Below are positions 1-64,000 of a stretch of 64,000 nucleotides of DNA, in pieces (within the stretch, counting starts at the first letter, position 1; each line of letters opens with the position of its first letter). A program made the translations under genes and the position numbers. The DNA is from Pseudacidovorax intermedius (GTDB taxonomy: Bacteria; Pseudomonadota; Gammaproteobacteria; Burkholderiales; Burkholderiaceae_C): the NCBI RefSeq assembly GCF_003350475.1, contig NZ_QQAV01000007.1, forward strand, positions 124,001 to 188,000, given 5' to 3'. The notes under the pieces were generated by a model. It had not been told where the DNA came from. It was given only the letters and a program-made list of their open reading frames with translations, and made no database searches.

Positions 1-868
1 CGATGCGGCGCACCAGGGCCGGGTCGAGCCGCGATTTCTGCACGCGGATGAAGATGTCGGCGGCGGCAGCCTTGTCGGCCTTGACGAATTGCTCGGCCTC
101 CACCAGCGCGTTGTAGAAGGCCTTATAGACGGCGCGGTTCTCGTCGCGGTACTTCTGCGTGGTGTAGAGCACGTTGAAGGTGGCCGGCCCGCCCAGGATG
201 TCGTAGCTGCTGATCACCTTGTGCACCGCCGGGTTGGCGGCCAGGGCCTGGTAGTAGAAGGGAGCGCTGGAGAAATGGGTGTTGACCTCCGAGCCGCCCT
301 TGATCAGCGCCGCCGTCGCATCCGGATGCGGCAGGCTCACGGAGATGTCGTCCAGGCGCTTGAAGTTCTCGCGGCCGAACACCCGCGCCGCCTCGATCTG
401 CAGCACGCGCGACTGGAAGCCCACGCCGGCGGCCGGCACCGCGATGCGGTCCTTGGGCCCAAGGTCCTTCAGGGTGCGCACCTGCGGGTTGTTGCTCAGC
501 AGGTAGTTGGGCAACGCGCCCAGCGCGGCCACGGCCTTCACGTTCTGGCGGCCGCGGGTGCGGTCCCACATCGTGAGCATGGGCGGTACGCCGGCCGAGA
601 CGATGTCCAGCGAGCCGGCCAGCAACGCCTCGTTCATGGCGGTGGCGCCGGAGATGGAGGACCACTCCACCTCGACCACCGGCACACCCAGGGCCTTGGC
701 GTGTTTCTCGATCAGCTTGCGGTCGCGCACCACGTCCAGCAGCAGATAGCCGATGCCGAACTGCTGCGCGATGCGGATGCGGCCTTCGGCGCGGGCAGCC
801 ACTGCGCCGAGGCCCAGGGCGGCAGCGGCGCCGGCCTTGAGAAGGCCCCTTCGATGAAGCGAGATCAT
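1..868 (-). CDS. Sulfonate/taurine-type ABC substrate-binding protein (C-terminus cut by window edge)
   Basis: Periplasmic binding protein of the TauA/SsuA/NMT1-like family, expected to deliver an organosulfur compound to an ABC permease. It opens with a twin-arginine-like leader (RRGLLKAG, alanine-rich core, cleavage near ARAEG) and continues RIRIAQQFGIGYLLL, the usual first strand of the family. The stop codon lies beyond base 1, so only about 289 residues are visible. It starts one base after the stop of the paralogous binding protein at 870-1880 and closely resembles it, so the pair is a tandem duplication in the tauD operon. No permease or ATPase is visible next to it. Family is clear; substrate is unknown. 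Confidence 0.85.
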   Translation of the reverse strand, partial: MISLHRRGLLKAGAAAALGLGAVAARAEGRIRIAQQFGIGYLLLDVVRDRKLIEKHAKALGVPVVEVEWSSISGATAMNEALLAGSLDIVSAGVPPMLTMWDRTRGRQNVKAVAALGALPNYLLSNNPQVRTLKDLGPKDRIAVPAAGVGFQSRVLQIEAARVFGRENFKRLDDISVSLPHPDATAALIKGGSEVNTHFSSAPFYYQALAANPAVHKVISSYDILGGPATFNVLYTTQKYRDENRAVYKAFYNALVEAEQFVKADKAAAADIFIRVQKSRLDPALVRRI

Positions 869-869
869 G

Positions 870-1880
870 TCAGTTGGATTGGGCATTGAGCACGTCGTCG
901 AAGAAATAGTCCTTCACCGACTGCGGCTGGTTCTTGATGGCGCCCACGCGGTGCATGAACTGGCCCAGCGCCAGCGTGTTCTGCGGCTCGGTCTTGAACT
1001 GCACCTCGGGGTTCCTGATGATCTTCAGCAGCAGCGCGCGGTCGGTCTTGGCGCCGCTGGCCTTGAGGTAGATGTCGGCCGCCTGCTCGGGCTGGCTTCG
1101 GATGAACTGGGCCGCCTCGTCAAGTGCGGCGACGAAGGCCTTGTAGGTCTTGGGGTTCTCGGCCCGGAATTTCTCGGTGGCGTACAGCACCGTGGCCGAC
1201 GAAGGGCCGCCGAGCACGTCGTAGGAATTGAGCACGATGCGGGCGTTGGGGTTGCCGGCCAGTTCCTGCTCCTGGAAGGGCGGGTTGCCGAAGTGGCCCG
1301 TGATCTCGGTGCCGCCCTTGATGATGGCTGCAGCGGCGTCCGGGTGCGGCAGCGCCACGCTGATCTTGTCCAGGCGCGCGAAGTCCTTGTCGCCCCACAG
1401 CTTGGCCGAGGCCAGCTGCAGCACGCGCGACTGCACCGACACGCCGACGGCCGGCAGCGCGATGCGGTCCTTGTCGGTGAAATCGGCAATGGACTTCACG
1501 TTCGGGTTGTTGGTTACCAGGTAATAGGGGAAGTTGCCCAGCGAGGCCACACCCTTGACGTTCTGGCGCCCCTTGGTGCGGTCCCACAGCGTGAACAGCG
1601 GGCCGACCCCGGCACCCGCGATGTCGATGCTGCCCGACAGCAGCGCGTCGTTGACCGCCGAGCCGCCCGACAGCTGCAGGAACTCGACCTTGGCGTCGAT
1701 GCCTGCGGCCTTCGCGTGCTTCTCGATCAGCTTCTGTTCCTGCGCCACGTTCAGCAAAAGGTAGACGATGCCGAACTGCTGCGCGATGCGGATCTGGCCT
1801 TCGGCATGGGCGGCCAGCGAGGCGGTGGCCAGGCCGGCGGCAATGAGCAGGGCGGCCAGACGGCGGGTGATGGGTTTCAT
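870..1880 (-). CDS. Sulfonate/taurine-type ABC substrate-binding protein
   Basis: A 336-residue periplasmic binding protein of the TauA/SsuA/NMT1-like family. The signal peptide MKPITRRLAALLIAAGLA ends near AHAEG, and the mature part starts QIRIAQQFGIVYLLL. Further family-typical stretches are the SGGSAVNDALLSGSIDIAGAG ligand-site region and the GGTEITGHFGNPPF segment. It is the second gene of a leftward operon after the TauD-type dioxygenase (112 bp gap) and is followed after one base by a close paralogue. The neighbourhood suggests uptake of a sulfonate or sulfate ester that the dioxygenase desulfurates. The substrate cannot be read from the sequence. Confidence 0.88.
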   Translation of the reverse strand: MKPITRRLAALLIAAGLATASLAAHAEGQIRIAQQFGIVYLLLNVAQEQKLIEKHAKAAGIDAKVEFLQLSGGSAVNDALLSGSIDIAGAGVGPLFTLWDRTKGRQNVKGVASLGNFPYYLVTNNPNVKSIADFTDKDRIALPAVGVSVQSRVLQLASAKLWGDKDFARLDKISVALPHPDAAAAIIKGGTEITGHFGNPPFQEQELAGNPNARIVLNSYDVLGGPSSATVLYATEKFRAENPKTYKAFVAALDEAAQFIRSQPEQAADIYLKASGAKTDRALLLKIIRNPEVQFKTEPQNTLALGQFMHRVGAIKNQPQSVKDYFFDDVLNAQSN

Positions 1881-1992
1881 GGGCTTCCTCTCCAGGATGT
1901 GGCGGGCGCGGGACTTCTGCGGAAGCCCGACCCGTGGTCGTCTTCCCGTCCCTGTCGCTCGGGTGAGGCGGCTGCTGGGCCGCCGGGGATGA

Positions 1993-2886
1993 TCAGAAAG
2001 GCTGGTCGCCCTCGATGGTGGTGCGGTAGAGCTTGCGCGGCAGGTGGTCGGGCGTCCCCGCGGCCAGGTGGGTGACCGAGCGGTTGTCCCAGAACACCAG
2101 GTCGTGCGGCTGCCACTGGTGGCGGTACTGCAGCGCGGGCTGCGTGCTGTGTGCGAACAGCTCTGCCAGCAGTGCCTGGCTCTCCGCCTCGGGCAGGTCC
2201 ACGATGCGCGTGGTGAAGTGCTCGCTGACGAACAGTGCCTTGCGGCCGGTCTCCGGATGCGTGCGCACCACGGGATGGACCACGGGCTTGACCTCTTCGA
2301 GTTGCGCCGCCGTGAGGGCCGGACGCCACGGGCTGCGGGCGCGCAGTTCCTCGTACTTGGCCAGGTAGCTGTGCTCAGCCCGCAGCGGGGCCACGCGGGC
2401 CTTGAGCGCCTCGGGCAGCGTGTCCCAGGCGGCATGCTGGTCGGCGAAGAGCGTGTCGCCGCCTTCGGCCGGCAGCACCTGCGCGTGCAGCAGCGAGCCG
2501 AGGCTGGGCTTTTCCTTGTACGACAGGTCCGAGTGCCAGAAGTGACCGGCATCGCCCAGGCCGATGGGCGCGCCGTTCTCCTTGATGTTGGAGACGATCA
2601 GCACTTCGGGATGGCCGGCGAGCTGGAACTTCTTCTGCACATGGATCTGCAGCGGCCCGAAGCGGCGGCTGAACGCCACATGCTGGGCTGGCGTGATGCG
2701 CTGGTCGCGGAAGACGAGCACCGGATGCGCCAGATGGGCGCGCCGCAGGCGGGCGAAGTCCTCGTCCAGGATTGGCCGGCCGAGATCGAGTCCGACCACC
2801 TCGGCGGCAAAACTGCCGGGCAGGGGCCGGATGTCGAAATCCTGGAGAAGCGAGTGGGCGTCGTCGAGAAGGGCGTGGGCGGTCAT
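1993..2886 (-). CDS. TauD/TfdA-family Fe(II)/2-oxoglutarate dioxygenase
   Basis: Cytoplasmic alpha-ketoglutarate-dependent dioxygenase. Family members hydroxylate taurine, alkylsulfonates, sulfate esters or phenoxyacetates so that sulfite, sulfate or the side group leaves. The iron-binding triad is visible: HxD in FWHSDLSY, then the distal His in WDNRSVTHLA, with the 2-oxoglutarate-binding Arg in LYRTTIEGD. The protein is 297 aa from the start chosen here (MTAHALLDD). An upstream in-frame ATG at 2931 is rejected because a likely -10 hexamer sits at 2938-2933, which would leave that codon upstream of the RNA start. It is the first gene of a leftward operon with two binding proteins, pointing to organosulfur use. 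TfdA-like function cannot be excluded. Confidence 0.88.
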   Translation of the reverse strand: MTAHALLDDAHSLLQDFDIRPLPGSFAAEVVGLDLGRPILDEDFARLRRAHLAHPVLVFRDQRITPAQHVAFSRRFGPLQIHVQKKFQLAGHPEVLIVSNIKENGAPIGLGDAGHFWHSDLSYKEKPSLGSLLHAQVLPAEGGDTLFADQHAAWDTLPEALKARVAPLRAEHSYLAKYEELRARSPWRPALTAAQLEEVKPVVHPVVRTHPETGRKALFVSEHFTTRIVDLPEAESQALLAELFAHSTQPALQYRHQWQPHDLVFWDNRSVTHLAAGTPDHLPRKLYRTTIEGDQPF

Positions 2887-2932
2887 GGCCAGGGCGTCGG
2901 GTCGGGGCCACCGGGCGGTGGCGATGGGCATG

Positions 2933-2987
2933 ACTCTAGGGACGCGCCTTCGAAGCGGGAACGACAGAGTTCTCGCTTGCTAACAAG
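2933..2987 (-). promoter_or_regulatory. CysB-type activated promoter of the tauD operon
   Basis: Read on the minus strand, a 16-mer CTTGTTAGCAAGCGAG (2987 to 2972) is followed by exactly 33 nt and then TAGAGT (2938-2933), with TTCCCG 17 nt before it as a weak -35. The same element and spacing precede three other transcription units and, with a variant hexamer, a fourth. The RNA would start near 2926, 40 nt before the chosen ATG. Assignment to CysB/SsuR is inference. Confidence 0.55.
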
Positions 2988-3012
2988 GGAATCGTCTAAG
3001 GTGGAAAACGAC

Positions 3013-3024
3013 TTTGCTTATGCG
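3013..3024. promoter_or_regulatory. Second CGCATAAGCAA-like site between the divergent sulfur genes
   Basis: TTTGCTTATGCG reads CGCATAAGCAAA on the minus strand, matching the first 11 bases of the element found at 11167. It sits 26 bp beyond the tauD promoter element, in the 295-bp gap between tauD and the rightward binding-protein gene at 3182, and could serve either. No -10 is found at the usual 33-nt spacing. The rest of the gap shows no gene. Confidence 0.35.
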
Positions 3025-3181
3025 GCCGGCGAGCAAGGCCGTCGATGGGCGGAGCCGGCTCTTCGGCGCCACGCCGCCTTGCTCGCTTTGCGAATAAGGA
3101 CCTGCGAACTGCGCGTTTCCCATGCAAGGCAGGCGGCCCAAGAATCCGCATCCCTTCCTTGCTGCGAGCGCCTGTTCCGAC

Positions 3182-4150
3182 ATGACTTCCCTGCTTCCAA
3201 TTTCCCGCCGTCGCCTTCTGCAGGCAGGCACCGCTGCTGCCGGCAGCGTGGCCCTCGCGGGCGCACCCGCCTTCGCCCAGTCCGCTTCACGCGCGCTGCG
3301 CATCGGCAACCAGAAGGGCATCCTGAGCCTGCTCAAGGCCCGCGGCACGCTGGAGCAGCGGCTGGCGCCGCTGGGCGTCAAGGTGAGCTGGACCGAGTTC
3401 ACGGCCGGCCCGGTGCAACTGGAAGCGCTCAACGTGGGCTCCATCGACTTCGGCGATGTGGGCGAGGCGCCACCCATCTTTGCCCAGGCCGCCGGCGCAC
3501 CGTTGGCCTATGTGGCGGCCACGGTGCCACGGCCCGCGTCCGAGGCCGTGCTGGTGCCCAAGGATTCGCCCATCCGCAGCGTGGCCGACCTCAAGGGCAA
3601 GCGCGTGGCCTACAACAAGGGCAGCAATGTCCATTACTTCCTGGTCAAGCTGCTCGAAAAGAACGGCCTGGCCTATGGCGACGTGCAATCGGTCTTCCTG
3701 CCGCCTGCGGATGCGCGGGCCGCCTTCGAGAAGGGCTCCATCGACGCCTGGGTGATATGGGACCCCTTCCTCGCTTCCGCCGAGAAGACGCTGGGCGGCC
3801 GCATCCTGGCCGACGCCACGGGCGTCGTCGGCAACCGGGCCTACTACTTCTCGTCGCTGCCCTATGCCGAGAAGAACCGCGACATCACCAAGGTGCTGAT
3901 CGAGGAGATCTCCCGCATCGACAGCTGGGGCGCGGCCAACCGCGATGCCTTCTCGGGTGAGCTGGCGGCCATCTGGGGCCTGCCCAAGCCGGTGGTGGAC
4001 ACCACCTTCGCGCGGGTGCAGTTCGGCACCGGGCCCATCACCCGTGCCATCCTGGCCGAGCAGCAGCAGATCGCCGACACCTTCCACGCGCTCATGCTCA
4101 TCCCGAAGCCGATCAGGGTGCAGGAGGCGGCGGTCTCCGGGCTTGCCTGA
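3182..4150 (+). CDS. Aliphatic sulfonate ABC substrate-binding protein (SsuA-like)
   Basis: A 322-residue SsuA-type periplasmic binding protein. It has a Tat-like leader (SRRRLLQAGTAAAGSVALAG, cleavage near AFAQS) and the SsuA signatures LRIGNQKG, WTEFTAGPVQLEALNVGSIDFG, VLVPKDSPI and DAWVIWDPF. The start at 3182 (MTSLLPIS) is chosen over the ATG at 3122 because it places the twin-arginine motif close to the N-terminus. It stands alone: the next gene runs toward it, and no permease or ATPase is adjacent. It probably shares a transporter encoded elsewhere. It is diverged from the tauD operon across a gap with CysB-like elements. Confidence 0.88.
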   Translation: MTSLLPISRRRLLQAGTAAAGSVALAGAPAFAQSASRALRIGNQKGILSLLKARGTLEQRLAPLGVKVSWTEFTAGPVQLEALNVGSIDFGDVGEAPPIFAQAAGAPLAYVAATVPRPASEAVLVPKDSPIRSVADLKGKRVAYNKGSNVHYFLVKLLEKNGLAYGDVQSVFLPPADARAAFEKGSIDAWVIWDPFLASAEKTLGGRILADATGVVGNRAYYFSSLPYAEKNRDITKVLIEEISRIDSWGAANRDAFSGELAAIWGLPKPVVDTTFARVQFGTGPITRAILAEQQQIADTFHALMLIPKPIRVQEAAVSGLA

Positions 4151-4234
4151 TCTGCGGACGGGGCACCGCGCGCGGCCAACGGCGGCTGGACGCCGGGGCC
4201 GGCCTTCGATGCCGCGAGCGCGAAGAAGCCGCGC

Positions 4235-5749
4235 CTACATGTGCCCCTCGCGCAGGTAGCGCGTGTGCCAGGAGAAGGCCTCGCCCAGCAGGTGCGGCGT
4301 GTGCTGGCCCGGCGCGTGCAGCGCGGCGCGGGCCACGTAGTCGCGCAGCGCCGGCCGGTAGTCCGGATGGGCGCAGCGCTCGATGATGCACTGCGCCCGC
4401 TGGCGCGGTGACAGGCCGCGCAGGTCGGCCAGGCCCTGCTCGGTCACGATGATCTGCACGTCGTGCTCGGTGTTGTCCACATGCGAGGCGAAGGGCACGA
4501 TGCACGAGATGGCCCCGTCCTTGGCCACCGAGGGCGTGACGAAGATCGACAGGTAGGCGTTGCGCGCGAAGTCGCCCGAGCCGCCGATGCCGTTCATGAT
4601 CGACGAGCCCATCACATGGGTGGAGTTGACGTTGCCGTAGATGTCGGCCTCGATCATCGCGTTCATGGCGATGGTGCCCAGGCGGCGGATCAGCTCGGGG
4701 TGGTTGCTGATCTCCTGCGGGCGCAGCACGATGCGGTCGCGATAGGCCGCCGCATCGGCGTTGAAGCGCTCGGCCACGGGCTGGCTCAGCGACAGCGCGG
4801 TGGCCGAGGCCTGGGCCAGCGTGCCCTTGTCGAGCATGGCCAGCATGCCGTCCTGCAGCACCTCGGTGTAGGCCGACATGCCTTCGAAGGGGCCTTCGTT
4901 CAGGCCGGCCAGCACGGCGTTGGCCACGTTGCCCACGCCCGACTGGATCGGCAGCAGCGTGCGCGCCGGCAGGCGGCCGTGGACCACCTCGTGCTGCAGG
5001 AAGTCGATGATGTGCCCGGCGATGGCGCGCGACACCGCGTCGGGCGCCGCGAAGGCGGTGTTGCGGTCGGGCTGGTGGGTCTCGACCACGGCGACCACCT
5101 TCGACAGATCGCAGTGCAGGTAGGGCTCGCCGATGCGGTCGCCGGCGCCCACCAGCGGGATCGGCACGCGGTGCGGCGGCAGCCGGGTGCCGTAGTACAC
5201 GTCGTGCATGCCCTCGAAGCCGTCGCTGAACCAGCTGTTGACTTCCAGGATGATGCGGTCGGCCTGGTCCAGCCAGGTCTTGTTGTTGCCGATGGAGGAG
5301 GACGGAATGAGGCGGCCGTCGGGCAGCACGCCCGCGACCTCGACCACGGCCGTGTCGATGCGGCCCAGGAAGCCGAACCAGGCCTGCTACGCCACGTGGC
5401 TCAGGTGCATGTCGGTGAAGTGCATGCGCCCGCTGTTGATGAGCTTGCGCAGCGTGGGGTCGGACTGGAAGGGCAGCCGCATCTCGATGCCGTCGACCGC
5501 GGCCAGCGCGCCGTCCAGTTCGGGGCCGGTCGATGCGCCGGTCCACAGGCCGATGCGGAAGCCCTCGCCGCGCGCCTGGGCCTCGCCGATGCGCCGCGCC
5601 AGGGCCTGCGGCACCGCCTTGGGGTAGCCGGCCCCGGTGAAGCCGCTCATGCCGATGTTGGCACCCGGCGGCACCAGGGCGGCGGCCTCGTCGGCCGAGA
5701 CCACGCGCGAGGCGAGCAGGAGGTTGAGGATGCGGCCGGACGCGGGCAT
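4235..5749 (-). pseudogene. Acetyl-CoA hydrolase / CoA-transferase with an in-frame amber codon
   Basis: Family: acetyl-CoA hydrolase/succinate CoA-transferase (AarC/ScpC/Cat1-like), about 505 codons, which is the normal length. Residues 1-120 carry the N-terminal half (VPPGANIGMSGFTGAGYPKA). Residues 135-505 carry the C-terminal half, with SAYTEVLQD (likely catalytic Glu), GSGDFARNA and VTEQGLADLRGLSPRQRA. Codon 121 is TAG (5389-5387) in an unbroken frame, after SHVA and before QAWFGFLG. Relatives have a Gln here, so this looks like a single CAG-to-TAG change. It could be a true nonsense mutation, a sequencing error, or read through by a suppressor. The 3' half could restart at 5347. The gene lies between two sulfur genes, with no obvious tie to them. 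Confidence 0.75.
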
Positions 5750-5884
5750 GGGACGGGACTCCAGGAAGGCTGAAAGACGAGCGCCGCATGGCGGCGAGGC
5801 CCTGCGGCGGCGAAGGGACAGGAGTCTAGCCCGCGGCCCCGGCGCGTGCGTCGGCCAGGACGTTCAGGCGCGCACGGGGAAGCG

Positions 5885-6700
5885 TCAGAACGCCGGGATC
5901 AGCGCGCCCTTGAAGGTCGTCTCGATGAACCGCCGGACCTCGGCCGACTGGTAGGCCGCCACCAGCTTCTTGGCCCAGGGCTTGTCCTTGTCGGCGCGGC
6001 GCACCGCGATCAGGTTGGCATAGGGGTTCTGGGGCGATTCCTTGATGACCGCGTCGCGCACGAAGGACAGGCCCGCCTTCTCGGCGTAGTCGTTGTTGAT
6101 CGAGGCGATGGTCAGGTCGTCCAGCGAGCGCGGCAGCTGCGCCGCGTCCAGCGGCACCAGCTTGAGCTTCCTGGGGTTGGCCGTCACGTCCAGCGGGGTG
6201 GCGGTGTTGTTCTTCACGGCCTCGGGCTTGAGCGTGATGAGGCCGGCCGACTGCAGCAGCAGCAGCGCGCGGTTGCCGTTGGAGGGGTCGTTCTGGATGC
6301 CCACCGAGGCGCCCTCGGGCAGCTCCTGCGCCGACTTGATCTTGCGCGAGTAGAAGCCCAGCGGCGCCGTCACCGTCAGGCCGACGGGCACGATGTCGTA
6401 GCCGCGGGCCTTGATCTGGTTGTCCAGAAAGGGCTGGTGCTGGAAGGCGTTGGCGTCCAGGTCGCCGGCGGCCAGCGCCGCGTTGGGCAGCTGGTAGTCG
6501 TTGAAGACCACAACCTGGACGTCCAGACCGTCGCGGGCCGCGACCTTCTTGACCACCTCGAAGATCTTCTCGGCGTTGCCGACCGAGATGCCGACCTTGA
6601 TGGCCGCCTTGTCCTGGGCATGGGCGGCAGGCACGAGGGCGCCGAGGGAGAGGAGCGAGAGCGCGGCGATGGCGGCACGGCGGCGGAGGAAGAGAGGCAT
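5885..6700 (-). CDS. MetQ/NlpA-family ABC substrate-binding protein
   Basis: A 271-aa periplasmic binding protein of the MetQ/NlpA family, known for D/L-methionine and related sulfur compounds. The leader MPLFLRRRAAIAALSLLSLG ends near AHAQD. There is no lipobox Cys, so it should be soluble rather than a lipoprotein as in E. coli. Family hallmarks are VGISVGNAEKIFEVVKK, LDANAFQHQPFLDNQ, GFYSRKIKSAQELPEG, NDPSNGNRALLLLQSAGL and NDYAEKAGL. It is downstream of the SfnB-type gene on the same strand, with 131 bp and its own promoter between. That pairing suggests import of a sulfur compound oxidised by the flavoenzyme. Two more MetQ-like genes are at 26430 and 29114. Confidence 0.88.
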   Translation of the reverse strand: MPLFLRRRAAIAALSLLSLGALVPAAHAQDKAAIKVGISVGNAEKIFEVVKKVAARDGLDVQVVVFNDYQLPNAALAAGDLDANAFQHQPFLDNQIKARGYDIVPVGLTVTAPLGFYSRKIKSAQELPEGASVGIQNDPSNGNRALLLLQSAGLITLKPEAVKNNTATPLDVTANPRKLKLVPLDAAQLPRSLDDLTIASINNDYAEKAGLSFVRDAVIKESPQNPYANLIAVRRADKDKPWAKKLVAAYQSAEVRRFIETTFKGALIPAF

Positions 6701-6739
6701 GAAGCAGTGGAAAGCAGAGTGTCCGAACACGGGGTCGCC

Positions 6740-6776
6740 ACTGTGCCGGGCCGGCCGCTGCACCACAACGAAGCAT
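6740..6776 (-). promoter_or_regulatory. Predicted promoter of the MetQ-like gene
   Basis: Minus strand: ATGCTTCGTT (6776-6767), 21 nt, then CACAGT (6745-6740). TTGTGG lies 17 nt before the hexamer as a -35. The same ATGCTTCGTT-N21-CACAGT arrangement precedes the MetQ-like gene at 26430-27245, which argues that it is functional. Only a poor (8/16) match to the CysB-type element lies at the expected upstream spot. Confidence 0.45.
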
Positions 6777-6831
6777 GGTGCATGTCGATATCCGGTGCGC
6801 GCATGTCCGGGCCGTGGCGATGACGCGCGGC

Positions 6832-8046
6832 TCAGGCGGCAGTGCCGACGGCCCAGTAGAAGGTGGGCCGGCTGGCGTTGAGGGTGTGGTCGCCCAGCAC
6901 GCGGGCCTTGTAGATCACCGGGTTGTGCGAGGCGAGCGTGCGCGCATTGCGCCAGTGGCGGTCCAGGCGGCGGTCTTCCTGCAGCGCGGTGGCGCCGCCG
7001 ACGTCGAAGAGCCGCGTGGCGGCCTGCAGCACGGCATCGGTCGTCACCACCTGCGCCTTGGTGGCTCGCACTTCGACGTCCACCAGTGCGGCCTCGGGCA
7101 CGGGCTGGCCGGCCTGGCGCAGGCGGTCGATGTCACCCAGCGCACGCGCCACGTCCTGCACGACCAGCCGCGCGAGGTAGGCGGTGGCTTCGAGCTGGCC
7201 GATCACCTGCTGCACCAGCGGGTCTTCGCGCGGCGCGGTGCCGCTGCCGTGGCTGAAGACGCGCTTGCGGCCCTGCACGAAGGCGGTCGCGTCGCGCACG
7301 ATGGCCCGGGCGATGCCGGCCAGCGTGGCCACGTGGAAGAGCTGGAACACGGCAGGCAGCGAGGTCGCCTCGCGCGCGGGGAATTCGAGGATGTTCTCTT
7401 CCGGCACTTCGACGCGGTGCAGCCGCGTGGTGCCCGAGGCCGTCAGCCGCTGGCCGAAGCCGCGCCAGTCGTCGAGGCGCTCCACGCCCGCCGAGTCGGT
7501 GCGCACCACGGCCAGCGTGCGGTAGGCGCCGGGTTCGTTGCCCTCGCGTTGCGCCGTCACGCTGACCCAGTCGGCGTAAAGCGTGCCGGTGCTGTAGAAC
7601 TTCTCGCCTTCGAGCAGCCAGCGTCCGTTCTCGCGGAACAGCCGGGTCTGCAGCCGGCCCAGCGTGCCGTCGCCGGCCTCGGTGGTGGCGTTGCCGAAGA
7701 GGGCGCCGTCGGCCACGCGTCGCAGCCAGGGCACGCGCCGCTCGGCATCGATCTCGGCCTGCAGCCGTTCGACGAAGCCGAAGTGCGCGCGCAGTGCCTG
7801 CGGCAGGTTCGAGTCGGCCTCGGCCAGTTCGATCAGCAGGTCGAACAGCTGCTCCGGCGTGCCGCCCAGCCCGCCGTGGGCGCGGGGCACGCGCAGCGCG
7901 CCGAAGCCGGCCTGCCTGAGCGCGTCGATGGCGTCGTGCGCCAGCCTGCGCTCATGCTCGCGCTGCGGCGCGGCCTCGGCGATCTGCTGGAAGAGGGGGC
8001 GAAAGCGCTGCGCCAGGGCGTCGGCGTCGGGAGGGTTTGAAGACAT
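6832..8046 (-). CDS. SfnB/DszC-type acyl-CoA dehydrogenase-fold oxidoreductase
   Basis: A 404-aa flavoprotein with the acyl-CoA dehydrogenase fold, closest in pattern to the SfnB/DszC group. These flavin-dependent oxygenases act in sulfone, sulfide and sulfonate metabolism rather than fatty-acid oxidation. The N-terminal helical domain includes QAGFGALRVPRAHGG. The middle beta domain has GNATTEAG and LEGEKFYSTGTLYADW, and the C-terminal helical domain ends HWRNARTLASHNPVIYKARVLGD, a typical SfnB ending. It lacks an obvious acyl-CoA dehydrogenase catalytic Glu motif, as expected for the oxygenase branch. A CysB-type promoter lies upstream. The substrate is unknown. Confidence 0.82.
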   Translation of the reverse strand: MSSNPPDADALAQRFRPLFQQIAEAAPQREHERRLAHDAIDALRQAGFGALRVPRAHGGLGGTPEQLFDLLIELAEADSNLPQALRAHFGFVERLQAEIDAERRVPWLRRVADGALFGNATTEAGDGTLGRLQTRLFRENGRWLLEGEKFYSTGTLYADWVSVTAQREGNEPGAYRTLAVVRTDSAGVERLDDWRGFGQRLTASGTTRLHRVEVPEENILEFPAREATSLPAVFQLFHVATLAGIARAIVRDATAFVQGRKRVFSHGSGTAPREDPLVQQVIGQLEATAYLARLVVQDVARALGDIDRLRQAGQPVPEAALVDVEVRATKAQVVTTDAVLQAATRLFDVGGATALQEDRRLDRHWRNARTLASHNPVIYKARVLGDHTLNASRPTFYWAVGTAA

Positions 8047-8131
8047 GGGAAAGGCAGGAGGGCCGGCGTGGCCGCGGACGCCAGGCCCGTGGGCGGCGTG
8101 CGGCGCATCCGTGCATTGCGGAAAGCGTCGA

Positions 8132-8186
8132 AGCCTAGGTGGGGCAGCTCACGCTGCCAACGACGTTTTTCGCGCTTGCTTGCTAT
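8132..8186 (-). promoter_or_regulatory. CysB-type activated promoter of the SfnB-like gene
   Basis: Minus strand: ATAGCAAGCAAGCGCG (8186-8171), 33 nt, then TAGGCT (8137-8132). TTGGCA (8160-8155, 5/6 to TTGACA) lies 17 nt before the hexamer. The last 11 bases of the 16-mer match the element at 11167 exactly. The predicted RNA start is near 8125, 79 nt before the ATG. This is the main content of the 325-bp gap 8047-8371; I saw no gene in it. Confidence 0.6.
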
Positions 8187-8371
8187 GGGCGCGCATGAGC
8201 GCAGCAGCCCGTGTCCGAGCGTGCGTGTGCACTGCTCGGCGGCGCTGCGCTGCAGAGTGCGTCCGCAGGTACTTCCGTGAGCACTGCCATCCGCCAGCGC
8301 CACCATGGCACCTTCCGCGCCATCTCCTATAGCAGGAGCCGGCATGTTCCGTCCCTGCCACGGCGGGCTGC

Positions 8372-11098
8372 ATGCACAGTGCGCCCATGCAAAGATCCGC
8401 AAGCCGCAAATCCACCGCCACACCAGCGCCGGCCGCGGCCGCAGGCGCGTCGAACACCTCGGCACGTGGCGGCACGCCAGAGCACGCAGACATCGAGCGC
8501 TTCGTGCGCGTGCGCGGCGCGCGCGAGCACAACCTGCGGGACGTCGACGTGGACATTCCGCGCGACGCCCTCGTGGTGTTCACGGGCATTTCCGGCTCGG
8601 GCAAGTCGTCGCTGGCGTTCGGCACGATCTTCGCCGAGTCGCAGCGGCGTTACCTCGACTCGGTGGCGCCCTATGCCCGTCGCCTGATCGACCAGGTGGG
8701 CGTGCCCGAGGTCGACCGGATCGACGGCCTGCCGCCAGCGGTGGCGCTGCAGCAGTCGCGCGGCACGCCGGGCTCGCGCTCCACGGTCGGGAGCCTGACC
8801 ACGCTGTCGAGTCTGCTGCGCCTGCTCTTCTCCCGTGCAGGGCATTACCCGGCCGACCAGCCGATGCTCTATGCGGAGGACTTCTCGCCCAACACACCCC
8901 AGGGTGCCTGCCCGACCTGCCACGGCCTCGGCCGCGTGTTCGACGTCACCGAGGCGTCGATGGTGCCGGACCCGTCCCTGACGATCCGGGAGCGCGCCGT
9001 GGCCGCCTGGCCCACGGCCTGGCAGGGCCAGAACCTGCGTGACATCCTGGTCACGCTCGGCCATGACGTCGACACGCCCTGGCACCAGCTGCCGAAGAAG
9101 GTGCGCGACTGGATCCTGTTCACGGACGAGCAGCCCACGGTGCCGGTCTATGCCGGCTTCACCCCGGCCGAGACGCGGCAGGCGCTGCGCCGCAAGCTGG
9201 CACCGAGTTACCAGGGCACCTTCACCAGCGCGCGCCGCTACGTGCTCCACACCTACGCCACCAGCCAGAGCGAGCTCATGAAGCGGCGCGTCTCGCGCTT
9301 CATGGTGGGTGGGCTCTGCCCGGCCTGCCAGGGCAAGCGTCTGAAGGCCGAGGCGCTGTCGGTGACCTTCGAAGGGCACGACATCGGCGAGGTCGCCGCC
9401 TTGCCGCTGGCGGCCGTGCACGACCTGTTGGCCGCGGCGGCGCAAGGGCGGGCTGCGGCGACGACGCGCCCCTCGCAGACGCTCGGCGCGGCGCAGTCCC
9501 GCGCGGCGCGCGCCGTGCGGTCTGCACGGGGCAAGGCGTCCCACGCCGCGGCACCCGACGTGCGCCGCACACCCGAAGGCTCGCAGGAGAAGCGCCTGGC
9601 CGCGCAACGGCTCGCCACGGAGATCCGCGAGCGCATCCAGACCCTGCTCGGGCTCGGCCTGGGCTACCTGACGCTGGACCGCGCGACGCCGACGCTGTCG
9701 CCGGGCGAACTGCAGCGCCTGCGGCTGGGGGCGCAGATCCGCTCGAGCCTGTTCGGCGTGGTCTACGTGCTCGACGAGCCATCCGCCGGCCTGCACCCGG
9801 CCGACGGCGAAGCCCTGCTGGATGCGCTGATGCAGCTGCGGCGCAACGGCAATTCGGTGTTCGTGGTGGAGCACGACGTGGAGACCATGCGGCGCGCCGA
9901 CTGGATCGTCGACGTCGGGCCCGGCGCCGGCAGCCGCGGCGGCGAGGTGCTCTACAGCGGACCGCCCGAGGGGCTCGCGGCCGTCGAGCGCTCGGTCACC
10001 GCGCGCTTCCTTCGCGCCGACCGGCTTGCCCCGGCCGGCCGTGGCCGCGCGCCCAGCCAGTGGCTGGCGCTGGAAGGCATCCGCCGCAACAACCTGAGCG
10101 GGCTCGACGTCCGCATTCCGCTCGGCGTGCTGTGTGCCGTCACCGGCCGGTCCGGCTCCGGCAAATCCACGCTCGTCACCCAGGTGCTCGCCGAACTGCT
10201 GCAGCAGCGGCTCGGCCGAGGCGCCGCGCCTGACGACGACCCGCCAGAGGCCGGCGACGACGCCTGGGCAACGCCCATGGCCGGCAAGCTGGGCGCCGGC
10301 GCCGAGGCGGTGCGCCGGCTCGTGCAGGTCGACCAGAAGCCCATCGGCCGCACGCCCCGCTCCAACCTCGCGACCTACACCGGGCTGTTCGACGCCGTCC
10401 GGCAGCTCTTCGCCTCGACGCCGTCGGCGCGCCGACGGCGCTACGACGCGGGGCGCTTTTCCTTCAACGTCGCCAAGGGGCGTTGCGAGACCTGCGAGGG
10501 CGAAGGCTCGGTGAGCGTGGAGCTGCTGTTCATGCCGAGCGTGTATGCGCCATGCCCCACCTGCCACGGCGCGCGCTACAACGCCGACACCCTGGCCGTC
10601 ACCTGGAACGGCAAGAACATCGCGCAGGTGCTGGACCTGACGGTCGAGGAGGCCCGGGCGCACTTCGACGCGCAGCCGCGCATCGCGGCGACGCTCAAGC
10701 TGCTCGGCGAACTCGGGCTGGACTACCTGCGCCTGGGCCAGCCGGCCACCGAACTGTCCGGCGGCGAGGCCCAGCGCATCAAGCTCGCCACCGAGCTGCA
10801 GCGCGTGCCGCGCGGGGGCACCCTGTACATCCTGGACGAACCCACGACCGGCCTGCACCCCGCGGACGTCGAGCGGCTGATGGCGCCGCTGCAGACGCTC
10901 GTGGACGCCGGCAACACGGTGCTGGTGGTCGAGCACGACATGCGCGTCGTGGCGGCGGCCGACTGGGTGATCGACATGGGGCCTGGCGCGGGTGCGGAAG
11001 GCGGCCGCATCGTGGCGCAGGGGACGCCCGCGCAGGTCGCCGCAACCCGGTCGGAGAGCGCGACGGCCGCCTACCTCCGGCAGGCGCTCGCCGGGTAG
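8372..11098 (+). CDS. UvrA2-like ABC ATPase (UvrA paralogue without UvrB-binding domain)
   Basis: A 908-aa excinuclease-type double ABC ATPase. First Walker [10 protein letters not shown] is near residues 72-80, the second GRSGSGKST near 593-601. There are two signature regions ([12 protein letters not shown] and [12 protein letters not shown]) and two Walker B/D-loops ([11 protein letters not shown] and [11 protein letters not shown]). A zinc module CETC...CPTC is near 705-731. After [13 protein letters not shown] it passes almost directly to CPTCHGLG, so the UvrB-interaction domain of canonical UvrA is missing, as in class II UvrA proteins. These are proposed to act in DNA-damage tolerance or drug resistance; the exact role is unknown. 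A long Ala/Ser/Thr-rich N-terminus (about 38 residues) precedes the core. ATG 8387 is an alternative start. Confidence 0.87.
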
Positions 11099-11166
11099 GG
11101 CGGCGGTCGACACACGCCCCGCACGCATTCACCGATGCCGGCCCGCTGCGTGCCATCGACGCGCCG

Positions 11167-11221
11167 CGCATAAGCAAGCGCGAAGAGCGCATTCGACAGC
11201 GCAGCGCCGCGCCCCTAGCCT
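11167..11221 (+). promoter_or_regulatory. CysB-type activated promoter of the SsuA-like gene
   Basis: CGCATAAGCAAGCGCG (11167-11182), 33 nt, then TAGCCT (11216-11221). TCGACA (11193-11198, 5/6 to TTGACA) lies 17 nt before the hexamer. The predicted RNA start is near 11228, 31 nt before the ATG at 11259. The same 16-mer differs by one base from the copy at 36954. Confidence 0.6.
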
Positions 11222-11258
11222 CGCAGGCCCATCGTTTTCGCGCCTTGCTGGAGCCTGC

Positions 11259-12239
11259 ATGCCTTCTTCCTTCGATCTTCCGCTGCGTCGCCGCGACGCG
11301 TTGCTCGCGCTGTCGGCCGCGGCCTGGGGCCTTGTGCCGTCGGCACGCGCGCAGTCCGCCCCGCCCCGCGAGGTTCGCATCGGTTTCCAGAAAGGCTCGG
11401 CGCTCCTACTTCTCGTGCGCAAGCAGCAGGTGATCGAGAAGCGGCTGAAGGCGTTGGGCGTGTCGAGCGTGAAGTGGGTGGAGTTCCAGTTCGGGCCACC
11501 GATGCTGGAGGCCCTCGGCGCCGGCGTGATCGACCTCGGCTCGGTCGGCGACACACCGCCGGTGTTCGCACAGGCCGGCGGATCGCAGCTCGTCTATGCG
11601 GCTGCCACGCCTTCGGCGCAGCATGCGGTGCTGGTGCCCAAGGATTCGCCGGTGCGCTCGGTCGCCGACCTCCGGGGCCGCAAGGTGGCCTTCGGCAAAG
11701 GCTCCAGCGCGCACAACGTGACGGTGAAGGCCCTTGCAACGGCCGGCCTGAAGCTCGACGACATCACCCCGGTCTACCTGTCGCCGGCCGATGCCACGGC
11801 CGCCTTCAACGGCGGCAACATCGACGCATGGGTGGTCTGGGACCCGTACTACGCGATCGCGCAGGAACGCTATGGCGCACGCGTCATCGCCGATACCTCC
11901 GACAAGCGCCTTGCCAGCGCCTCCTACTACATGGCGGGCAAGGAATTCGCCGCGCGCCAACCCGCGTTGCTGAGTGCCACGCTGGACGAGATCGGCAAGC
12001 TGACGGTCTGGTCCGGCCAGCACCGGGACGAGCTTGCCGCGCTGGCGGCCGAGGCCACCGGCATCGACGTGCGGTCCTGGTCGGCGGCCTTCGGGCGCGC
12101 CGAGTTCTCCTTCGGGCCGGTGACGGATGCGCACGTCGCGCAGCAGCAGCAATTGGCCGACACCTTCCAGGCGCTGGGGATCATTCCGCGCAAGATCGCC
12201 GTCGCCGACATCGTGTGGCGCGCGCCGGCGGGGCAGTGA
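11259..12239 (+). CDS. Aliphatic sulfonate ABC substrate-binding protein (SsuA-like)
   Basis: A 326-residue periplasmic SsuA-type protein. The leader contains LRRRDALLALSAAAWG with cleavage near ARAQS. Signatures are VRIGFQKGSALLLL, WVEFQFGPPMLEALGAGVIDLG, VGDTPPVFAQ, VLVPKDSPV and DAWVVWDPYYA, all parallel to the protein at 3182-4150. It has its own CysB-type promoter and no adjacent sulfonate permease or ATPase. The nickel-type operon follows after 188 bp. That gap contains a small hairpin (CGGCGC-TTC-GCGCCG, 12263-12277) without a T-run. Substrate within the sulfonate class is unknown. Confidence 0.87.
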   Translation: MPSSFDLPLRRRDALLALSAAAWGLVPSARAQSAPPREVRIGFQKGSALLLLVRKQQVIEKRLKALGVSSVKWVEFQFGPPMLEALGAGVIDLGSVGDTPPVFAQAGGSQLVYAAATPSAQHAVLVPKDSPVRSVADLRGRKVAFGKGSSAHNVTVKALATAGLKLDDITPVYLSPADATAAFNGGNIDAWVVWDPYYAIAQERYGARVIADTSDKRLASASYYMAGKEFAARQPALLSATLDEIGKLTVWSGQHRDELAALAAEATGIDVRSWSAAFGRAEFSFGPVTDAHVAQQQQLADTFQALGIIPRKIAVADIVWRAPAGQ

Positions 12240-12332
12240 CGGGCGCGTTCGACCCCTTCCGCCGGCGCTTCGCGCCGACGCCGACGGCCGAGATGGGGCT
12301 TCTGCCCTGCGCGAGGATGCTTCTGCGAAAGC

Positions 12333-12366
12333 CTTCGTTGGCCACTCGGCCCGCGCTTTCAACAAT
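12333..12366 (+). promoter_or_regulatory. Possible promoter of the nickel-type ABC operon
   Basis: CTTCGTT (12333-12339), 21 nt, then AACAAT (12361-12366, 4/6 to TATAAT). The TTGGCC 17 nt before it could be a -35. The CTTCGTT-N21-hexamer layout equals that before the MetQ-like genes at 5885 and 26430. No NikR-like dyad was found here. Confidence 0.35.
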
Positions 12367-12427
12367 CGCGGGCTTTGCGGCAGCCCCTGCCTGGCTGCAC
12401 GCGCTTCTTCCTTCAGCGGTGGCTTCC

Positions 12428-14077
12428 ATGTCCTCTCCTTTTTCCTCCCCGACCCGGCGCCGCGGCGCATCCGTCTGGCGCGCGCTGGCCGGCGCCATGC
12501 TGCTGTCCGGCACGGCTGCTGCCCAGGCCCAGGCGCCGCGCAGCGGCGGCGAGATCGCCTTCGGCGTGACCACCGATCCCATCTGCTTCAACCCGCACCG
12601 CTCGTCGCAGCAGAACTCCTACATCCTGATCCGCAACTACATCGACTCGCTGGTGGCCAAGGGGCAGGGCGGCAAGTTCCTGCCCTGGCTGGCGCGCGAA
12701 TGGTCGGTCTCGGCCGATGGGCGCACCTACCGTTTCAAGCTCAAGCCGGGCATCGTGTTCCACGACGGCACGCCGCTCGATGCCGAGGCCGTGAAGTTCA
12801 ACCTGGACTTCGTGCGCGACACGCGCAACACCAACGGCTCGGGCGAGCTGTTGCGTGCGGTGGACGAGGTGCAGGTGATTTCGCCCACCGAGGTGCAGCT
12901 CAAGCTGTCCCGGCCCGATTCGAGCCTGCTGGAGTCCATCGCGAGCGTGAGGTTGGGCCTGATCTCGCCCAAGTCGCTGCGCTCGGGCGACGGGCTGTGC
13001 GGCGGCGGCCCGGCCCTGGCCGGCAGCGGGCCCTTCGTGTTCGAGAACTACACGCGTGGCCAGTCGGCCACCTTCGTGCGCAACCCCCGCTACGACTGGG
13101 CGCCGGGCTATGCGGCCCACCAGGGGCCCGCCTACCTCGACAAGGTGACGGTGCGCTTCCTGCCCGAGTACGCGGTGCGCGCAGGCGCCCTCAAGTCGGG
13201 CCAGGTGGACGTGATCGAGGGCGTTCAGCCCACCGACATCGGCCTGTTCAAGGACCAGCCGGGCTTCCAGTTCCTGGTGGGACCGGCGGGTGCGCAGACG
13301 GCCTTCACGCTCAACATCAACTACACCATCGCGCCGGCCACCGACGTGCGGGTGCGCCGTGCGCTGCGCGACGGCGCCGACATCGACGCGCTGGTCAAGA
13401 GCGTCTACCGCGGCACCTACCGCCGCGCCTGGTCCAACATCGGGCCGGACAACTACTTCTACAACAAGACGCTGGAGGGCCGCTGGCGCTTCGATGCCAA
13501 GGCTGCCAACCGCGCCCTGGACGAGGCCGGCTGGACGGGCCACGACGCCGAGGGTTTCCGCACCAACAAGGACGGGCAGCGCCTGGCCATCGAGGTCGGC
13601 TATCCGCAGCCTTTCGTGCGCGACAACCGCGAAGTGCTGATCCAGGGCCTACAGGCGCAGCTGCGCAAGAACGTGGGGCTGGACCTGCGCCTGCGCTTCA
13701 TCACCGCCGGCGAATGGGCCCAGCAGCTGCAGAAGGGCACCTGGACCATCTATCCCAACACCTACCTGCCGGCCGATGCGGCGCAGGAGCTGCAGGGCAA
13801 TATCGGCGACGGTGGTTTCATCCGCGCCGTGGCCGACAAGGGCGACAAGGTGCTGTTCGGCTACATCAACGATGCGCTGGCCTCCACCGACCTGGCGCAG
13901 AAGAAGAAGCTGGTGGACGAGGCCCAGCGCCACGCGGTGGACGAAGCCATCATCGTGCCGCTGTTCGCCGCCAACTACCAGCTGGCCGCCAAGAGCACGG
14001 TGCGCGGCCTGTCGTTCGAGACGCAGCTCGACTCGCCGTCGAACTTCCACGACGTGTGGCTGGCCACGGCGCCCTGA
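12428..14077 (+). CDS. Family-5 ABC substrate-binding protein of a nickel-type transporter (NikA-like)
   Basis: A 549-residue periplasmic binding protein of the peptide/nickel family (SBP_bac_5). The leader ends near AAAQAQAP, and the mature protein starts GGEIAFGVTTDPICFNPH. The family core is visible: YIDSLVAKG, WSVSADGRTYRFKLKPGIVFHDGTP, LAGSGPFVFENY and DVRVRRALRDGADIDALV. The first of four tightly spaced transport genes followed by nikR, it most likely binds nickel, free or chelated. Family-5 proteins also bind peptides, so nickel is inferred from nikR and the NikR operator downstream. Confidence 0.8.
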   Translation: MSSPFSSPTRRRGASVWRALAGAMLLSGTAAAQAQAPRSGGEIAFGVTTDPICFNPHRSSQQNSYILIRNYIDSLVAKGQGGKFLPWLAREWSVSADGRTYRFKLKPGIVFHDGTPLDAEAVKFNLDFVRDTRNTNGSGELLRAVDEVQVISPTEVQLKLSRPDSSLLESIASVRLGLISPKSLRSGDGLCGGGPALAGSGPFVFENYTRGQSATFVRNPRYDWAPGYAAHQGPAYLDKVTVRFLPEYAVRAGALKSGQVDVIEGVQPTDIGLFKDQPGFQFLVGPAGAQTAFTLNINYTIAPATDVRVRRALRDGADIDALVKSVYRGTYRRAWSNIGPDNYFYNKTLEGRWRFDAKAANRALDEAGWTGHDAEGFRTNKDGQRLAIEVGYPQPFVRDNREVLIQGLQAQLRKNVGLDLRLRFITAGEWAQQLQKGTWTIYPNTYLPADAAQELQGNIGDGGFIRAVADKGDKVLFGYINDALASTDLAQKKKLVDEAQRHAVDEAIIVPLFAANYQLAAKSTVRGLSFETQLDSPSNFHDVWLATAP

Positions 14078-14091
14078 GCGGCTGACCGTCC

Positions 14092-15012
14092 ATGTGGCGC
14101 ATCGTCTTCTCGCGGCTGGCTGCCGGCTTGCTGGTGGCCTGGGGCAGCACCACCGCGGCCTTCATCGCGCTGCATGCCCTGCCGGGCGAGGTGCAGGACA
14201 TCCTGGCGGGTGACATGGACTACCCGGGCCTGCGCGAGGCCATCGCCGCCGAATGGGGCCTGGACCGCAGCATGGGCGCGCAGTACCTGGCCTTCGTGGG
14301 TCGCATCGTGCAGGGCGACTTCGGCACCTCCTATGCGCTGCGCCAGCCGGTGGCCGGGCTGGTGGCCTCGCAGGTCGGGCCGACCGTCGAGCTGGCGCTG
14401 GCGGCCGGGCTGATCGCGCTGGTGCTGGCCGTGCTGGTGGGCAGCCTCACGGCCGGGCCGGGGCGCCTGGGCCGCCGCATTGCGGGGGCGCTGGAACTGA
14501 CCTTCGCCTCCACGCCGGTGTTCTGGCTGGGCATCCTGCTGCTGATCGGCTTCTCGTTCACGCTGCCGTGGTTCCCGGTGTCGGGCGCGGAGGGCTGGCG
14601 CTCGCTGGTGCTGCCGGCGCTGGCGTTGGCGCTGCCCACGGCCGGCCTGCTGGCCCAGGTGCTGCGCGAGGCCATGGACAAGGCGCTGGAGCAGCCCTTC
14701 GTCGTCACAGTGCGGGCCCGCGGCCTGGGCGAGGGGGCGGTGCGCCTGCGCCATGTCCTGCGGCATGCGGCGCTGCCCCTGCTCACGCTGGGCGGCTGGA
14801 TCATCGGCGGGCTGCTGGGCGGCGCCGTGATCACCGAGAAGGTGTTCGGCCGGCCCGGCCTGGGCACCGTCACCCTCAACGCAGTGCTCAGCCACGACGT
14901 GCCGGTGGTGCTGGCCGTGGTGCTGCTGGCAGCCTTCGTCCATGTGGTGGCCTCCACGCTGCTGGACCTGCTGGCCCTGCTCATCGATCCCCGTCTGGCG
15001 TCTTCCCCATGA
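14092..15012 (+). CDS. ABC transporter permease (NikB/DppB-type)
   Basis: A 306-aa inner-membrane permease of the dipeptide/nickel class. It has six predicted hydrophobic segments and an N-terminal MWRIVFSRLAAGLLVAWGSTTAAFIALH helix that continues into ALPGEVQDILAG, typical of DppB/NikB. The cytoplasmic coupling (EAA-type) region is ALEQPFVVTVRARGLGEGAVRLRH..., and GRPGLG lies near the C-terminus. It starts 14 bp after the binding-protein gene and its stop overlaps the next start (ATGA), showing translational coupling. Confidence 0.85.
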   Translation: MWRIVFSRLAAGLLVAWGSTTAAFIALHALPGEVQDILAGDMDYPGLREAIAAEWGLDRSMGAQYLAFVGRIVQGDFGTSYALRQPVAGLVASQVGPTVELALAAGLIALVLAVLVGSLTAGPGRLGRRIAGALELTFASTPVFWLGILLLIGFSFTLPWFPVSGAEGWRSLVLPALALALPTAGLLAQVLREAMDKALEQPFVVTVRARGLGEGAVRLRHVLRHAALPLLTLGGWIIGGLLGGAVITEKVFGRPGLGTVTLNAVLSHDVPVVLAVVLLAAFVHVVASTLLDLLALLIDPRLASSP

Positions 15013-15896
15013 GTGCGATTCCCGATCTTCTTCTGCCTGGCACCCGTGTGGACGCGCCGCGGCGTCTCGGCGGACGGCTGCGCCGGCCTTCCGCCACGGT
15101 GGTGGCCGTGCTGCTGTCGGCCGCCTTCCTGGTGCTGCTGGCGGTGGCGGCTCTGGCGCCGCGCTGGCTCACGCCGCACGATCCGCTGGAGGGCGACTTC
15201 CTGGCCGTGCTGCAGCCGCCTTCGGTCGAGCATCCCTTTGGCACCGACCGGCTCGGGCGCGACGTGCTGGCGCGCACCGTCCATGGCGCCCGCTTCTCGC
15301 TGGCCATCGGCCTGGGCAGTACCGCGCTGGCCGTGGGCATCGGCGTGCTGCTGGGTCTGCTGGCGGGCCAGCGCCATCGCCTGGCCAACGAGGGGCTGTC
15401 CCGCGTGTTCGACGTGATCTCCTCCTTTCCCGGCGTGCTGCTGGCGATGCTGGTGGTGGTCTTCCTGGGGCCGGGCCTGGCCAACATTGCCATTGCCGTG
15501 GGCATTGCCGGCATTCCCAAGTTCGGTCGCGTGGTGCGGGCGCAGACGCAGCTGGTGCGCCGCGCCGACTACGTGACGCAGGCCGTCATCTACGGCCGCA
15601 GCCGCTGGCAAGTGTTCGTGGGCCACCTGCTGCCCAACGTGCTGGTGGCGGTGCCCGTCACCGCCACGGTGCACGTGGGCTCGGCCATCCTGGCCGCCTC
15701 AGGCCTGAGCTTCCTGGGCCTGGGACCGCAGCCGCCCACGCCCGAATGGGGCGTGATGCTGGCCGAAAGCCGCGACGTGCTGCGCGTGGCCTGGTGGCCC
15801 GGGGTGTTCCCCGGCGTGGCGATCACGCTCACCGTGGTGGCCTTCACCGTGCTGGGGCAGGCGCTGCAGCGGCGCTTCGAGGGGCAGTCGTCATGA
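15009..15896 (+). CDS. ABC transporter permease (NikC/DppC-type)
   Basis: A 295-aa second permease of the dipeptide/nickel class. The N-terminal region has HDPLEGDFLAVLQPPSVEHPFGTDRLGRDVLAR, the hallmark stretch of DppC/NikC proteins. It is followed by hydrophobic helices and a coupling loop containing RRADYVTQAVIYGRSRWQVFVGHLLPN, then SGLSFLGLGPQPPTPEWGVML near the C-terminus. It overlaps both neighbours by ATGA, so it should pair with the upstream permease as the membrane heterodimer. Confidence 0.86.
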   Translation: MSAIPDLLLPGTRVDAPRRLGGRLRRPSATVVAVLLSAAFLVLLAVAALAPRWLTPHDPLEGDFLAVLQPPSVEHPFGTDRLGRDVLARTVHGARFSLAIGLGSTALAVGIGVLLGLLAGQRHRLANEGLSRVFDVISSFPGVLLAMLVVVFLGPGLANIAIAVGIAGIPKFGRVVRAQTQLVRRADYVTQAVIYGRSRWQVFVGHLLPNVLVAVPVTATVHVGSAILAASGLSFLGLGPQPPTPEWGVMLAESRDVLRVAWWPGVFPGVAITLTVVAFTVLGQALQRRFEGQSS

Positions 15897-17587
15897 GCGT
15901 TGAAGTACAGGCGGCGACGCCGCTGGTGGACGTGCGCGGCCTGCAGGTGCGCTTTCCTGCCGCGGGCGGGCTGCGCACCGTGGTCGAGGGGCTGGACCTG
16001 CGCATCGAGGCGGGCGAATGCGTGGCGCTGGTCGGCGAATCGGGTTCGGGCAAGAGCGTCACTGCCCGCTCCCTGATCCATCTGGCCGGCCCGGGCGCGC
16101 AGGTTCAGGCCGAGCGCTTCCTGATCGACGGTGCCGACGCGCGCGCTTTCGGCGAAGCCGACTGGCGCCGCCTGCGCGGCACCTTCGCGGGGCTGGTGAT
16201 GCAGGACGCGCTGGTCTCGCTCGATCCGCTGCGGCCCATCGGCGCCGAGGTGGGCGAGGTGCTGACGCAGCACCGCCTGCTGCGCGGCCGCACGGCCGTG
16301 CGCCGCCGCGTGATCGACACGCTGTCGCAGGTGGGCATGCCCGAGCCAGAGCAGCGCCTGCACCAGAATGCCCACGAGCTGTCCGGCGGGCTGCGCCAGC
16401 GCGCGCTGATAGCGGCCGCCATCGCCGCCGGGCCGCGCCTGATCATTGCCGACGAGCCCACCACCGCGCTGGACGCCGCGCTGCAGCAGCAGGTGATCGG
16501 CCTGCTGGCCGAACGGGTGCGTGCGAGCGGGGCGGGGTTGCTGCTGATCAGCCATGACCTGTCGGCGGTCGCCGGCATCGCCGACCGGGTGATCGTGATG
16601 CGGGCCGGTCGCGTGGTGGAGTCGGGCCCCACCCGCGAGGTGCTGGCCTGGCCGCGCGAGGCCTACACGCGACAGTTGATCGCGGCCGTGCCCTCCGCCT
16701 CGTCGCGTGGCAGCCGGCTGGCCTCGGCCCGCTTCGTTCGGGACGAAACCCAGGCCCAGGCGCGCGTGCGCATCGAGCGCGAGCCACTGCCGCCCCGGCA
16801 GCCGCCGACGGGCGAGCCCGTGCTGCGCGTGCAGGGCATTGGCAAGCGCTACCGGCGGCGCGGCCTGCGTGCGCAGCCGGCCTTCGTCGCGCTGTCGGAT
16901 GTGTCCTTCGAAGTGCGGGCGGGCGAGGTGCTGGGCCTGGTCGGCGCCTCGGGCTCCGGCAAGACCACCTGCGCGCGCATCGTGCTCGGGCTGGACGAGC
17001 CCGACGCTGGCGAGGTGCAACTGCTGGGCCAGCCCTGGTCGGGCTGGCCCGAGACGTCGCGGCGCGCCCTGCGGCCCCGGCTGCAGTACATCCCGCAGGA
17101 TCCGCTCAGCAGCTTCGATCCACGCTACCGCGTTCGCGATGTGGTGGCGCAGAACCTGCCCGGTCTGCGCGGCGAGGCGCGGGACGCCCGCGTGCGCGCC
17201 CTGCTGGCCCAGGTGGGTCTGGCGACCGACCTGCTCGACCGCCTTCCGCGCACGCTTTCCGGCGGTCAGCGCCAGCGCCTCGCCATTGCCCGCGCGCTCG
17301 CAGCGGAGCCGCAGCTCATCGTGTGCGACGAGCCGGTCTCCGCACTCGACGTCAGCATCCAGGCCCAGGTGATCGACCTCATCGGAGAGCTGCAGTCGCG
17401 CCTGGGCACGGCGCTGCTGTTCATCTCGCACGACATCAACCTGGTGCGGCACGTGGCCGACCGCGTGGTGGTGCTGGATCAGGGCCGCGTGGTGGAGCGG
17501 GGGCCGGTGGACGAGGTGCTGGCGCAGCCGTCGCATGCGTACACGCGCAGCCTGCTGGCCGCGGTGCCGGCGCCGCTGGTGGGCTGA
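15893..17587 (+). CDS. Fused double ABC ATPase (NikD-NikE/DppD-DppF type)
   Basis: A 564-aa protein with two complete oligopeptide/nickel-type ATPases in tandem. Domain 1 has Walker A GESGSGKS (48-55), LSGGLRQRALIAAAIA and IIADEPTTALD. Domain 2 has Walker A GASGSGKT (about 351-358), LSGGQRQRLAIARALA and IVCDEPVSALDVSIQ. Separate nikD and nikE genes are usual, so this is a gene fusion, an arrangement also seen in other proteobacterial oligopeptide systems. It provides both ATPase subunits for the permease pair at 14092-15896. Domain 1 has an LSGGLRQR variant of the signature, still compatible with function. Confidence 0.87.
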   Translation: MSVEVQAATPLVDVRGLQVRFPAAGGLRTVVEGLDLRIEAGECVALVGESGSGKSVTARSLIHLAGPGAQVQAERFLIDGADARAFGEADWRRLRGTFAGLVMQDALVSLDPLRPIGAEVGEVLTQHRLLRGRTAVRRRVIDTLSQVGMPEPEQRLHQNAHELSGGLRQRALIAAAIAAGPRLIIADEPTTALDAALQQQVIGLLAERVRASGAGLLLISHDLSAVAGIADRVIVMRAGRVVESGPTREVLAWPREAYTRQLIAAVPSASSRGSRLASARFVRDETQAQARVRIEREPLPPRQPPTGEPVLRVQGIGKRYRRRGLRAQPAFVALSDVSFEVRAGEVLGLVGASGSGKTTCARIVLGLDEPDAGEVQLLGQPWSGWPETSRRALRPRLQYIPQDPLSSFDPRYRVRDVVAQNLPGLRGEARDARVRALLAQVGLATDLLDRLPRTLSGGQRQRLAIARALAAEPQLIVCDEPVSALDVSIQAQVIDLIGELQSRLGTALLFISHDINLVRHVADRVVVLDQGRVVERGPVDEVLAQPSHAYTRSLLAAVPAPLVG

Positions 17588-17647
17588 AGCGCCGTTCGAC
17601 CGTCCACAAAGGCGCAGCACGCACGCCGGTGCGCAAGAATCGGCGCC

Positions 17648-18142
17648 ATGCAGCGCTTCACCATCTCCCTCGACGACGATCTCGCCAAAGAGTTCGACGC
17701 CTTCATTGCCGCCAAGGCTTATGCCAACCGTTCCGAGGCGGTGCGCGACCTGATCCGCGCCCGCCTGGGCGATGCGGTGCTGGCCGAGGCCGGAGCGCAG
17801 CGCAGCACCGCGCGTGCCCGTGTCGCCGCCTGCGTGGCCAACGTGAGCTATGTGTACGACCACCATGAGCAGGCCGTCACCAGCCGCGTGCTCGACCTGC
17901 AGCATGATCACCATGATCTGGTCGTCACCAGCCTTCACACTCATCTGGACCATCACCATTGCATGGAGACCGCCGTGCTTAGGGGGCCGGCAGCGGCCGT
18001 ACAGGCGTTGGCCGAACAACTGGTGGCCCAGCGTGGCGTGCGGCACGGCAATATCCACCTGGTGCCGCTGGTGGCAGGTCAGGCGCACGGTCACGGCAAG
18101 GGCGATCAGGCGTCGCACCAGCACTTCAGCCCGTTGACCTGA
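17648..18142 (+). CDS. nikR: Nickel-responsive transcriptional regulator NikR
   Basis: Ribbon-helix-helix repressor that binds DNA when loaded with Ni(II). The N-terminus MQRFTISLDDDLAKEFDAFI and NRSEAVRDLIRARL form the RHH domain. The C-terminal ACT-like metal domain carries H86 (LQHDHHD), H97, H99 and C105 (LHTHLDHHHC), matching the four planar Ni ligands of E. coli NikR (H76, H87, H89, C95). RGVRHGNI is also conserved. It is 164 aa, longer than the E. coli protein because of a His-rich tail (AHGHGKGDQASHQHF) that may bind extra metal. It sits 60 bp after the fused ATPase and just before a NikR-type operator. Confidence 0.95.
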   Translation: MQRFTISLDDDLAKEFDAFIAAKAYANRSEAVRDLIRARLGDAVLAEAGAQRSTARARVAACVANVSYVYDHHEQAVTSRVLDLQHDHHDLVVTSLHTHLDHHHCMETAVLRGPAAAVQALAEQLVAQRGVRHGNIHLVPLVAGQAHGHGKGDQASHQHFSPLT

Positions 18143-18185
18143 GCCGGCGTCACCTACGCCCGATGGCGTATGGGGTGGCCGGAAC

Positions 18186-18212
18186 GTATGAGGAATTGGC
18201 AATTCTTCATAC
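18186..18212 (+). promoter_or_regulatory. NikR-type operator before the TonB receptor gene
   Basis: GTATGA (18186-18191), 15 nt, TCATAC (18207-18212). The inner bases extend the dyad (GAATTG / CAATTC around one central base). E. coli NikR recognises GTATGA-N16-TCATAC, so this site keeps both half-sites with a spacer one base shorter. It lies 8 bp before the chosen start of the TonB receptor, so bound NikR would block its transcription. Confidence 0.85.
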
Positions 18213-18220
18213 ATTTGCGC

Positions 18221-20332
18221 ATGCTCAAGATTTCTCCGATTTCTGCTGCGCGTCTGTCGCCCTGGATGGCCGCTGCCTGTAGCCTGCTCCATCCACCGGC
18301 CCTGCATGCCCAGACTGCCGAACAGGGCCATCTTCCCGAGATCGCGGTCAAGGGACCGCGCGATGCCAGCATCGGCACGGCCGACAGCGCCAGCGAGGGT
18401 GCCGCCGAGAAGGCCTCCTTCCAGAGTCGGCCCAAGCTGCGGCCGGGCGACATCGTCGAGGCGGTGCCCGGCGTGGTGGCCACGCAGCATTCGGGCGATG
18501 GCAAGGCCAACCAGTACTTCCTGCGAGGCTTCAACCTGGACCACGGCACCGACTTCGCCATGCGCGTGGCGGGCATGCCGGTCAACATGCCCACGCACGG
18601 CCACGGCCAGGGCTTTGCAGACCTCAACTTCCTGATTCCCGAACTGGTCTCGGGCGTGCGCTACCGCAAGGGCCCGTACTTTGCCGACAGTGGCGACTTC
18701 TCCCTGGCCGGCAGCGCCAGCCTGGACTATGTGAGCGTGCTCGACAGTCCCTTCGCGGAATTCACCCTGGGGCAGAACGGCCTGCGGCGCCTGCTGGCAG
18801 CGGGCTCGCGCACGGTGGATGACCAGACCTGGCTGGGCGCCGTGGAGCTGGAAGGCAACGACGGTCCGTGGCAGGTGCCCGAACATCTGCGCAAGACGAA
18901 TGCGGTGCTGCGCTATTCGCAGGGCTCGGCCAGCCGCGGCTTGAGCGTCACCGCCATGGCTTACCAGAGCCGGTGGACCTCGACCGACCAGATTCCGCAG
19001 CGGCTGGTGGACAGTGGCGAGCTCTCCCGCTTCGGCAGCCTCAACCCCACGGACGGGGGGCGGACGCGTCGGCTGTCGCTGTCGGCCAGCTGGTTCGACA
19101 AGGGCCCCGAGGGCGACACCGAGCTGAGTGCCTATGCCATCGACTACCGCTTCGGCCTGTTCTCCGACTTCACCTACTTCCTGGCCAATCCGGCCCAGGG
19201 CGACCAGTTCGAGCAGACGGATCGCCGTCGCATCTACGGCGCACAGGCCACGCACCGGCGGCCCAACCGCATCGGTGGGCTGGACGGGATCCTGAGCGTC
19301 GGTGCCGAGTGGCGCGGCGACCGCATCGGCGAGGTGGGGCTGTATCCGAGCCAGTTCCGCCAGCGCCTGGGCACCGTGCGCAACGACAAGGTGTCCGAGG
19401 ACCAGATCGCCCTGCATGCCCAGCAGCTGGTCGAGCTGGGCGCGAACGTGCGCAGCTATGTCGGCCTGCGCGGCACCTGGCTGGGCTACGACGTGCAGGG
19501 CCGCGAGCCCGTGTACGGCGCCCTCAACAGTGGCCGCGGCCATCAGTCGCTGCTGTCACCGAAGGCTGGCTTGGCCTGGACCGTCGCGCCGGCCCACGAG
19601 CTCTACCTGAACGCCGGGCAGGGCTTCCACAGCAACGACGTGCGCGGTGCCACCATCCGGCTCGATCCGCAGACCGGCCTGCCGGCCGAGCGGGTGCCGG
19701 CGCTGGTCAAGGGCACCGGCTCGGAGTTGGGCTGGCGCTTCCAGCCCGACGAGCGCCTGAGCCTGACCGTCGCCGTGTGGCAGCTGCAACTGGGGTCGGA
19801 GCTGGTCTATGTCGGCGATGCGGGCACCACGGAGCCCGGGCGCGCGAGCAAGCGCCATGGCGTGGAATCGACGCTGCGCTGGCAGATCGACGGGCGTTGG
19901 CGCGTGGAGGCCGACCTGGCCTGGTCCCGCGCCCGGTTCCGCGGCGCCTCGCCGGACGGCGAGGGCAACTTCGTGGACAACGCCGTCGAGCGCGTGGCGG
20001 CGGCTGGTGTGGTGTGGCAGCAAGGCCCGTGGATGGCCACGCTGCGCCTTCGGTACATGGGCCCGCGGGCACTGGACACCTTGGACAGCGTGCGATCGCG
20101 ACCCGTCACGCTGCTCAACTTCGGCGGCACCTACGCCGTCAACCGGCAGCTCACGCTGGGACTGCAGGTGTTCAACCTCGCGGGCAGGAAGGGCAACGAC
20201 ATCGAGTACTTCTACGCCTCGTGCACGGCGAGCGAGGTACTGTCCGACCGCTGCGGCGGCGGCATCGCCGACCGCCATGTCCATCCGATGGAGCCGCGCA
20301 GCGTGCGGCTATCGGCCCGCTGGACTTTCTGA
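18221..20332 (+). CDS. TonB-dependent outer-membrane receptor, probably for nickel or a nickel chelate
   Basis: About 703 aa. An N-terminal signal (cleavage near ALHAQ) is followed by a plug domain with LRPGDIVEAVPGVVATQHSGDGKA, QYFLRGFNLDHGTDFAMRVAGMPVN and DLNFLIPELV. A long beta-barrel ends in an aromatic residue (SVRLSARWTF), the signal for barrel insertion. The NikR operator directly upstream and the adjacent nik-type operon suggest TonB-driven nickel uptake, as known for FrpB4 in Helicobacter. Start is uncertain: ATG 18188 lies inside the operator and ATG 18221 just after it; neither has a good ribosome site. The 3' end overlaps the convergent MFS gene by 24 bp. Confidence 0.85.
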   Translation: MLKISPISAARLSPWMAAACSLLHPPALHAQTAEQGHLPEIAVKGPRDASIGTADSASEGAAEKASFQSRPKLRPGDIVEAVPGVVATQHSGDGKANQYFLRGFNLDHGTDFAMRVAGMPVNMPTHGHGQGFADLNFLIPELVSGVRYRKGPYFADSGDFSLAGSASLDYVSVLDSPFAEFTLGQNGLRRLLAAGSRTVDDQTWLGAVELEGNDGPWQVPEHLRKTNAVLRYSQGSASRGLSVTAMAYQSRWTSTDQIPQRLVDSGELSRFGSLNPTDGGRTRRLSLSASWFDKGPEGDTELSAYAIDYRFGLFSDFTYFLANPAQGDQFEQTDRRRIYGAQATHRRPNRIGGLDGILSVGAEWRGDRIGEVGLYPSQFRQRLGTVRNDKVSEDQIALHAQQLVELGANVRSYVGLRGTWLGYDVQGREPVYGALNSGRGHQSLLSPKAGLAWTVAPAHELYLNAGQGFHSNDVRGATIRLDPQTGLPAERVPALVKGTGSELGWRFQPDERLSLTVAVWQLQLGSELVYVGDAGTTEPGRASKRHGVESTLRWQIDGRWRVEADLAWSRARFRGASPDGEGNFVDNAVERVAAAGVVWQQGPWMATLRLRYMGPRALDTLDSVRSRPVTLLNFGGTYAVNRQLTLGLQVFNLAGRKGNDIEYFYASCTASEVLSDRCGGGIADRHVHPMEPRSVRLSARWTF

Positions 20333-21529
20333 GCGCATGTGCGCGCGCTGGACCCAGGCCAGGGGAATGATCGCCAGGGCCGTCAGCGCCGTGGCGAAGG
20401 TCGCCGCAACGAGGCCCACTTGGTCGCCGAGCAGGCCGTACGCGATGGGCGACACGGCGCCCGAGGCGATGGTGCCCGTGTAGAACACGGCGAAGGCGCG
20501 CTCGGTCCGATCCGGTGCGACCATGTCCGGCACGCTGCCGTAGAGCACCGACGAGGTGCCGTTGAGCATCAGCCCCAGCAAGGGCAGCAGGACCAGGGCT
20601 GGCCACAAGGGGCACAGCATCACGGCCACGATGCACGCCGCGGTGCCGCCTTCGGTGACGAGCACGGTGCCGGTGAGGCCGAGACGCTCGCCCAGCCAGC
20701 CGCAGAGGAACTTGCCCGCTGCGCCGCCGATGAACACCAGTGCCAGGGCGGTGCCCAGCATGGCTGGCGAGATGCCCTTCCTCTGCAGCAGGAAGGGCAG
20801 GAAGGTCAGCATGCCCATGCGCACGGCCGTGTCGAGCACGCCGATGGCCAGCAGAAGCCGGAAGCCGGTGTTCGATGCCGGGAGGCCGCGGCCGTGCTCC
20901 TGCGCATGCCTGGCCGGCGCAGGCCGTGCCTGGGACGGGAGAAGAAGTGCAATGGCGACGGCCGCCACGAGGCCTGCCCCAGCGACCGTCCACAGCGCAT
21001 GTCGCCAGGGCATCCAGACCAGCAGGAAGGACATGGCTGCGGGCAGGGCAGCCTTGCCCAGATCGCCGGCGAAGTTGTAGATGCCCAGGGGGCCGCGGGC
21101 GCGCGCACCGTACGCCTGGGAGACGGCGGCGGAGGCCAGCGGGTGCTGCGTGCTCGAACCGACGCCCGAGATCGCCAGCGCCACGCACAGGCTGAGCAGG
21201 CTGCCCGACAGGCCGGCGACCGCGTAGCCCAGGGCGGCCAGCAGCGTCCCCAACGCGAGCGTGGCGCGCCGTCCGATCCACTGCGACAGCCGCCCTGCCG
21301 AAAGCTGCAGACTGGCCATGGTGCCGCCATAGACCGCACGCAGAACAGCCAGGGCGCCGTAGCTCAGACCGAACTCGGTCTGCCAGAGCGGCAGCAGCAC
21401 ATAAATCAGGTCGGTGTAGCCGTCGTGCAGCGCATGGGCGACGCACGACACCCAGAGCACGCGCTTGGGCTCCGACCGGCCTTGCCGTCCTTCGGCCGCG
21501 TCGGCGGGGAGGAGGCGATGGGTGGTCAT
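20309..21529 (-). CDS. Major facilitator superfamily transporter
   Basis: A 406-aa MFS protein with about 12 hydrophobic segments, resembling the fosmidomycin-resistance (Fsr)-like branch. It shows HALHDGYTDLIYVLLPLWQTEFGLSYGALAVLRAVYGG near the N-terminus and GRLSQWIGRRATLALGTLL as the loop 2-3 motif. It is transcribed leftward, convergent with the TonB receptor (24-bp overlap) and divergent from the LysR gene 55 bp away, so the LysR protein is a likely regulator. Substrate is unknown. Metal or metallophore export would fit the neighbours but nothing in the sequence proves it. Confidence 0.8.
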   Translation of the reverse strand: MTTHRLLPADAAEGRQGRSEPKRVLWVSCVAHALHDGYTDLIYVLLPLWQTEFGLSYGALAVLRAVYGGTMASLQLSAGRLSQWIGRRATLALGTLLAALGYAVAGLSGSLLSLCVALAISGVGSSTQHPLASAAVSQAYGARARGPLGIYNFAGDLGKAALPAAMSFLLVWMPWRHALWTVAGAGLVAAVAIALLLPSQARPAPARHAQEHGRGLPASNTGFRLLLAIGVLDTAVRMGMLTFLPFLLQRKGISPAMLGTALALVFIGGAAGKFLCGWLGERLGLTGTVLVTEGGTAACIVAVMLCPLWPALVLLPLLGLMLNGTSSVLYGSVPDMVAPDRTERAFAVFYTGTIASGAVSPIAYGLLGDQVGLVAATFATALTALAIIPLAWVQRAHMRSESPAGR

Positions 21530-21584
21530 GGGCTCGATGCTAAGCCGGCGCTGCCTGCCTCACCACAGACATAATCTCGCGCCT

Positions 21585-22553
21585 ATGGGGAGAAAAAGTC
21601 CCTCTTCTGTTGAGCCTGCCGAGACCGAACCGGGCCGTGGGCAGGTGCCGCCGCTCAATGCGCTGCGCAGCTTCGAGGCCGTGGCCACGCACGGAAGCTT
21701 TGCGGCCGCGGCGGTGGCGCTGAACGTGACCCATTGGGCGGTCGGCAAGCAGATCCGCCTGCTGGAGCAATGGTTCGGCAAGCCCTTGTTCGAGCGCCGG
21801 GCCCGCGGTGTGCAATTGACCGCCGAGGGCGCGACCCTGTTCGCCGATGTCGGCGCCGCTTTCGACCGGCTGGCCGCGGGCTCGGCCCGGCTGCGCGAGC
21901 GCAGGCCCGCTGCGCGCGTGTCGGGAACGGTCAAGGTCAATGCGCTGGTCAGCTTCGCGTTGAGCTGGCTGCTGCCCCGATTGCCCGAGTTCCAGCGGCG
22001 CTTTCCGGACGTCGATGTGGTGGTGTCCACCACCTCACGCAGGCTGCGCTATGTGGGCGATGCCTTCGACATCGGCGTGCGGTCCGGGCCTGAGCAGGGC
22101 GCCGGCCTCGTCTCGCTCAGACTCATGGCGGACGAGCGGCTGCCGGCCTGCAGTCCGGCGCTGCTGAGCGACCGTCCCATCGGCAGCGTGGAGGATCTTC
22201 GCCACCACACCCTGCTGCACTCCGCCAGCACCCGGGGCGCCTGGAGCCAGTGGCTGCGCCAGGCTGGTGTCCCCCGGCTTCTGCCCGCGCGGCAGATGGA
22301 GTTCGAGCATGTGTTCCTGCAGCAGGCTGCCGCGGTCGAAGGCCTGGGCGTGGCGCTGCTGTCGCTGCCGCTGATTCAGCGCGATGTTGCGGCCGGGCGG
22401 CTGGTGTGTCCTCTGCGGACGACCAGCTGGCGTGCGCCCGACTACACCCTGGTGCTCAACACCGAACGTGAAGGCGACGCCGCTGTGCGTGCGGTGCGTG
22501 ACTGGATGCTGCAGGCGGCGGCGCAGGAACAGGGCCAGCCGGGCTCAGGGTGA
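21585..22553 (+). CDS. LysR-type transcriptional regulator (GcvA-like)
   Basis: 322 aa. The N-terminal winged HTH is PPLNALRSFEAVATHGSFAAAAVALNVTHWAVGKQIRLLEQWFG, then LFERRARGVQLTAEG. The start is typical of GcvA-like LysR proteins. The C-terminal effector domain is VKVNALVSFALSWLLPRLPEFQRRFPDVDV and onward. The start at 21585 is chosen because longer options would run into the divergent MFS gene. The 55-bp gap holds a CATAAT hexamer suitable as -10. By the usual LysR rule it would control itself and the divergent MFS gene. The effector is unknown. Confidence 0.85.
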   Translation: MGRKSPSSVEPAETEPGRGQVPPLNALRSFEAVATHGSFAAAAVALNVTHWAVGKQIRLLEQWFGKPLFERRARGVQLTAEGATLFADVGAAFDRLAAGSARLRERRPAARVSGTVKVNALVSFALSWLLPRLPEFQRRFPDVDVVVSTTSRRLRYVGDAFDIGVRSGPEQGAGLVSLRLMADERLPACSPALLSDRPIGSVEDLRHHTLLHSASTRGAWSQWLRQAGVPRLLPARQMEFEHVFLQQAAAVEGLGVALLSLPLIQRDVAAGRLVCPLRTTSWRAPDYTLVLNTEREGDAAVRAVRDWMLQAAAQEQGQPGSG

Positions 22554-22607
22554 AGGGGGCCAGCGCGTCCGGACGGCCCGCGCCAAGCAGGGTGCATGGC
22601 GCAGCGC

Positions 22608-23951
22608 TCAGGCCGCCCGACGCGTCGCCTCGCGCCCGGCCGGCCGCGCCAGCCCCAGGTGCTCGCGCAGCGTCCGGCCCTCGTAGGCCGTGCGGAAGAT
22701 GCCGCGCCGCTGCAGGATCGGCACCACGCCGTCCACGAAGTCCTGCAGCCCGCCCGGCAACTGGTCGGGCATCAGGTTGAAGCCATCGGCGGCGCCGGCC
22801 TTGAACCAGTGCTCGATGTCGTCGGCGATCTGTTCGGGCGTGCCGACGATCACGCGGTGGCCGCCGCCGCCGGCGAGCTCGCGGATCAGCTGACGCACGG
22901 TGAACTGGCCGCGCCGCGCATGCGCCAGGGTGGCATGGAAGAAGGTGTGGTTGCCGTTGCCGCCGCCCGGCAGGGCCAGGTCCTCGGGCAGGCGCTCGTC
23001 CAGCTTCAGCCGGTCCACGGGCACGCCCAGCGTCCCGGCCAGGCGGGTCAGGCTGTAGTTCCACGGGATCAGGTCCACCAGCTGGTCGCGCCGGCGGCGG
23101 GCCTCGGCCTCGGTGCTGCCGACGATGGTGGTCAGGCCCGCCAGCACCTTCACCGCGTCGGGCCCGCGGCCCAGGGCCTCGGCACGCTGCTTGAGGCCGC
23201 GGGCGTAGTCCAGCGATTCCTCGAAGGACTGCGAGGCGCTGAAGACGGCCTCGGCATGGCGTGCGGCCAGCTCGCGGCCGTCGGCCGAGGCACCGGCCTG
23301 CACCAGCACCGGCCGGCCCTGGGGTGAACGCGGCAGGTTCAGCGGCCCCTGCACCGAGAAGAACTCGCCGCGGTGGCGCACCGGATGCACCTTGGCCAGG
23401 TCCACGAAGCGGCCTGTGGCCTTGTCGCCGATGAAGGCGTCGTCTTCCCAGCTGTCCCACAGGTCCTTCACCAGCTGGGTGAACTCGTCGGCGCGGCGGT
23501 AGCGCTGGGCATGGTCGGGCACGGCCTCCAGGCCGAAATTGCGGGCCGAGGGCAGGTCGGCGGTGGTCACCACGTTCCAGCCCGCGCGGCCGCCGCTCAC
23601 CAGATCCAGCGAGGCGAAGCGCCGCGCGATGTTGTAGGGCTCGTTGTAGCTGGTGGAGGCGGTGCCGATCACGCCCAGGTGCGTGGTGGCGGCGGCCACG
23701 GCGGTGAGCAGCACCGTGGGCTCCAGCGCGGTGATGGGGCGGAAGTCGATCTGGTCGACAATGGCGGCGTTGTCGGCCAGGAAGATCGCGTCGAGCTTGC
23801 CGGCCTCGGCGATGCGCGCGAGGCGCACGTAGTGGTGTACGTCGATGAAGGCGTCGGGCGCGCTTTCGGGCAGGCGCCAGGCGGAGGGCACGAAGCCCGA
23901 ATGCAGGGCGTTGATGTTGAGGTGCAGCTGGCGGGGGCGTGTGGCGGTCAT
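22608..23951 (-). CDS. NtaA/SnaA/DszA-family FMN-dependent monooxygenase
   Basis: A 447-aa bacterial luciferase-like enzyme of the nitrilotriacetate/DszA class, which uses FMNH2 and O2 to cleave C-N or C-S bonds. Typical pieces are LHLNINALHSGFVPSAWR, YVRLARIAEAGKLDAIFLAD, LEPTVLLTAVAAATTHLGVIGTASTSYNEPYNIARRFASLD, GRAGWNVVTT, VLVQAGASADGRELAARHAEAVF and a C-terminal IVGTPEQIADDIEHWF. The start overlaps the stop of the upstream oxidoreductase (ATGA). As the last gene of an operon with a MetQ-like binding protein and two SfnB-type enzymes, it is likely a desulfurising monooxygenase. A flavin reductase is not visible here. Confidence 0.87.
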   Translation of the reverse strand: MTATRPRQLHLNINALHSGFVPSAWRLPESAPDAFIDVHHYVRLARIAEAGKLDAIFLADNAAIVDQIDFRPITALEPTVLLTAVAAATTHLGVIGTASTSYNEPYNIARRFASLDLVSGGRAGWNVVTTADLPSARNFGLEAVPDHAQRYRRADEFTQLVKDLWDSWEDDAFIGDKATGRFVDLAKVHPVRHRGEFFSVQGPLNLPRSPQGRPVLVQAGASADGRELAARHAEAVFSASQSFEESLDYARGLKQRAEALGRGPDAVKVLAGLTTIVGSTEAEARRRRDQLVDLIPWNYSLTRLAGTLGVPVDRLKLDERLPEDLALPGGGNGNHTFFHATLAHARRGQFTVRQLIRELAGGGGHRVIVGTPEQIADDIEHWFKAGAADGFNLMPDQLPGGLQDFVDGVVPILQRRGIFRTAYEGRTLREHLGLARPAGREATRRAA

Positions 23952-25219
23952 TGGAAGGTTCCAGGGGCGGGCGGCTGGCCCGAAAGAAAGTGGCGGCCGA
24001 CGTTGCGGACCTTGTATTCGGCCGGGTTGTGCAGGGTGTGGATGCGCACGTTGCGCCAGAAGCGGTCGAGCCCGGCGCCGCGGTCGGCGGCCAGCGGTCC
24101 GAGCGCTTCGATCAGGCCCGTGGCGGCCTGCAGCGCGACCTCGCCGGCCAGCCCATTGGCCGCGGCGATGGCGACGGCGGCGTCGCCGCGCTCCTCGGCC
24201 GTGAGATGCACGCCGCGTGCGGTGGCGGCGTCCAGCGCGCGCAGGGCGCGGTCGGCCAGCGCGGTGGCGGCGCGGGTGCGGCTCCACAGCTCGCCCAGCA
24301 CGCGCTGCACGGCGGGGTCGTGCTGCAGCCGGCGCGCGGTGGGCGCGTCCAGCAGCGTGTCGCGCGCGGTACGCACGGCGCCCTGTGCGCTGCCCACGAA
24401 GACGTTCAGCAGCACGCTCTGCTGCAGCAGCGGCACGACGGTGCGCCAGGGCTCGGCAGGGGCGCGGGTCGGGTCGAGCGGGGCGGGCGGCCCCAGCACC
24501 TCGTCGGCATGCACGCGCACGCCATGGAAGCTGACCCGACCGCTGCCGGTCTGCCGCTGGCCGATGCCGTCCCAGTCGTCCTCGATCACCACGCCCGGGC
24601 GGTGGGCCTCGATGGCGGCGGCGCGGCGCTCGCCGGTGGCCGCATCCTCCCAGGCGATGGAGAGCCAGTCGGCCACATGCGAGCCCGAGGTGAAGGGTCG
24701 GAAGCCGTCGAGCACGAAGTGATCGCCCTCGCGGCGCCCGAACAGGCTCTTGGAGAAGCTGTTGGCCGTGTTGCCCCAGAACCATTGGGCCTGCGCGGAG
24801 CGGCGCCACAGCGGCTCGACCTGGGCCGGCACCTGGCGCAGCCCCAGGCCGAGCATGCTGACGTAGTGGTAGCCGTAGAGGTGGCCCACAGCGCTGTCCA
24901 CCTGCGACAGCAGCCGCGTGATACGCAGGGCCGTCGACCAGGGCTGGGCCTCGCCGCCCACGGCCGTGGGCAGCAGCAGTGCGAGCAGGCCTTCCTGCCG
25001 CAGCAGGGCGATCTGCGCCGAGGGTCGGCCGCCGGCGCGGTCGCGCTGCGCGGCGTCACGGGCGAACAGCGCCCGCAGCGCCGCGGCGCGGGTGATGTAG
25101 GGATTGGCGCTTTCGGGCTCGAACAGCGGCGGCGGTGGCTGTTCCTGCAACGTGGGGTGGGGAAGGATGACGGCGCTCAAGGAAAGGACTCCTGCGTGGG
25201 CTGTGCGGCGGGCCCTCAT
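23948..25219 (-). CDS. SfnB/DszC-type acyl-CoA dehydrogenase-fold oxidoreductase
   Basis: 423 aa. Recognisable parts are YITRAAALRALFARDAAQRDRAGG, LLPTAVGGEAQPW, the middle domain WGNTANSFSKSLF with FVLDGFRPFTSGSHVADW, and the C-terminal RFWRNVRIHTLHNPAEYKVRNVGRHFL, which matches the SfnB ending. The start at 25219 gives an ATGA overlap with the upstream gene and is preferred, although a later start would also keep the domain. The ATGA overlap with the NtaA-type gene downstream shows they are made together. It most likely oxygenates an organosulfur compound with reduced flavin. Confidence 0.83.
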   Translation of the reverse strand: MRARRTAHAGVLSLSAVILPHPTLQEQPPPPLFEPESANPYITRAAALRALFARDAAQRDRAGGRPSAQIALLRQEGLLALLLPTAVGGEAQPWSTALRITRLLSQVDSAVGHLYGYHYVSMLGLGLRQVPAQVEPLWRRSAQAQWFWGNTANSFSKSLFGRREGDHFVLDGFRPFTSGSHVADWLSIAWEDAATGERRAAAIEAHRPGVVIEDDWDGIGQRQTGSGRVSFHGVRVHADEVLGPPAPLDPTRAPAEPWRTVVPLLQQSVLLNVFVGSAQGAVRTARDTLLDAPTARRLQHDPAVQRVLGELWSRTRAATALADRALRALDAATARGVHLTAEERGDAAVAIAAANGLAGEVALQAATGLIEALGPLAADRGAGLDRFWRNVRIHTLHNPAEYKVRNVGRHFLSGQPPAPGTFQ

Positions 25220-26433
25220 GGCGAGGGGGCGGCGAAGGCGGCGGCGGGCATGACCGGCGGGGGCAGCGGCACGGCGCCGCCCAGCAGCCAGCGGCCCAGC
25301 GTGCGCTGGCGGGCGTCGGTGCGCTGCGCCAGGCGCAGCGTGCGCGTGTCGCGCCAGAAGCGGTCGTAGCCGTTGGCGACCGTGGCCGAGCGTGCGCCCA
25401 TCAGCTCGAAGATGCCGCTGCCCGCGGCGTCGGCGGCCTCGGCGGCTTCCAGATGGGCGGTAGCGATCTGCACGGCCAGCGCATCGCGGGCGGCGTCCTT
25501 CAGGTCGTCCCCGGCCGCCCGGGCCAGGTCGAAGTCCCGACCGGCGCGGTCGGCCAGTTCGGTGGCCGCCTGCACCCGCAGCGCGAGTTCGCCATAGCGG
25601 CGCTGGATCCAAGGATCGTCCTCGTGGCGCTCGACGCCCGAATGGATCCACGGCCGCGAGGCGGTGAGGGTGTAGGCGCGGCCTTCCTCCAGCGCACCCC
25701 ATGCGCTGCCGATGAAGACCTCCAGCTGCGCAGCCTGCTGCAGCAGGACGGGGAGGTCGGCGCGCGGTGAGGTGGGCCGGGCCGCAGCGCCGAGAAGTTC
25801 GGCCTCGGCCAGCTGGACGGCCGACAGGAGCAGGGTGCCGCCGCCCGCCTGGCGCAGGCCGAAGCCGTCGTCCAGCACGGGCTGGCCGACGCCGGGATGG
25901 TCCAGCCGCAGACTGGCCGTCACACGCGGTCCGCGCACGTCGGGCCAGCTCAGCAGCAGGCGGTCGGCCGCATGCAGGCCGGCGGCGGCATGCAGCGTGC
26001 CGTCGAGCAGCCAGCCCGCGCCGATGCGCCGGGCGCCCAGCGTGGGCAGGTCGGTGTCCAGCGGATGCGTCCACAGCCAGCGCTGTCGGGCTGTGGCGTC
26101 CAGCAGGGCCTGGGCCTGTGCACTGCCGTGCACCGCCAGGCCCAGCACGGCCGCGATGTGATGGCCCAGCAGCAAGGCGACCGAGGCATCGGTGCGGGCC
26201 AGCTCGCGCACGGCGCGCAACAGGCTGGACACCGAAGCGCCTCCGCCGCCCTGATGCACGGGCACCAGCGCTGGCAGCAGCCCGCTGCCCTTGAGCAGCG
26301 CCAGCGCCGCCACGGGCCGGCCGCCCGCCTGGTCGCGCACGGGCGCGTCCGCCTGCAGCGCCTGTCGCAACCCATGGGCGCGGGCCTGCCAGGTGTCGGC
26401 GGCGGGGCGGTCGAAGAAGGGCGCTGCGCTCAT
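25216..26433 (-). CDS. Divergent acyl-CoA dehydrogenase-fold protein (SfnB/DszC-like)
   Basis: 405 aa. It has the same overall layout as its neighbour: N-terminal helices (GRPVAALALLKGSGLLPALVPVHQGG), a weakly conserved middle domain (LLDGTLHAAAGLHAADRLLLSW) and a C-terminal four-helix domain ending YDRFWRDTRTLRLAQRTDARQRTLGRWLL. The flavin-binding middle region is poor in the usual Thr/Ser signature, and the ending lacks the HNP motif seen in the other two copies, so substrate or cofactor use may differ. ATGA overlaps on both sides lock it into the operon. It could form a heteromer with the 23948-25219 product. Function is inferred from the operon. Confidence 0.72.
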   Translation of the reverse strand: MSAAPFFDRPAADTWQARAHGLRQALQADAPVRDQAGGRPVAALALLKGSGLLPALVPVHQGGGGASVSSLLRAVRELARTDASVALLLGHHIAAVLGLAVHGSAQAQALLDATARQRWLWTHPLDTDLPTLGARRIGAGWLLDGTLHAAAGLHAADRLLLSWPDVRGPRVTASLRLDHPGVGQPVLDDGFGLRQAGGGTLLLSAVQLAEAELLGAAARPTSPRADLPVLLQQAAQLEVFIGSAWGALEEGRAYTLTASRPWIHSGVERHEDDPWIQRRYGELALRVQAATELADRAGRDFDLARAAGDDLKDAARDALAVQIATAHLEAAEAADAAGSGIFELMGARSATVANGYDRFWRDTRTLRLAQRTDARQRTLGRWLLGGAVPLPPPVMPAAAFAAPSP

Positions 26434-27245
26434 TGCGACGCCGTGAAGTAGTCGGGCAGCCGGTAGCCGGCCCACACCGGGTTGGCGCGGAAGACGCGCT
26501 GGAACTCGGCCGAGCGGTAGGCCTCGGCGATGTCGCGGGCGAAGGCCGCGTTCTCGTTGCCGCGCTTGACGGCCACCACGTTCACGTAGGGCAGCGTCAT
26601 GTCTTCGAGCTTGAGTGCGTCGGTGAGCTTCAACCCCGAGGCGACGGCGAAGTTGCCCTGCACGGCCGCCAGGTCGGCATCGGCCAGCGAGCGCGGCGCC
26701 TGGGCCGCGTCCAGCGGCACCAGCTTGAGCCGCTTGGGGTTGGCGACGACGTCGCGCTCGGAGACGCTGATCGGGTCCACGCCCGGCTTGAGCTGCACCC
26801 AGCCCAGCCCCGCCAGGATGTTGAGCGCGCGCGCCGCGTTGACCGGGTCGGCCGGCAGGGTGACCGTGGCGCCGTCGGGCACATCGGCCAGCTTGCTGTG
26901 CTTCTGCGAATACAGGCCCATCGGCGGGGTCGGCACATGCACCACCGGCACCAGGTCGAAGCCCTGGCTTTTGTTGGTGGCCTGCAGGTAGAGCGTGTGC
27001 TGGAAGATGTTGGCGTCGATGTTGCCGCGCTGCACCGCGTCGTTGGGTTGCACGCCCTGGCTGAACTCGACATAGCGGATCTGGTAGCCCTTTTTTTCGA
27101 GCTGCGGCGCGATGCCCTTGGCGAAGGCGTCGCGGTAGGGACCGGGCATGAAGCCCACGGCCAGTTCGGCCGCGTGCGCGGCGAAAGCCGCCAGGCCGAG
27201 AAGCGAGAGCGCCGCAAGGCGCTGGGGACGGAAGGGGGAGGACAT
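26430..27245 (-). CDS. MetQ/NlpA-family ABC substrate-binding protein
   Basis: A 271-residue MetQ-family periplasmic protein. The leader MSSPFRPQRLAALSLLGLAA ends at AHAAE and lacks a lipobox Cys. Core motifs are LAVGFMPGPYRDAFAKGIAP, FSQGVQPNDAVQRGNIDANIFQHTLYL, MGLYSQKHSKLADVP and VQGNFAVASGLKL. Start 27245 is chosen over 27335 because the latter lies upstream of the predicted promoter. It is the first gene of the leftward sulfur operon, and its stop overlaps the next start (ATGA). It faces a divergent MetN-MetI-MetQ set, so two binding proteins may feed one permease, or it senses a distinct ligand. Confidence 0.87.
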   Translation of the reverse strand: MSSPFRPQRLAALSLLGLAAFAAHAAELAVGFMPGPYRDAFAKGIAPQLEKKGYQIRYVEFSQGVQPNDAVQRGNIDANIFQHTLYLQATNKSQGFDLVPVVHVPTPPMGLYSQKHSKLADVPDGATVTLPADPVNAARALNILAGLGWVQLKPGVDPISVSERDVVANPKRLKLVPLDAAQAPRSLADADLAAVQGNFAVASGLKLTDALKLEDMTLPYVNVVAVKRGNENAAFARDIAEAYRSAEFQRVFRANPVWAGYRLPDYFTASQ

Positions 27246-27290
27246 GGCGCGGATCGTCGGGAATGAGGCCTGGAGCAGCCCGGGAGGCGC

Positions 27291-27345
27291 ACTGTGCGTC
27301 GCCGGCCGTCCGGCACGAACGAAGCATTCCGCCATTGCTTAGCCG
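27291..27345 (-). promoter_or_regulatory. CysB-type promoter of the MetQ-SfnB-NtaA operon
   Basis: Minus strand: CGGCTAAGCAATGGCG (27345-27330; 12 of 16 bases equal to the 11167 element), 33 nt, then CACAGT (27296-27291), with TTCGTG 17 nt before the hexamer. ATGCTTCGTT (27327-27318) lies 21 nt before the hexamer, as at the MetQ-like gene 5885-6700. The predicted RNA start is near 27284. Confidence 0.5.
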
Positions 27346-27350
27346 GGCGG

Positions 27351-27362
27351 CGCATAACGGCG
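27351..27362 (+). promoter_or_regulatory. CGCATAACGGCG site facing the MetNI operon
   Basis: A partial match (CGCATAA then divergent) to the CysB-type element, on the plus strand 153 bp before metN. No convincing -10 lies at the 33-nt spacing, so this may be an accessory half-site. The rest of the 269-bp gap 27246-27514 shows no gene. Confidence 0.3.
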
Positions 27363-27514
27363 CAGCGCGGGAGGACGTGGCGCGCCAAAGATGTTTTCCT
27401 CATGAGCAACGCCGGATTCATTCGTTTGTTTTCGAAGCAGGTCGGCCCACAGTCGGGCCTTCGCCATGCCGGGCCGCGCGGTGCCTTGCCCTGCCGGCCC
27501 TTCCTGCCAGACCC

Positions 27515-28417
27515 ATGAGCCTTGTCCCCCACAACGTCGCCACCGACGAGCCCCTGATCCGGCTCGACGGCGTGCACAAGCAATTCGCGCTGCCCGACGG
27601 CCGGCGCTTCACCGCCGTGCAGCCGCTGCAGCTGGCCATCGGCCGCGGCGAGGTCTTCGGCCTCATCGGCAAGAGCGGCGCCGGCAAGTCCACGCTGCTG
27701 CGCCTCATCAACCTGCTGGAGCGGCCCGACGGCGGCCGGGTGCAGGTCAACGGCCGCGACCTCACCCGCCTGTCGCGCCGCGAGCTGCGCGAGACGCGCC
27801 AGTCCATCGGTATGATCTTCCAGCAGTTCAACCTGCTGCAGAACGCGACCGTGGCCGAGAACGTGGCCTTCCCGCTGCGCATCCACGGCCGCCATTCGCG
27901 CGCCGACATCGAGGCGCGGGTGAAGGAATGCCTGGCCCTGGTCGGCCTGGCGGACAAGGCCAGCGCCTACCCGGCGCAGCTCTCGGGCGGCCAGAAGCAG
28001 CGCGTGGCCATCGCCCGTGCGCTGGCGCCGCGGCCCGACGTGCTGCTGTGCGACGAACCCACCTCGGCGCTCGATGCCGAGACCACGCGCGCCCTGCTGC
28101 ATACCCTGCGCGAGATCAACGAGCGCCTGGGGGTGACCATCGTCATCGTCACGCACGAGCTGCCCGTGGTGCAGCAGCTGTGCCGCCGCGTCGCCGTGCT
28201 GGAGCAGGGCGCGCTGGTGGAGCAGTTCGACGTCGACCAGGTGGCGGCCCAGCCGCGCCACAGCAGCCTGGGCCGCGAGCTGGCCGAGCAGATCGCGCAG
28301 CGGCCCTGGTCTCCGCCCGCGCCCGCCGCACCGGCCGCCTCCTCGGCCGGCCGCACGACGCCGGGGGCCGACGCCGGCCCGTCCTCCCTCTCCACCGCCC
28401 GTTTCGCCCATGTCTGA
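27515..28417 (+). CDS. metN: MetN-type ABC ATPase without the C-terminal NIL domain
   Basis: A 300-aa methionine-type importer ATPase. Walker A is GKSGAGKST, Q-loop IFQQFNLLQNATVAENVAFPL (a MetN-typical stretch), signature LSGGQKQRVAIARALA and Walker B VLLCDEPTSALDAETT, with switch His in IVTHELPVV. E. coli MetN is 343 aa and ends in a NIL domain that binds methionine and shuts the transporter. Here that region is replaced by about 45 residues of Pro/Ala/Ser-rich tail, so feedback inhibition by that route should be lost. The last 8 bases overlap metI. The cargo is probably an organosulfur compound, not necessarily methionine. Confidence 0.88.
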   Translation: MSLVPHNVATDEPLIRLDGVHKQFALPDGRRFTAVQPLQLAIGRGEVFGLIGKSGAGKSTLLRLINLLERPDGGRVQVNGRDLTRLSRRELRETRQSIGMIFQQFNLLQNATVAENVAFPLRIHGRHSRADIEARVKECLALVGLADKASAYPAQLSGGQKQRVAIARALAPRPDVLLCDEPTSALDAETTRALLHTLREINERLGVTIVIVTHELPVVQQLCRRVAVLEQGALVEQFDVDQVAAQPRHSSLGRELAEQIAQRPWSPPAPAAPAASSAGRTTPGADAGPSSLSTARFAHV

Positions 28418-29072
28418 GAACATCCTCGCCATCCTTCCCGAGCTCTGGACGGCCACCCAGCAGACGCTGCTGATGCTGGCCATCGGCCTCGGTGCGGCCA
28501 TCGTGCTCGGCGGCCCCCTGGGCGTGCTGCTCTTCCTGCTCGGGCCCGGGCAGTCGCTGGGCCACCGGCCGTCCTACCTGGTGCTGAGCTGGGTGGTAAA
28601 CACCGTGCGTTCCTTCCCCTTCATCATCCTGCTGGTGGCGCTGGTGCCCTTCACGCGGGTGATCGCCGGCACTTCCATCGGGCCGCTGGCGGCGGCCGTG
28701 CCGCTGTCGGTGGCGGCCATTCCGTACTTCGCGCGGCTGGTGGAGCAGAGCATCCGCGAGGTGCCGCGTGGCGTCATCGAGGCGGCCCATGCCATGGGCG
28801 CCTCCGAACTGCAGATCGTCTGGCGGGTGCTGGTGCGCGAGGCCCGCTCGGGCCTGGTGCTGGCCCTCACCGTGCTGGCCGTGAGCTTCCTGTCGTACTC
28901 GGCCGTGGCCGGCGTGGTGGGCGGCGGCGGCATCGGCGATCTCGCCATCCGCTACGGCTACTACCGCTTCCAGACCGACGTGATGCTGCTGACCGTGGCC
29001 CTGCTCGTGGTGCTGGTGCAGATCATCCAGTTCGGTGGCAATGCCATCGCGCACCGGCTGGACAAGCGCTGA
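28410..29072 (+). CDS. metI: MetI-type ABC permease
   Basis: A 220-aa inner-membrane permease with five or six hydrophobic segments. It matches the MetI family by SENILAILPELWTATQQTLLMLAIGLGAAIVLGGPLGVLLFL, NTVRSFPFIILLVALVPFTRVIAGTSIGP, the coupling segment EVPRGVIEAAHAMGASELQIVWRVLV and the end VVGGGGIGDLAIRYGYYRFQTDVM. It overlaps the ATPase gene by 8 bp and precedes a MetQ-like gene by 41 bp, giving a complete MetNIQ-type importer. Confidence 0.92.
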   Translation: MSENILAILPELWTATQQTLLMLAIGLGAAIVLGGPLGVLLFLLGPGQSLGHRPSYLVLSWVVNTVRSFPFIILLVALVPFTRVIAGTSIGPLAAAVPLSVAAIPYFARLVEQSIREVPRGVIEAAHAMGASELQIVWRVLVREARSGLVLALTVLAVSFLSYSAVAGVVGGGGIGDLAIRYGYYRFQTDVMLLTVALLVVLVQIIQFGGNAIAHRLDKR

Positions 29073-29113
29073 CCGCTTCTCTCCTTTCCTTCCTCTCCCC
29101 TCGGCTCCTTTCC

Positions 29114-29929
29114 ATGTCCCTGTTCCGTCGTCACGTCGTCCTGGCCAGCCTGGCCGCTTTCCTGGCCCTGCCCGCGCTGGCGCAGCAGCCTGCCGCCGCC
29201 AAGAAGGAGCTGGTCATCGGCACCACTGCCGGCTCCAACATCGAGGTGCTGCGACGCGGCATCCAGCCGCAGCTCGAACAGAAGGGCTACAAGGTCAAGC
29301 TCGTCGAGTTCAGCGACTACGTGCAGCCCAACCATGCCCTGGCGCAGGGCTCGCTGGACGCCAACTACTTCCAGCACATCATCTACCTCAGGAACTTCGC
29401 CGAGAAGAACAAGCTGGACCTCGCGGAGGTGGTGCAGGGCCCCATCGCGCCACTGGGCCTGTACTCGCGCAAGTTCAAGACCGTGGCCGAGGTGAAGGAG
29501 GGCGCGCGCATCGCCGTGCCCAACGACCCCACCAACTTGGCGCGCACCTTCGTCTTCCTGGAGCAGTACGGCCTGGTCAAGACCAAGGCCGGCGTCGACC
29601 CGCTCAAGGTCACCGAGAAGGACATCGCCGACAACCCGAAGAAGCTGCGCTTCGTGCCGCTCGAAGCCGCCCAGCTGCCGCGTGCGCTGGACGACACCGA
29701 CTTCTCGGTCATCAACGGCAACTTCGCCATCTCGTCCGGCCTCAAGCTCACCGATGCGGTGGCGCTGGAGAAGACGCCCGACTACTACCTCCTGGTGGCG
29801 GCCGTGCGCACGCCCGACAAGGGCGCGCCCTGGGTGGCCGACCTGCAGACGGCCTTCAGGTCGCCCTTCTTCAAGCAGGTGCTGGACCGCGACTTCGCCG
29901 GCTACGCGCGCCCGGCGGCGCTGCATTAG
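29114..29929 (+). CDS. metQ: MetQ/NlpA-family ABC substrate-binding protein
   Basis: 271 aa, the binding protein of the adjacent MetNI-type permease. The signal peptide MSLFRRHVVLASLAAFLALP ends at ALAQQ, again without a lipobox Cys. Core motifs are LVIGTTAGSNIEVLRRGIQPQLE, YVQPNHALAQGSLDANYFQHIIYL, PLGLYSRKFKTVAEVKEGARIAVPNDPTNLARTFVFLEQYGLV and INGNFAISSGLKLTDAV. It is third in the rightward operon. It is one of three MetQ-like proteins in the window and the only one encoded with its own permease. Confidence 0.9.
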   Translation: MSLFRRHVVLASLAAFLALPALAQQPAAAKKELVIGTTAGSNIEVLRRGIQPQLEQKGYKVKLVEFSDYVQPNHALAQGSLDANYFQHIIYLRNFAEKNKLDLAEVVQGPIAPLGLYSRKFKTVAEVKEGARIAVPNDPTNLARTFVFLEQYGLVKTKAGVDPLKVTEKDIADNPKKLRFVPLEAAQLPRALDDTDFSVINGNFAISSGLKLTDAVALEKTPDYYLLVAAVRTPDKGAPWVADLQTAFRSPFFKQVLDRDFAGYARPAALH

Positions 29930-30076
29930 GGCCGTTACGGGAAGCGACGCGCCACACAAGGACTCGTGCGCTCCCAGACAAGTGCCTTCGGGAGGCCGTT
30001 CCTAAACTGGTTTGACGCGGTGCAGCAAAGCCGGACATGGGGTCCGGCGGGCCGCCTCACCAGGAGTTTCCGTCCC

Positions 30077-31009
30077 ATGAACAGCCCCCTCGTCGTCCCG
30101 GGCCAGCGCCCGTCCCGCCCTGCCTGGCCGGTGCGTCTGCGCCGGCTGCTGGCCACTGCCCTGGGCACCGTCGCCCTGGCGCTGGGGGCCGCCGGCGCGG
30201 TCCATGCCGAGGTCTTTCCCACGCCCAGCGAATGTGCGGCGCTGCAGGCCAAGTACCCGCAGTTCAAGGGCAAGACGCTGGTCAATGCCATCAATCCGCA
30301 CACGCCGGGCTACGAGACCATCGACCCCAAGAACCCCGAGCGCTACATCGGCTTCGACATCGACCTGGGCGAGACGATCGGCGCCTGCCTGGGCTTCAAG
30401 CTCAGCTACAAGCCCGTGACCTTCGCGGCGCTGCTCACCACGCTGCAGTCGGGCCAGGCCGACATCGTCATCTCCGACATCTACGCCACCGAGGAGCGCG
30501 CCAAGGCGGCCGACTTCATCACCTATTCCAAGGTGTTCGACGGCGTGCTGGTGGCCAAGGGCAACCCGAAGAAGATCACCGGCATCGACACCTCGCTGTG
30601 CGGCACCGTCGCGGCCGAGAACACGGGTTATGTGGAAGTGCCGCTGATCCAGGCCCTGGCCGCGCAGTGCAAGGCCGCGGGCAAGCCCGAGCCGCAGATC
30701 CAGCTCTACGACAACAACCAGAGCTGCATCCAGGCCATCCTGGCCGGCCGTGCCGACACCTACATCAACGACGTCAACACGGTCGACAGCGCCGTCAAGG
30801 CCTACCCGGACAAGCTGGAGAAGGCCCTGGCCGTGACCATTCCGTACTCGGTGGGCATCGCCGTGCCCAAGGGCAAGACCGACTTCCGCGATGCCGTGAT
30901 GGCCGCGCTGGTGGCGCTGCAGAAGTCCGGCGCCCACACCGAGATGCTCAAGAAGAACGGCCTGCCGGTCGAGAACCTCGAAGCCCCGCGCCTGGTCCTG
31001 GCCAAGTGA
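30077..31009 (+). CDS. Family-3 ABC substrate-binding protein (polar amino-acid type)
   Basis: A 310-residue periplasmic protein of solute-binding family 3 (glutamine/ectoine/polar amino-acid type). A long N-terminal leader ends near AVHAEV. Core motifs are YIGFDIDLGETIGACLGFKLSYKPVTFAALLTTLQSGQADIVISDIYATEERAKAADFITYSKVFDG and SVGIAVPKGKTDFRDAV. CAGGAG lies 10 nt before the ATG. It leads a rightward run with a fused permease-ATPase and an acetamidase/formamidase, so the ligand may be an amide or an amide-bearing amino-acid derivative; that is inference. Confidence 0.87.
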   Translation: MNSPLVVPGQRPSRPAWPVRLRRLLATALGTVALALGAAGAVHAEVFPTPSECAALQAKYPQFKGKTLVNAINPHTPGYETIDPKNPERYIGFDIDLGETIGACLGFKLSYKPVTFAALLTTLQSGQADIVISDIYATEERAKAADFITYSKVFDGVLVAKGNPKKITGIDTSLCGTVAAENTGYVEVPLIQALAAQCKAAGKPEPQIQLYDNNQSCIQAILAGRADTYINDVNTVDSAVKAYPDKLEKALAVTIPYSVGIAVPKGKTDFRDAVMAALVALQKSGAHTEMLKKNGLPVENLEAPRLVLAK

Positions 31010-31053
31010 GTTGACCTGGTCCCGGGCGGCCCCGGCCGCCCGGGAGTGGCCCG

Positions 31054-32649
31054 ATGGACCTGTTTCTTCATTACCTGACGATGCCCTACCTGCTGTGGGG
31101 CATCGGATTCACACTCGCGGCGACCGGCATCGGCCTGGCAGGCGGGGCGGTGATCGGGCTGCTGCTGGCGGCGATGCAGCTCAGCCGGTTCCGCCCGCTG
31201 GCCGCCTTCGCCCGCGCCTATGCGGTGATCTTCCGCGGCACGCCGCTGATCCTGCAGATGGTGTTCTTCTACGACGCGCTGCCGCATGTGGGCATCCGCA
31301 TGCCGGGCCTGGTGGCCGCCGGGCTGGCGCTGGCCTTCAACGAGGCCACCTTCATCGCCGAGATGGTGCGCTCGGGCGTGCTGGGCGTGGAGCGCGGCCA
31401 GGTGCTGGCCGGCCAGGCCCTGGGCCTGACGCCGCGCATGCTCATGCGCCGCATCATCGCGCCGCAGGCCCTGCGCGCCATGCTGCCGGCCATGGGCAAC
31501 GAGGCGGTGAGCACGCTCAAGAACTCGTCGCTCGCCTCGGTCATCGCGGTGCAGGAGCTGACGCTGCGCAGCACGCAGCTGGCGTCGTCCACCTTCGACT
31601 TCTTCTCCGTCTTCTTCGCCTCGGGCCTGCTGTACCTGGTGCTGACCGGTGGCATCAGCCTGGTGCAGCTGTGCCTGGAGGCACGCTTCGACCTCGACCG
31701 GCAGGCCACGCTGCAGGGCCTGGCGCGCTGGCTGCCCTGGCGGCGCGCGCCGGTGCTGGCGGCCACGCCGGCCCCGGAGCTGTCAGTCGTGCATGACGAT
31801 GAAAGTCCGCGTGCGACCACCGGCGCCGCGGCCGCCTCGGACGCCGCCCGTGCCGAACGCGCAGCCGTCCTGGCCGAGGCGCCGACCGTGGTCCGCGTGA
31901 GCGGGCTCAGCAAGACCTACGGCGGCCAGACGGTGCTGGCGGACCTGGCGCTCGACGTGGCCGTCGGCGAGGTGGTGGCCCTGCTGGGCCCCAGCGGCTC
32001 GGGCAAGAGCACGCTGCTGCGCTGCATCAGCCACCTGGAGGACTGGGACGCCGGCCACATCGTGGTCGACGGCCAGCGCCTGGGCTACCAGGCCGGCGGC
32101 GAGCGCATGAGCCCGGCCGACCTGGCGCGCGAGCGGGCCCGGGTGGGCGTGGGCATGGTGTTCCAGCAGTTCAACCTGTTCGCGCATCTGTCGGCGCTCG
32201 AGAACATCGCCGGGCCGCTGCGCTGGGTGCATGGCTGGACGGCCGAGCGGGCCGAGCAGCGGGCGCGCGAGCTGCTGGCGCGCGTGGGCCTGTCGCACCG
32301 CGCCGATGCGCTGCCGCGGCACCTGTCGGGCGGCCAGCAGCAGCGCGTCGCCATCGCACGGGCCATCGCGCCCGGGCCGCGCGTGCTGCTGATGGACGAG
32401 CCCACCTCCGCGCTCGACCCAGCCCTGGTCAACGAGGTGCTGGAGGTGATCCGCTCCCTGGCGCAGGACGGCGGGCTGGCGCTGGTCATCTCCACCCACC
32501 AGCTGCATTTCGCGGCCGACGTGGCCGACCGCGTGGTCTTCCTGGCGGGCGGCCGCATCGTCGAGAGCGGGCCCGCGCGCGAGGTCCTCACCCGGCCACA
32601 GCATCCGCAGACGGCCCGCTTCCTCAACGTGATGGCGGCCGAGCGCTGA
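31054..32649 (+). CDS. Fused amino-acid ABC permease and ATPase (GlnP-GlnQ type)
   Basis: 531 aa in one frame. Residues 1-215 are a HisM/GlnP-type permease with RGTPLILQMVFFYDALP (61-77), ATFIAEMVRSGVLGVERGQVLAGQALGL as the coupling loop, and NSSLASVIAVQEL. Residues 216-278 are an Ala/Pro/Arg-rich linker. Residues 279-531 are a GlnQ-type ATPase with Walker A GPSGSGKST (312-320), MVFQQFNLFAHLSALENI, LSGGQQQRVAIARAIAP (424-440), LLMDEPTSALDP and a switch His in ISTHQL. The permease and ATPase are normally separate genes. The fused product could work as a homodimer with both half-sites. It lies 44 bp after the binding-protein gene. Confidence 0.9.
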   Translation: MDLFLHYLTMPYLLWGIGFTLAATGIGLAGGAVIGLLLAAMQLSRFRPLAAFARAYAVIFRGTPLILQMVFFYDALPHVGIRMPGLVAAGLALAFNEATFIAEMVRSGVLGVERGQVLAGQALGLTPRMLMRRIIAPQALRAMLPAMGNEAVSTLKNSSLASVIAVQELTLRSTQLASSTFDFFSVFFASGLLYLVLTGGISLVQLCLEARFDLDRQATLQGLARWLPWRRAPVLAATPAPELSVVHDDESPRATTGAAAASDAARAERAAVLAEAPTVVRVSGLSKTYGGQTVLADLALDVAVGEVVALLGPSGSGKSTLLRCISHLEDWDAGHIVVDGQRLGYQAGGERMSPADLARERARVGVGMVFQQFNLFAHLSALENIAGPLRWVHGWTAERAEQRARELLARVGLSHRADALPRHLSGGQQQRVAIARAIAPGPRVLLMDEPTSALDPALVNEVLEVIRSLAQDGGLALVISTHQLHFAADVADRVVFLAGGRIVESGPAREVLTRPQHPQTARFLNVMAAER

Positions 32650-32683
32650 CCATCGATCCTCCTTCTTTCCTGCAGAACCGACG

Positions 32684-33922
32684 ATGCATCACCTTCTCCG
32701 TGTCTCTCCCCAAACGGTGCACTGGGGTTACTTCAGCAAGGCCGTGGCGCCCGCGCTCACCGTGCGCTCGGGCGACCGCGTCACCATCGAGACGTTGACC
32801 CACCATGCCAACGACGACCACGAGCGCATGGTGGCCGGCGACCCGGGCGCCGAATCGGTGTTCGCCTGGACCTGCGAGCACAAGGCCGTTCCGCGCCGCG
32901 GCGCCGGGCCCACCACCGGCCCCTTCACCTATGGCGAAGGCGAGGGCGTGGGCGTGCACCTGCTGACCGGGCCGGTGGTGGTGGAAGGCGCCGAGCCGGG
33001 CGACGTGCTGGAGGTGCGCATCCTCGACGTGATGCCGCGCCCCAGCTGCAACCATGCCTTCCTGGGCCGCAGCTTCGGCTCCAACGCCGCAGCGTCCTGG
33101 GGCTTCCAGTACCGCGACCTGATCGAGGAGCCCAAGCCGCGCGAGGTGATCACCATCTTCGAGCTGGACACCACCGCCGAGCCCACGGCACGCGCCGTCT
33201 ACAACTATGTGTGGACGCCGCAGACCGACCCCGACGGCGTGGTGCATCCCACCATCGACTATCCCGGCGTGAAGGTGGACCCGGCCACGGTGCGCCGGCG
33301 CGAGGACATCCTGCGCAACGTACAGGTGCCGGCCCGGCTGCACTTCGGCACCATGGGGCTGGCGCCCGCCGAGGCCGACTTCGTCAGCTCCATTCCGCCC
33401 AGCTACAGCGGCGGCAACATCGACGACTGGCGCGTGGGCAAGGGCGCGCGCATGTACTACCCGGTGGCGGTGGCCGGCGCCTACTTCTCGGTGGGCGATC
33501 CGCATGCGGCACAGGGTGACAGCGAGCTGGGCGGCACCGCCATCGAATGCTCGCTGACCGGCGAGTTCGAGCTGGTGCTGCACAAGAAGGCCGACCTGCC
33601 CGGCACCTTGCTCGAAGGGCTGGACCATCCGCTCCTGGAGACCGAAGAACTGTGGTCGGTGTATGGCTTCACCTATGCCAACTACCTGGCGACGCTGGGC
33701 CCCGAGGGCCAGACCACGGTGGCGGAAACCGCCTCGCTGGACCCGGCCATGCGCGACGCCTTCCGCAAGCTGCGGCGCTTCCTGATGACGGTGCACAAGC
33801 TCAGCGAGGACGAGGCCATCGCCCTCATGTCCGTGGCGGCCGACTTCGGCGTGACCCAGGTGGTGGATGGCAACTGGGGCGTGCACGGGTCCATCCGCAA
33901 GTGCGTCTTCGGGCCGCGCTGA
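32684..33922 (+). CDS. Acetamidase/formamidase (FmdA/AmdA family)
   Basis: 412 aa, full length for the FmdA/AmdA family, which hydrolyses formamide, acetamide or other short amides to ammonia and acid. Motifs are VHWGYFSKAVAPALTVRSGDRVTIETLTHHANDDHERM, TCEHKAVPRRGAGP, AEPGDVLEVRILD, YFSVGDPHAAQGDSELGGTAIE and DFGVTQVVDGNWGVH. It starts 34 bp after the fused transporter gene, so it is probably co-transcribed with the importer. A second, clearly homologous amidase domain is fused to an AraC regulator in the convergent gene 28 bp downstream. Confidence 0.9.
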   Translation: MHHLLRVSPQTVHWGYFSKAVAPALTVRSGDRVTIETLTHHANDDHERMVAGDPGAESVFAWTCEHKAVPRRGAGPTTGPFTYGEGEGVGVHLLTGPVVVEGAEPGDVLEVRILDVMPRPSCNHAFLGRSFGSNAAASWGFQYRDLIEEPKPREVITIFELDTTAEPTARAVYNYVWTPQTDPDGVVHPTIDYPGVKVDPATVRRREDILRNVQVPARLHFGTMGLAPAEADFVSSIPPSYSGGNIDDWRVGKGARMYYPVAVAGAYFSVGDPHAAQGDSELGGTAIECSLTGEFELVLHKKADLPGTLLEGLDHPLLETEELWSVYGFTYANYLATLGPEGQTTVAETASLDPAMRDAFRKLRRFLMTVHKLSEDEAIALMSVAADFGVTQVVDGNWGVHGSIRKCVFGPR

Positions 33923-33957
33923 GCCCCCGCCCGGCGGCGGGGCAGTCGGGTCAACTG
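33923..33957. terminator. Hairpins between convergent amidase genes
   Basis: GCCCCCGCC/GGCGGGGC (33923-33943) and GGCAGT...ACTGCC (33941-33959 region) can form overlapping stems in the 28-bp gap between two convergent stop codons. There is no T-run. This may be a bidirectional transcription end. Confidence 0.3.
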
Positions 33958-36425
33958 CCGGGAGCGGTCCTGGCCCGGGCCTTCGCCAGCCTCTCCTCGA
34001 ACAGGGCCTTGCGGATCACGGCATGCACCCCCCAGTTGCCGTCCACCACCTGCGTGACGCCGAAGTCCACGGCGACCGACATCAGCGAGATGGCCTCGTC
34101 CTCCGTCAGCCCCATGGCCGTCATGAGAAAGCGCCGTGTCTTGCGGAAGGCGTCGCGCATGGCCGGGTCCAGCGAGGACTTCTCGTACACCAGGCTGCGC
34201 GCCCGGTCGCCGAACTCCTGCAGGTAGTTGGGATGCGAGAAGCCGTGCAGCACCCATTCGTCGGCCGTCTCGACCAGCGGGTAGTCGATGTCGGCATAGG
34301 GTTCATCGCGCAGGTCCTTGGCCTTGTGCAGGACCAGCTGGAACACGCCGGTCAGCGAGCATTCGATGGCCGTGCCGCACAGCTCGCTGTCGCCCTGCGA
34401 CGCATGCGGATCGCCCACCGACAGCAGGCCGCCGTCGACCGCCACCCGCAGGTACACCGTGGCGCCCTTGGCGATGCGCCAGTTGTCGAGGTTGCCGCCG
34501 AAGGAGGAGGGCGGGATCGAATCCACCAGCCCCGTCTCGGCCGGTGCCAGCGCGATGACGCCGAAGTGCGGGCGCACCGGGATCTTCACGCCCTCCAGCA
34601 CGCCGTGGTTCTCGACGATGGCACTGCGGTCGATCGGCACGCCGGGGTAGTCGATGGTGGTGTGCAGCACGCCGTGCGGATCGCGCTGCGGCGTCCAGCG
34701 GAAGTTGTAGACGGCATGGGCACACATGCGCCCGGGGTGGCAGTCCACCTCGTAGATGGTGATGACCTCGCGCGGCTTGGGCTCCTCGATCAGGTCGTCG
34801 TAATGGAAGCCCCACCACGCGGCCGCATTGCTGCCGAAGGCGCGGCCCTCGTAGCGCGCGTTGGCGGCCAGGCGGGGCGCGAGGTCGAGGATGCGCACCT
34901 CCAGCACGTCGCCGGGCTCCGCGCCCTGCACCGCCACGGGGCCGGTGCAGATGTGCACGCCGAAACCCTCGCCGTTGCCGCGGCCGTAGATGGAGGCGTC
35001 GGTGGGGCCGGCGCCGCGCCGGTCCACCGCCTTGTGCTCGCGCGTCCAGTGGAAGACGCGCTCGGCGCCCGAGTCGCCCTTGATCATGCGCTCGTGGTCG
35101 TCGTACGCATGCTGGGTCAGCGTCTCGATGGTCACGATGTCGCCCGAGGCCACGGTGAGCACCGGCGGGATGGTGCGGCTGAAGTAGCCCCAGTGGATGG
35201 TTTCGGGCGTAGCCGGCAGATGGTGGTGGCGGCCGGTCTGGCCGGCGGCGGCCGAGGGGGCCGGTGCCTGTGCCGTGGCGTGGCCGGCGGTGGTGCCGCG
35301 TGGCGCATCGGCCTGCGGCTCGGGCCGGCTGCCGGATTCGAAATAGCCCGAGGGCCAGCCGCGCTGGATGCGCTTGCGCAGGCGCTGCTGGCTGGCCTCG
35401 TTGGCCTGCTGCCGGTACTGCCGCGGCGACATGCGATAGCGGTCGCGGAAGGCATGGCTGAAATGGGCCGCGTCGTTGAAGCCCCAGCGGAAGCAGATGT
35501 CCGAGATCGACAGGTGGCCGTACTGGCGGTTGGCCAGGTCGGCGCGGCAGCGCTCCAGCCGGCGCTGGCGCAGGTAGGTGGTGAAGGTCAGGCCCTGGCC
35601 TTCGAAGAGCTTCTGCACCAGGCGCTCGGACACGCGCTCCTGCGCCGCCACCGCCGCCAGCGAGAGCGCAGGGTCGCTCAGCGCCCCTTCGATGAACTGG
35701 CACACGCGCCGGAAGGTTGCGGCCTGCGTGTTGCTGATGCCGGCGGGAGCGTCGCCCGGCCGCGCGGCCATGCGTGCGGCGATGAGCTCGGACAGCGAAT
35801 GCTCCAGCGGCGCGATGTCGTCGTCGCCCAGGCTGTCGAGGGCGTCCTCCAGCGCGCCGAGGGTGCCGGCCAGCAGGCGGCCCATGCCGCTGCGCCCGGG
35901 CAGGTGGCCCAGGGCCGTGCCCTGCGCGCCGCGCAGGCCGGCGGGGAAGGCACGCGCGGGCAGCGAGACGTGGAACTGGCGGAAGTCCGTCTGGAACACC
36001 AGCTGCGCCGCGCTGCGCGTGGCGCCCCACACCACATCGCCCGCAGCGAGGGCAAGGGCCGGCTGGCCGTCGCCGGGCTGCAGATGCGCCTGGCCGGCCT
36101 GCAGCAGTGCGATCCACACATGGCCCGCGTCGCCGTGCAGCGGCTCCAGCGTCTGCGGCGAGGAGGCCACGCGCGCCAGGCCCACGCCGCGCGCCGTCCG
36201 ACCCGCCGCCAGCCGGCCGTGCAGCGGCGCGGCCGAGGGCGTCTCGCAGGCGCGAAGCTGGTGCGGCTCGAGTGCGGCACGCCACGCCTGCGGACGCTGG
36301 TGCACCGGGTAGGACTCGGTCGTGAACTGTTCGAGCTGCAACGTCGGGATCCCTGCAAGGCAACACGACCGCGTCGCAAGACACATGCCACGCATGCCGG
36401 TGCCCACCTGCCACCGCGCGGGCAT
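33951..36425 (-). CDS. AraC-family regulator fused to an acetamidase/formamidase
   Basis: 824 aa in one uninterrupted frame. Residues about 30-225 are an AraC-type sensory domain (TTESYPVHQRPQAWRAAL, LALAAGDVVWG). Residues about 235-340 are the double HTH (VCQFIEGALSDPALSLAAVAAQERVSERLVQKLFEGQGLT, then ISDICFRWGFNDAAHFSHAFRDRYRMSPRQYRQ). Residues 345-402 are a Gly/Ala/Pro linker. Residues 403-824 are a complete FmdA/AmdA amidase (ETIHWGYFSRTIPPVLTVASGD, HAYDDHERM, DPHASQGDSELCGTAIE, DFGVTQVVDGNWGVH) paralogous to the free enzyme at 32684-33922. The start at 36425 has a purine-rich AGAAGGGA just upstream. A regulator covalently carrying the enzyme could sense and consume its own inducer. RidA is divergent, 48 bp away. 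Confidence 0.88.
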   Translation of the reverse strand: MPARWQVGTGMRGMCLATRSCCLAGIPTLQLEQFTTESYPVHQRPQAWRAALEPHQLRACETPSAAPLHGRLAAGRTARGVGLARVASSPQTLEPLHGDAGHVWIALLQAGQAHLQPGDGQPALALAAGDVVWGATRSAAQLVFQTDFRQFHVSLPARAFPAGLRGAQGTALGHLPGRSGMGRLLAGTLGALEDALDSLGDDDIAPLEHSLSELIAARMAARPGDAPAGISNTQAATFRRVCQFIEGALSDPALSLAAVAAQERVSERLVQKLFEGQGLTFTTYLRQRRLERCRADLANRQYGHLSISDICFRWGFNDAAHFSHAFRDRYRMSPRQYRQQANEASQQRLRKRIQRGWPSGYFESGSRPEPQADAPRGTTAGHATAQAPAPSAAAGQTGRHHHLPATPETIHWGYFSRTIPPVLTVASGDIVTIETLTQHAYDDHERMIKGDSGAERVFHWTREHKAVDRRGAGPTDASIYGRGNGEGFGVHICTGPVAVQGAEPGDVLEVRILDLAPRLAANARYEGRAFGSNAAAWWGFHYDDLIEEPKPREVITIYEVDCHPGRMCAHAVYNFRWTPQRDPHGVLHTTIDYPGVPIDRSAIVENHGVLEGVKIPVRPHFGVIALAPAETGLVDSIPPSSFGGNLDNWRIAKGATVYLRVAVDGGLLSVGDPHASQGDSELCGTAIECSLTGVFQLVLHKAKDLRDEPYADIDYPLVETADEWVLHGFSHPNYLQEFGDRARSLVYEKSSLDPAMRDAFRKTRRFLMTAMGLTEDEAISLMSVAVDFGVTQVVDGNWGVHAVIRKALFEERLAKARARTAPGS

Positions 36426-36473
36426 GCCATCCCTTCTCTTCCCCCCATCGACTCACTTTCAGGAGCCTGACCC

Positions 36474-36863
36474 ATGAATCCCATCTTCCACATGATCAGC
36501 GGCGCACCGGACCCGGTCGCGCCCTTCAGCCATGCCGTCGAATGCGAAGGCTGGGTCTTCGTCACGGGCCAGATGCCGTTCAGCGGCACGGCGCTGGACA
36601 GCGGCTATCCCGAGGGCATCGAGGCCCAGACCCATGCCGTGATGGCCAACCTGAAGACGGTGCTCGAAGGCTGCGGCCTGGACCTGGCGAACGTGCTGTC
36701 GGCCCGCATCTTCCTGACCCATTTCGATGAGGATTACGCGCGCATGAATGAGGTCTACCGCAGCCACTTCCCGCCCGGCCGTCTGCCGGCGCGCACCTGC
36801 GTGGGCGTGACCGGCCTGGCCCAGGGCGCGCGGGTGGAGATCGACTTCGTGGCGCGGCGCTGA
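36474..36863 (+). CDS. ridA: RidA-family enamine/imine deaminase
   Basis: 129 aa, full length for the RidA/YjgF/UK114 family, cytoplasmic trimers that hydrolyse reactive 2-aminoacrylate-type enamines. It shows FVTGQMPFSG, HAVMANLKTVLEGCGLDLANVLSARIFLTHFDEDYARMNEVYRSHFP, then LPARTCVGV with R107 (equivalent to catalytic Arg105) and GARVEIDFVA with E122. CAGGAG lies 8 nt before the ATG. It is divergent from the AraC-amidase fusion and so may be one of its targets. It is an RidA subfamily member; which one I cannot say. Confidence 0.88.
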   Translation: MNPIFHMISGAPDPVAPFSHAVECEGWVFVTGQMPFSGTALDSGYPEGIEAQTHAVMANLKTVLEGCGLDLANVLSARIFLTHFDEDYARMNEVYRSHFPPGRLPARTCVGVTGLAQGARVEIDFVARR

Positions 36864-36953
36864 GGGGGCCGGCGGCCACGGCCGCTGTGGGCGACCCTTG
36901 ATCTGGCGCAGTGCGCCAGCCCGGTGCCGGCGCATGCTGGCCCCGGTATCCGC

Positions 36954-37008
36954 CGCATAACCAAGCGCGTTTTCCTTCGTAGGTCCTGACCGCCCGCACG
37001 GGTAGATT
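36954..37008 (+). promoter_or_regulatory. CysB-type promoter before the putative small RNA
   Basis: CGCATAACCAAGCGCG (36954-36969), 33 nt, then TAGATT (37003-37008, 4/6 to TATAAT). The sequence 17 nt before the hexamer (TAGGTC) is a poor -35, as expected for an activator-dependent promoter. The element differs by one base from that at 11167. No sulfur gene follows; the next items are a structured 120-nt stretch with a terminator, and DUF1289. Confidence 0.5.
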
Positions 37009-37014
37009 GCTCTC

Positions 37015-37136
37015 CAGGGTGCTCTGCGCATCCGCCGGGGATCTTCGGGGTACTCGCTGGGGAGCGGGCCGCGAATTCGCGGGGCCGACGAAAGTCGGCT
37101 GTCTCCTTGGACCCGCCTCGTGCGGGTCTTTTTTTT
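37015..37136 (+). ncRNA. Putative small RNA or attenuated leader
   Basis: Between the promoter-like element and a strong terminator lie about 120 nt with no convincing gene but dense hairpins: CCGCGAATTCGCGG (37069-37082), GCCGAC-GAAA-GTCGGC (37084-37099, GNRA-type loop) and the terminator stem. CCCGCACG (36993-37000), just before the predicted RNA start, could pair with CGTGCGGG in the terminator if transcription began earlier. That would allow an antiterminator. I could not match it to a known RNA family. It could instead be a leader of the DUF1289 gene 49 nt downstream. It occupies most of the 322-bp gap 36864-37185. Confidence 0.4.
37110..37136 (+). terminator. Rho-independent terminator
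   Basis: GACCCGC (37110-37116), 5-nt loop, GCGGGTC (37122-37128), then eight T residues (37129-37136). This is the best intrinsic terminator in the window. It is about 247 bp after ridA, so it more likely ends the putative small RNA. Confidence 0.88.
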
Positions 37137-37185
37137 GGCCGTGTCCGATTGCGCCGCCTGCCGCCCAGTGGCAGCGTATTCGGCA

Positions 37186-37413
37186 ATGACCATTCTTCTG
37201 ACGGCGACGCCCTGCATCGGGAAATGCGAACTGAGCCCCGACAAGGCGCGATGCCTGGGATGCGGCCGCCTTCGCTCCGAAATCAAATCCTGGAAGTCCA
37301 TGGCGCCGGAACAGCGCCACGACGTGAACGTTCGGCTGCTGGTCACCCAGGGCAAGAAGGTGCGCAAGCGCATCCTGCGGGAGGTGGCCAGGTCCTTCGA
37401 CAAGAAGTCCTGA
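37186..37413 (+). CDS. DUF1289-family Cys-rich protein
   Basis: 75 aa. The family core is TPCIGKCELSPDKARCLGCGRLRSEIKSW, four Cys in a CxxxC...CxxC arrangement that suggests a bound metal. A basic tail follows (GKKVRKRILREVARSFDKK). The ATG at 37186 is chosen because it places the Cys motif at the N-terminus as in relatives; longer starts would read through the terminator. It ends 17 bp from the convergent cysB-like gene. Function of the family is not established. Confidence 0.8.
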   Translation: MTILLTATPCIGKCELSPDKARCLGCGRLRSEIKSWKSMAPEQRHDVNVRLLVTQGKKVRKRILREVARSFDKKS

Positions 37414-37430
37414 TCACCTGAGGGCGCCGC

Positions 37431-38408
37431 TCAGATCGCGTCGGCGACGAGTTCCTGCGCGGCCATGGGCTCGGGCGCGCTGCCGGCCCCGTCCGCGCGC
37501 ACCGCGGCCTCCACCACCTCGCGCGTCAGCGTCGGCGAGAACGATTCGATGAAGGCGTACACATAGCGCCGCAGGTAGCTTCCGCGGCGAACCGCCAGCC
37601 GTGTGTGGTTGATGCCGAACAGGGCGCCGGCATCCACCGCGCGCAGGCCGGTGTCGCGTTCGGCCTCGAAGGCCACGCCGGCCACGATGCCCACGCCCAT
37701 GCCCAGCTGCACATAGGTCTTGATGACGTCGGCGTCCATCGCGGCCAGGGCGATGTCGGCCTGCACGCCCGCCTGGGTGAAGGCGTCGTCGATGCGCTGG
37801 CGGCCGGTGAAGCCGTTGTCGTAGGTGATGAGCGGATGCTTCGCCAGCGACTGCAGGGTGAGCGGCTCGGCCAATACCGGATGGCCCGGCGGCGCGATCA
37901 CCGCATGGGTCCAGCGGTAGCTGGCCAGGGCCGCGAGCTGTGGATAGTCGGCCAGCGCCTCGGTGGCGATGCCGACATCGGCCTCGCCTTCCAGCAGCAT
38001 CTGCGCGATCTGCCGCGGCGAGCCCTGGTGGATGTGCAGGCGCACCGAGGGGAACTGGCGGCGGAAGTCCTGCACCGCTTCAGGCAGTGCATAGCGGGCC
38101 TGCGAATGCGTGGCCGCGATGGACAGCAGGCCTTCGTTCTGGGTGGCGAACTCCTCGCCCGCCTTGCGCAGGTTGCCGCTCTCGACCAGCAGCCGCTCGA
38201 TGATGGGCAGCACATGGCTGCCGGGCTCGGTCAGGCCCGTCAGCCGCTTGCCGACGCGGATGAACAGCTCGATGCCCAGTTCCTGCTCCAGCTCGCGGAT
38301 CTGCCGGCTCACGCCCGGCTGCGAGGTGTGCAGCACCTGGGCCACCTCGGTGAGATTGAAGTTGCGTCGCACGGCCTCGCGGACCGAACGCAGTTGCTGG
38401 AAATTCAT
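37431..38408 (-). CDS. cysB: CysB-family LysR regulator of sulfur assimilation (CysB or SsuR)
   Basis: 325 aa, normal CysB length. The N-terminus MNFQQLRSVREAVRRNFNLT, then EVAQVLHTSQPGVSRQIRELEQELGIELFIRVGKRLTGLTEPG, is the CysB winged HTH. The effector domain has IAATHSQARYALP with T100 and Q103, positions that contact sulfate or acetylserine in CysB, and VGIVAGVAFE near the C-terminus. CysB proteins activate sulfur-acquisition genes when sulfate or cysteine is scarce. Burkholderiales often have both CysB and the related SsuR, and I cannot decide between them from this alone. It is the prime candidate to bind the repeated CGCATAAGCAAGCG-type sites in this window. Confidence 0.9.
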   Translation of the reverse strand: MNFQQLRSVREAVRRNFNLTEVAQVLHTSQPGVSRQIRELEQELGIELFIRVGKRLTGLTEPGSHVLPIIERLLVESGNLRKAGEEFATQNEGLLSIAATHSQARYALPEAVQDFRRQFPSVRLHIHQGSPRQIAQMLLEGEADVGIATEALADYPQLAALASYRWTHAVIAPPGHPVLAEPLTLQSLAKHPLITYDNGFTGRQRIDDAFTQAGVQADIALAAMDADVIKTYVQLGMGVGIVAGVAFEAERDTGLRAVDAGALFGINHTRLAVRRGSYLRRYVYAFIESFSPTLTREVVEAAVRADGAGSAPEPMAAQELVADAI

Positions 38409-38692
38409 GGCGGCGGGGCCCTGTGGATGTGTTCTTCGCGGTCCTGATGCGGGTCAAGGCGCTGGGCCATTCATTGTGGGAAGGAAGGGGCTCGGCACGA
38501 ACGACCGAATCGTTGGTTCTTCATGAGCCAAACATCTGTGGCCGATGTCACGGCCGTAGGACGTTTGGGCGCCGGCGCAGCAGCCATGCCTCCTAAACTG
38601 CCGGCCGCCCGAGGCGAGGGAGCCCGAGGCACGAGGAGCCGGCGCGCCGTCAGGCGTGTCCGGAAGAGTCAAGACAACACACCCCGAGAACC

Positions 38693-39127
38693 ATGAAGAA
38701 AGCAGCCCGTCTGCTGGCGCTGGCGGCCACCGTGCCCCTGGCCGCCTGCACCGCGATGACCCACATCACGACCGTCCAGCACGATGCCCAGGTGAGCATC
38801 GCGACCTCCAAGGAGACCACCACCCCGCGCTCCGAGCGCTTCTCCACCACCAGCTTCGGCAACTACGAATTCAAGGCCGAGGCGCCCGGCAAGGAGCCCT
38901 TCTACGGCATCCTGCCGCTCAAGTTCAACGGCGGCTACCTGGCCCTGGACATCCTGTTCTTCGCGCCCGCCACCTTCTTCAACCTGCGCGAGGTCTACCC
39001 GTACTACGAGTTCGACCTCGACAAGAAGCATGTGCGCTACAAGAAGAATCCCGAGGAGGAATGGAGCATCTTCGTGCCGCTGAAGGCGGACGAGGAGCAG
39101 GGTCGCCAGGCCCTGGGCAAGCGCTGA
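38693..39127 (+). CDS. Predicted lipoprotein of unknown function
   Basis: 144 aa with a type II signal peptide: MKKAARLLALAATVPLAAC, lipobox LAAC at Cys19. The mature part has a mid-region hydrophobic stretch (YLALDILFFAPATFFNLREVYPYYEFDL) followed by a charged tail. I do not recognise a family with certainty; the pattern resembles small outer-membrane lipoproteins with a membrane-hugging segment. It is transcribed away from cysB across a 284-bp gap in which I found no clear CysB-type element, and is followed by a strong hairpin, so it is probably monocistronic. Confidence 0.75.
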   Translation: MKKAARLLALAATVPLAACTAMTHITTVQHDAQVSIATSKETTTPRSERFSTTSFGNYEFKAEAPGKEPFYGILPLKFNGGYLALDILFFAPATFFNLREVYPYYEFDLDKKHVRYKKNPEEEWSIFVPLKADEEQGRQALGKR

Positions 39128-39158
39128 TCGCCCGGGCCACGCCAGTGGTCCAGGCCTC

Positions 39159-39195
39159 GACGGCGGGCTGTCCGGTTTATGGACAGCCCGCCGTC
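39159..39195. terminator. Perfect 15-bp stem-loop after the lipoprotein gene
   Basis: GACGGCGGGCTGTCC (39159-39173), 7-nt loop, GGACAGCCCGCCGTC (39181-39195). Only a short pyrimidine run (CTTT) follows, so it may be a terminator or an RNA-stabilising hairpin. Confidence 0.6.
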
Positions 39196-39515
39196 TGCCT
39201 TTCATGCATCGCCGGCCGCCCTGCGCGGGCAAGTGCTTGATTCGACGGGCACCGGCCTTTGGCATGCTTCTTGGAGCGGGTAGGGCCTTGTGCTGTCACA
39301 CACCGCCTTCCGCCTTCCTGCCATGCGACGCCCCCGGGCGTTTCCGATCCCTCCACCGGCTGCTGCCATGTCCCCGACACCGGTCGGTGGCCGCCGGCCG
39401 GTGGACAGGGTGCCGTCGGTGCCGGGCGGGTCGGGTCTTGCGATGATCGCCCGCTCCCCCGTTCCGAGCGCTGTCCGGCCGGCCCTGCCGGCCACCTGCG
39501 CCCCCTGACCCTTCC
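39196..39515. other. Intergenic stretch without a recognised gene
   Basis: I see no conserved coding region, RNA or dyad in these 320 bases, which lie between the lipoprotein hairpin and the ArsB-like gene. Short open frames here lack a ribosome site and family features. Confidence 0.5.
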
Positions 39516-40769
39516 ATGCTGTCTTCCCACCTCACCATCTGGGCCATCGCCGCTGCCACCACGGCCGGCGTGCTGATCCGGCCCTTCAAGCTGCCCGAGG
39601 CCATCTGGGCCGTTGCCGGCGCGGCCCTCGTCGTCGTGCTCGGGTTGTTGCCGGCGCACGAGGCGCTGGGCGCCGTCGCCAAGGGCAACGACGTCTACCT
39701 CTTCCTGATCGGCATGATGCTGTTGTCCGAGACGGCGCGGCGCGAGGGGCTGTTCGACTGGGTGGCCGGCCATGCCGTGAATATGGCCGGTGGCTCGCAG
39801 ATGCGGCTGTTCACGCTGGTCTATGCGATCGGTGCGGTGATCACCACCTTCCTGTCCAACGACGCCACGGCCGTGGTGCTGACGCCCGCGGTATATGCGG
39901 CCGCGCGCAAGGCCCGCACGCCGGCGCTGCCTTACCTCTTCATCTGCGCCTTCATCGCCAATGCGGCGAGCTTCGTGCTGCCGATCTCCAACCCGGCCAA
40001 CCTCGTGCTCTACGGTGCGCATGTGCCTTCGCTGTGGCCGTGGATCAAGAGCTTCGGACTGCCCTCGCTGCTGGCCATCGGCGCGACCTATGTCTGCCTG
40101 CGCCTGGTCATGCGCAAAGAGCTGGCCGGCGGCTGCGAGCCGCGCGTGGAGGTCGAGCCCCTGCACGCGGGCGGCTGGACGGCGCTGGGCGCGCTGGTGG
40201 TCACGGCCGTCGTGCTGATGACGGTGTCCTTCAAGGGCATCGACCTGGGCCTGCCCACCGCCATCATGGGCGCGCTGACGGCGGCCGTGGTGCTGGTGCG
40301 CGACCGGGCCAACCCCTGGCCGCTGGTCAAGGACATCTCGTGGAGCGTGCTGCCGCTGGTGGCGGGCCTCTTCGTGCTGGTGGAGGCGCTGCGCCAGACG
40401 GGCGTGATCGCCACGCTGGCCCACTGGCTCATGGCCGGCGTGCAGGGCAGCGTCTACGGCGCCGCGGCCGTGGCCGGCTCGGTGCTGGCCGTGGGCTCCA
40501 ACGTCGTCAACAACCTGCCGGCGGGCCTGCTGGCCAGCACGGTGCTGCAGCAGGCGAAGCCGCCGCAGGTGGTGATCGATGCCACGCTGATCGGCGTGGA
40601 TCTGGGCCCCAATCTGTCGATCACCGGCTCGCTCGCCACCATCCTGTGGCTGGCCGCCATCCGCCGCGAGGGCGACGACGTGGGCTTCTTCCGCTTCCTG
40701 AAGGTGGGCGTGCTGGTCATGCCGCCCGCCCTCGTCCTGGCCATCGGGGCGCGGCTCCTGATCGGCTGA
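39516..40769 (+). CDS. ArsB-like/SLC13-type membrane permease
   Basis: A 417-aa polytopic membrane protein of the ion-transporter superfamily that includes ArsB arsenite permeases. It has NDVYLFLIGMMLLSETARREGLFDWVAG, FLSNDATAVVLTPAVYAAARK, NAASFVLPISNPANLVLYG and GSNVVNNLPAGLL: two NxxT/NNLP half-repeats typical of ArsB. It begins a three-gene rightward operon with an MFS protein (24-bp gap) and a phosphoesterase. No ArsR, ArsC or other arsenic gene is adjacent, so arsenite export is possible but not shown. Confidence 0.82.
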   Translation: MLSSHLTIWAIAAATTAGVLIRPFKLPEAIWAVAGAALVVVLGLLPAHEALGAVAKGNDVYLFLIGMMLLSETARREGLFDWVAGHAVNMAGGSQMRLFTLVYAIGAVITTFLSNDATAVVLTPAVYAAARKARTPALPYLFICAFIANAASFVLPISNPANLVLYGAHVPSLWPWIKSFGLPSLLAIGATYVCLRLVMRKELAGGCEPRVEVEPLHAGGWTALGALVVTAVVLMTVSFKGIDLGLPTAIMGALTAAVVLVRDRANPWPLVKDISWSVLPLVAGLFVLVEALRQTGVIATLAHWLMAGVQGSVYGAAAVAGSVLAVGSNVVNNLPAGLLASTVLQQAKPPQVVIDATLIGVDLGPNLSITGSLATILWLAAIRREGDDVGFFRFLKVGVLVMPPALVLAIGARLLIG

Positions 40770-40793
40770 CCCACGCAACCGGAGACCTCCCCG

Positions 40794-42122
40794 ATGAGCA
40801 GCTCGCCCACCCTCGCGGCTTCCGCGAATGCAGCCGTCGGGGATGCGTCGGGCGGGGACAAGCGCCGCGCCACGCGCGCGCTGTGCGCGCTCAACTTCTT
40901 CATGGCCGACATGCAGGCCGGCATCGGGCCCTTCCTCGGCGTCTTCCTGCAGCAACGCGGCTGGCAGCCGGGCGCCATCGGCTCGGTGATGACGGCCGGC
41001 GGCGTGGCCGGCATGCTCATGACGGTGCCGGCGGGCGCCTTCATCGACCACACGGCGCGCAAGCGCTGGGTGGTGGTGATCACCGGCATCTGCACGGTGC
41101 TGGCCTCTTTCCTGATCCTGTGGTCCCAGGCCGGCCTGGTGGTCACCGTGAGCCAGGTGGCGACGGCCATCGCCGGTGCGGCCATCGGCCCGGCGGTGGC
41201 CGGCATCACGCTGGGGGTGGTGCGCCAGCGCGGCTTCAACGCGCAGAACGGGCGCAATCAGGCCTGGAACCATGCCGGCAACATGGTGGGCGCGGCCCTG
41301 TCGGGGTGGCTGGGCTTTCGATACGGCATGCCGGCGATCTTCTTTCTGGCGGCGCTGTTCGGCGTCTTCGCCATCGCCTCGGTGCTGGCCATTCCCGAGC
41401 GCACCATCGACCACCGGGCCGCGCGCGGGCTCGAAGGGCCGCACGACGGCAAGGCCGCCGCGGCCGACGACAGCCAGGCGCAGGGTTTGCGAACGCTGCT
41501 GCAAAACCGGCCGTTGCTGATCCTGGCCGCGGCGCTGGCCTGCTTCCATTTGGGCAATGGCGCCATGCTGCCGCTGTATGGCCTGGCGGTGGTCGGCGCG
41601 GGCAAGGGCAACCCGGCCATGTTCACGGCCCTCACGGTGGTGGTGGCGCAGGCCGTGATGATCGCCACCGCCCTGGCGGCCATGCGGCTGTCGGCCACGC
41701 GGGGCTATTGGCTGGTGATGCTGGTCTCCTTCGCCTCGCTGCCGCTGCGCGGCCTCATCGCCGGCAGCGTGATCGACAGCTGGGGCGTTTGGCCCGTGCA
41801 GGCGCTCGATGGAATCGGCGCCGGCCTGCAGAGCGTGGCGGTGCCGGGTCTGGTGGCCTGCCTGCTCGATGGCACCGGCCGCGTCAACGTGGGTCAGGGC
41901 GCCGTGATGACCGTGCAGGGGCTCGGCGCCAGCCTGTCGCCCGCCATCGGCGGCTGGCTGGCCCAGCTGTTCGGCTACCAGGTCGCCTTCTATGTGCTGG
42001 GTGGCTTCGCCCTGGCCTCGTTGGCGCTGTGGGTCGGGTTTGCTTCGATGTTGCGTCCGGCCTGCGCCGGCGTGTGTGAACCGCGGGCCGGAGAGCCTGC
42101 ATTGGGAGCTGCTTCGTCATGA
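40794..42122 (+). CDS. Major facilitator superfamily transporter
   Basis: A 442-aa MFS protein with about 12 hydrophobic segments. It starts after a short Ser/Ala-rich cytoplasmic tail: RRATRALCALNFFMADMQAGIGPFLGVFLQQRGWQPGAIGSVMTAGGVAGMLMTVPAGAFIDHTARKRW, which includes the loop 2-3 motif. A central cytoplasmic loop has EGPHDGKAAAADDSQAQG. The stop overlaps the next start (ATGA). Substrate is unknown; the operon partners suggest an anion or arsenical compound. Confidence 0.82.
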   Translation: MSSSPTLAASANAAVGDASGGDKRRATRALCALNFFMADMQAGIGPFLGVFLQQRGWQPGAIGSVMTAGGVAGMLMTVPAGAFIDHTARKRWVVVITGICTVLASFLILWSQAGLVVTVSQVATAIAGAAIGPAVAGITLGVVRQRGFNAQNGRNQAWNHAGNMVGAALSGWLGFRYGMPAIFFLAALFGVFAIASVLAIPERTIDHRAARGLEGPHDGKAAAADDSQAQGLRTLLQNRPLLILAAALACFHLGNGAMLPLYGLAVVGAGKGNPAMFTALTVVVAQAVMIATALAAMRLSATRGYWLVMLVSFASLPLRGLIAGSVIDSWGVWPVQALDGIGAGLQSVAVPGLVACLLDGTGRVNVGQGAVMTVQGLGASLSPAIGGWLAQLFGYQVAFYVLGGFALASLALWVGFASMLRPACAGVCEPRAGEPALGAASS

Positions 42123-43255
42123 AGGATTCGACTGCGTTTCCGCCTTCCATCGCCTGGATCCACATCGGCGACCTGCACATGGACGAGGCCGACGGCTGGG
42201 CCGCCCGGCCGCGGCTGCAGGCCATCGTGGAGGAGCTCAACGCCCATGCGCGCGAGGCCGACTTCGTCTATCTGCCCGGCGACAACGCCAACCATGCGAC
42301 GCCCGCACAGTACGCCGCCATCACCGAGGCGCTGGCCCCGCTGGCGCTGTCCTGGCGCGTGATCCCGGGCGACCATGACTTCGAGGGCGGCAGCCTGGCC
42401 GCCTACGAGGCCGCCTTCGCGCCGGCGCAGCGGCCGGAGCACGAGGTGATCGCCGGCCACCGCTGCATCTTCGTGGACGTGGTCGGCAGCGGCGCGGGGG
42501 GGCCGGACTTCCGGCTCAATTCGCACCACCGCCACCGCATCGCGCGCCAGCTGGCATTGGCCGAGGCGGCGGGCGAGCTGCCGCTGGTGTTCATGCACTG
42601 CTATCCCGGCGACCTGGCCGCCGATGGCGAGGCGCTGGCGCAGCTCTTCGCCGATGCACGTGTGCCCTTCGTCGACACGGGCCACACCCATTACAACGAG
42701 CTGCTCAACGATGGCGCGGTGGTCTATGGGGCCACGCGCTCGACGGCCCAGATCGAGGAGGGCGGCGGCATGCCCGGGTTTTCGGTGGTGTGTGTGCACG
42801 ACGGCGTGCCGAGCTGGCGCTTCCGGCCACTGGGCGCATGCTGGCCGCATGTGCAGATCGTCGCGCCCTGCGATCTGCGGCTGGTCACACGGGCCTCGCA
42901 GCCCCGTCAGGTGCCGCGTCCGGGCGTGGTGCGCGTGGTGGCGCGGCGCTTCGGCGCTGCCGACGCGCCCATGATGGCCACGCTGGACGATGCCACCCCG
43001 CAGCCCATGCGCGCGAGCGCACCGGGCTTCTGGGAGATCGACCTGCCGGTGGACGCGCCGGGCCTGCATCGCATCGATGTGAGCTGTGGCCGCGCGGCGG
43101 ATTCCGTCGAGGTGCTGGTGCGCGCGGCCGACGGCGTGCCCCGGCGCGGACCGTTGGTCGCGCCGGGCCATGCCTGCCACGCGATCGGCGCCTGGCCGGT
43201 GGCCGGCATCGACGGGCTGCAGCTGGGCCCCAACCGCAACGGCGGCGACTGGTAA
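42119..43255 (+). CDS. Calcineurin-like metallophosphoesterase
   Basis: 378 aa. Metal-binding motifs appear in order: IHIGDLHMDE (DxH at 18-20), LPGDNANHA (GDxxN/H), IPGDHDFEG (GNHD-like, with Asp in place of Asn), MHCYPGDL and DTGHTHYNEL (GHxH). A C-terminal extension of about 110 residues (from VARRFGAADAPMMATLDDATPQP) looks like a beta-sandwich add-on. It is translationally coupled to the MFS gene. Substrate is unknown; it could process a phosphorylated form of what the transporters move. The Asn-to-Asp change in the third motif is worth noting. Confidence 0.83.
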   Translation: MKDSTAFPPSIAWIHIGDLHMDEADGWAARPRLQAIVEELNAHAREADFVYLPGDNANHATPAQYAAITEALAPLALSWRVIPGDHDFEGGSLAAYEAAFAPAQRPEHEVIAGHRCIFVDVVGSGAGGPDFRLNSHHRHRIARQLALAEAAGELPLVFMHCYPGDLAADGEALAQLFADARVPFVDTGHTHYNELLNDGAVVYGATRSTAQIEEGGGMPGFSVVCVHDGVPSWRFRPLGACWPHVQIVAPCDLRLVTRASQPRQVPRPGVVRVVARRFGAADAPMMATLDDATPQPMRASAPGFWEIDLPVDAPGLHRIDVSCGRAADSVEVLVRAADGVPRRGPLVAPGHACHAIGAWPVAGIDGLQLGPNRNGGDW

Positions 43256-43374
43256 TCGCGGAAAGGCCCACACCCCGCTCTTCATGACGTGGAGTGCCAA
43301 GCGCATCGCGTGAAGCCGGTGGCGCGCAGGGCATCAGACGGCCGCGGAGCAGGCCATGCCAGGGCACCCGAGGA

Positions 43375-43436
43375 ACTGGCTTCGCCAGGCCTCTGGGTGC
43401 GCCCCCCTCCAAGCCGAAGGCGCCAGAGAGGGGGGG
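43375..43436. repeat. GC-rich repeat-like hairpin element
   Basis: CTGGC-TTC-GCCAG and then CCCCCCTC...GAGGGGGG flanking AAGCCGAAGGCGCCAGA form stem-loops in the 210-bp gap between convergent genes. Elements of this look are scattered between genes in Comamonadaceae genomes as I recall; only one copy is seen in this window. Confidence 0.4.
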
Positions 43437-43465
43437 AGCCGCGAAGCGGCATGGGGGGTGTTGAC

Positions 43466-45502
43466 TCAGATACTGTCGATGCGCACCAGCACGGCCGTGG
43501 CCGTGTAGCTCACGCTGACCTTGCCGAAGCCCTGCACCGTCACGTTGCCGAAGCGGCCCTGGCGGCCGGCGGCCTGGATCACGGTGAGGGTGTCGCCCAC
43601 CTTCGGCGTGTAGCCGCTGGCGAAGCGCACTGCCAGATCGCCACCGGCGATCACGGCATTGCCGCCCACCTTCAGCAGGCCGGCACCGTTGGCGCCCGCC
43701 ACCACGCTCAGCGTGCCGGCGGTCTGCGTGTAGCGGCCCGCCAGCGTCAGCGGCGCAGCGGCGACGGTGCTCTCCAGCGTGCCGCCCTTGACGAACACAT
43801 CGCCGCCGCCCAGCGCGGTGGCCGAGTCGGCGCCCAGCACGCCCGCGGCCAGCACGGTGCCGCCGGTGTAGCCGTTGTTGCCCGACAGGCGCAGCTGGCC
43901 CGTGCCCAGCTTGGTCAGCTTGCCCGCGCCGGCGATGTCGTTGCGCCAGCGGTCGATGGCGTTGAAGCCGCCCAGGCTGGCGTCCAGCGTGACGGCCACG
44001 TCGCCGTCGAAGCGGCCGTAGCCGTCTGCGGCGGCGAAGAGGTTCAGGCGGCCCCAGCCTTCGCCGTCGTTGCCCAGCGGATAGCCCGAGTCGATGGCGG
44101 TGCTCTTGAGCACCACGCGGCGCTGGTCGGCGCTCAGGTAGGGCAGGCGCGTTTCCAGCAGCACCTCGGCGCCCTTGGGCACGGTGGCGGTCTGGCCGGC
44201 GGCGCCGGTGCGGTCCAGGCCGTAGGTCAGGCGCTGCAGGTAGGTCTTGCGCCAGGCTGCGCTGTCGCTGAAGCGATCGAAGTCGGGCTGCGTGCTGTCC
44301 TGGGTGCGCGGCGTGTGCGCGTAGGTGTTCAGCGCATTGAAGTCGGCGCTGCCACTTTGCGTGCGCAGCCAGGCCTGGGCCTGGTCGTAGGCGGCCTTCT
44401 TCACGGCGGGCGTGTAGCTGGCCACGCTGGAGAGGTTGTAGGCCACCACGGCCGTGGCGTGCACGCGGCCGCCCATCACGTCAAGCGGCGAATGCATGCC
44501 GGCCAGGATGCGGTTCTCGCCCATTTCCATCGCCCGGGCCACCAGCTCCTGGTAGCGCTGCGGCACCAGGTACGCCATGGCCAGCGTGTCGCGCCAGGCC
44601 TCGGCCGTGTGGCCGCTGGGGAAGCCGCCGTCGGTGGCCGGTGTGGTGCTCTTGGCCGACTCGAGCGCGGGCACCACCTTCACGTCGCTGCTCCAGCGCC
44701 AGGGGCGGGCGTACTTGTAGAAGCGCTTGGGCGGTTCGGTGGAGCCGGCGGCCAGGCCGTTGATGAAGTCCACCGCCAGGCCCAGGTTGGCATTGCCGCC
44801 CGCGCTGCCCACGCCGACGTTGTTGCCGCCGTCGCTCACTGCGGGGCTCAGCGCCGTGTTGGGGTCGACGGCCGTGATGGTGGTGGTCTGCTGCGTGCCG
44901 GCGCGCCAGGCGCTGGTGAGCGGGCCCATGCCGTCGCTCACGCTGTAGCCCTTGCCGCGGCGGTCGTCCATGTAGGCGGCCAGGCCCTGGGCCGTGGTGC
45001 GGGCCTGCGTGGCGGTCTTGACGTAGTTGATGTTGGCGGCGTGGACGGCGGCGTTCTTCACCGTGCCGTCGGTGCTGTCGCCGGGGATGCCGCTCCAGGT
45101 CGATGGCGTCACGGCCGGACAGCCGTTGGCCGCGGCCAGGGTGACGCCCGCGTCGACCATGAGCGAACTGGGCGTCCAGATGTCCAGGAAGCCCTGCAGC
45201 ACGCGAGCGCCTGCATTGGTGGCCAGGGTGACGTTGCAGGGGTTGTCGCGCTGATTGGTGGCGCCGGTGTCCACATAGGCGACGGCGCTGGGCACCGGGG
45301 CCGTGTCGGCCTGGCCCAGGCCGGCAGGCTCGGCCGGGACGGTGACCGTCTCGGTGGCGGTGCTGCTGCCCGACGGGGCGGCGCTCGTGACGGGCGTGAA
45401 GCTGATATTGCTGCCGTTGCCCCCGCCGCAGGCCATGAGGGCGGCGGCACTGGCGACGGCAAGGACGAGGGTGCGGAGACGGAGGTTCGGTGCGGGGACC
45501 AT
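43466..45502 (-). CDS. Secreted PAP2-family acid phosphatase lipoprotein with autotransporter-type repeat
   Basis: 678 aa. The signal peptide ends in a lipobox, LMACGGG. The PAP2/class A acid phosphatase motifs are complete: KRFYKYARPW (Kx6RP), GFPSGHTAEAW (PSGH) and NRILAGMHSPLDV (Rx5Hx3D). The C-terminal third has an autotransporter-associated repeat (GAGKLTKLGTGQLRLSGNNGYTGGTVLAAGVL) but no beta-barrel translocator. ATG 45502 is preferred over a TTG at 45523. It releases phosphate from organic esters outside the inner membrane. A phosphate-independent stand-alone unit; its stop is 57 bp upstream of nothing but the repeat hairpin. Confidence 0.82.
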   Translation of the reverse strand: MVPAPNLRLRTLVLAVASAAALMACGGGNGSNISFTPVTSAAPSGSSTATETVTVPAEPAGLGQADTAPVPSAVAYVDTGATNQRDNPCNVTLATNAGARVLQGFLDIWTPSSLMVDAGVTLAAANGCPAVTPSTWSGIPGDSTDGTVKNAAVHAANINYVKTATQARTTAQGLAAYMDDRRGKGYSVSDGMGPLTSAWRAGTQQTTTITAVDPNTALSPAVSDGGNNVGVGSAGGNANLGLAVDFINGLAAGSTEPPKRFYKYARPWRWSSDVKVVPALESAKSTTPATDGGFPSGHTAEAWRDTLAMAYLVPQRYQELVARAMEMGENRILAGMHSPLDVMGGRVHATAVVAYNLSSVASYTPAVKKAAYDQAQAWLRTQSGSADFNALNTYAHTPRTQDSTQPDFDRFSDSAAWRKTYLQRLTYGLDRTGAAGQTATVPKGAEVLLETRLPYLSADQRRVVLKSTAIDSGYPLGNDGEGWGRLNLFAAADGYGRFDGDVAVTLDASLGGFNAIDRWRNDIAGAGKLTKLGTGQLRLSGNNGYTGGTVLAAGVLGADSATALGGGDVFVKGGTLESTVAAAPLTLAGRYTQTAGTLSVVAGANGAGLLKVGGNAVIAGGDLAVRFASGYTPKVGDTLTVIQAAGRQGRFGNVTVQGFGKVSVSYTATAVLVRIDSI

Positions 45503-45579
45503 GGGAATCTCGGGCGAGGACAAAGCCCGGGATTCTGGAAAGAGTTTGTGACAGTTCTGAGGCCCTCAGAGCATCGCAC

Positions 45580-46056
45580 TCAACTGCCCGTCGCTGCTGC
45601 CTTGGTCGCAGCCCGCGGGCGCACCAGCATCACCGGCATCGCCGCGATGCGGGCGACCTGCTCGGCGTCGCTGCCCAGCAGCAGGCGGTTCACGCCGCGG
45701 CGGCCATGGGTGCCCAGCACGATGAGGTCGCAGCCGGACTGGCTGGCCTGGTCTGCGATCAGCTGCGACACACGTTCGCCCCGGCTTTCGACCAGCACGG
45801 TCTCCGCCGCGATGCCCTGGGCTTCGAGTGTTTGCCGCGCAGCGTCCAGCAACGCCTGGCCGTTGCGCAGGAAGGTGGGCCGCACCTCCTGGATGTGCAC
45901 CAGCGGGGGCTCGAAGCCCGTGATGTGGTCCATGGCGTCGACCACATGCAGCAGCACGACGGTGGCGCCAGCCAGGCGCGCGAGCTGCGCGGCCTCGTCC
46001 AGCGCCAGCGCGGCGGTGGCGCTGCCATCGAGGGGAACCAGGAGACGGTGGTACAT
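45580..46056 (-). CDS. Universal stress protein (UspA family)
   Basis: 158 aa. N-terminus MYHRLLVPLDGSATAALALDEAAQLA, and C-terminal ATP-binding signature GTHGRRGVNRLLLGSDAEQVAR (G-2x-G-9x-G-S), then MPVMLVRP. It belongs to the ATP-binding Usp group. It is the last gene of the long leftward PHA-efflux-acetate operon, 24 bp after acetate kinase. Usp genes next to Pta/AckA and under FNR-type control are known from other proteobacteria. Confidence 0.92.
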   Translation of the reverse strand: MYHRLLVPLDGSATAALALDEAAQLARLAGATVVLLHVVDAMDHITGFEPPLVHIQEVRPTFLRNGQALLDAARQTLEAQGIAAETVLVESRGERVSQLIADQASQSGCDLIVLGTHGRRGVNRLLLGSDAEQVARIAAMPVMLVRPRAATKAAATGS

Positions 46057-46080
46057 GGAGAAGGTCCTCTTCCTTGGTGT

Positions 46081-47292
46081 TCAGGGGGTCATGAGCGCCG
46101 CCGCATGGCGCGCCGCGATCCATTCCTCGTTGGTGGGCTCCACGCCCACGTCGACCCGGCTGGCGGTGGTGGAGATTCGGGACCGGTCGGCCTGGTTGGC
46201 CGGCTCGTCCAGTTCCAGCCCCAGCCAGCCCAGCGCCGCGCACACCCGCGCGCGCAGCACGGCGTTGTGCTCGCCGATGCCGGCGGTGAAGACCAGCCGG
46301 TCCAGCCCGCCCAGCACGGCCACCAGCGCCCCGATCTCGCGCACGATGCGGCGCACGTAGAGGGCCAGCGCAGCGCGGGCGCGTTCGCCCTCGGGGCTGT
46401 CCTCGGCCTCGCGGGCGAGCAGCACGCGCGGATCGCCCGACAGGCCCGAGATGCCCAGCAGCCCCGACTGGTGGTAGAGCGCGTGGCCCACCTGCTGCAG
46501 GCTCAGCCGCTCGATCTCCATCAGGTAGAGCACGGCGCCGGGGTCGAGCGCGCCGGTGCGCGTGCCCATCATCAGCCCGTCCAGGGCCGAGAAGCCCATG
46601 GTGGTGGCGACGCTGCGCAGGCCCTGCATGGCGCACAGGCTGGCGCCGCTGCCCAGGTGGGCGACGATGGTGCGGGCGGCCTCGGCCGGCGCACGGCCGT
46701 GCCGCTCGGCCAGGGCGATGGCGATGTATTCGTACGAGAGGCCATGGAAGCCGTAGCGCCGCAGCCCGCGCTCCCAGGCCTCCCACGACAGCGGCAGCAT
46801 CCGCTCCACCTGCGGCAGCGTGTGGTGGAAGGCGGTGTCGAAGCAGGCGATCTGCGGCAGCGTCGGCCGCTCGGCCAGCAGGATCTCCATGGCCTCCAGT
46901 GCGAAGGGCTGGTGCAGTGGCGCGAGCGGGATGTAGCTGCGCAGCTCGGCCAGCACCTGCGCATCGACGCGCACCGGCGCGAAGTGGCGGCTGCCGCCAT
47001 GCACCACGCGGTGGGCCACGGCGGCCAGCGGCCGGCCGGCCAGCCAGCGCAGCACCTCGTCGCGGATGCGGGCCAGGGCGTCGTGGTAGGGCTGCTCGGC
47101 CGACAGCGCCAGCGGGGTCACGGGCAGGTCGCTGGCGCCGATGTCGGGCGCCGGGCCGCCGATGTCCTGCACCTTGCCGTTCCAGGCCGGGCGCCGCGGC
47201 GGCTCGCCGTCACCGGCGGCGAAAAGGGCGAACTTGATGCTGGACGAGCCGCAGTTCAGCACCAGGATGAAGGCGGTGGCGGTCCCGTTCAC
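46081..47292 (-). CDS. ackA: Acetate kinase
   Basis: 403 aa, the standard length. It carries the acetate/propionate kinase signatures FILVLNCGSSSIKFALF near the N-terminus, AVAHRVVHGGSRHF, ACFDTAFHHTLPQ, RRYGFHGLSYEYIA, IVAHLGSGASLCA, GFSALDGLMMGTRTGALDPGAV and FTAGIGEHNAVLRARVC. It makes ATP and acetate from acetyl phosphate supplied by the upstream MaoC-Pta product. It lies 78 bp downstream of that gene and 24 bp upstream of the usp gene. It fits substrate-level ATP formation under low oxygen. Confidence 0.95.
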   Translation of the reverse strand: MNGTATAFILVLNCGSSSIKFALFAAGDGEPPRRPAWNGKVQDIGGPAPDIGASDLPVTPLALSAEQPYHDALARIRDEVLRWLAGRPLAAVAHRVVHGGSRHFAPVRVDAQVLAELRSYIPLAPLHQPFALEAMEILLAERPTLPQIACFDTAFHHTLPQVERMLPLSWEAWERGLRRYGFHGLSYEYIAIALAERHGRAPAEAARTIVAHLGSGASLCAMQGLRSVATTMGFSALDGLMMGTRTGALDPGAVLYLMEIERLSLQQVGHALYHQSGLLGISGLSGDPRVLLAREAEDSPEGERARAALALYVRRIVREIGALVAVLGGLDRLVFTAGIGEHNAVLRARVCAALGWLGLELDEPANQADRSRISTTASRVDVGVEPTNEEWIAARHAAALMTP

Positions 47293-47370
47293 GGGGCCAT
47301 CTCCGGCTTGGTCTGCGGCGCATGGGCTCTGCGGGGCGGATGAGTGTTCATGTCGGGCTCGCTCCGAGGT

Positions 47371-48792
47371 TCACGGCGGCGTGGTGCGCCAGCGGTGGGC
47401 CAGCAACACCGCGATGGCGCAGGAGGCGATGCGCGCGGCCCGGGTGTCCGCCCGGCTGGTCAGCACGATGGGCACGCGCGCGCCCATCACGATGCCGGCG
47501 CTGGCCGCGTCGCCCATGTATTCGAGCTGCTTGGCCAGCATGTTGCCGCTTTCCAGGTCGGGCACCACGAGCACATCGGCCTGGCCCGCGACGGGCGATT
47601 CGATGCCCTTGATGCGCGCCGCCGCGGCCGAGACCGCGTTGTCGAAGGCCAGCGGACCGTCCAGCACGCCGCCGGTGATCTGGCCGCGCTCGGCCATCTT
47701 GCAGAGGGCGGCGGCGTCCAGCGTCGCGGCCATGCGCGGGTTGACCGTCTCCACCGCCGCCAGCAGCGCCACCCGCGGCGTGGCCACGCCCACGGCCTGG
47801 GCCAGGGCGATGGCGTTGCGCACGATGTCGGCCTTCTCTTCCAGGCCGGGCGCGATGTTGATGGCCGCATCGGTCACGATGAAGGGCCGCGGATAGGCTG
47901 GCGTCTGCATCAGGAAGCAGTGCGACAGGCGCCGGCCGGTGCGCAGGCCAGCGGCGGCGTCGAGCACCGCGGCCATCAGTTCGTCGGTGTGCAGGCTGCC
48001 CTTCATGAGCGCCTCGACCTCGTGCGCACCGGCCAGGGCAGCGGCGCGCGCGGCGGCGGCATGGCTGTGCGGCACGTCCTCGATGGCGATGCCGGTGAGG
48101 TCGAGCCCGGCGGCCAGGGCCGCGGCCTCGATCTTCGCGCGCGGTCCCACCAGTACCGGCTCGATCAGGCCGGCCGCGCGGGCATCCAGCGCGCCGCCCA
48201 GGCTCAGCCCGTCGCAGGGGTGCACCACCGCCACGCGGATGGCGCCCAGCGGCTTCACATGGGCCAGCAGACGCGGCAGGCCGTCGCCGGCCGCATGCAG
48301 CCGCACTTCGGGCAGGGTGGCGGCGGGGCGCTCGATCTTCTCGGTGGGCGCGAGCACGGTGGCCTCGCCCTCGATCACGTCCTCGCCGGCCTGGTTGGTG
48401 CAGCGGCAGTCGAGGGTGAGGCGCTTCTTCGTGGCGTCGCGGGTGGCGACGGTGACGCGGATGGTCAGCGTGTCGCCCACCCGCACCGGCCGCAGGAAGC
48501 GCAGTGTCTGGCCCAGGTACACGGTGCCCGGCCCGGGCAGCCGCGTGCCGAGCACGGCGGAGATCAGGGCGCCGCCCCACATGCCGTGGGCGATCACGCC
48601 ATGGAAGCGGGTGGAGGCCGCGAACTCCGCGTCCAGGTGCTGCGGGTTGACGTCGCCAGAGAGCACGGCGAAGAGCTGGATGTCCTGCGCCGTCAGCGTG
48701 CGCTGCAGGCTGGCGCTGTCGCCCACGGCGATCTCGTCGAAGGTGCGGTTGCGCACCAGCGCCAGAGGTGCCTCGGCCGGCTCGGCGCTCAT
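47371..48792 (-). CDS. pta: MaoC-like hydratase fused to phosphate acetyltransferase
   Basis: 473 aa. Residues about 10-145 are a MaoC-type (R)-specific enoyl-CoA hydratase domain (RTFDEIAVGDSASLQRTLTAQDI, VLSGDVNPQHLDAEFAASTRFHGVIAHGMWGG). Residues about 155-473 are a phosphate acetyl/butyryltransferase domain (HPCDGLSLGGALDARAAGLIEPVLVGP, MKGSLHTDELM, VTDAAINIAPGLEEKADI). This two-domain form is known in proteobacteria. The hydratase half could feed (R)-3-hydroxyacyl-CoA to the PHA synthase of the same operon; the Pta half feeds acetate kinase. It starts by ATGA overlap with the phasin-like gene. Confidence 0.9.
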   Translation of the reverse strand: MSAEPAEAPLALVRNRTFDEIAVGDSASLQRTLTAQDIQLFAVLSGDVNPQHLDAEFAASTRFHGVIAHGMWGGALISAVLGTRLPGPGTVYLGQTLRFLRPVRVGDTLTIRVTVATRDATKKRLTLDCRCTNQAGEDVIEGEATVLAPTEKIERPAATLPEVRLHAAGDGLPRLLAHVKPLGAIRVAVVHPCDGLSLGGALDARAAGLIEPVLVGPRAKIEAAALAAGLDLTGIAIEDVPHSHAAAARAAALAGAHEVEALMKGSLHTDELMAAVLDAAAGLRTGRRLSHCFLMQTPAYPRPFIVTDAAINIAPGLEEKADIVRNAIALAQAVGVATPRVALLAAVETVNPRMAATLDAAALCKMAERGQITGGVLDGPLAFDNAVSAAAARIKGIESPVAGQADVLVVPDLESGNMLAKQLEYMGDAASAGIVMGARVPIVLTSRADTRAARIASCAIAVLLAHRWRTTPP

Positions 48793-49175
48793 GGGCTCTC
48801 CTTGGGCTTGCCCTGCGGGGCCAGGGCCTCGGCCGTGCTCTTCTGCCACTGCGCCCAGGCTTCGCGCAGGCCCTGGGCCAGCTCGGTCTGGCTGGCCAGG
48901 CCGCCCTGCACCAGCGTGCGCCACGCCTCCAGGTTGCGCTGCGTGCCGCGCCAGAGCAGGTCGGCGGGCCAGGTGCCGAGCGCCGGCCAGTCGCCCGTGT
49001 TGGCCGCATGGCCCACCTGGGAGACCGCGTCTTCCTCGGTGTCGGAGAACAGCCGCAGTCGGCGCTCCCAGGCCTCGCGCCCGGCCTGCTGCAGCAGGGC
49101 GAAGGTGCGCAGGGCCAGCGCGGTGTTGGCCGTGGCCAGTGCCACGGGCAGGGGGGTGACAGGGGCGTCATGCAT
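48789..49175 (-). CDS. Phasin-like PHA-granule protein
   Basis: 128 aa, largely amphipathic helix: ALATANTALALRTFALLQQAGREAWERRLRLF and LLWRGTQRNLEAWRTLVQGGLASQTELAQGLREAWAQWQKSTAEA, the pattern of phasins that coat polyhydroxyalkanoate granules. AAGGAG lies 6 nt before the ATG. The stop overlaps the start of the MaoC-Pta gene. A PHA synthase is encoded upstream in the same operon, which supports the assignment. Sequence identity of phasins is low in general, so confidence rests on pattern and context. Confidence 0.72.
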   Translation of the reverse strand: MHDAPVTPLPVALATANTALALRTFALLQQAGREAWERRLRLFSDTEEDAVSQVGHAANTGDWPALGTWPADLLWRGTQRNLEAWRTLVQGGLASQTELAQGLREAWAQWQKSTAEALAPQGKPKESP

Positions 49176-49207
49176 GGGAATCTCCTTGCGATGAAAAACA
49201 GGGACGT

Positions 49208-50395
49208 TCAGGCCATCTGACTGATGGTGCGCCGAAAACGCGAGAGCGCCATGACGAAGAGCACGAGTCCGATGACGAACAGGGCCGCGAAGGAAGGCCA
49301 CACCACGTCGATGCCGGCGCCGCGGTACAGGATGGCCTGGCTCAGCTCGACATAGTGCGTGTTCGGCGCGGCGAGCATCAGGTCCTGAACCAGCGCGGGC
49401 ATGCTCTCGCGCGGGGTGACCGTGCCCGAGAGCATCTGCAGCGGCAGCAGCGTGAGCATCAGCAGCAGCCCGAACTGCGGCATCGAGCGCGCCACGGTGG
49501 CCATGAAGATGCCCATGGCGGTGGTCGAGAACAGGTGCAGCGCCGTGCCGGCCAGGAACAGCGGCACCGAGCCCTCCACCGGCACGCCGAGCAGGCCCTG
49601 CACCACGAACTGCAGCGAGGCCGCCGCGGCCACCAGCACCACCACGCCCATGGACCACACCTTGGCCAGCATGATCTCGGTGGGTGTGACCGGCATCACC
49701 AGCAGGTGCTCGATGGTGCCGTGCTCGCGCTCACGGATCAGCGCCGCGCCGGTGAGCACGATGGCCAGCATGGTCACGTTGTTGATGATCTGCATCAGCC
49801 CGCCGAACCACGCCTTTTCCAGCGCCGGGTTGAAGCGGGCGCGCAGCGCCAGGTCCACCGGCAGCGTGGTGGTGGCGCGGTAGCGGCGCAAAAAGTCGTT
49901 GACCTGCTCGGTCACGATCTGCTGCACGGCGCCGTTGCCCGAGAAGGCCTGGCTCATGCGGGTGGCGTCCACGTTGAGCTGCACCTCGGCCCGCCGGCCC
50001 GCCAGCACGTCGCGCTGGAAGCCGGTGGGGATGACCAGCGCGAAGGTGTAGCGGCCCGCGTCCATGCCCGCGTCCATCTGCGCCTGGCCGATGGCCACCG
50101 GCGCCGAGAAGTAGGGCGGCTGGAAGGCCGAGACGATGCGCTGCGACAGCGGCGACTGGTCCTCGTCCACGATGGCGATGGGCGCGTTGTGCAGCGTCTC
50201 GGGGATGGCCGTGGCGCCCGTGTAGACCGCCACCGAGAAGGTGTAGACGATCAGCACCAGCATGGTCGGGTCGCGCCACAGGCTCCACAGCTCCTTGACG
50301 CCCAGGCGCAGGATGTTGGCCAGGCGGCGCGCGATGGCGGTGCGGCGCCTGGTCGGCGCGGCGGTGGCTTGGGGGATGGGAGCGGTGGCGACCAT
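49208..50395 (-). CDS. ABC-2 type transporter permease (YhhJ-like)
   Basis: 395 aa. An N-terminal helix follows RLANILRLGVKELWSLWRDPTMLVLIVYTFSVAVYTGA, then a large periplasmic domain (residues 60-180, with ETLHNAPIAIVDEDQSPLSQRIVSAF), then five helices ending SRFRRTISQMA. TLLPLQMLSGTVTPRESMP is a typical ABC-2 stretch. It lies 6 bp after the fused ATPase-permease gene and should form the second membrane half of an exporter with it, plus the HlyD and TolC-like partners upstream in the operon. Confidence 0.88.
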   Translation of the reverse strand: MVATAPIPQATAAPTRRRTAIARRLANILRLGVKELWSLWRDPTMLVLIVYTFSVAVYTGATAIPETLHNAPIAIVDEDQSPLSQRIVSAFQPPYFSAPVAIGQAQMDAGMDAGRYTFALVIPTGFQRDVLAGRRAEVQLNVDATRMSQAFSGNGAVQQIVTEQVNDFLRRYRATTTLPVDLALRARFNPALEKAWFGGLMQIINNVTMLAIVLTGAALIREREHGTIEHLLVMPVTPTEIMLAKVWSMGVVVLVAAAASLQFVVQGLLGVPVEGSVPLFLAGTALHLFSTTAMGIFMATVARSMPQFGLLLMLTLLPLQMLSGTVTPRESMPALVQDLMLAAPNTHYVELSQAILYRGAGIDVVWPSFAALFVIGLVLFVMALSRFRRTISQMA

Positions 50396-50401
50396 GGCGT
50401 C

Positions 50402-53140
50402 TCAAGCCTCCTGCTTGCGCAGCAGCGCGACCGACGCCATCACGATCAACGGCGCCGCTATCAGCAGCGGCACGAAGGCCTGCTGCAGGTCGCCGAAGCC
50501 CAGCGCCTTGCTGAACACGCCGCGGCTGATGGTGAACATGTGCGTGGCCGGGTAGATCTGCCCCACCCAGCGGCCCACGCCCTGCAGCGACGAGACCGGA
50601 TCCGTCAGCCCCGAGAACTGCGTCGCCGGGATCAGCGTGCCGATCATGGCGAAGAACATGGCCGCGATCTGGCTGCGGGTGACAGCCGAGGCCAGCAGGC
50701 CCATGCCGGTGGCGATGACGCTGAACAGCAGCGCCGCCACGGCCAGCGTGGCAAAGCTGCCGGTGAAGGGCACGCCGAACAGCGTGACGGCGAGCAGGCA
50801 CATGAGCAGGAAGTTCAGCATGGCCAGCAGCACGTAGGGCAGCTGCTTGCCCAGCAGGAACTCGATGCGCGTGACCGGCGTGACGTAGAGGTTGACGATG
50901 GAACCCAGTTCCTTCTCGCGCACCACCGCCAGCGCCGTCAGCATGGCTGGCAGCATCAGCAGCAGCATGGGGATGATGGCCGGCACCATGGCCGGCAGGC
51001 TGCGCACGTCGGGGTTGTAGCGGTAGCGCGACTGCACCTGCACGGCGGCCACCGGCGCCGTGCCGGTGCGCGCGCGCAGCTGCTCGACGAGCCAGTACTG
51101 GTGGATGCCCTGCACATAACCTTGCAGCGTGTCCGCCCGCGTGGGCATGGCGCCGTCGATCCACGCGCCCACCTGCACGTCGCGGCCGCCCAGCACGTCG
51201 CGGCCGAAGCCTGAGGGGATCTCGATGGCCAGCGAGATGTCGCCGCTGCGCAGCCGCCGGTCCATGTCGGCGTCGTCGCGCAGCGGCGGCTGCTCGGTGA
51301 AGTAGCGCGAGCCCGCCAGGTCCAGCACATAGCTCTGGCTGAGCGTGCTCTGGTCGCGGTCGAGCACGGCATAGCGCAGGTTGTCCACGTCCATGTTGAT
51401 GCCGTAGCCCATCACGACCATCAGCACCAGCGAGCCCAGCAGCGCCATGGTGGCGCGTACCGGGTCGCGCTGCAGCTCCAGCGCCTCGCGCCACAGGTAG
51501 CTCCACAGGCGCTGCAGGCTGAAGGCGGCGGGGCGCGGGGGCGGCGCAGAAGCCGAGGTGGCCGGGGCGGCGGGCGCCTCGTCCGCCGCCTGGTCGGGCG
51601 TGCCGCCGCCTGCGTCCACCAGGTAGCCGATGAAGGCCTCCTCCAGGCTGGCGGCGCCGCGGCGCGCCACCAGGGCCGCGGGGGCGTCGCTGTCCAGCAC
51701 GCGGCCGGCATGCATCATCGACATGCGGTCGCAGCGCTCGGCCTCGTTCATGAAGTGGGTGGAGATGAAGATGGTCACCTTGTCGCGGCGCGACAGGGTC
51801 ACCAGCAGGCGCCAGAAGTTGTCGCGCGCGATCGGGTCCACGCCCGAGGTGGGCTCATCCAGGATCAGCAGTTCGGGCCGGTGCACCATGGCCACGGCCA
51901 GCGACAGGCGCTGGCGCATGCCCAGCGGCAGGCTTTCGGGCAGGCTGTCCTGCACCTGCTGCAGGCCGAAGCGATCCAGCATCTCCTGCACGCGCGCATC
52001 CTGTTCGGCCGCGGGCACGTGGAACAGCCGCGCATGCAGCACCAGGTTCTGCCGCACGGTCAGTTCGCCGTACAGCGAGAAGGCCTGCGACATGTAGCCC
52101 ACGCGCTGCCGGGTGTCGATGTCGCGCGGGTCCACCTCGTTGCCGAACAGCCAGGCCCGGCCTTCGCTGGCGGGCAGCAGGCCGGTGAGCATCTTCATGG
52201 TGGTGGATTTGCCGCAGCCGTTGCTGCCCAGGAAGCCGAAGATCTCGCCGCGGCGGATGCGCAGGCTCACGTGGTCCACCGCCGTGAAGTCGCCGAAGCG
52301 CATGGTCAGGCCCTCGGCCTCGATGGCGATGTCGTCGTCGCCCGCTTCGAGTGGCGGGATCTGCACCGGCGCCCAGTCGCGCTTCTTCTCCTCGGGCAGC
52401 AGTTGGATGAAGGCCTGCTCCAGCGTGGCCGCGCCGGTACGTGCCAGCAGCGCCTGCGGCGTGCCGGTGGCCAGCACGCGGCCGTCGTCCATGGCCACCA
52501 GCCAGTCGAAGCGCTGGGCCTCGTCCATGTAGGCGGTGGCCACCATCACGCTCATCTGCGGACGGCCCTGGCGGATGCGCGCGATCAGGGCCCAGAACTG
52601 CGCGCGCGCCAGCGGATCGACGCCGGTGGTGGGCTCGTCCAGGATCAGCAGGTCGGGGTCGTGGATGAGCGCGCAGCACAGGCCCAGCTTCTGCTTCATG
52701 CCGCCCGAGAGCTTGCCCGCCGGCCGCGCCAGGAAGGGCTGCAGCCCGGTGCTGCGCGTGAGTTCGTCGATGCGCCGGCGGCGCTCTGGGCCCGCATGGC
52801 CAAACAGGCGGGCGAAGAACTGCAGGTTCTCTTCCACCGACAGCGTGGGGTACAGGTTGCGGCCCAGCCCCTGCGGCATGTAGGCGATGCGTGGGCACAC
52901 GGCCTCGCGGTGGCGCCGGTCGGCCATGTCGCCGCCCAGCACCTCCAGCCGACCCTGCTGCAGCGCACGGGCGCCGGCCACCAGCGACAGCAGGCTGGAC
53001 TTGCCCACGCCATCGGGCCCGATCAGGCCGACCATGCAGCCGGCCGGCACCTCCAGGTCCACGTCCTGCAGTGCATGGGTCGGGCCATAGTCCAGGCGCA
53101 GCTTCTGCAGGCGGACGACGGGCGGGCGCGAGTCGGTCAT
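50402..53140 (-). CDS. Fused ABC exporter: two ATPase domains and an ABC-2 permease (RbbA/YhiH-like)
   Basis: 912 aa. ATPase 1 spans about 8-235 (Walker [10 protein letters not shown] 41-49, [31 protein letters not shown]). ATPase 2 spans about 270-505 ([40 protein letters not shown]); its signature is LPLGMRQ rather than LSGGQ. A Pro/Ala linker leads to an ABC-2 permease domain (545-912) with [21 protein letters not shown] and five C-terminal helices. This is the RbbA/YhiH architecture paired with a separate YhhJ-type permease. With HlyD and an outer-membrane factor in the same operon, it forms a tripartite exporter. Substrate is unknown. Confidence 0.9.
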
Positions 53141-53147
53141 GGGCGGC

Positions 53148-54218
53148 TCAGCGCGAGGTCTTCACGGCCAACTGGGCGGGCCATTCGGCCTGCGGATCCA
53201 GCCGCACCCAGGCCACGCCGGGCAGGCCGGTCTTGACCTGCTCCATGTGCTGCAGCAGCAGCGCCTTGTCGATGCTGGCCTTGACGCGGAACATGAGCTT
53301 CTGCCGCTCGCTCGCCGTCTCCACCGTCTTGGGCGTGAACTGGGCCGTGGCGTCGACGAAGCGGATGCGCGCCGGGATCACGAAGCCCGGTGCGGCGTCG
53401 AGCAGGATGCGCGCCTCGCTGCCCAGGGCCACGCGGCCGGCGGCGGTCTCGGGCAGGAAGAAGGTCATGTAGACGTCCGACAGGTCCACCAGGTTGAGCA
53501 CCTTGCCGCCCGCGCCCAGCACCTCGCCCGGCTGCGCCACGCGGAACTGCACGCGGCCGTCGCGCGGCGCGGTGAGCTGGCTGTCGGCGATGTCGGCCTC
53601 GATGCGCGCCAGCGTGGCACGCGCGGCGCCCACGGCCGCGCGGGCGCCGGTGACCTGCGCGGCGGCAGCCTGCACCGCGGCCTGGCTGGCCTGGGCCTGC
53701 GCGCGCGCGGCGCCGAGGGCGGCCTGGGCGTTGCGGGTGCGGGCGCGGTCGTCGTCGGTCTCCTGCATCGAGGCGGCACCCTCGGCGGACAGCACCTCGG
53801 AGCGGCGGGCACGGCGCTGGGCGGCGTCCAGTTCGCTCTCGCGCTGGACCACCAGCGCCAGCGCGGACTGCCGGTCGCTCTCGCGCATGGCCACCTGCGA
53901 TTCGGCGGCCGCCACGCCCGTCTCGGCCTGCTGCAGCCGGGCCTGGGCCTCGGCGCGCTGGGCGTCGAGCGATTCGACGTCCATGGTGGCCAGCGGCTGA
54001 CCGGCCTTCACGAAGGCGCCTTCGTCGACCAGGATGTCGCGCACCCGGCCGGCCTGCTTGGTGGCCACGTCCACGTCGGTGGCCTCGATGCGGCCGTTGC
54101 CACTGGCGAAGCCCGGCCCGAAGCCCTTGTCGCGGCCGGCCTGCCAGTACCAGGCGCCGCCTGCGGCCAGCGCCACGGCCAGGACGATGAGAAGGCGCTT
54201 TGTGCTCGTGGGCTTCAT
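53148..54218 (-). CDS. HlyD/EmrA-type periplasmic adaptor (YhiI-like)
   Basis: 356 aa. One N-terminal membrane helix ([17 protein letters not shown]), a lipoyl half [41 protein letters not shown], a long alpha-helical hairpin (about 85-205, Ala/Gln/Glu-rich coiled coil), then the second lipoyl half [22 protein letters not shown] and a beta-barrel part. It bridges the ABC exporter to the outer-membrane factor. The start overlaps the stop of that factor gene (ATGA), and it ends 7 bp before the ABC gene. Confidence 0.92.
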
Positions 54219-55669
54219 GGCTGGGAAGAGGAGGGGGAGGAAGAGGTCGCGATGGGCGTGGCGGCCACGGTGCGGGCGCCGCCGCCCAGGGCGGCATAGA
54301 GCGAGACGCGGGCGGCGAGCAGCGCACGCTGTGTCTGCACCCGCTGCTGCTGGGCCGAGAGCAGGTCGCGCTGCGCGTCCAGCACTTCGAGGAAGGCGGC
54401 CGAGCCGGCGTCGTAGCGCAGCCGGGCCAGGCGGGCACGTTCGGCCTGCGCGGCCAGCGCCTCCTTCTGGATGCCCAGCTGGTCGGCCAGCCACTGGCGG
54501 GCGGCCAGCGCATCGGCCACCTCGCGGAAGGCGCCCTGGATGGTCTTCTCGTAGTCGGCCACGGCGATGTCGCGCCGCACCTCGGACAACTGCAGGTTGG
54601 CGCGCAGCCGGCCGGCGGTGAACAGCGGCAGCGACAGGCTGGGCGCGAAGGTCCAGGCGCGGCTGCCGGGCTCGAACAGCCCGTCGAGCGCGGCGCTGGC
54701 GGTGCCCAGGCTGGTGGTCAGCGTCAACTGCGGAAAGAAGGCGGCCCGGGCCGCGCCGATGTTGGCGTTGGCCTGGCGCAGGCGGTGTTCGGCGGCGGCG
54801 ATGTCGGGCCGCGCGGCCAGCATGCCCGAGGGCAGGCCCGGGGCCACGTCGGCCACCATGGCATCGGCCAGCGGCTGGTTGCGCGGCGGCAGGTCCACGG
54901 GCACACCGGTCAGCAGGGCGAGGGCATTGACCTGCTGCGCGCGCTGCTGTTCGAGCTGCGCGCCCAGCGCCCGTGCCTGGGTGGCGAGGACGCGCACCTG
55001 CTCCAGCTCCAGCCGCGAGGAGGCGCCGACGTCGAAGCGGCGGCTGAAGATGCGCAGCGATTCGTTGCGGCTGGCGATGGCCTCGCGGGCCAGCGCCAGG
55101 CGCTCGTCGGTCTCGCGCAGGGCCAGCCAGCCCTGGGCGACCTGCGTCACCAGCGACAGCGTCAGGCCGCGGCGCGCCTCGTCGCTGGCCAGCCAGGCCT
55201 GCAGCGCGGCCTCGTCCAGGCTGCGCAGGCGGCCCCACAGGTCCAGCTCCCAGGCCGAGAGGCCGAGGCCCACCTGGTACTGGCTGGAGATGATGGACCT
55301 GCCGGTGACGTTGAGGTCGGCCGGCACGCGGCTGCGGCTGGCGTCGGAGGCCAGTCCCACGCTGGGCAGCAGCGCGGCCTGCTGGATGCCCCAGGCCGCG
55401 CGGGCCTCCTGCACGCGCAGGGCGGCGGTGCGCAGATCGCGGTTGTGCGCGAGGGCTTGGGCGGTCAGCGTCTGCAGTTCGGCATCGGGAAAGGCCTGCG
55501 ACCAGTCCAGGTCCGCCGCGGCCGCGGGCACGGCCGCCACGGGCGCGGCGTCCTGGAATCGGGCAGGCACCGGCGACGCTGGCAGGGCCAGGGGCGGGAT
55601 CATGGGCGCGCAGCCGGCCGCAATGAGCGCGACGAGCAGCAGCGGGGCGATTGGGCGGGGCATGGTCAT
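54215..55669 (-). CDS. Outer-membrane efflux lipoprotein (NodT/OprM family)
   Basis: 484 aa. Signal peptide with lipobox (LLLVALIAAGCAP). Two repeats of the TolC fold are visible: LQTLTAQALAHNRDLRTAALRVQEARAAWGIQQAALLPSVGL and AAEHRLRQANANIGAARAAFFPQLTLTTSLG, with YQVGLGLSAWELDLWGRLRSLDEAA and LSLPLFTAGRLRANLQLSEVRRDIAVADYEKTIQGAFREVADALAARQ, all family hallmarks. It forms the trimeric outer channel of the exporter encoded downstream. ATGA overlaps occur on both sides, with fabI and the adaptor gene. Confidence 0.93.
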   Translation of the reverse strand: MTMPRPIAPLLLVALIAAGCAPMIPPLALPASPVPARFQDAAPVAAVPAAAADLDWSQAFPDAELQTLTAQALAHNRDLRTAALRVQEARAAWGIQQAALLPSVGLASDASRSRVPADLNVTGRSIISSQYQVGLGLSAWELDLWGRLRSLDEAALQAWLASDEARRGLTLSLVTQVAQGWLALRETDERLALAREAIASRNESLRIFSRRFDVGASSRLELEQVRVLATQARALGAQLEQQRAQQVNALALLTGVPVDLPPRNQPLADAMVADVAPGLPSGMLAARPDIAAAEHRLRQANANIGAARAAFFPQLTLTTSLGTASAALDGLFEPGSRAWTFAPSLSLPLFTAGRLRANLQLSEVRRDIAVADYEKTIQGAFREVADALAARQWLADQLGIQKEALAAQAERARLARLRYDAGSAAFLEVLDAQRDLLSAQQQRVQTQRALLAARVSLYAALGGGARTVAATPIATSSSPSSSQP

Positions 55670-56442
55670 CCGAGCACGTGGTAGCCGCCATCCACGTACA
55701 GCGTGCTGCCGGTGATGGCGCGTGCCGCATCGCTGACCAGGAAGGCGGCGGTGGCGCCGACCTCGGCGATGTCCACCAGCCGGCGCAGCGGGGCGCGCCG
55801 GCGGGCGTCGTCGAGCAGGGCCTCGAAGTTGGGAATGCCCGACGCCGCCCGCGTGGCCAGCGGCCCCGGCGAGATGGCGTTGACGCGGATGCCCTTGGGC
55901 CCGAGCTCGGTGGCCAGGTAGCGGGTGCTGCTCTCCAGCGCGGCCTTGACCGGGCCCATCACGCCGTAGTCGGGAATCACCTCCTCGGCGCCCACATAGC
56001 TCATCGTCAGCAGGCTGCCGCCGCGGTGCATCAGCGGCTCGGCCAGGCGCGCCATGCGCACGAAGGAATGGCAGGAGATGTCCATGGCCCGCGCGAAGCC
56101 CTCGCGCGAGCAGTCGGCCATGCGGCCGTGCAGGTCGCTCTTGGGCGCGAAGGCGATGGAGTGCAGCACGAAGTCCAGCCGTCCCCACTGGCGGCCGATG
56201 GCGGCGAACACGGCTTCGAGCTGGCCGGGCTGCTCCACATCCAGCGGCAGCCCGATGGAGGCATGCACCTGCTGCGCGAGCGGCTCGACGAAGGGCTGGG
56301 CCTTGTCGTTGAACCAGGTCACGGCCAGTTCGGCGCCGGCGTCATGGAAGGCCTGCGCACATCCCCAGGCGATGCTGTGCGCGTTGGCAATGCCCACCAC
56401 CAGGCCCTTGCGGCCGTGAAGGGAGAAGAGATCGGCGTTCAT
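55666..56442 (-). CDS. fabI: Enoyl-[acyl-carrier-protein] reductase (NADH), FabI
   Basis: 258 aa, the usual FabI length. Nucleotide-binding region GRKGLVVGIANAHSIAWGCAQAF (the loose GxxxxxSxA form typical of FabI), the active-site segment SYVGAEEVIPDYGVMGPVKAALESS with Tyr159 and Lys166 (Yx6K) and Tyr149, then VRVNAISPGPLATRAASGI. It catalyses the last step of the fatty-acid elongation cycle and is the triclosan/isoniazid-class target family. Its place between PHA synthase and an exporter is unusual, and it may be a second, condition-specific copy. The start is 1 bp after the phaC stop. Confidence 0.94.
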   Translation of the reverse strand: MNADLFSLHGRKGLVVGIANAHSIAWGCAQAFHDAGAELAVTWFNDKAQPFVEPLAQQVHASIGLPLDVEQPGQLEAVFAAIGRQWGRLDFVLHSIAFAPKSDLHGRMADCSREGFARAMDISCHSFVRMARLAEPLMHRGGSLLTMSYVGAEEVIPDYGVMGPVKAALESSTRYLATELGPKGIRVNAISPGPLATRAASGIPNFEALLDDARRRAPLRRLVDIAEVGATAAFLVSDAARAITGSTLYVDGGYHVLG

Positions 56443-56443
56443 G

Positions 56444-58162
56444 TCATCGCTCCAGGACGTAGGTGCCGGGCGCATCGGCCAGGGCTGTCCCCATGCGCGG
56501 CGGCTTGATGGGTGCGCCAGAGTGGGCGGCCAGCCATTGCTGCCAAGCCGGCCACCACGAGCCCGCATGCGTCGGCGCCGCGGCCAGCCAGTCGTCGGGC
56601 GCCAGGTAGGGGCCATCGGCCGGCCGGGTGAGCAACCGGTGGCTGCGCCGGCTGTCGGGCGCGGGCGGGTTCACGATGCCGGCGTTGTGACCGCCGGTGG
56701 TGAGGGCGAAGGTGATCTCCGCCGGGCAGAGGAAGTGCAGCTTGTGCACCGAGCGCCAGGGCGCCACATGGTCGGTGACGGTGCCCACCATGAAGGTGGG
56801 CAGGCGCAGGCTGCCCAGGCTGACCGGCCGGCCGTCGACCGGAAAGCGGCCTTCGCTCAGGTCGTCGTCCAGGAAGAGCCGGCGCAGGTACTCGGAATGC
56901 ATGCGTGCGGGCATGCGGGTGGCGTCGGCATTCCAGGCCATCAGCGCATTCATCGGCGCGCGGTGGCCCAGCAGGTAGTCGCCCACCATGCGCGACCACA
57001 GCAGGTCGTAGCTGCGCAGCATGCTGAAGGCGCCGGCCATCTGCTGGGCGGTGAGGTAGCCCTTCTGCTGCATCTGCGCTTCGAGCAGGCTGAGCTGGCT
57101 CTCGTCGATGAACAGGCCCAGCTCGCCCGGCTCGGAGAAGTCGGTCTGCGCGGCGAAGTAGGTGGTGCTGGCCAGCCGGTCGTCGCCGTCGCGGGCCATG
57201 GCCGCGGCGCCGATGGCCAGCAGCGTGCCGCCCAGGCAGTAGCCGGCGGCATGCACCTTGCGGCGCGGGCACAGGGCCTGCACGGCGTCGAGCGCGGCAT
57301 GCAGGCCGAGCTGCAGGTAGTCGTCCATGCCCCGGTCGCGCTCGGCCTCGCCGGGGTTCTTCCAGGAGATGCAGAACACCGTGTGGCCCTGCGCCACCAG
57401 GTAGCGCACCAGCGATTCCTCGGGCGTGAGGTCGAGGATGTAGTACTTCATGATCCACGCCGGCACCAGCAGCACCGGCTCCGGGTGCACGGTGGGCGTG
57501 GCGGGTGCGTACTGGATCAGCTCGATCAGCCCATTGCGCAGCACCACCTTGCCGGGGGTGATCGCCACTTCGTGGCCGACGCGGAACTGGTCGGTTCCGG
57601 CAGGCGGTGCGCCGGTGGCCTGGCGGCCGGCGTCCTCCATCCAGTTGTGCAGCCCGCGCATCAGGTTGGCGCCGCCTTCGCGCAGCGTGGCCTCGATCAC
57701 CTCGGGATTGGTCCACGGAATGTTGCCGGGCGAGAGCAGGTCCAGCCACTGGCGGGCGCTGAAGGCGACCAGGTCCTCGTGGTGCCGCTCCACGCCGAGC
57801 ACGCCGTGCGTGGCCGCGTCCCACCACTGCTGGCCGGCCAGGAAGGCCTGCTGCCAGGCCTTGAAGGGCGCGTGCTGCCAGGCCGGCGCGCGAAAGCGCC
57901 GGTCGGGCGCGGCGAAGGCGTCGGGGGTGGCGGGCGCCCATTCCCGGGTCAGGGCCTGGGCCTGCCGCACCGCCAACTGGCCCAGCGCCAGCTGCTTGCC
58001 CGGCGAGGCCGCCAGGTGCGCGGCCCAGTCGAAGGCGGCCAGCAGCCCGGCCATGGGCGACAGCGCACCGGTCAGGCGGGCCACGGTGGCGCGCGCCTGC
58101 ATGTCGAGGGCGGCGGCCTGGGCATCGGCGGCCGGCACGGGGATCGGAGAAGGGACGGGCAT
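56444..58162 (-). CDS. phaC: Poly(3-hydroxyalkanoate) synthase (PhaC, class I-like)
   Basis: 572 aa. The catalytic triad is visible: C309 in the lipase-like box GYCLGGT, D464 in GTVTDHVAPW and H492 in TTGGHNAGIVNPP. The N-terminal part has LSPGNIPWTNPEVIEATLREGGANLMRGLHNWMED, typical of class I synthases. It polymerises (R)-3-hydroxyacyl-CoA. The start at 58162 (MPVPSPIPVP) is chosen because an upstream in-frame ATG at 58273 lies before the predicted transcription start. First gene of the 12.6-kb leftward operon. It resembles the PhaC2-like copies seen beside Pta/AckA-type genes in other betaproteobacteria. Confidence 0.93.
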   Translation of the reverse strand: MPVPSPIPVPAADAQAAALDMQARATVARLTGALSPMAGLLAAFDWAAHLAASPGKQLALGQLAVRQAQALTREWAPATPDAFAAPDRRFRAPAWQHAPFKAWQQAFLAGQQWWDAATHGVLGVERHHEDLVAFSARQWLDLLSPGNIPWTNPEVIEATLREGGANLMRGLHNWMEDAGRQATGAPPAGTDQFRVGHEVAITPGKVVLRNGLIELIQYAPATPTVHPEPVLLVPAWIMKYYILDLTPEESLVRYLVAQGHTVFCISWKNPGEAERDRGMDDYLQLGLHAALDAVQALCPRRKVHAAGYCLGGTLLAIGAAAMARDGDDRLASTTYFAAQTDFSEPGELGLFIDESQLSLLEAQMQQKGYLTAQQMAGAFSMLRSYDLLWSRMVGDYLLGHRAPMNALMAWNADATRMPARMHSEYLRRLFLDDDLSEGRFPVDGRPVSLGSLRLPTFMVGTVTDHVAPWRSVHKLHFLCPAEITFALTTGGHNAGIVNPPAPDSRRSHRLLTRPADGPYLAPDDWLAAAPTHAGSWWPAWQQWLAAHSGAPIKPPRMGTALADAPGTYVLER

Positions 58163-58236
58163 GGCGGCAGGGCGTGAAGGCACCCGACGGGACGGGCGGG
58201 AAGCGGTGCGGCGCCGGGGGGCGTCGCCTGGAAAAA

Positions 58237-58278
58237 ACTGTAGGAGCCGGCCGGCCCGCGCCCATTGATCCATGTCAA
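58237..58278 (-). promoter_or_regulatory. FNR/Anr-type class II promoter of the PHA-efflux operon
   Basis: TTGAT-CCAT-GTCAA (58265-58278) matches the FNR box TTGAT-N4-ATCAA at 9 of 10 positions. On the minus strand TACAGT (58242-58237) is a -10, giving a start at 58230. The box centre is then at exactly -41.5, the class II activation position. The leader to phaC is 67 nt. Confidence 0.75.
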
Positions 58279-58289
58279 CGGACCGATGT

Positions 58290-58311
58290 CTAACGACTCA
58301 TGGGTCGTTAG
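58290..58311. promoter_or_regulatory. 22-bp palindrome, probable TetR operator
   Basis: Arms CTAACGAC (58290-58297) and GTCGTTAG (58304-58311) around TCATGG; 20 of 22 bases are symmetric. It overlaps the likely -35 of tetR, whose -10 candidate is CATAAT (58326-58331), and lies 12 bp from the FNR box of the phaC operon. TetR proteins bind such dyads. Confidence 0.75.
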
Positions 58312-58374
58312 CGGCGCGAGCCATCCATAATCGCCGCCCGCGCTGCCGCCACGCCTCTGTCACTTGCCACACCC

Positions 58375-59052
58375 ATGACCGCATCGACCGCCAACCTTCC
58401 GCCTCCGACCTTCGCCGAGGGCCTGCCCGGCGGCCGGCCTTCTCGCCAGCGCCTGTCGCCGCCGCTGCGCATGGCGCAGATCCTGGATGCGGCGCTGGCG
58501 GTGTTCCACGAGAAGGGCTTCGCGGCCTCGCGCATCGACGATATCGCGCTGCGGGCGGGCCTGTCCAAGGGCGGCGTCTACGCGCACTTCGACAGCAAGG
58601 AAGAGATCTTCGAAGCACTGATCGACCGCTCGCTCACCATGCCGGCCGGCCTGGACGAGGCGGCACTCGCGCCGGGGCAGATGGTCACCGTCGACCTGCT
58701 GGTGGAGCGCGTGATCGACCCGGTGTACCGCCTCTTGGCGCGGCCCGAGACGGCCATGACGCTGCGCCTGGTGGTGGCCGATGGCCGCCAGGTGCAGGCG
58801 CTGGTGGAGCGCTGGCAGCGCGCGGTGCTCGATCCCTTCGCGTCGGCCGTGGAGCGCCTGGTGCGCCGCGCGGTGCGTCAGGGCAGCCTGGGCAAGGGCG
58901 CGCTCACGGCCTCGCCCTGGTTGTTGATGGCGCCCATCGCCCAGGTCGTGCTGTGGCAGTTGATGCACGGCCAGGGCGAGGGTGCGCCGGTCACGCTGGA
59001 GCAGCAGCGGCGCAGCCACATCGCGCTGCTGCGCGAGGCACTGGCGCCATGA
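58375..59052 (+). CDS. TetR-family transcriptional regulator
   Basis: 225 aa. The HTH domain is PPLRMAQILDAALAVFHEKGFAASRIDDIALRAGLSKGGVYAHFDSKEEIFEALIDRSL (residues 30-88). The C-terminal ligand domain is helical (VDLLVERVIDPVYRLLARPETAMTLRLVVADGRQVQALVERWQRAVL). It is divergent from the phaC-fabI-efflux operon across a gap with a TetR-type palindrome, so it likely represses itself and possibly that operon; a hydrophobic or acyl-type effector exported by the pump is a plausible inducer. Its stop overlaps the DUF4105 gene start (ATGA). Confidence 0.9.
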   Translation: MTASTANLPPPTFAEGLPGGRPSRQRLSPPLRMAQILDAALAVFHEKGFAASRIDDIALRAGLSKGGVYAHFDSKEEIFEALIDRSLTMPAGLDEAALAPGQMVTVDLLVERVIDPVYRLLARPETAMTLRLVVADGRQVQALVERWQRAVLDPFASAVERLVRRAVRQGSLGKGALTASPWLLMAPIAQVVLWQLMHGQGEGAPVTLEQQRRSHIALLREALAP

Positions 59053-60071
59053 GGCGGCTGCTGGTCGGTACGGGCCGGGGCCTGCTCGTGCTGGTGCTGC
59101 TGTTGACGGGCCTGTGGTCGGCGCTGGCGCTGTACTACCGGCTGCCGCTGCCCGAGGGCGGGCGCATCGCTGCAGCGGTCGTCTGGGGTGCGGCCGTGCT
59201 CGCAGTCATCGGCCGCCCATGGCGGCCCTTCCACGGCCGTGCGCTGGCCGCCTACGTCCTCGCCTTCGCGCTGCTGCTGGTGTGGTGGGGCCGCATCGCA
59301 CCTTCGGACACGCGCGACTGGGCCGACGATGTGGCCCGGCACATCGAGCCTTCGGTGGCCGGCTCCATCGTCACCTTGCGCAATGTGCGCAACTTCGACT
59401 GGCGCAGCGACGACGACTACACCGTGCGTTGGGAGACGCGCCAGTACGACCTCGACCGCCTGCGCAGCGTGGACATGGCCCTGTCGTACTGGATGGGCCC
59501 GGCCATCGCGCACACGCTGGTCTCCTTCGGCCTCGACGACGGACAGGGCGGCACGCGCTACCTTGTGTTCTCGGTCGAGATCCGCAAGGAGCGTGGCGAA
59601 TCCTTCTCGGCCGTGGCCGGTTTCTTCAAGCAGTTCGAGCTGGCCCTGGTGGCCGCCGACGAGCGCGACGTGCTGCGCGTGCGCACCAATGTGCGTGGCG
59701 AGGACGTCTACCTCTACCGCGTCGCCATGCCGCCGGCGGCCATGCGTTCGCTCTTCCTGGCGTACCTGGACCAATCGACCACGCTGGCGGCGCACCCGCG
59801 CTTCTATTCCACGCTCACGGCCAACTGCACCACCATCGTGTTCGACATGGCGCGGCGCATCGTGGGCGGCCTGCCGCTGGACTGGCGGCTGCTGGCCTCG
59901 GGCTATCTGCCGGAGTACCTGAAGTCCATCGACGGCCTGGCGGCCAAGGCGGACCTGGAGACGCTGCGCGCCGCCGGCCGCATCACCGAGCGGGCGAAGG
60001 CGGCCGATGCCGACCCGCGGTTCTCGCAGGCCATCCGGCACGGCATCCCGGGCATGGAGGCTGCGCGATGA
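59049..60071 (+). CDS. DUF4105 membrane-anchored protein (Lnb-type Cys/His domain)
   Basis: 340 aa. Three N-terminal hydrophobic helices (about 12-30, 40-55, 66-81), then a periplasmic DUF4105 domain with RNFDWRSDDDYTVRWETRQYDLDRLRSVDMALSYWMGPAIAHTLVSFGL and TANCTTIVFDMAR. His155 and Cys260 are candidates for the papain-like pair known in the DUF4105 family, which includes the Bacteroides lipoprotein N-acyltransferase Lnb. Whether this protein acylates lipoproteins is inference. ATGA overlaps link it to tetR and to the lipase-like lipoprotein gene. Confidence 0.83.
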   Translation: MRRLLVGTGRGLLVLVLLLTGLWSALALYYRLPLPEGGRIAAAVVWGAAVLAVIGRPWRPFHGRALAAYVLAFALLLVWWGRIAPSDTRDWADDVARHIEPSVAGSIVTLRNVRNFDWRSDDDYTVRWETRQYDLDRLRSVDMALSYWMGPAIAHTLVSFGLDDGQGGTRYLVFSVEIRKERGESFSAVAGFFKQFELALVAADERDVLRVRTNVRGEDVYLYRVAMPPAAMRSLFLAYLDQSTTLAAHPRFYSTLTANCTTIVFDMARRIVGGLPLDWRLLASGYLPEYLKSIDGLAAKADLETLRAAGRITERAKAADADPRFSQAIRHGIPGMEAAR

Positions 60072-62035
60072 ACGCGGCCGCGCCCTTGCGCCAGTCGGGC
60101 CGCAGCCCGTGGGCGGCGCTGCTCCTGCTCGCCGCGGCCCTGCTGATGTCCGGTTGCGCGGCGGTGTCGGTGTCGTCCGTCTCGCCGGCGCGCTACCTGG
60201 CGGAGCGGCGCGGCGACGTGCTGACCACCGGGCGCCTGAGCGGCGCCGCGCAGGAGGTCGCGCGCGTGGCCGGCATCGACGACTGCGGCGAGGCCCCCGA
60301 CACCTGCCGGCAGGCGCTGTCGCAGGCCGAGGGCATCACCGACGAGCAGCGGCTGTCGGCGCTGGCCGAGCTGTGGCTGCAGGCCGCGCTGGCGTCCGAC
60401 CGGCAACCGGCCATCGCGCCGGACGCACAGGCGGCCGGCCAGGGCGGCGACGCCGATGACACCGCGGTCGATGCCTGGCTGGAGACGGCACGCCACGCCT
60501 GGGCCTACCTCTTCCTCACGCGCCGCAGTCCGGGCGACCGCGCCTTCGAGGACCGGCAGACCCAGGTGCGCGACTACTACAACTTCGCGGTGCAGCGGAC
60601 CGTGACGCGGCTGTTCCACCGCCATGCGCGCGACGCCCGCGCACCCGGTGCCGGTGCCACGACCGGCGAGGTGGCCGAACTCGCCGTGGGCCGCTGGCAG
60701 CTGTCGGCGCGGCTCGACAGTCCCGGCTTCGCCAGCGACATGCCACTGCCTCAGGAACTGCTGGCGGCCTCGTCGTTGCGCTTCACCGGCCTGCGCAACA
60801 CCTACCGGCGCGATGGCTTCGGCGCCCCGCTGGTGGCCGTGCTGCCGCCGCCGGAAGGCGGCCCGGCCCACGCGCCCTTCGTCCCCATGCGCTACCCGGC
60901 CCTCACGGCCCTGCTGACCTTCGAGGGCCGCACGCCGGCCGAGGTGCTGCGTACGCACCGCGTGCAGGTGCGCCTGTACGACCCTTACCGCAGCGAGCGG
61001 GTCGACCTGGCGGGCGTGCCCGCGCCGCTGGCCGCCAACTTCACGGCCGGCTACGGGCTGTGGCTGGCCCGCTCGGGCTTCGCGACACAGGCGCTGCGCA
61101 CGCTGCTGGGCCTGTCGGACGGCATCGTGCAGCCGCAGGTGCAGCTCATGCAGCCCTACGACCCCGAGCGCGGCATCGTCGTCATGCTGCATGGCCTGGC
61201 CAGCAGCCCGGAGGCCTGGGTCAACGTGGCCAACGAGGTGCTGGGCGACGAGACGCTGCGCCAGCACTACCAGATCTGGCAGGTGTACTACCCCACCAAT
61301 GCGCCACTGGTGCTCAACCGCCGCAACATCGCACAGGCGCTGCAGCAGACGCTGGCGCACTTCGACCCGCAGGGCACGGCGCCGGCCTCGCGCCACATGG
61401 TGCTGGTGGGCCACAGCATGGGCGGCGTGCTGTCGCGGCTGCTGGTTTCGGACTCGGGCCGCGCCCTATGGTCGATGCTGCCCCAGGGACCGGCCATGGA
61501 CGCCGCCCTGGTGGACGATCCGACGCTGCAGCGTGAACTGGCCGACTATCTCGACTTCCGGCCGTTGCCGCAGGTGGACCGGGCCATCTTCATCGCCGCG
61601 CCGCACCGCGGCACGCCCTTTGCCGAGACCGGCCTGGCCCGGCGCGTGGCCAACCTCGTCACCCTGCCGCTGGCCATGCTCGAACAGGTGAACGACCTGA
61701 GCCGGCGGCTGACGCGGCTGGCGCCGATGCAGGAAGGCGGCCTGCCGCCGCGCATCCCCAACAGCATCGACAACCTGAGTGACCGCGACCCCTTCGTGCG
61801 GGCCGTGGCCGATCTGCCGATCAGTGCCCAGGTGCGCTACCACTCCATCATCGGCCGCGAGGACCCGCGGCTGCCGCTGGCGCAGTCCAGCGACGGCGTG
61901 GTCCCCTATGCCAGCGCCCACCTGGCCGGCGCCGAGTCCGAGCGGGTCATCACCTCCTGGCACAGCGTGCAGGAGACGCCGCAGGCCATGCTGGAGGTCC
62001 GTCGCATCCTGCGCGAGCAGCTGCGTCAACAATAG
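60068..62035 (+). CDS. Lipase-like alpha/beta-hydrolase lipoprotein
   Basis: 655 aa. Signal peptide with lipobox LLMSGC. N-terminal half (to about residue 360) is a domain of unknown role seen with such hydrolases. The C-terminal half is an alpha/beta hydrolase: oxyanion stretch VVMLHGLASSPEAW, nucleophile S450 in LVGHSMGGVLSR, FIAAPHRGTPFAE, and late SSDGVVPYASAHLAGAESERVITSWHSVQETPQ with likely acid and His. It is coupled to the DUF4105 gene by ATGA overlap, suggesting that the two work together on envelope lipids or lipoproteins; that is inference. Confidence 0.85.
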   Translation: MNAAAPLRQSGRSPWAALLLLAAALLMSGCAAVSVSSVSPARYLAERRGDVLTTGRLSGAAQEVARVAGIDDCGEAPDTCRQALSQAEGITDEQRLSALAELWLQAALASDRQPAIAPDAQAAGQGGDADDTAVDAWLETARHAWAYLFLTRRSPGDRAFEDRQTQVRDYYNFAVQRTVTRLFHRHARDARAPGAGATTGEVAELAVGRWQLSARLDSPGFASDMPLPQELLAASSLRFTGLRNTYRRDGFGAPLVAVLPPPEGGPAHAPFVPMRYPALTALLTFEGRTPAEVLRTHRVQVRLYDPYRSERVDLAGVPAPLAANFTAGYGLWLARSGFATQALRTLLGLSDGIVQPQVQLMQPYDPERGIVVMLHGLASSPEAWVNVANEVLGDETLRQHYQIWQVYYPTNAPLVLNRRNIAQALQQTLAHFDPQGTAPASRHMVLVGHSMGGVLSRLLVSDSGRALWSMLPQGPAMDAALVDDPTLQRELADYLDFRPLPQVDRAIFIAAPHRGTPFAETGLARRVANLVTLPLAMLEQVNDLSRRLTRLAPMQEGGLPPRIPNSIDNLSDRDPFVRAVADLPISAQVRYHSIIGREDPRLPLAQSSDGVVPYASAHLAGAESERVITSWHSVQETPQAMLEVRRILREQLRQQ

Positions 62036-62121
62036 GCACAGCGATGCATCGCGCGCCCGCGCGCGTGGCGGCATCGAGGCAGGGGAGCGGATGGTCGAGC
62101 CGACGAGGCGGGAGTCGCACC

Positions 62122-63096
62122 ATGGCAGAGAACGACGAAGCGCGCGAGGCGTCCTACCGGGCCATGCTCACCCAGGTCACGGTGGACAAGCTGGCCGACA
62201 TGATCATCTGGCTGGACGAGCACGGCCGCTACGTGTTCGTGAATCCGGCCACCACGCGCCTGCTGGGCTATTCCGCCGAAGAGCTGGAGGGCCTGCATGT
62301 CTGGGACATCGATCCCCACTTCGACGAGGCGCGGTGGCGCGAGCATTGGGCCGAGGTGGTGGCGCGCAAGAGCTTCCGGCTGGAGACCGTCAATCGGTCG
62401 CGGGACGGCGTGGACATCCCCATCGAGGTCACGGTCAACCTCGTCGAATACGGGGGCCAGCGCTTCAACTGCTCCATCGTGCGCGACATCACCGAGCGAA
62501 AGCGCTTCGAGGCCGAGCTGCGCGCGCTCAACGACCGCATCTATCGGCTGAGCGTGACCGACGCGCTCACCGGGCTGGCCAACCGGCGCCATTTCGACAT
62601 CCAGCTGGACGCCGAAAGCCGCCGCCATCTGCAATGGGACCGACCGCTGTCGCTGGTCCTGGCCGATGTGGATGCCTTCAAGGCCTTCAACGATGCGCAC
62701 GGCCACGTGGATGGCGATCGGGCGCTGCAGCGTGTGGCCGCGGCCCTCCAGGACGCGGTCGCGGTGCCGGGCGCGACGGTCGCCCGTTATGGCGGCGAGG
62801 AGTTCGCCTGCATCCTGCCCGGCACGTCGCACACGCAGGCCCTGGCCGTGGCGGAGCAGGCGCGCCTGGCCGTCGCGGCGCTGGACATCGCCCATGCGCA
62901 CTCCGACGTCGCGCCCCATGTCACGGCCAGCCTCGGCGTGCTCACCGTGGAGGGCACGCAGCCTCACACGCCGGATGCGCTGCTGCGCCTGGCCGACGGT
63001 GCGCTGTACCGCGCCAAGCGCGAGGGCCGCGATCGCGTGGTGGGCGTGAGTGTCAGCAGCCCCACATCGGGTGTACCGGCCGCGGGGGCCGGGTAG
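62122..63096 (+). CDS. PAS-GGDEF diguanylate cyclase
   Basis: 324 aa from ATG 62122, which has GGGAG 10 nt upstream; ATG 62044 is less likely. A PAS domain (residues about 20-135: DKLADMIIWLDEHGRYVFVNPATTRLLGYSAEELEGL, ending IVRDITERKRFE) is followed by a GGDEF domain (about 155-305) with VTDALTGLANRRHFD, LADVDAFKAFNDAHGHVDGD and RYGGEEFACIL. The GGEEF form is active in known enzymes that make c-di-GMP from GTP. I do not see the RxxD inhibitory site five residues upstream. It is cytoplasmic with no membrane segment. The signal sensed is unknown. Confidence 0.9.
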   Translation: MAENDEAREASYRAMLTQVTVDKLADMIIWLDEHGRYVFVNPATTRLLGYSAEELEGLHVWDIDPHFDEARWREHWAEVVARKSFRLETVNRSRDGVDIPIEVTVNLVEYGGQRFNCSIVRDITERKRFEAELRALNDRIYRLSVTDALTGLANRRHFDIQLDAESRRHLQWDRPLSLVLADVDAFKAFNDAHGHVDGDRALQRVAAALQDAVAVPGATVARYGGEEFACILPGTSHTQALAVAEQARLAVAALDIAHAHSDVAPHVTASLGVLTVEGTQPHTPDALLRLADGALYRAKREGRDRVVGVSVSSPTSGVPAAGAG

Positions 63097-63101
63097 CCGC
63101 C

Positions 63102-64000
63102 TCACCCTGCCAGCGCGAACCCCCGGTCGAAGGTGCCCGCCACCTGCAGCGGCGCCTTGATCAGGCCCACCTTGGCATAGAAGTCGGCCGTGGCCTGCTG
63201 GTCGGCGATGACGCGTTCGTCGATGGGCACCCAGGCCTGTTGGCGGCGCTCGAACTGCAGGCGCGCGGCCTCGGGCGAGATGCCGATGATGCGCGCCAGT
63301 GTGGCCGAGTAGCCGGCCACGTTGCGGTTGGCCCATTGCTGCGCGCGTGACACGCGCTGCAGGAAGTCCTGCAGCACCGGCCGCTTGGCGGCGATGGCCG
63401 CATCGGTGGCGGCCAGGTAGCTCAGGCCCGGCAGCAGGCCGCGGCCGCTGACCAGCACGCGGGCGTGGCCGGCCGTCTCGGCCATGGCGGTGTAGGGCTC
63501 CCAGGTGGCCCAGGCATCGACCGAGCCCTGCGTCAGGGCCAGCTTGGCATCGGCAGGCGGCAGGAAGCGCAGGTTCACGTCGCCCGGCTGCAGGCCCGCG
63601 GCGGTGATGGCCTTGAGGGTGACGAAATGGCCGATGGAGCCGCGGTTGGTGGCCACGCTGCGACCCTTGAGATCGGCCGCGCTGCGCAGCGGCGAATCGG
63701 GCCGCACCAGCACCGCCGTGCCGTAGGCATCGCTGCGGTTGGCGCCGATGGCCTTGACGCGCGTGCCGGCGGCCAGGGCGAAGATCAGCGGCGCATCGCC
63801 GATGGGGCCGGAATCGACCGCACCGGCATTGAGCGCCTCGGCCAGCGGCGCGGCGGCCGGGAACTCGGACCACTGGATGTCGTAGCCCAGGCCGTCGAGC
63901 GCGCCGGCCGCTTCGAGCAGGGCGCGCAGGCCGCCCTTCTGGTCACCGGCCTTGAGCACGGGGCGGGACGACTGGGCATGGGCGCCCAGGGCGGGCAGCG
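63102..64000 (-). CDS. Sulfonate-type ABC substrate-binding protein (start cut by window edge)
   Basis: About 299 visible codons; the frame stays open to base 64000. The first visible residues, LPALGAHAQSSRPVLKAGDQKGG, show the end of a signal peptide (GAHAQ), so only its N-terminal part is missing. SsuA-type signatures are IQWSEFPAAAPLAEALNAGAVDSGPIGDAPLIFALA, VLVRPDSPLRSAADLKGRSVATNRGSIGHF and SVDAWATWEPYTAMAE. It is the fourth SsuA/TauA-like protein fully or nearly fully in view. It runs toward the diguanylate cyclase gene with 5 bp between stops. Its operon continues outside the window. Confidence 0.86.
   Translation of the reverse strand, partial: LPALGAHAQSSRPVLKAGDQKGGLRALLEAAGALDGLGYDIQWSEFPAAAPLAEALNAGAVDSGPIGDAPLIFALAAGTRVKAIGANRSDAYGTAVLVRPDSPLRSAADLKGRSVATNRGSIGHFVTLKAITAAGLQPGDVNLRFLPPADAKLALTQGSVDAWATWEPYTAMAETAGHARVLVSGRGLLPGLSYLAATDAAIAAKRPVLQDFLQRVSRAQQWANRNVAGYSATLARIIGISPEAARLQFERRQQAWVPIDERVIADQQATADFYAKVGLIKAPLQVAGTFDRGFALAG

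Follow-up and report, generated by a model that had tools for sequence, protein, structure and literature searches.

The analysed stretch of DNA (the window; 64,000 nucleotides of Pseudacidovorax intermedius, contig NZ_QQAV01000007.1, positions 124,001 to 188,000) carries a gene for an AraC-type regulator with a complete amidase at its C-terminus, and the analysis confirmed that this is a real fusion. The architecture is sparse yet widespread: the original prediction had proposed a search for the two-domain form in relatives, and this search returned at least 86 fused loci, the window counted, spanning the Alpha-, Beta- and Gammaproteobacteria. The best explanation of the phylogenetic data is that the fusion arose once, long ago. 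Judging from conserved promoter DNA, the protein probably activates a neighbouring operon that encodes an importer and a free amidase. Our overall reading of the sequences, which we hold to be evenly balanced between right and wrong, is that of a regulator which activates the uptake and hydrolysis of an amide, itself carries an amidase and thereby probably couples induction to amide turnover. The features on which the analysis rests are collected in Table 1.

Table 1. Features of the AraC-amidase locus, in window positions
Feature	Position	Strand	Details
Predicted operator ACAAGGACTCGTGCGCTCCCAGACAAGT	29956..29983	+	Two ACAAG repeats 22 bp apart; only genome match at ≤3 mismatches
Predicted -10 element TAAACT	30003..30008	+	19 bp past the second repeat; ATG of the substrate-binding protein at 30077
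Substrate-binding protein (SBP_bac_3) of an amino-acid-type ABC importer	30077..31009	+	Opens the predicted target operon
ABC permease and ATPase in a single frame	31054..32649	+	
Free amidase P0002, type A	32684..33922	+	Predicted target; starts directly at the enzyme domain
AraC-amidase fusion, frame as given	33951..36425	-	824 codons; open reading frame
Likely fusion CDS	33951-36341	-	TTG at codon 29; 796 aa; from relatives' ORF starts, tblastn match starts and upstream alignment
FmdA/AmdA-family amidase, residues 400-812	33990..35228	-	
Linker, residues 345-399	35229..35393	-	52 aligned proteins and structure model
AraC-type double HTH DNA-binding domain, residues 232-343	35397..35732	-	
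Probable N-terminal AraC-type (cupin) sensor domain, residues 29-228	35742..36341	-	
Conserved half-site-like element GCAAGACACATGCCAC in the stretch separating ridA from the likely fusion start	36376..36391	.	Alignment of 15 loci
RidA-family protein, divergent from the fusion	36474..36863	+	PF01042, 99.6 bits

Inspection of the open reading frames of the window showed that the fusion frame contains no internal stop. Pfam searches recognised the DNA-binding domain through HTH_18 (PF12833; residues 260-340, 71 bits against a cut-off of 33.6) and PF00165 (29.9 bits against 26.6), and with both HTH profiles above their curated cut-offs the double HTH places the protein in the AraC/XylS family. 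FmdA_AmdA (PF03069) matched across the C-terminal half with 97.7 bits against a cut-off of 27, and the sensor region matched AraC_binding_2 with 20.9 bits, under the cut-off of 27. The open frame and these matches bear out the earlier description of a double HTH, a linker and a full amidase in one 824-codon frame, with a probable sensor ahead of the HTH. The fusion scored 118.6 bits against the FeaR equivalog NF007243, below its threshold of 199, and both the fusion (61.1 bits) and the free amidase (67.1 bits) fell below the 500-bit threshold of the FmdA formamidase equivalog NF045496. The domains of MocR regulators, a GntR-type winged HTH and an aminotransferase fold, were not among the Pfam matches of the fusion at an E-value of 0.001. 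In 52 aligned proteins the residues R355, G356 and P358 at the linker start were invariant; past them the linker is a variable tether of low model confidence with a length of 46-86 residues. The structure model of the fusion was likewise uncertain at the loops 470-487 and 675-685.

It is extremely improbable that a frameshift or misassembly has joined two genes, or that the gene is decaying. A few relatives do show broken frames, as in L068, where the frame breaks off within the amidase, and in L155, which is annotated as two ORFs. Against this, both halves lay in a single ORF at 78 of the 79 loci from genome_contigs (among the best 80 of 126 relatives) and in 7 further genome stretches, and dN/dS was <0.5 for each half in all ten comparisons. 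A stop or frameshift between residues 340 and 405 had been named as a finding that would undo the fusion; the frame is unbroken there in two near relatives, both Pseudacidovorax contigs (L001 and L002), and since an identical, intact frame of 824 codons is found in them, a sequencing error is ruled out.

The initial 28 codons of this frame are likely untranslated, which would give a product of 796 aa. In the window, codon 29 reads TTG (at 36341), and AGGGA lies upstream of it. Of the 78 fused genome_contigs loci (among the best 80 of 126 relatives), 16 had a longest possible ORF that started exactly at the residue-29 position, and these include L007, L011, L065 and L073 from the window's own group. 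Likewise, 50 of the 79 tblastn matches to the fusion, again among the best 80 of 126 relatives, began at residues 27-34, and the other 29 began earlier. Upstream of the TTG, the stretch of the window toward ridA holds a conserved DNA element, and TGGCAnnTGTCTTGC was among the DNA conserved between this likely start and ridA in 15 loci.

The distribution of the architecture was obtained from several searches. The scan of genome_contigs with the fusion gave 79 loci from the best 80 of 126 relatives, a sample biased toward the query; three fused loci ended at a contig edge (L013, L074, L079), and a Thalassolituus MAG (L076) had regulator and amidase as two separate genes. Against this bias, the amidase half alone was used as a query on whole genomes at E 1e-50, and it matched genomes of the order (21 of 399), the phylum (17 of 398) and the family (7 of 299), in samples that overlap and include the window's own genome. 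The 31 stretches from the order and phylum samples comprised 7 fused loci (L117, L127-L131, L135) and one unfused regulator adjoining an amidase (L137). The other 23 held an amidase but no regulator of the fusion's clade, and a crude motif search showed a twin-arginine-like motif in many of these amidases. Plasmid records yielded 16 further matches that included regulator sequence (H1-H16), and nine of these were fetched.

The enzyme half had been described as a paralogue of the free amidase encoded convergently nearby, and this holds: residues 400-812 are 63% identical to P0002, with 28 bp between the two stop codons. The further proposal that the neighbouring gene had been captured is not supported. 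In a tree of 160 amidases, 77 fused copies formed one side of a branch (SH-aLRT 95), and in a thinned tree of 102 amidases with lone ones added, the 44 fused copies again grouped together (SH-aLRT 98); their clade spans the Alpha-, Beta- and Gammaproteobacteria, and the free amidase of the window belongs to a different clade with a support of 100. With the fused amidases in a single clade separate from the neighbouring free enzyme, and with so broad a distribution of the architecture, a recent capture of the neighbour is rejected on the basis of the two trees. The linker joining at the position of the free enzyme's first residues, taken earlier as a trace of capture, reflects the ordinary homology of two amidases. 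The lone amidases showed 59-71% identity to the fused half and were closer to it by branch length than the window's free amidase in the tree of 102.

A regulator profile search (E 1e-40) over 398 genomes, with at most five candidates scored per genome, split the regulators into two score groups, at ≥259 bits and at ≤193 bits; the upper group had nine members, eight fused and one free (G723, the same as L137). Three unfused regulators, namely L076, L137 and L147, nested within the fused ones in a tree of 62 regulator rows, on weak branches (83-93), and a single fused clade was not quite rejected (AU p 0.077). Two of the three, L076 and L137, stand beside an amidase, and L147 is without one; the amidase at L137 is of type B and immediately precedes the regulator. 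The likelier reading of these sequences is that the unfused members lost the enzyme half. Because they seem to have lost it, a role of the enzyme half as essential for DNA binding is disfavoured.

The enzyme half itself is well preserved. Twelve Asp, Glu, Asn, Gln or His positions are conserved across the free amidase groups, and eleven of them (D442, D506, N645, D647, D672, H674, Q677, D679, E681, E688 and E719) were kept in 99-100% of the fused copies, based on the 76-79 of 79 copies with a residue at the position. The twelfth, D561, was present in 68% of the fused copies, and all free rows with a residue there have Asp. The fusion of the window has all twelve, and together with the PF03069 match this upholds the claim of a complete FmdA/AmdA amidase. 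One position separates fused from free enzymes at a threshold of 85%, and none at 95%: among the free amidases with a residue at 438, all 48 of type A and 25 of the 26 of type B have His, and the fused copies have Gln in 72 of 79 and His in the other seven. As these seven keep His, and one of them (L022) lies within the Gln-bearing clade, the site tolerates both residues.

Pairwise comparisons of the window gene with relatives gave a lower dN/dS for the enzyme half than for the regulator half in ten of ten cases, for instance 0.145 and 0.349 against L003, with high dS in the more distant pairs. This computation shows purifying selection on both halves of the coding sequence, with the enzyme half more constrained. 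A degenerate enzyme half is unsupported given this overall conservation, residues 438 and 561 varying nonetheless. We consider it likely from these patterns that the half is active as an amidase, a grade that was lowered because of D561. In the open-access literature on formamidases and gamma-lactamase 2WKN, as far as its text was available, we found no active-site data for the acetamidase/formamidase family.

The proposal that the protein regulates amide genes gained support from a conserved operator-like site ahead of the importer/free-amidase operon. The DNA preceding the substrate-binding protein was aligned in eleven loci, and a conserved block was present in ten, the remaining one being too short. 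The predicted operator has the consensus ACAAG-N3-TYGTGCGC-N6-ACAAGT and occupies the -35 position. A 29-bp matrix was trained on eight of these and applied to the remaining 70 fused loci, of which 65 had a recognisable target gene; a locus passed if the best site of its whole stretch, on either strand, fell within -350 to +60 of the target operon in the right orientation. Passes numbered 43 of 65, with 1.5 expected, compared with at most 9 for 40 column-shuffled matrices and with 0 of 23 (0.46 expected) for loci with lone amidases. The hits precede unlike genes, namely the importer (24), a type-A or Tat amidase (10) and a type-B amidase (9). They are not independent, the 48 promoters forming 17 clusters at >70% flank identity and 8 at >65%, where shuffled sequences reach 63%.

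The 22 misses include all seven Parvibaculum and all three Alteromonadaceae loci. A retrained matrix found weaker sites in some missed loci before type-B amidase, Rieske and TauD-like genes, to be taken as a lead only. Nine plasmid loci were fetched after the matrix had been fixed, and six passed (L146, L148, L150, L152, L154, L155), L148 and L150 being close kin of loci used earlier; L149, L151 and L153 failed. The control loci L147 and L156 had no comparable site, and none was found beside the free regulators L137 and L076. A second good site was present at three Oxalobacteraceae loci, 88-138 bp before a gene that we read from its sequence as porin-like.

The promoter geometry was derived from 54 hand-listed loci, comprising the test hits, ten loci of the window's type and several misses. 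Three sites scoring <12.5 were dropped and 51 were aligned, with L039, L049 and L062 among the few doubtful ones. The aligned sites read ACAAG-N-A-T-T-T/C-GTGCGC, six bases, ACAAGT, 19 bases and TAnnnT, in which the three specified bases occurred at 69% (T), 88% (A) and 80% (T). Direct repeats about two helix turns apart, the second of them standing where a -35 element would be, are expected for an AraC-type activator in contact with the sigma-70 RNA polymerase, and the repeats spaced by 22 bp would fit this layout. At ≤3 mismatches the operator pattern had one match in the 5,975,233 bases of the genome, and a backwards control pattern also had one; this count alone is weak evidence, because the sites themselves supplied the pattern and its reverse matches as often. 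Binding sites had been anticipated before 30077 or in 36426-36473. The former region does hold the predicted operator; for the latter, only the half-site-like element was seen, and it lies outside, in the probably untranslated part of the frame.

The genes around the fusion vary in kind. A free amidase was found within the fetched stretch at 79 of 86 fused loci, the exceptions being L016, L023, L038, L049, L051, L070 and L135; L038 has a classic FmdA-type gene, and L051 has a partial type-B frame at the contig end. RidA and a substrate-binding protein >60% identical to that of the window are both common at fused loci. Together with these two, the amidase lies opposite and downstream of the fusion at 13 loci, the window included, and upstream on its strand at 14. 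At other loci the fusion stands beside a Tat-type amidase, or beside a type-B amidase with oxygenase, PuuE- and MetX-like genes. The neighbour sets thus differ (an amino-acid-type importer with RidA; Rieske, LigB, TauD and RutA-/RutB-like genes; PuuE-/MetX-like genes), for which reason naming a substrate from the neighbours was rejected and none is named; the neighbour clusters include some wrong-frame ORFs and serve as leads only.

No signal peptide was seen in the free amidase of the window. As a side observation on 47 type-A amidases from genome_contigs loci (46 beside a fusion, and that of L076), scored for Tat with a crude motif rule, five had Tat without the importer, 35 the importer without Tat, and seven neither. 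This opposition of Tat signal and importer is suggestive, and the five Tat cases are close relatives.

The proposed mechanism is as follows. A single ancient fusion, now present in several orders of Proteobacteria, would have joined a probably active amidase to the regulator through a flexible tether. The AraC part would bind the two ACAAG-type half-sites, 22 bp apart, in the -35 place, and the bound protein would activate the promoter of the importer/free-amidase operon (window genes 30077-33922); elsewhere it would act on the promoters of Tat amidases, type-B amidases and perhaps porins, and its own synthesis would rise as well at loci where the fusion lies inside its target operon. The substrate of the attached amidase is most likely the inducing amide itself or a compound close to it, so that induction would depend on amide supply outrunning turnover. 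That it is this protein which binds the site and acts as an activator, that its enzyme half is functional and that turnover in turn influences DNA binding are points we infer from the sequences. Our confidence in activation, in an active enzyme and in coupling is a matter of judgement and declines in that order; a coupling of catalysis with DNA binding and regulation is tentative, and we lean slightly against it. A tight coupling of the halves, and likewise a simple form of the self-resetting sensor put forward in the original prediction, is disfavoured by the three weakly nested unfused regulators and by the variation of residues 438 and 561 in fused copies.

Ranking close behind the coupled activator is a reading in which the two halves work independently: the cupin domain would sense the ligand, the amidase would be a second isozyme whose catalysis has no effect on DNA binding, and the fusion would keep this isozyme in stoichiometry or oligomerised. 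We regard this whole as unlikely. It draws on the apparent completeness of the sensor domain, which may alone sense the inducer, on the unfused members of the regulator clade found with or without an adjoining amidase, and on the length, variability and low model confidence of the linker. It does not sit well with the invariant linker start, nor with one clade having been kept fused across three proteobacterial classes despite a free amidase close by at 79 of 86 loci, an oddity if the fused copy merely supplied additional enzyme.

Distinctly less probable, and proposed by analogy with the MocR subfamily, is an enzyme turned sensor, in which the amidase half would bind the amide with little or no turnover. 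Such regulators are known in that subfamily, as far as the available sources describe it, and the Gln at 438 where free relatives keep His, together with the reduced frequency of Asp 561, would suit this role; the strong conservation of the half, with eleven of twelve polar residues kept, and the tolerance of His at 438 speak against it. Returning to the coupled activator, its widest form is a widespread class of self-resetting activators, in which a DNA-bound AraC factor destroys its own amide inducer and the enzyme half descends from lone, often exported (Tat) amidases through one ancient fusion. This joint reading we consider rather unlikely.

Enzymes and DNA-binding regulators are combined in one polypeptide in PutA, Ada and other trigger enzymes, in which catalysis is tied to regulation; their domains differ from those of the fusion, for which coupling is a proposal. 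AraC regulators such as FtrA and GbdR carry an N-terminal DJ-1/PfpI-like (GATase1-like) domain and share with the fusion an AraC HTH and an enzyme-like fold. In them the enzyme-like domain replaces the N-terminal sensor, whereas the fusion has a complete amidase C-terminal to the HTH. The Methylobacillus flagellatus protein 3b9t, an acetamidase/formamidase homologue entered as a twin-arginine signal protein, is a free enzyme without a DNA-binding part.

In the available parts of the sources, the aminotransferase-like half of MocR regulators is described as a ligand sensor. MocR, GabR and EnuR resemble the fusion in that a linker connects their DNA-binding domain to a C-terminal domain of full size derived from an enzyme, and in the control of catabolic genes, which for the fusion is predicted. 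They differ in combining a GntR winged HTH with an aminotransferase fold, where the fusion has an AraC HTH and an amidase, and their layout has no separate sensor domain, unlike the fusion, in which a probable cupin sensor stands together with the HTH and an enzyme that keeps most of its conserved residues. BzdR, as presented in the accessible text, is a repressor of benzoate genes with an HTH-XRE domain, a linker and a shikimate-kinase-like domain that serves as effector sensor and has 23% identity to the enzyme (PMC3602430). It shares with the fusion the combination of DNA-binding domain, linker and enzyme-derived domain, and the families differ. An AraC gene also lies upstream of amiD, whose product, according to the portion of the source at hand, is an amidase-signature enzyme outside the FmdA/AmdA family.

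The original prediction knew of no described system of this form, and in the open-access literature, as far as its text was available and with subscription papers outside this scope, we likewise found no publication describing an AraC-amidase fusion. Within these sources, regulators fused to enzyme-derived domains are a known kind (MocR, BzdR), and the AraC-amidase version with its predicted direct-repeat operator is new. Public annotation names such genes either 'acetamidase/formamidase family protein' or 'AraC family transcriptional regulator', and some proteins annotated merely as the former are thus predicted transcription factors.

Fusions of a regulator with an intact-looking enzyme are natural experiments on the coupling of catalysis with gene control. 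The AraC-amidase fusion has apparently one origin, many survivors, a regulon readable from its operator and an adjacent free paralogue as an internal control, and because of these properties the coupling question is directly testable by active-site mutants. The predicted operator further points toward the regulon of an amide pathway about which little is known. If the self-resetting reading is true, the activator would measure amide flux and not concentration, switching off as the pathway catches up; a gene switch may thus be joined to the very enzyme that uses up the signal it responds to.

Residue 438 of the fusion (codon 35112-35114) was Gln in 72 of the 79 fused amidases, and the free relatives carried an almost invariant His at this position. 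Asp 561 was retained in just 68% of the fused copies.

The importer gene set at 27263-29929 was read as putatively methionine-type, and the region may have a second regulator in the LysR protein. A conserved element resembling the operator half-site, but shorter than it by one base, possibly plays a role in autoregulation or in the control of ridA, the RidA-family gene divergent from the fusion.

Features flanking the amide locus and operator-like sites in relatives' loci (L-numbers, with positions in each locus)
Feature	Position	Placement	Support
ABC importer genes (ATPase, permease, periplasmic binding protein)	27263-29929	directly 5' of predicted operator	
Half-site-like element	36376-36391	between ridA and likely fusion start	
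CysB-family LysR regulator	37431-38408	downstream of ridA	NF009327, 450.7 bits (cut-off 402)
Predicted second operator copy, Oxalobacteraceae	L056 9175; L058 8759; L061 9254	ahead of porin-like gene adjoining fusion	
Weak operator-like sites, Parvibaculum and Alteromonadaceae	L050 765, 3709, 5857; L047 1605, 2335, 2455; L052 3455, 5851	66-125 bp upstream of genes	

A member of the regulator clade without a fused amidase was located on a Paraburkholderia graminis plasmid (L147 5055-5951), next to genes for LLM-oxidoreductase, cysteine hydrolase and flavin reductase; by our reading these genes form a putative RutA/RutB-like set, and no FmdA-type amidase was found among the annotations of that stretch. 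The fusion of Rhizobium johnstonii TP60 (L155 6295-8704) was annotated as two ORFs, a hypothetical protein and an acetamidase/formamidase family protein, and is perhaps a broken copy.

Further operator-like sites were observed in other relatives. The regulon in the three Oxalobacteraceae loci may include an amide porin; the gene was read as porin-like from its sequence. The weak sites of Parvibaculum and Alteromonadaceae lie ahead of TauD-like, Rieske, putative reductase-like and type-B (unfused) amidase genes, which suggests a larger catabolic regulon.
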